The notes under the pieces are model-generated. The model was not told the origin of the DNA and ran no database searches. It saw only the letters and a program-made list of their open reading frames with translations. This document shows, piece after piece, positions 1-10,715 of a DNA stretch of 10,715 nt. Source of the stretch: Campylobacteraceae bacterium (GTDB lineage Bacteria > Campylobacterota > Campylobacteria > Campylobacterales > Sulfurovaceae); assembly GCA_026985495.1 (NCBI GenBank), contig JALSQJ010000141.1:1-10715 (forward strand). Reading direction: 5' to 3'. Position 1 is the first letter of the stretch. The number at the start of each line of letters is the position of its first letter. The position numbers and the translations under genes are program-made.

Positions 1-224
1 AAGAAATCAATGATTTTTACAAGACCATATCGGCAAATGTAAAAGAAGCAAGAAGTGCTGTTAAAATGTCACAACTTGATTTATCATTGAAACTTGGAAT
101 TAAATCCATTGCTTTTTATTCAAATTGTGAAAATCTAAAACATAACAAACACTTCAATTTAGAACATATTTATAAAATATCAAAAGCTCTAAACATAGAT
201 ATTTGTGAGCTTATTAAGAAGTAA
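1..224 (+). CDS. XRE-family helix-turn-helix regulator, 3' end only
   Basis: The gene runs in from the left edge; the open frame starts at base 3 and ends at TAA 222-224, giving 73 visible residues. They read as a Cro/C1-type DNA-binding domain: a first helix (ANVKEARSAVKMSQ), then SQLDLSLKLGI, which fits helix 2 and the turn of an XRE HTH, a recognition-helix region around IAFYSNCEN, and a closing helix NLEHIYKISKALNIDICELI that is typical of the family. The protein ends right after the HTH domain, so it is probably a small stand-alone regulator or has an N-terminal domain outside the window. It is transcribed toward the minus-strand remnant at 214-378 and overlaps it by 11 bases. Nothing ties it to the operons to the right, which have OmpR-type rather than XRE-type operator signatures. 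Confidence 0.75.
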   Translation, partial: EINDFYKTISANVKEARSAVKMSQLDLSLKLGIKSIAFYSNCENLKHNKHFNLEHIYKISKALNIDICELIKK

Positions 225-378
225 GCTTTATTAACTCATCAAACCAATAATCCTTTAACAACTCCCCATCTCTAAAAACAACCCCCAAAAGATTCTCTCT
301 ATCGCCTAACTCCTCCACTCTAAGCGTTTCAAAATCTTTAGTGAGAGCTAGTCGTCCTCGTTTAGACCTCTTCCCCAC
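214..378 (-). pseudogene. Remnant of nicotinamide/nicotinate phosphoribosyltransferase C-terminus
   Basis: On the minus strand a 54-codon frame runs from GTG (378-376) to TAA (216-214), with an in-frame stop at 393-391 just upstream. Its product begins VGKRSKRGRLALTKDFETL and ends near VVFRDGELLKDYWFDELIK. From memory of the family, this matches the last ~50 residues of NadV/NAMPT-type phosphoribosyltransferases (SK-GRL motif, a variable acidic loop, then L..VF.NG...K.Y.FDEIR). The full enzyme is several hundred residues long, so the catalytic part is missing and homology stops where the promoter of the next operon begins. A GGAG lies 8 bases before the GTG, so a short peptide could be made, but a decaying gene fragment is the simpler reading. 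The well-kept reading frame suggests a fairly recent loss. It converges on the HTH gene. Confidence 0.6.
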
Positions 379-391
379 ATTATATACTCCT

Positions 392-409
392 TAACACTTA
401 GGTAACACT
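392..409 (+). promoter_or_regulatory. Predicted OmpR/PhoB-type operator, copy 1
   Basis: TAACACT at 392-398 and again at 403-409 form a perfect 7-bp direct repeat with a 4-bp spacer (TAGG), that is an 11-bp period. This is the arrangement bound head-to-tail by OmpR/PhoB winged-helix dimers. A copy differing by one base lies at 6022-6039 before the cytochrome operon, at the same distance from the -10 and the start codon. The site replaces a recognisable -35, as in PhoB-activated promoters, so activation is more likely than repression. The likely ligand is the response regulator at 7789-8418 (inference). Confidence 0.65.
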
Positions 410-417
410 TCTTAGTG

Positions 418-423
418 TAAAAT
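418..423 (+). promoter_or_regulatory. -10 element of promoter for the 456-6031 operon
   Basis: TAAAAT, one mismatch to TATAAT, starts 9 bases after the last base of the direct-repeat operator. No convincing -35 hexamer is seen; the operator occupies that position. Transcription would start near 430, giving a leader of about 26 bases. The equivalent position in the second promoter is a perfect TATAAT. Confidence 0.6.
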
Positions 424-444
424 TAACGTGTCAATCTAAGAATA

Positions 445-448
445 AGGA
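445..448 (+). promoter_or_regulatory. Ribosome binding site selecting a TTG start
   Basis: AGGA lies 7 bases before TTG 456-458. The block AGGAAAATATA-TTG matches AGGAAAATATA-ATG before the cytochrome gene at the same distance from the operator, which supports TTG 456 as the real start. Confidence 0.6.
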
Positions 449-455
449 AAATATA

Positions 456-1373
456 TTGGAAACAAATTTAAATATAGAGTATCAGCAGAGTTGGCTTGAA
501 AAAATCAACATCGCCTATATTGCTTTTCTCCTCCTATTTTTTGCAGAGACAAGTTACTATCTCTTGATACTTCAAACAGGTATTGTTGATTACTTTCACT
601 CAAATATACAACAAATTTGGACAATTCCAATTGGTGGAGTTTTGGGGATTTTTTCTATATTTAAGATTAAAAATCGTACAGAGAGTGTTACTTTAGCACT
701 CTTTATACAGACACTGTTAATGTTTATCTACCCACACTATACACTCTTTACCCTTTTTATATTGGGGTATTCGAGTGGTTTAGTTGCTCCCTATCTTATC
801 TATCAACTCCAAGATAAAAAAGAGACGTTATTTATTTTAGCTGGGGCATATCTTTTGGGTACATTTGCCATTCATATTGCATCAGAACATCGAGGGTTAT
901 TGGGAATTTTATTGAGTCTTATTGCTCTACTCTCTTCCTATTTTACACTACCTCATCAGCAAAAAAAAGAGGATACACTATCTATACAACGTTATCTCCC
1001 ACTCTTTTTTTGGTTACTTTTAGATGCAACACTTTTTGAAATATTGGCAAGAAGTAGTATGGATATTTGGAGAGATGAACACTTTACCATTACTATTGCA
1101 CTCTCACATTTACTGGGTCTATATATTGGGTACAAATTGTATAATTTTAACCACAATAATAGAGTAATCTTACTACTATTTGGACTCTCTTATCTATTTT
1201 TTATCCTACATTTTTCTTATCTATTGGCAATCGTTTATCCTATTGTTATCTCCTATTACAACCTTATTGTACTTAAGTACTTTATGCGTTTGTCTTTTGG
1301 TCAGTTAACAATAGCTTCATTTTCTCTATGGGTCTCATCAGGTATGGGACTCTTTATAGCATTACATATATAA
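456..1373 (+). CDS. Polytopic membrane protein, function unknown
   Basis: A 305-residue, strongly hydrophobic protein with roughly ten membrane helices (about 18-38, 50-67, 76-92, 95-115, 124-143, 147-165, 180-198, 211-229, 237-255, 258-275 and 283-304; one or two of these boundaries are uncertain). Only short loops connect them. The general look resembles a shortened major-facilitator-type carrier, but I see none of the diagnostic loop motifs, so I assign no family. The start is TTG at 456, backed by an AGGA 7 bases upstream and by the aligned start of the second operon. It is the first gene of the six-gene operon, directly after the operator-promoter at 392-423, and the YceI-like gene follows 14 bases after its stop. 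A transport or membrane-assembly role is only a guess from position. Confidence 0.8.
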   Translation: METNLNIEYQQSWLEKINIAYIAFLLLFFAETSYYLLILQTGIVDYFHSNIQQIWTIPIGGVLGIFSIFKIKNRTESVTLALFIQTLLMFIYPHYTLFTLFILGYSSGLVAPYLIYQLQDKKETLFILAGAYLLGTFAIHIASEHRGLLGILLSLIALLSSYFTLPHQQKKEDTLSIQRYLPLFFWLLLDATLFEILARSSMDIWRDEHFTITIALSHLLGLYIGYKLYNFNHNNRVILLLFGLSYLFFILHFSYLLAIVYPIVISYYNLIVLKYFMRLSFGQLTIASFSLWVSSGMGLFIALHI

Positions 1374-1378
1374 AAGGA
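1374..1378 (+). promoter_or_regulatory. Ribosome binding site deciding the YceI start
   Basis: AAGGA lies 9 bases before ATG 1388-1390. It favours that start over the in-frame ATG at 1328, which would sit inside the preceding gene and push the signal peptide into the interior of the protein. Confidence 0.6.
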
Positions 1379-1387
1379 ATACCTATA

Positions 1388-1918
1388 ATGCGTTATCTAT
1401 TTATAACATTGATTACAACATTAGCACTCTTTTCAGCCAACTTATCGTTTGAAAAGGGGTCAGTTTTGGCACACACCTCTGTTTTTGGAGACAGTACCAT
1501 TAATCCATCAAGTTCAAATATTGTCTCTCATCTCACAATGAAAAAAGGGGATATATCCACACTCAAAGGTTCTGTTGAAGTCTCTCTAACCGATTTAAAA
1601 AGTGATAATAGTGAACGAGATGAACATATGTATGAGGCGATTGATACCAAAAAATATACCTCAACCACCTATACGATAAAATCAGTTTCCCAAAATAGTG
1701 CAGGAAGTTACAATGTCGAGGGGAGTTTAACACTTCATGGTATCACTAAAAACCTTCCTATTTTAGCAACCATTGCAACAAAAGGAGACCATGTTAACTT
1801 TAAAGGAAAAACATCATTTAAAATGAGTGATTTTGGCATTACCCCTCCAAAACTTCTTTTTTTAACGGTACGAGACCTCTTAGAGATGAAAATTAATACA
1901 ACCTATAAAGTACAGTAA
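1388..1918 (+). CDS. Secreted YceI-family lipid-binding protein
   Basis: The chosen start at 1388 gives 176 residues with a clear signal peptide (MRYLFITLITTLALFSA, cleavage near residue 17). An upstream in-frame ATG at 1328 would hide it. The mature part shows the YceI pattern: an opening strand with FEKGSVLAHTSVFGDSTI, a central region (GSVEVSLTDLKSDNSERDEHM) matching the 'seG.i.vd..Sl.tgn..RD.hl' block, then GSLTLHGITKNLP and the closing FKMSDFGITPP followed by EMKINTTYKV. YceI proteins form an extended lipocalin-like barrel that binds long isoprenoids or similar lipids in the periplasm; the true ligand is unknown in most cases. It lies 8 bases upstream of an ABC permease gene, which suggests, but does not prove, that the pair handles a hydrophobic molecule. 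The family call is firm, the role is not. Confidence 0.85.
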   Translation: MRYLFITLITTLALFSANLSFEKGSVLAHTSVFGDSTINPSSSNIVSHLTMKKGDISTLKGSVEVSLTDLKSDNSERDEHMYEAIDTKKYTSTTYTIKSVSQNSAGSYNVEGSLTLHGITKNLPILATIATKGDHVNFKGKTSFKMSDFGITPPKLLFLTVRDLLEMKINTTYKVQ

Positions 1919-1926
1919 AGGGTACT

Positions 1927-2997
1927 ATGTTTAAATCACTACTCTATTATAGATATAAGACAGCACTAATTTTACTCTCTGCTGTTACAGCAATTACTTC
2001 AATTTTTATGATTACCTCCCTTAGTGGGGGGATTGTGAGCATGTACTCCAATATGCTTAAGACCGATGGCGATATTATTCTTACTCAAAAGGGTGTTGCA
2101 GATACTTTTTTTAGTGATGTTAATCGTACCTTGATGGATAAAATAAAACCTATCAAAGGGGTCAAAGAGGTTTCAGCCGTTATTGTCGGTGCAGGAGCTA
2201 TTGGTACACTTCCTATTGCAGGTATTTATGGCGTTAGCACAAATCGTTATCCTCTTTACCATTTAACTTATGGCAACTATCCTAAAAAGTGTTCAGAAGT
2301 AATGATAGGAGAAAAGATAAACAGTATATTAGGAGAGCCTAAGCAGATAAAAATTTTCAATAAACCTTTTAATGTTACAGGAGTATTTAAAAGTAAAATT
2401 GGATTTGAAAATGGAGGGGTGGTTATCCCTATTGAGAGTGCGAGTGCTATTTTTCATAAAAGTTCCTCTTTCCTTCTCCTATCTTTAGATAATTTGGAGC
2501 AATCAACAGAAGTTATCTCCTCTATCAAGACCATAAGCAATCAAGTTGATGTGAAAAAGACAACTGATTTTATTGACAACTACAACCAGTTTAAAATCAT
2601 TAAAGTATCAGGTGCTGTTATCGCTTCTATCTCTTTTTTTATGGGTTTTTTAGCCATTGTGAGTATTATGAGCATTGTGATTAATGACCGTAGATATGAA
2701 TTTGGTATTCAACGAGCCATGGGAATTTCTAAAGTTAAGATTATTCTATCTGTGATGATGGAGGTGGTAACCCTTATTTTGATTGCTTTTATTCTTGCCT
2801 ATATCATCAGCTACTATCTTTTAGAGTTTTTAGAACATATTGATAAGTTTCAAGGTTATTTAAGTGGAGAGATTGACCTCTATTTAGCACTTATTGTGTT
2901 AGGTGGCTCTATTGTTATGTCTATTGTGGGAGCATTTATCCCTGCCTTTATTGCGTCAAAAGTTGACCCCATTATATTAATAAATCAAGGAGAGTAG
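1927..2997 (+). CDS. FtsX/MacB-type ABC transporter permease
   Basis: A 356-residue permease with the standard MacB-type layout: one helix near the N-terminus (about 14-36), a large periplasmic domain (about 37-225) with the IKGVKEVSAV segment typical of the MacB periplasmic core, then three helices (about 228-252, 270-297, 316-345). The cytoplasmic turn NDRRYEFGIQRAMG (about 253-266) is the hallmark FtsX motif (R..E.gilRAlG) that contacts the ATPase. Such proteins are mechanotransmission transporters that move lipoproteins, peptides or lipids from the outer leaflet or periplasm. Its partner ATPase starts 3 bases after the stop. There is no MacA-type adaptor or LolA/LolB in the window; the adjacent YceI protein is the only candidate periplasmic partner. 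The substrate is unknown. Confidence 0.88.
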   Translation: MFKSLLYYRYKTALILLSAVTAITSIFMITSLSGGIVSMYSNMLKTDGDIILTQKGVADTFFSDVNRTLMDKIKPIKGVKEVSAVIVGAGAIGTLPIAGIYGVSTNRYPLYHLTYGNYPKKCSEVMIGEKINSILGEPKQIKIFNKPFNVTGVFKSKIGFENGGVVIPIESASAIFHKSSSFLLLSLDNLEQSTEVISSIKTISNQVDVKKTTDFIDNYNQFKIIKVSGAVIASISFFMGFLAIVSIMSIVINDRRYEFGIQRAMGISKVKIILSVMMEVVTLILIAFILAYIISYYLLEFLEHIDKFQGYLSGEIDLYLALIVLGGSIVMSIVGAFIPAFIASKVDPIILINQGE

Positions 2998-3000
2998 AAG

Positions 3001-3609
3001 ATGTTAGAGGTTAGAGATATATCACATTTTTATGGCAAAGAGAAAATTTTAGATAATATTAGTTTTAAACTACCTAGAGGAAGTTTTACCATATTAACAG
3101 GAGAGAGTGGTAGTGGAAAGACAACACTGCTAAGCATTGTATCGACACTCTTATTACAGAGTGAAGGAACAATTATTTTTCACAATACCCCTAAATGCTC
3201 TATAGATACCATGCGAAATAGACATATTGGATTTATCTTTCAATTTCACTATCTAATAGAACACTTAACCGTTATGGAAAATATAAAAATGGTTACCAAA
3301 AAATCAAAAAGAGAGATTTTAAAACTTCTTGCTACCTTGGATATTGACACGTTAGCCCACCGATACCCCTCTCAAATATCAGGAGGACAACGCCAAAGAG
3401 TAGCTATTGCTCGTGCCATTGTCAATGAGCCTAAATATCTTTTTGCTGATGAACCAACAGGAAATTTGGACTCTAAAAATTCAAAAATAATCTTTGATAT
3501 TTTACGCTCAATCAAAGCAACAACATTAGTTGTAACCCATGATAGTTCACTCATATTAGAAGATGACCGAATACTTACCATGAGAGATGGTCAACTTATT
3601 AAAGGATAG
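3001..3609 (+). CDS. LolD/MacB-type ABC transporter ATPase
   Basis: A complete 202-residue nucleotide-binding subunit. Walker A is GESGSGKT (34-41), the Q-loop glutamine is Q81 in FIFQFHYL, the signature is SGGQRQRVAIARA (127-139), Walker B runs YLFADEP (146-152) with catalytic E151, the D-loop is GNLD (154-157) and the switch histidine is H180 in VVTHD. All catalytic residues are intact. The FIFQFHYLIEHLTVMENI segment is typical of the LolD/MacB/FtsE group that works with FtsX-type permeases. A GGAG near 2990, inside the end of the permease gene, precedes the ATG. It powers the permease encoded immediately upstream at the cytoplasmic face of the inner membrane. The last codons carry the ribosome binding site for the next gene. 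Confidence 0.93.
   Translation: MLEVRDISHFYGKEKILDNISFKLPRGSFTILTGESGSGKTTLLSIVSTLLLQSEGTIIFHNTPKCSIDTMRNRHIGFIFQFHYLIEHLTVMENIKMVTKKSKREILKLLATLDIDTLAHRYPSQISGGQRQRVAIARAIVNEPKYLFADEPTGNLDSKNSKIIFDILRSIKATTLVVTHDSSLILEDDRILTMRDGQLIKG
3602..3606 (+). promoter_or_regulatory. Ribosome binding site for a TTG start
   Basis: AAGGA at the very end of the ATPase gene lies 5 bases before TTG 3612-3614. No ATG with a better site is near, so translation of the haem-copper-oxidase-like protein probably starts at this TTG and is coupled to the ATPase gene. Confidence 0.5.
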
Positions 3610-3611
3610 CC

Positions 3612-5147
3612 TTGTTAAACAAAACCATCAAATTACATTTTAAAATCTCCTCTATTTTTCTAATTTTAGCACTCTCATTTGGATTCTTATACTCCTTAAA
3701 CCTTTTAGGATATATGACCAATCTACTCTTACCTACTTATACGTTGAGTTTACACATCTCTTTAATGCTCTATGGATTTCCTGCACTAATGCTCTCCATG
3801 CTTCCTTTTGCTCTTTTTGACAAAGATGGATTAGTAGATAAGCAAGGAAATCACTATCTGCATCTCTATTTTATAATATGGTATATCTTTCTTATCTTTA
3901 TGATAATCTCACTCCTATTTGGAACAGAGCGTGGCTTGGTCTTTTATGATTATCCCTATGCACTCAATTTTCTCTTGGCATTCTCTGGCGTTTTTTATCT
4001 GTTAAGTATCTTAAAATATATACGCCACTACGAGGTAAAACCTTTATGGGTCAAGGTATCGTTGTGGAGTGTGATAGTTTCGCCTTTTCTACTCATTGTT
4101 TTAATGAACCCACATTATGGACAAGTAGAGAAGATGATGTTAGGCCCTCATGGAGACAACACCTTAGGCATGAGTTTTGCTCTATTGGTTCTATACTATC
4201 TAGTCATTAAACTCTACTCTCCCATTGAATTCAAAGCCCGTTTTAATTGGCTATGGATAACCCCTCTTGCCTTTTATATCTTATCTGTTCTCTATCGTAT
4301 TTTGATTGGAAAATTAAGCTATAACCAAGAGTGGTTTTTCCAATGGCTTACCTTTTTATATCTACCAACACTCTATTTTTGGTTCAAAGATGCCCAACTC
4401 TCTTTTAATAAAAATCTATTTCTCTCTATCTCGGCACTTGCTTTTGCCTTTGTAGATGTTGAGGGGAATATTCTCTTTATCCCCTCTATTAGACATCTAT
4501 TTCATCGTAACGATTTGGTCGTGGGTCATGCCCATTTAGCTGTAGGGTTATCAATGCTATTTCTAAGTTTTGCTGTGGTAAAACGCTACTTTACCATTCA
4601 GAAATCACTTATTATCACCTTGGCTTCACTCCTTATCTTAATCGCTTTAGCACTAACGATTAGTGGATTGGGTCAAGCAGGACTTATCTCTTTAGAGACC
4701 CATACCATGTGGATATTACGCTCACTCTATGGATTTATTTTTTTACTTATTATCCTAAAATTCTACAGCAAATATCTCAAAATCAGATGTCATAGTAAAA
4801 TAGATTGTTATCATTTTATCGGCTTTCTCTCTGATGGTATAGGTGGATTTATACTATTACTTTTTGCTCCACTTCTGTATGATTGGCTAGGCTTAAGTTA
4901 TCAGGAGGGGTATCAATCGGTTGTCTATGGCTTTATGATGTCTGTAGGATTGATACATCTTTTAGGCTATTTAAAGCCTTTATGGCAAAACCCTCTAGCC
5001 TTGGCAACCATTATAAGTAGAGTAGTTGTTTCAGCTCTCTTTTTTGCACTCTATAGCAATGGAACGTTAACATGGATAGCGATGGTTGTCTCTGGCTATG
5101 ATTTACTCTATGCCTTAATCTATATTATATTTTTCTATGAGATATAG
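3612..5147 (+). CDS. Haem-copper oxidase subunit I-like membrane protein with C-terminal four-helix extension
   Basis: A 511-residue protein with about 16 membrane helices. The first 12 fit the cytochrome oxidase subunit I fold: helix II carries H48 (SLHISLMLYGF), and helix X carries the H-x-H pair H306/H308 in VVGHAHLAVGLSM, matching the VVAHFHYVLSMG block that binds both haems in classical oxidases. R370 (MWILRSLYGF) opens helix XII, where haem-propionate arginines occur. The copper/iron-B ligands are not convincing: H180, just before helix VI, could be one, but helix VII (about 213-233) has no HH pair. It may therefore bind haem without being a normal oxidase; an NnrS-like or unusual NO-reductase-like role is possible. 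Residues about 401-511 add four helices ending in a YDLLYALIYIIFF segment, an apparent fusion. The start is TTG, 2 bases after the ATPase stop. The fold call is moderate, the function unknown. Confidence 0.6.
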   Translation: MLNKTIKLHFKISSIFLILALSFGFLYSLNLLGYMTNLLLPTYTLSLHISLMLYGFPALMLSMLPFALFDKDGLVDKQGNHYLHLYFIIWYIFLIFMIISLLFGTERGLVFYDYPYALNFLLAFSGVFYLLSILKYIRHYEVKPLWVKVSLWSVIVSPFLLIVLMNPHYGQVEKMMLGPHGDNTLGMSFALLVLYYLVIKLYSPIEFKARFNWLWITPLAFYILSVLYRILIGKLSYNQEWFFQWLTFLYLPTLYFWFKDAQLSFNKNLFLSISALAFAFVDVEGNILFIPSIRHLFHRNDLVVGHAHLAVGLSMLFLSFAVVKRYFTIQKSLIITLASLLILIALALTISGLGQAGLISLETHTMWILRSLYGFIFLLIILKFYSKYLKIRCHSKIDCYHFIGFLSDGIGGFILLLFAPLLYDWLGLSYQEGYQSVVYGFMMSVGLIHLLGYLKPLWQNPLALATIISRVVVSALFFALYSNGTLTWIAMVVSGYDLLYALIYIIFFYEI

Positions 5148-6031
5148 CAACCATTTAGATAGCTCTAAAGCATTATCTCTGGTTAATGTAATAAAGTGGC
5201 AACTTTTTAAATCACGCCATTTCAGACAAGAGACCTCATCTCTATTAGTAATGAACCAAAAAGATAAGCTTAGTAGCAAAAAGGATTTTATCTGTTGGCT
5301 AGGACATGCCTCTTTTTTGATTCAAATTGATAAAAAACGTATTCTTCTTGACCCTGTATTAGGAGATATTCCATTTTATAAACGATTAATCCCCTCTCCC
5401 TACTCACACCAAGAGTTAGGAGAGATAGATTATATATTTATCTCTCATACACACTATGACCATTTCGATAAACCCTCCATTCAAAAGCTACTTGATAAAA
5501 ATGCTACATTTATTACCCCCTTTAGGCATGGAGTATTATCTTAAAAAGATAGATAAAAATATTAACGTAAAAACTTTTGATTGGTATCAATCACTAAGTG
5601 ATGATAGCGTAAAACTCTCTTTTGTTCCTGCAAAACATTGGGGAAGACGAGGTCTATTGGATACCAATAGAGCATTATGGGGAGGATTGGTTATAGAATC
5701 ATCACAACAATCTATCTACTTTTCAGGCGATACAGCTTATGAACAACATTTCAAAGAGATTGGGCTAAAATATAAAATAGATTATGCACTACTCCCTATT
5801 GGTGCATACTCTCCTAGAGAGGTTATGTCACACAATCATCTAAATCCACAAGAGGCATATCAAGCTTTTTTAGATTTAAGAGCTAATAGCATTATACCCA
5901 TGCACTATGGAACATTTAAATTAACTGATGAACCACTAGATGAACCTGAAAAATGGATTGATACTATCTTTAACACTTCATCTCAACTTTTTAAGCTACA
6001 TGTTGGGGAGGTTACTATGATTAACAGTTAG
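5137..6031 (+). pseudogene. Frameshifted metallo-beta-lactamase-fold hydrolase (NAPE-PLD/UlaG-like)
   Basis: Two overlapping frames together make one family member of about 297 residues. The first (5137 onward) gives WLGHASFLIQIDKKRILLDPV and the metal-binding HTHYDH (H104, H106, D108, H109). After ATFITP at 5518-5520 the family pattern 'fivPLG' continues only in the +1 frame as LGMEYYLKK, then AKHWGRRGLLDTNRALWGG, YFSGDTAY, LLPIGAYSPREVM, H-LNPQEA and MHYGTFKLTDEPLDEP. The break is at C5T3 (5516-5523), one base too many; unshifted, translation stops at 5544. Both halves keep family motifs, so this is a recent mutation, an assembly error or, less likely, recoding. Family members hydrolyse phosphodiester or amide bonds (NAPE-PLD cuts N-acyl phosphatidylethanolamine); the substrate here is unknown. 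ATG 5137 overlaps the previous gene by 11 bases. Confidence 0.82.
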
Positions 6032-6039
6032 GTAACACT
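6022..6039 (+). promoter_or_regulatory. Predicted OmpR/PhoB-type operator, copy 2
   Basis: TAACAGT (6022-6028) and TAACACT (6033-6039) form a direct repeat at 11-bp period with the same TAGG spacer as copy 1. Over 20 bases (6021-6040 against 391-410) only one base differs. The site overlaps the last codons and stop of the hydrolase gene, so it sits partly in coding sequence. Its repetition at an identical distance from a second promoter is the main evidence that it is functional. Confidence 0.68.
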
Positions 6040-6047
6040 TATTGTTT

Positions 6048-6053
6048 TATAAT
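6048..6053 (+). promoter_or_regulatory. -10 element of promoter for the cytochrome operon
   Basis: A perfect TATAAT starts 9 bases after the operator's last base and 38 bases before ATG 6086, both distances identical to the first promoter. The start site would be near 6060. The -35 position is taken by the operator. No terminator hairpin is visible between the hydrolase stop and this promoter, so read-through from the first operon is possible. Confidence 0.7.
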
Positions 6054-6085
6054 AGTACCATAATTTATATAAGCAGGAAAATATA

Positions 6086-7780
6086 ATGAACATAAAACAT
6101 ATTGTAACGATTGGGTTAATAGTACCTTTTTTAGTGGCATGTGGGAGTAGTAACACAACCAATAATAGAGAAGCAGTAAACCAAGGTACTCAGACAAATA
6201 GTGATGGAACAATCACTAATAAAAGCTATATACTAACTGCATGGAATGATTTAGGAATGCACTGTATGGACGGAAATGATTTCTCTGTCTTCTCTATTTT
6301 GCCTCCTTATAATAATCTACATGCACAACTAAAAAAGAGAGATGGTTCACTCATTACAAGTGGAGTAACATTGAGCTATGAGGCTATAAAAGGTGTTGAT
6401 GGTAAGTTAAATAGTTCAAGTTCTGACAAAACAAACTTTTGGGACTATAGCAATAGACTATTTCCGAACTCAAATCTCAAAACAGATGTTGGGTTAACAG
6501 GTAATAGTGTCCCCTCAACAACACCCCATAATTTAACATTCAATAAGACAAATCAGTGGTTTGAAGCAGAAGGGATACCATTAACTCCCTATAATAATGA
6601 TGGCTCTAAAAACTACTATCCACTTGTAAAAGTAACAGCTAAAGATAGTTCAACTCATCAAGTTTTAGCAACAGCTCAAGCTGTTTTACCAATTAGTGAT
6701 GAGATGGATTGTAAACGATGTCATGCTAGTAACTCTCTTGCACCAAAAGCAAAACCAACTAGAGGTTGGGTAAACAATAGTAATCCTGAAAAGGACTTCA
6801 AATATAATATTTTACGTTTACACGATGAACGTATGCCAAATGCTGTCAAAGACAATAGTGTAGAGCTAAAGAGCAAAGGATACAAATATAATATTGCAGG
6901 ATTAGAGGCAACAGCAAAAGGAGGAACACCTATACTATGTGCAAGTTGTCATAGCTCCAATGCTCTACCAAACACAGGAGTAACAGGAGTCAAACCATTT
7001 ACACAATCGATACATAGTTATCATGCTAAAGTTATTGACCCATATACAAACCTCTCAATGGATAGTAGTAAAAATAGAACAGCATGTTATGCTTGTCATC
7101 CAGGTGCTAGTACGAAATGTCTAAGAGGTGCTATGGGAGATGCAAAAGATAGTAATGGAAATAGTGTAATGCAGTGTCAAAGTTGTCATGGTTCTATGTC
7201 AAATGTAGGCGAATTAAAGCGTATCGGTTGGTTGCAAGAGCCAAATTGTCAAGCGTGTCATCATGATGGTAAAGAGGAGCATTCAGCTATTGACCCACGA
7301 ACTAATACATTACGACACTCTATAGATACACGTTTTGCAACAAATCCAGACACACCTGCAAAAGGGTTTAGTCTCTATAGATTTAGTAAGGGACATGGAA
7401 ATCTTCAATGTGAAGCGTGTCATGGTTCTCCTCATGCTATCTACCCTGCACATAAAGCTGATAATAAAATGAGTATAGGTATTCAAGGACATGCAGGAAC
7501 AGTTGCAGAGTGTACAGCATGTCATACAACATCACCATATACCGTTACAGGTGGACCACATGGAATGCACCAAGTAGGAAGTAGTTGGGTTAGAAACCAT
7601 CAAAATGTAGCAGAACATAATTCAGCACAATGTAAATCATGTCATGGTAAAAACTATAGAGGTTCAACTCTATCTAAGATGTGGAAAGATAGAGTTTTAA
7701 ATGGGAAACAGTTCTTAAAAGGTCACAAAGTGAGCTGTTATGACTGTCACAATGGACCAAATGGTGGAGATGATGATTAG
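6086..7780 (+). CDS. Nine-haem c-type cytochrome lipoprotein
   Basis: A 564-residue exported lipoprotein: signal peptide to residue 18 and lipobox LVAC with acylated C19. G20 follows rather than the inner-membrane retention Asp, so outer-membrane sorting is plausible. Nine CXXCH haem sites occur at residues 209, 285, 334, 364, 388, 442, 476, 516 and 551. Residues about 47-200 are haem-free and start with the striking ILTAWNDLGMHCMDGNDFSVF, followed by FSILPPYNNLHAQL; I recall this module from uncharacterised deltaproteobacterial multihaem cytochromes. A CHPG-(3)-KCLRGAM segment (337-350) with an extra cysteine, C345, also recurs in that group. The many extra histidines suggest bis-His haems. 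It should carry electrons in the periplasm or at the outer membrane. It has its own promoter and leads the operon with the two-component genes; AGGA lies 7 bases before the ATG. Confidence 0.9.
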   Translation: MNIKHIVTIGLIVPFLVACGSSNTTNNREAVNQGTQTNSDGTITNKSYILTAWNDLGMHCMDGNDFSVFSILPPYNNLHAQLKKRDGSLITSGVTLSYEAIKGVDGKLNSSSSDKTNFWDYSNRLFPNSNLKTDVGLTGNSVPSTTPHNLTFNKTNQWFEAEGIPLTPYNNDGSKNYYPLVKVTAKDSSTHQVLATAQAVLPISDEMDCKRCHASNSLAPKAKPTRGWVNNSNPEKDFKYNILRLHDERMPNAVKDNSVELKSKGYKYNIAGLEATAKGGTPILCASCHSSNALPNTGVTGVKPFTQSIHSYHAKVIDPYTNLSMDSSKNRTACYACHPGASTKCLRGAMGDAKDSNGNSVMQCQSCHGSMSNVGELKRIGWLQEPNCQACHHDGKEEHSAIDPRTNTLRHSIDTRFATNPDTPAKGFSLYRFSKGHGNLQCEACHGSPHAIYPAHKADNKMSIGIQGHAGTVAECTACHTTSPYTVTGGPHGMHQVGSSWVRNHQNVAEHNSAQCKSCHGKNYRGSTLSKMWKDRVLNGKQFLKGHKVSCYDCHNGPNGGDDD

Positions 7781-7788
7781 AGAAAAAT

Positions 7789-8418
7789 ATGATAAAAATA
7801 CTACTACTAGAAGATGACCCTCTTTTAAATGAGACCCTTAAGCTCTTTTTGGAGCGAGAGGGGTATCTTGTCGATGTTGCACTAAATATAGAAGAGTCTG
7901 AGGAGTTTACCTTTCGTAACAGTTATGACCTATATCTTTTTGATATAAATCTTCCTCAAGGTAATGGACTTGAACTTTTAGAGTATCTGCGAAATGCCCA
8001 AGACAATACAGATACTATCTTTATTACAGCATTAGTAGATATTAACTCTATTGCAAAAGGGTTTGATTTGGGTGCTATTGATTATATCAAAAAACCTTTT
8101 AATCCAAAAGAGCTTCTTATTCGTCTTAGAGCAAAATTTAAAACAAACTCCATATCTTATGGAGATATTGAATATGATGAGGTAAACGACATCATTAAAA
8201 AGGCTGGAGAGATTATTGATATTGGTAATATTCAACACAAGATATTTATAAAACTACTTAAAAACCTTGGTAAGATTACCCCTAAAGTTGAACTATATGA
8301 ACTCTTTGAACACGAATCAGATAATGCCTTAAGAGTTGCTCTTACTAAAATAAAGAAGCGTTTAAATATCAATATAAAAAACATTAGAGCTAGAGGATAT
8401 ATGCTTGAAAAGATATGA
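7789..8418 (+). CDS. OmpR/PhoB-family response regulator
   Basis: A 209-residue two-domain regulator. The receiver (1-115) has the acidic pair E8/D9, phospho-acceptor D52 in YLFDINLP, T80 in FITA and K102 in YIKKPF, so it should be phosphorylatable. The C-terminal winged helix (about 123-207) ends with the recognition helix SDNALRVALTKIKKRL and the wing IKNIRARGYML, the standard Trans_reg_C ending, slightly shorter than usual. It begins 8 bases after the cytochrome stop without its own promoter, so it is made with the cytochrome and would regulate itself. The downstream sensor kinase is its likely partner. The two 11-bp-period direct repeats in the window are suitable targets; no other OmpR-type regulator is present. 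Family call firm, target assignment inferred. Confidence 0.93.
   Translation: MIKILLLEDDPLLNETLKLFLEREGYLVDVALNIEESEEFTFRNSYDLYLFDINLPQGNGLELLEYLRNAQDNTDTIFITALVDINSIAKGFDLGAIDYIKKPFNPKELLIRLRAKFKTNSISYGDIEYDEVNDIIKKAGEIIDIGNIQHKIFIKLLKNLGKITPKVELYELFEHESDNALRVALTKIKKRLNINIKNIRARGYMLEKI
8392..8397 (+). promoter_or_regulatory. Ribosome binding site for the kinase TTG start
   Basis: AGAGGA lies inside the end of the regulator gene, 7 bases before TTG 8405-8407. The next in-frame ATG is far inside the protein, beyond the first membrane helix, so the TTG is the likely start and translation is coupled by a 14-base overlap. Confidence 0.55.
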
Positions 8419-9448
8419 AAAAGAGTCTCTATTAAAAAACTTTATTGTATTTTTTATACTCCTAGAGACACTTTTGATACTACTCTTTTTACAACGTTAT
8501 CATAACTTTATACAAGATTACAAAGAGAATATCTATAAAGATATGGAAGTATGTAGCTATAGTATGAAATGTAAAAAATATAAGATAGATTTTACTCCAA
8601 AATCAAAAAGTAAAACAAATATATTATATGAAGAGAATGGGCTATATAGCTACTTTACTATACCTAAATCTAAAAAGTTTAATATTAAACTATACTATTC
8701 ACAAGACTCTTTAAAAGAAGATAAAGATAAAATAGTTAAAAAAATAGTGATTAACTTTGTTGCGATGAGCATACTGCTATTTGGTGTAGCACTATTTTTT
8801 ACACTATATAGTCTAAGACCAATTAGAGAAGCACTACAACTAAATGATGAGTTTGTCAAAGATATTCTACACGATTTTAATACACCCATTAGCTCAATGA
8901 TTCTAAATATTGAGATGTTAGAGCCAAAAGAGAGAGAGAACTTTTTTATAAAACGAGTAGAACAAGCTATTAACTCCATTATTTTACTTCAAGACAATCT
9001 AAAAAGCTTTTTAAACCTATCTCCTACAAGTAACAGTAATATAGATATATCTAAACTACTCAAAGAGCGTTTAGAGTTTATCTCTGCTCTCTATCCAAAT
9101 ATAAACTTTGAGTTGATAGATAAAGAACCGTTTACCTTTTATGGTAACCAAGATATGCTATGTCGTATCTTTGATAATCTTTTGAGTAATGCCTCTAAAT
9201 ATAATAAACCTAAAGGATTGGTCAAAGCTATTATTATGGAAAATAGCATCTCAATTATAGATACAGGAAAGGGTATCTCAAATATCAAAAAAGTATTTGA
9301 TAGATACTATAAAGAGCAAGATAGAGGCATCGGTTTAGGACTTCATATAGTCAAAAAATTGAGTGATGAGCTAAATATCAATATAGAAATAGAGTCTAAA
9401 TTAGGAGAAGGTACAACTGTAACCTTACAGTTTGCAATAATATCATGA
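8405..9448 (+). CDS. Sensor histidine kinase
   Basis: A 347-residue membrane kinase. Helix 1 (about 13-30) and helix 2 (about 114-136) flank a small periplasmic sensor of about 83 residues. That loop is very lysine-rich and has two cysteines, C50 and C56, in a C-x5-C pair. There is no clear HAMP domain; a short linker leads to the dimerisation helix with phospho-accepting H156 in LHDFNTPISS. The ATPase domain has the N-box DNLLSNASKYN (257-267), the G1 box IIDTGKGIS (284-292, D286) and the G2 box GIGLGLHIVKKL (308-319). All catalytic boxes are present. It overlaps the regulator gene by 14 bases and ends in an ATGA overlap with the next gene. The signal is unknown; the cysteines allow redox or metal sensing (inference). 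Confidence 0.92.
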   Translation: MKRYEKESLLKNFIVFFILLETLLILLFLQRYHNFIQDYKENIYKDMEVCSYSMKCKKYKIDFTPKSKSKTNILYEENGLYSYFTIPKSKKFNIKLYYSQDSLKEDKDKIVKKIVINFVAMSILLFGVALFFTLYSLRPIREALQLNDEFVKDILHDFNTPISSMILNIEMLEPKERENFFIKRVEQAINSIILLQDNLKSFLNLSPTSNSNIDISKLLKERLEFISALYPNINFELIDKEPFTFYGNQDMLCRIFDNLLSNASKYNKPKGLVKAIIMENSISIIDTGKGISNIKKVFDRYYKEQDRGIGLGLHIVKKLSDELNINIEIESKLGEGTTVTLQFAIIS

Positions 9449-9804
9449 TAAAAAAGATTCTATCTACTATAATAACTCTCTCTCTACTACTCTATGCTAA
9501 TAGCATTGATGATGCGATTGAAGCTATACAAAATGCACCCCAAGAGGAGAGATTTAAACTAATGAATGATTTTAAAAAGAGATTGATTGAACTACAAGAG
9601 GAGGATAGATTAAAAGCGATGCATAAGCTTATAGTATCACATAACAAAGAGAACAACAATAGCGACCAAAACATAACCCAAGAACCTGTTGAAGATAAAA
9701 CTCATATTCTAAATGAACAGATAGAGTTACAAATAGAAAACAGTATAGAAAGTGGTTTAGTTGCAGATATTCAATCACAACAAGAGAGTGAAAATGATGA
9801 TTAA
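9445..9804 (+). CDS. Small exported helical protein, function unknown
   Basis: A 119-residue protein with an N-terminal signal peptide (MIKKILSTIITLSLLLYANS, cleavage near residue 18) and no further membrane helix. Residues about 20-66 are charged and predicted helical (DDAIEAIQNAPQEERFKL and a following EEDRLKAMHKL stretch), possibly a coiled coil. The rest is acidic, rich in Gln, Asn and Glu, and probably disordered. I do not recognise a family. Its ATG shares bases with the kinase stop (ATGA) and its end overlaps the start of the barrel gene, so it is translated together with both. A periplasmic accessory role, for instance as a chaperone for the neighbouring barrel or a modulator of the sensor, is possible but unsupported. 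Confidence 0.72.
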   Translation: MIKKILSTIITLSLLLYANSIDDAIEAIQNAPQEERFKLMNDFKKRLIELQEEDRLKAMHKLIVSHNKENNNSDQNITQEPVEDKTHILNEQIELQIENSIESGLVADIQSQQESENDD

Positions 9805-10603
9805 ACGAATAATCATCTTAATAGTAGTAACATACAACTCTCTTGTTGCAATGCAAGATAGTGATTTAGATGGTGTCTCTGATAATTTAGATAGATGTCC
9901 TAAAACACCTTTTTTCCATCAAGTAGACTCTTTTGGTTGTAGTACAAAGATATTAACTATCCCTACTCAAAGTGATAACAACTCACTCTTTATAACAGCA
10001 GGATATGGATATAGTATAAGTGAAGATTTATTAGGTCATCAAAAAGAACATATTGAAAATATTCAGATAAACTACTACCAAAACCGATGGAATTATGCGT
10101 TAAATACAGGGGTTTATCAATTAGGAGATAAAAATGGTGTCATAGATACAACCTTTAAAATAAATCATAGATTCTATCTCAATAAAGATATACGACTAAA
10201 CTTAGGAGCAGGAGTCAAATTTAATACTGATGATTTTGAAGGAGATAAAAGCGACTATATTTTAGATACCTCACTCTACTACTATCCTACCCTTAAACTC
10301 TCTCTATTTTCAAAATATAACTACACAATAATCAATGATAAAGAGAACAAAATAGCACTAACAAATAGCTATCTATTTAATATAGGCTTTGGATACTTTA
10401 TAACACCAAAATTTTACTCTAGCATATCCTATAAAAACAGAAAAAGTAAGTTTAGAAGTGAAGATACCTTAAATAGCCTCTCTTCTACACTATACTACCA
10501 ATGGAACAAAAAATGGTTTACAACACTACTCTATCAAGAGGATATATATGATGAAGATAGACATAGAGTTGTAAACTTTAAAATTGGGTTTAAAGTTTGG
10601 TAA
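9794..10603 (+). CDS. Outer-membrane beta-barrel with N-terminal thrombospondin type 3 repeat
   Basis: With the start at 9794 (or 9797, one codon later) the product is 269 residues with a signal peptide (MIKRIIILIVVTYNSLVA). An AAGAGAG at 9782-9788 supports these starts over the in-frame ATG at 9761, which would bury the signal peptide. Right after cleavage comes one thrombospondin type 3 repeat, DSDLDGVSDNLDRCPKTP, closing at VDSFGC; its aspartates bind calcium in known cases and its two cysteines may pair. The remainder alternates aromatic and polar residues in about ten to twelve amphipathic strands, and the chain ends in FKIGFKVW, with a terminal aromatic suited to BAM recognition. In OmpA-like proteins such repeats follow the barrel; here the repeat comes first and there is no peptidoglycan-binding domain. 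It is the last gene of the operon. Confidence 0.78.
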   Translation: MMIKRIIILIVVTYNSLVAMQDSDLDGVSDNLDRCPKTPFFHQVDSFGCSTKILTIPTQSDNNSLFITAGYGYSISEDLLGHQKEHIENIQINYYQNRWNYALNTGVYQLGDKNGVIDTTFKINHRFYLNKDIRLNLGAGVKFNTDDFEGDKSDYILDTSLYYYPTLKLSLFSKYNYTIINDKENKIALTNSYLFNIGFGYFITPKFYSSISYKNRKSKFRSEDTLNSLSSTLYYQWNKKWFTTLLYQEDIYDEDRHRVVNFKIGFKVW

Positions 10604-10611
10604 AATGAGCT

Positions 10612-10644
10612 AAAAATTACTGCCAACCTAGACGTTCTGGTTGG
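10612..10644 (-). terminator. Weak candidate terminator of the right-edge gene
   Basis: CCAACC (10623-10628) pairs with GGTTGG (10639-10644), and AGA/TCT continue the stem with one bulged base. On the minus strand the stem is followed, six bases on, by TTTTT (10616-10612). The hairpin is inside the coding end of the minus-strand gene and the T run is short and offset, so termination is possible but unproven. Confidence 0.3.
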
Positions 10645-10715
10645 TCTCTAAACTTCTCAGTTATTGGTAACTTAAGCTTCATACCTTTATGTAGCTTTTT
10701 ACTTTTAGGAATAAC
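10617..10715 (-). CDS. 3' end of a convergent gene, possibly LysM-domain protein
   Basis: Reading in from the right edge on the minus strand, 32 codons end at TAA (10619-10617): IPKSKKLHKGMKLKLP followed by a tail ending FRDQPERLGWQ. The IPKS-L-KG-KLKLP pattern resembles the last third of a LysM peptidoglycan-binding motif (N.i.....l..Gq.L.iP), but one partial motif is weak evidence. It converges on the barrel gene with only 13 bases between the stops, which marks the right-hand end of the plus-strand operon. Confidence 0.5.
   Translation of the reverse strand, partial: VIPKSKKLHKGMKLKLPITEKFRDQPERLGWQ

Follow-up and report, generated by a model that had tools for sequence, protein, structure and literature searches.

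A direct-repeat operator shared by two promoters of a Sulfurovum-like bacterium suggests joint control by a neighbouring OmpR-type regulator

Two promoters in the window, by which we mean the whole stretch of 10,715 nucleotides analysed here, carry almost the same direct repeat in the place of a -35 box. We regard it as probable that both of them, P1 and P2, are sigma-70 promoters that depend on an activator and belong to one regulon, which the response regulator RR (7789-8418) switches on. The two operators, TTAACACTTAGGTAACACTT (391-410) and TTAACAGTTAGGTAACACTT (6021-6040), which like all features of the window given here lie on the forward strand, agree at 19 of 20 positions when read directly and have in common the 18-bp direct repeat TAACAST-N4-TAACACT. 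In P1, half-sites at 392-398 and 403-409 make up TAACACT-TAGG-TAACACT with a period of 11 bp, and in P2 TAACAGT (6022-6028) is followed by TAACACT (6033-6039), the operator overlapping the final codons of the upstream gene. This identity had been noted in the original prediction, as had the layout downstream: 8 bases separate the 18-mer from the -10 box in each promoter (TAAAAT, 418-423, in P1; TATAAT, 6048-6053, in P2), the start codons (TTG at 456 and ATG at 6086) both lie 38 bases from the start of the -10 box, and the leader AGGAAAATATA, containing a ribosome-binding AGGA, is identical at 445-455 and 6075-6085, while the bases between these conserved boxes differ. The 7+4 repeat does stand in for a -35, as predicted: at spacers of 16-18 the best match to TTGACA was 1/6 in P1 and 2/6 in P2, and a generic sigma-70 scan had neither promoter in its list. 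The window thus shows the two marks of a class II activator promoter, namely the lack of a -35 and a constant distance from site to -10, and the offset counts of relatives (7-8 bases) agree.

P1 is followed by genes for TM305 (456-1373, TTG start), a membrane protein without a Pfam family; a YceI-like periplasmic protein (1388-1918; PF04264); a MacB/FtsX-like ABC permease (1927-2997; PF02687, PF12704); a LolD-like ABC ATPase (3001-3609; PF00005, with TIGR02211 below the cut-off); TM511 (3612-5147), a relative of heme-copper oxidase subunit I that itself has no Pfam match, PF00115 being found in some of the at least 120 homologues listed; and a protein labelled by eye as metallo-beta-lactamase-fold-like (5137-6031), whose gene occupies two frames here (5137-5544 and 5456-6031) and a single frame in genome G289 (locus L009). 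Behind P2 come CYT (6086-7780), a multiheme c-type cytochrome lipoprotein with 9 CxxCH motifs; RR; the sensor kinase HK (8405-9448; PF00512, PF02518), which has a periplasmic C-x5-C pair; S119 (9445-9804), a small secreted companion of the RR-HK pair, considered as a possible CpxP/Spy-like feedback protein, for which a protein search returned one relative only, 93% identical; and an OMP-like protein (9794-10603) with a weak thrombospondin type 3 match near its N-terminus (PF02412, below the cut-off), whose relatives follow RR-HK. Searches of solved structures with TM511 and CYT gave no match.

That RR belongs to the OmpR/PhoB class is borne out by several lines of evidence. Its receiver domain matches PF00072, and E8, D9 and the phosphoacceptor D52 are present in 120 of 120 relatives. 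PF00486 (Trans_reg_C) has no match in the window's own RR and is found in 32 of 33 aligned proteins, namely the 32 homologues (61-70% identical to RR, E up to 0.01). The structure model (mean pLDDT 88.5, pTM 0.58) gave full-length matches to OmpR/PhoB structures, the PhoP-DNA structure 5ed4 being among the best, with whole-chain TM of about 0.4-0.57 and rmsd of 8-17, values that are probably due to a different setting of the two domains. The PF00486 matches of the homologues, the model and the fold matches together place RR among the winged helix-turn-helix regulators.

The operator is linked to relatives of RR. In 80 of their loci (884 kb), taken strictly by rank of regulator similarity, exact TAACACT pairs occur 11 times at 11 bp, in 10 loci, and 0-2 times at each of the other spacings in the range 7-44. 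Twenty further loci, which skip ranks and some of which (e.g. G078, G231, G240, G249 and G276) were chosen after the site was already known, hold 6 exact pairs at 11 bp, making 17 over all 100. The clade of RR has 21 members (SH-aLRT 100), and a de novo search of it without motif input returned AACACT/TAACAC as the top 6-mers repeated at 11 bp, in 8 of 21 loci, where the background is about 0.3; the 16-member clade of the de novo search and the kinase set include some of the 20 non-rank loci. Nine of the 21 regulators, some of them on short contigs, have no site at one mismatch or fewer within 4.5 kb. This clade test has limited specificity, because another regulator clade has GCTAAC as its top word, which shares bases with the TAACACT half-site, and TAACACT sites are present in 8 of the 29 members of that clade. 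GTTCAC repeats in the loci of one regulator clade were left unassigned as its operator, lying about 3-4.6 kb from the regulator.

Conservation upstream of orthologous operons, on which the original prediction made its claim depend, is seen at part of the P2 loci and is thin for P1. Among 74 CYT homologues with upstream DNA, a site with at most 2 mismatches at 11 bp precedes 15, whereas eight other spacings gave 0-2 sites each. Sites are found in 11 of the 20 cases where the locus has RR or HK, compared with 4 of 54 where it does not; the nine misses among the 20 are L041, L044, L045, L048, L050, L062, L066, L067 and L051, the last counted as such though its start was wrongly picked. A P1-type site stands before the TM305 orthologue of one genome of the same genus (G329), and a weak one (3 mismatches) before a TM305 homologue at L057. 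None of the 25 assessable more distant TM305 homologues (28 loci) has a site with fewer than 4 mismatches, and we rejected TM305 as an order-wide conserved P1 target outside near relatives.

Beyond these loci, a search of 298 genomes of the order gave 113 matches to the exact repeat with its 11-bp period and 5 with a period of 13 bp, a count that decisively settles that it is more common than chance would make it. Loci and genomes are mutually related, so that neither the counts over them nor the Fisher test rest on independent draws. Of 108 distinct sites that were read, 106 lie outside open reading frames of at least 100 codons. The sites are coupled to a -10 box: 43 of 54 distinct promoters have a 5-of-6 match at 7 or 8 bases past the first pair, or a multiple of 11 more, so that where extra half-sites extend upstream the -10 remains on the 11-bp grid. 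This stricter count replaces a lax test, in which a -10 match of 4 of 6 bases sufficed and six offsets were allowed; it passed 100 of the 108 sites and was dropped as non-discriminating.

Use of the operator is not confined to these two operons: 51 of the 108 order-wide exact sites precede genes of a TonB/copper type, namely TonB receptors (28), NosL (12), ExbB (4), PCuAC (2), a TonB locus (2 sites), and DsbD_2, a multicopper oxidase and HMA (1 each). Since such sites also occur in genomes whose best match to RR is weak (E of about 1e-27 to 1e-32 in G043, G096, G120, G153 and G175), another regulator should read the TAACACT word there, and these sites are apparently under a system other than RR-HK. 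The genome of the window itself has one such site (C30:4641; 2 mismatches including the -10, offset 7), 57 bases 5' of a gene for a Cys-rich secreted peptide that is truncated by the contig end. It diverges from a kinase gene, on a 4.9-kb contig that carries no regulator gene. Because in this genus the site adjoins a kinase without a neighbouring regulator gene, the TAACACT word may also be bound by another regulator, and cross-talk may occur.

It is therefore conceivable, though we think it rather unlikely, that P1 and P2 respond in full or in part to a different regulator of the OmpR family that shares the half-site, such as that of the TonB/copper-type sites, which would imply a larger regulon or dual control. 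Besides the sites just described, the TAGG spacer of P1 and P2 recurs in 3 TonB-receptor promoters, which would fit such a reading. However, the operator is enriched near relatives of RR and emerged de novo from the clade of RR, and the spacers of the TonB/copper-type set differ: 25 of 51 are AATT, AATG or AAAT, and only 9 of 51 have at least two G/C, compared with 31 of the 49 spacers outside it and with TAGG, which has two. The original claim is partly supported, with the operator linked to relatives of the neighbouring regulator and one regulon under that regulator as the probable reading.

A broader reading, which we offer tentatively and hold to be somewhat doubtful, is that Campylobacterales share TAACACT, repeated every 11 bp, as an operator word. 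Several paralogous OmpR-type systems would use it in a common promoter layout, with the -10 placed 7-8 bases after the operator and the start codon mostly 55-66 bases from where the operator begins. One of these systems might control a so far undescribed regulon of copper and TonB-dependent uptake, and that of the window might sense the periplasm via the conserved C-x5-C pair and control the nine-heme lipoprotein and the operon of the heme-copper-oxidase-like protein. The exact word at this period is specific enough for order-wide target prediction, including NosL, PCuAC and TonB receptors of the CPNRMDPP type. No description of such control was found in the literature searched, in which most subscription journals are missing.

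For P1 and P2 we infer a circuit in which HK, upon a signal, would phosphorylate RR, and a head-to-tail dimer of RR would bind TAACACT-N4-TAACACT, each half-site taking up one subunit at a distance of one helical turn. With the start of the -10 box set at -12, the operator would begin near -38 and end near -21. Its first half-site would then overlap the place of the -35, with the second sitting between it and the -10, and the bound dimer would supply the missing -35 contact and thereby turn on both operons. Because the RR and HK genes belong to the P2 operon, the circuit would be self-activating. The predicted autoregulation agrees with the position of the RR gene inside that operon, and in some relatives of the RR clade (L149/L038, on the same contig, L033, L034 and L056) a site lies directly 5' of the regulator gene.

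The layout has counterparts in known systems. The pho box of PhoB in Escherichia coli is an 18-bp box that replaces the -35 slightly upstream of the -10, as in P1 and P2, but it has another half-site and a distance to the -10 of about 10, compared with 7-8 here. DccRS of Campylobacter jejuni recognizes WTTCAC-N6-TTCACW, a direct repeat that covers the -35 region and has an 11-bp period, but its TTCAC half-site is unlike the TAACACT of P1 and P2. DccRS includes an OmpR-like regulator, is described as enhancing a small number of genes whose products are periplasmic or membrane proteins (PMC9449129), and has been linked to MacABC and the periplasmic Cj0200c (PMC11365321); the window, too, has a YceI-like and a MacB-like gene. 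PhoP of Mycobacterium tuberculosis binds as a tandem dimer to motifs of 7 bp whose spacer is strictly 4 bp, and does so more tightly on tri- and tetra-repeats (PMC4832192). Its site is like ours in motif length, spacer, 11-bp period and serial extra repeats and differs in half-site, host and regulon, the tandem dimer here being a prediction. PceP (RR2) of Sulfurospirillum is also of the OmpR family and has direct repeats overlapping the -35; before pceAB, six bases separate successive CTATA repeats, which gives steps of 11 bp. Unlike in our system, its published consensus is CTATW-N17-CTATW and it controls tetrachloroethene respiration (PMC7755780).

The operator sits inside the core promoter, and RR might accordingly bind yet repress, its dimer covering the region from the -35 to near the -10 and blocking polymerase. 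We consider this quite unlikely, as P1 and P2, having no -35, would be weak unaided, further half-sites extend the operator upstream with the -10 kept on the 11-bp grid, and the authors who described PceP, whose site overlaps the -35, argued for its being an activator (PMC7755780). With activation by RR as the preferred reading, the two-component system of the multiheme lipoprotein in uncultured Sulfurovum-like bacteria gains a directly testable putative operator, promoter layout and gene set.

Looser searches return the pattern at background level: the window has 5 matches at up to 3 mismatches where 3.81 are expected, which is not significant, and the genome, an assembly of 262 contigs with a total of 1.59 Mb that is 79.75% complete and has 5.79% contamination, has 18 places for the 18-mer at up to 2 mismatches and 28 for the backward pattern, hence no excess. 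The exact repeat, by contrast, is expected 0.002 times per window (2000 Markov-1 simulations), the 20-mer occurs in the genome at up to 3 mismatches in 2 places, P1 and P2, and in 0 when reversed, and P1 and P2 are the sole places where operator and -10 combine at 0-1 mismatch; together with the order-wide count, this speaks against a motif that is common at random. It is very improbable that P1 and P2 are alike by chance, or as copies of a promoter that serve no regulation, given these figures, the divergence of the bases between the boxes but not of the boxes, and the excess at 11 bp both order-wide and in the loci of RR relatives.

The backward pattern itself (57 order-wide matches compared with 113 for the word, and 4 at 13 bp) was rejected as a neutral control, because few of its loci lie in open reading frames (8 of 30) and many carry a -10 spaced as in the TAACACT sites. 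Of its 30 loci, 23 also passed the lax -10 test. CxxCH is present in the downstream proteins of 4 of the 30, and 9, judged by eye, belong to one small secreted family. From its sequence context, TTCACAAT repeated at 11 bp elsewhere in the order looks like a second operator.

Read directly, the sequence agrees with the original prediction in every detail of the twin promoters, P1 and P2: their operators (391-410 and 6021-6040) are the same at 19 of 20 bases and carry the direct repeat TAACAST-N4-TAACACT, the -10 boxes (418-423 and 6048-6053) stand 8 bases past this 18-mer, 38 bases separate the start of the -10 from the start codon, and both have a common leader and are without a -35. The P2 operator runs into the final codons of the preceding gene. 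By chance, the window should contain 0.002 exact matches to the two-version pattern. In the window's own genome, the 20-mer at up to three mismatches occurs only at P1 and P2. When a -10 is required at offset 8, P1 and P2 score zero and one mismatch, respectively, and only two further places are found, with three mismatches each, against two for the pattern read backward. With the -10 at offset 7, the place C30:4641 has two mismatches and three other places have three (read backward, three places), as does P1 itself when read in this way.

The proposed scan of this and related genomes also bore out the motif. Across 298 genomes of the order Campylobacterales, TAACACT-N4-TAACACT has 113 exact matches in 78 genomes, compared with five when the spacer is lengthened by two bases (a 13-bp period). 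Four of these five sit within ORFs, while of the 113 matches at the 11-bp period 108 distinct sites were read, 106 of them outside ORFs of at least 100 codons.

The window is the entire contig C141 of a Sulfurovum-like genome bin, which comprises 1.59 Mb (79.75% complete, 5.79% contamination), and all genes discussed lie on the + strand. The first run contains the membrane protein TM305 (from 456), YceI, an FtsX/MacB-like permease, a LolD-like ATPase, TM511, some of whose listed homologues have PF00115 (heme-copper oxidase I), and a gene in two frames (to 6031). The second contains a lipoprotein cytochrome with nine CxxCH motifs (6086-7780), the response regulator (7789-8418), the sensor kinase (8405-9448), the small secreted protein S119 and an outer-membrane-like protein. 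Because this second run has a single 8-base gap and otherwise overlapping genes, the regulator gene is very likely transcribed from P2. The two overlapping frames at 5137-6031 make up a metallo-beta-lactamase-like gene that is a single frame in a same-genus relative (L009), and may reflect sequencing error or decay. An ORF at 3-224, HTH-like by eye and truncated at the contig start, is apparently unrelated to the operons.

The regulator has a receiver domain by Pfam; its DNA-binding half gave no Pfam match, and Trans_reg_C hits come from the 32 homologues in its alignment. Its AlphaFold model (mean pLDDT 88.5, pTM 0.58) combines a receiver fold with a winged helix. Among solved structures, the best matches to the model belong to OmpR/PhoB proteins, PhoP-DNA and CosR-DNA complexes among them; the whole-chain TM is near 0.5, probably because the domains are placed differently. 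Mycobacterium tuberculosis PhoP recognises, as a tandem dimer, 7-bp motifs set apart by a strict 4-bp spacer, and has a higher affinity for longer series of repeats (PMC4832192); the sites here show both this geometry and the serial repeats. Within the kinase's periplasmic stretch is a C-x4-5-C pair found in 80 of 104 related kinases, this one included (C-x5-C in 75), and missing from kinases of clades that retain the same operator word. One guess is that the pair serves as a thiol or metal switch.

We collected 100 loci surrounding regulator relatives, 80 in rank order (884 kb) and 20 more, some picked with the site already known. The 80 hold 11 exact half-site pairs at 11 bp, spread over 10 loci, one each at 8, 19 and 22 bp, two at 33 bp and none at the remaining spacings from 7 to 44 bp; the 20 added loci hold six at 11 bp and none at other spacings. 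With up to one mismatch per half, the 100 loci together have 56 pairs at 11 bp; counts at other spacings range from 2 to 20, the highest at 33 bp, and control heptamers gave no comparable 11-bp peak in these loci. At up to one mismatch overall, 68 sites occur in 144 loci of regulator and cytochrome relatives, a set that leaves out the window and includes some contigs twice, from two collections; none of the 68 is within a long ORF by the rule applied. They merge into 54 distinct promoters, 53 with a same-strand ORF within 350 bases. A -10 (at least 5/6) stands 7 or 8 bases past the first pair, or 11n further, in 43 of the 54 and is missing there in 11; offset 7 accounts for 21 promoters, 8 for 10, 18/19 for three, 29/30 for 12 and each other offset for 0-3. 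Some promoters have three or four half-sites in series (L035 at 4042-4090, L033 at 7124, L202 at 2192), and there the -10 tends to be displaced by a further 11 or 22 bases. Counted from the regulator gene, many sites fall at +1640 to +1694, shortly past the kinase gene; others are commonly found close upstream (-36 to -91) or in divergent orientation (-42 to -88), and the rest are scattered through the 4.5 kb inspected around the regulator gene. Of 116 genomes whose regulator match is strong (E up to 1e-40), 52 contain an exact site, versus 26 of the 182 others (Fisher p 7e-9, with genomes that are not independent).

In a quick tree of 120 regulators, the window's regulator falls inside a 21-member clade (SH-aLRT 100), 12 members of which lie within 4.5 kb of a site with no more than one mismatch. 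A motif-free search for 6-mers recurring at 11 bp, by regulator clade, returned AACACT/TAACAC from this clade (8 of 21 loci) and from a 16-member clade (9 of 16, partly from the 20 added loci), GTAACA from a third, GCTAAC and GTTCAC from a 29-member clade and, weakly, AGGTAA from a 36-member clade. The candidate operator word varies with regulator clade only in part, because GCTAAC overlaps TAACACT and 8 of the 29 members of its clade have TAACACT sites.

Conservation before orthologous operons was found in part for P2 and is thin for P1. A P2-type site at up to two mismatches precedes 15 of 74 cytochrome homologues with upstream DNA, compared with 0-2 for each of eight other spacings; it occurs in 11 of 20 cytochrome loci with a response regulator or kinase versus 4 of 54 without. 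A good site is absent despite a response regulator or kinase in L041, L044, L045, L048, L050, L062, L066 and L067, and L051, whose start was picked wrongly, is counted among the misses and has a one-mismatch site at 67. For P1, G329, a genome of the same genus, carries a one-mismatch site before its TM305 orthologue, with TATACT at offset 8 and the start following after 63 bases. In L057 the site upstream of TM305 has three mismatches and the one upstream of the cytochrome has one; in G289 and L037, TM305 directly follows the cytochrome, which has two-mismatch sites upstream. Of another 28 loci with TM305 homologues, at about 35-43% identity, 25 were assessable, and none of these has a site at fewer than four mismatches. 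TM305 would thus be a recent addition to the regulon, or one that was often lost from it.

The same word extends beyond these operons. By Pfam on 50 downstream proteins, extended by blastp at 1e-8, 51 of the 108 exact sites lie upstream of TonB/copper-type genes: TonB receptors (28), NosL (12), ExbB (4), PCuAC (2), a TonB locus (2 sites), DsbD_2, multicopper oxidase and HMA proteins. Nineteen downstream proteins carry the plug signature CPNRMDPP, known from OprC/NosA-type copper receptors; TonB receptors without it may have other substrates. Other downstream families are DUF2202 (5) and DUF1104 (3, one under the cut-off), and in the own genome C30:4641 (L286) precedes a Cys-rich secreted peptide. 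It is likely that this word marks a copper/TonB uptake regulon of the order (L286 at 4641, L291, L293, L297, L381, L365, L123 and L111, among others). In three of four same-genus TonB/copper-type loci read (G000, G299 and G310; G309 is the exception), the site lies back to back with a kinase-like gene, and the fetched stretch shows no adjoining regulator gene. Because of this, and because the word stands upstream of TonB/copper-type genes, there is probably a second regulator that recognises this word or one closely resembling it. P1 and P2 would thus be assigned to the neighbouring regulator by linkage and partly by phylogeny, not by the word alone. The start codon is 55-66 bases from the operator start at 60 of 101 sites with a downstream ORF, and more than 100 bases away at 21. 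No description of the operator was found in the literature searched (including PMC9449129, PMC7755780, PMC4832192 and PMC11365321), which covers few subscription journals.

A second candidate operator, TTCACAAT repeated at 11 bp (L406-L435, at 1501 in most), has 57 exact matches in the 298 genomes, compared with four at 13 bp. Its -10 is often at the same offset as in TAACACT sites, with the start codon about 58-62 bases on, and small secreted proteins lie downstream, 4 of 30 with CxxCH.
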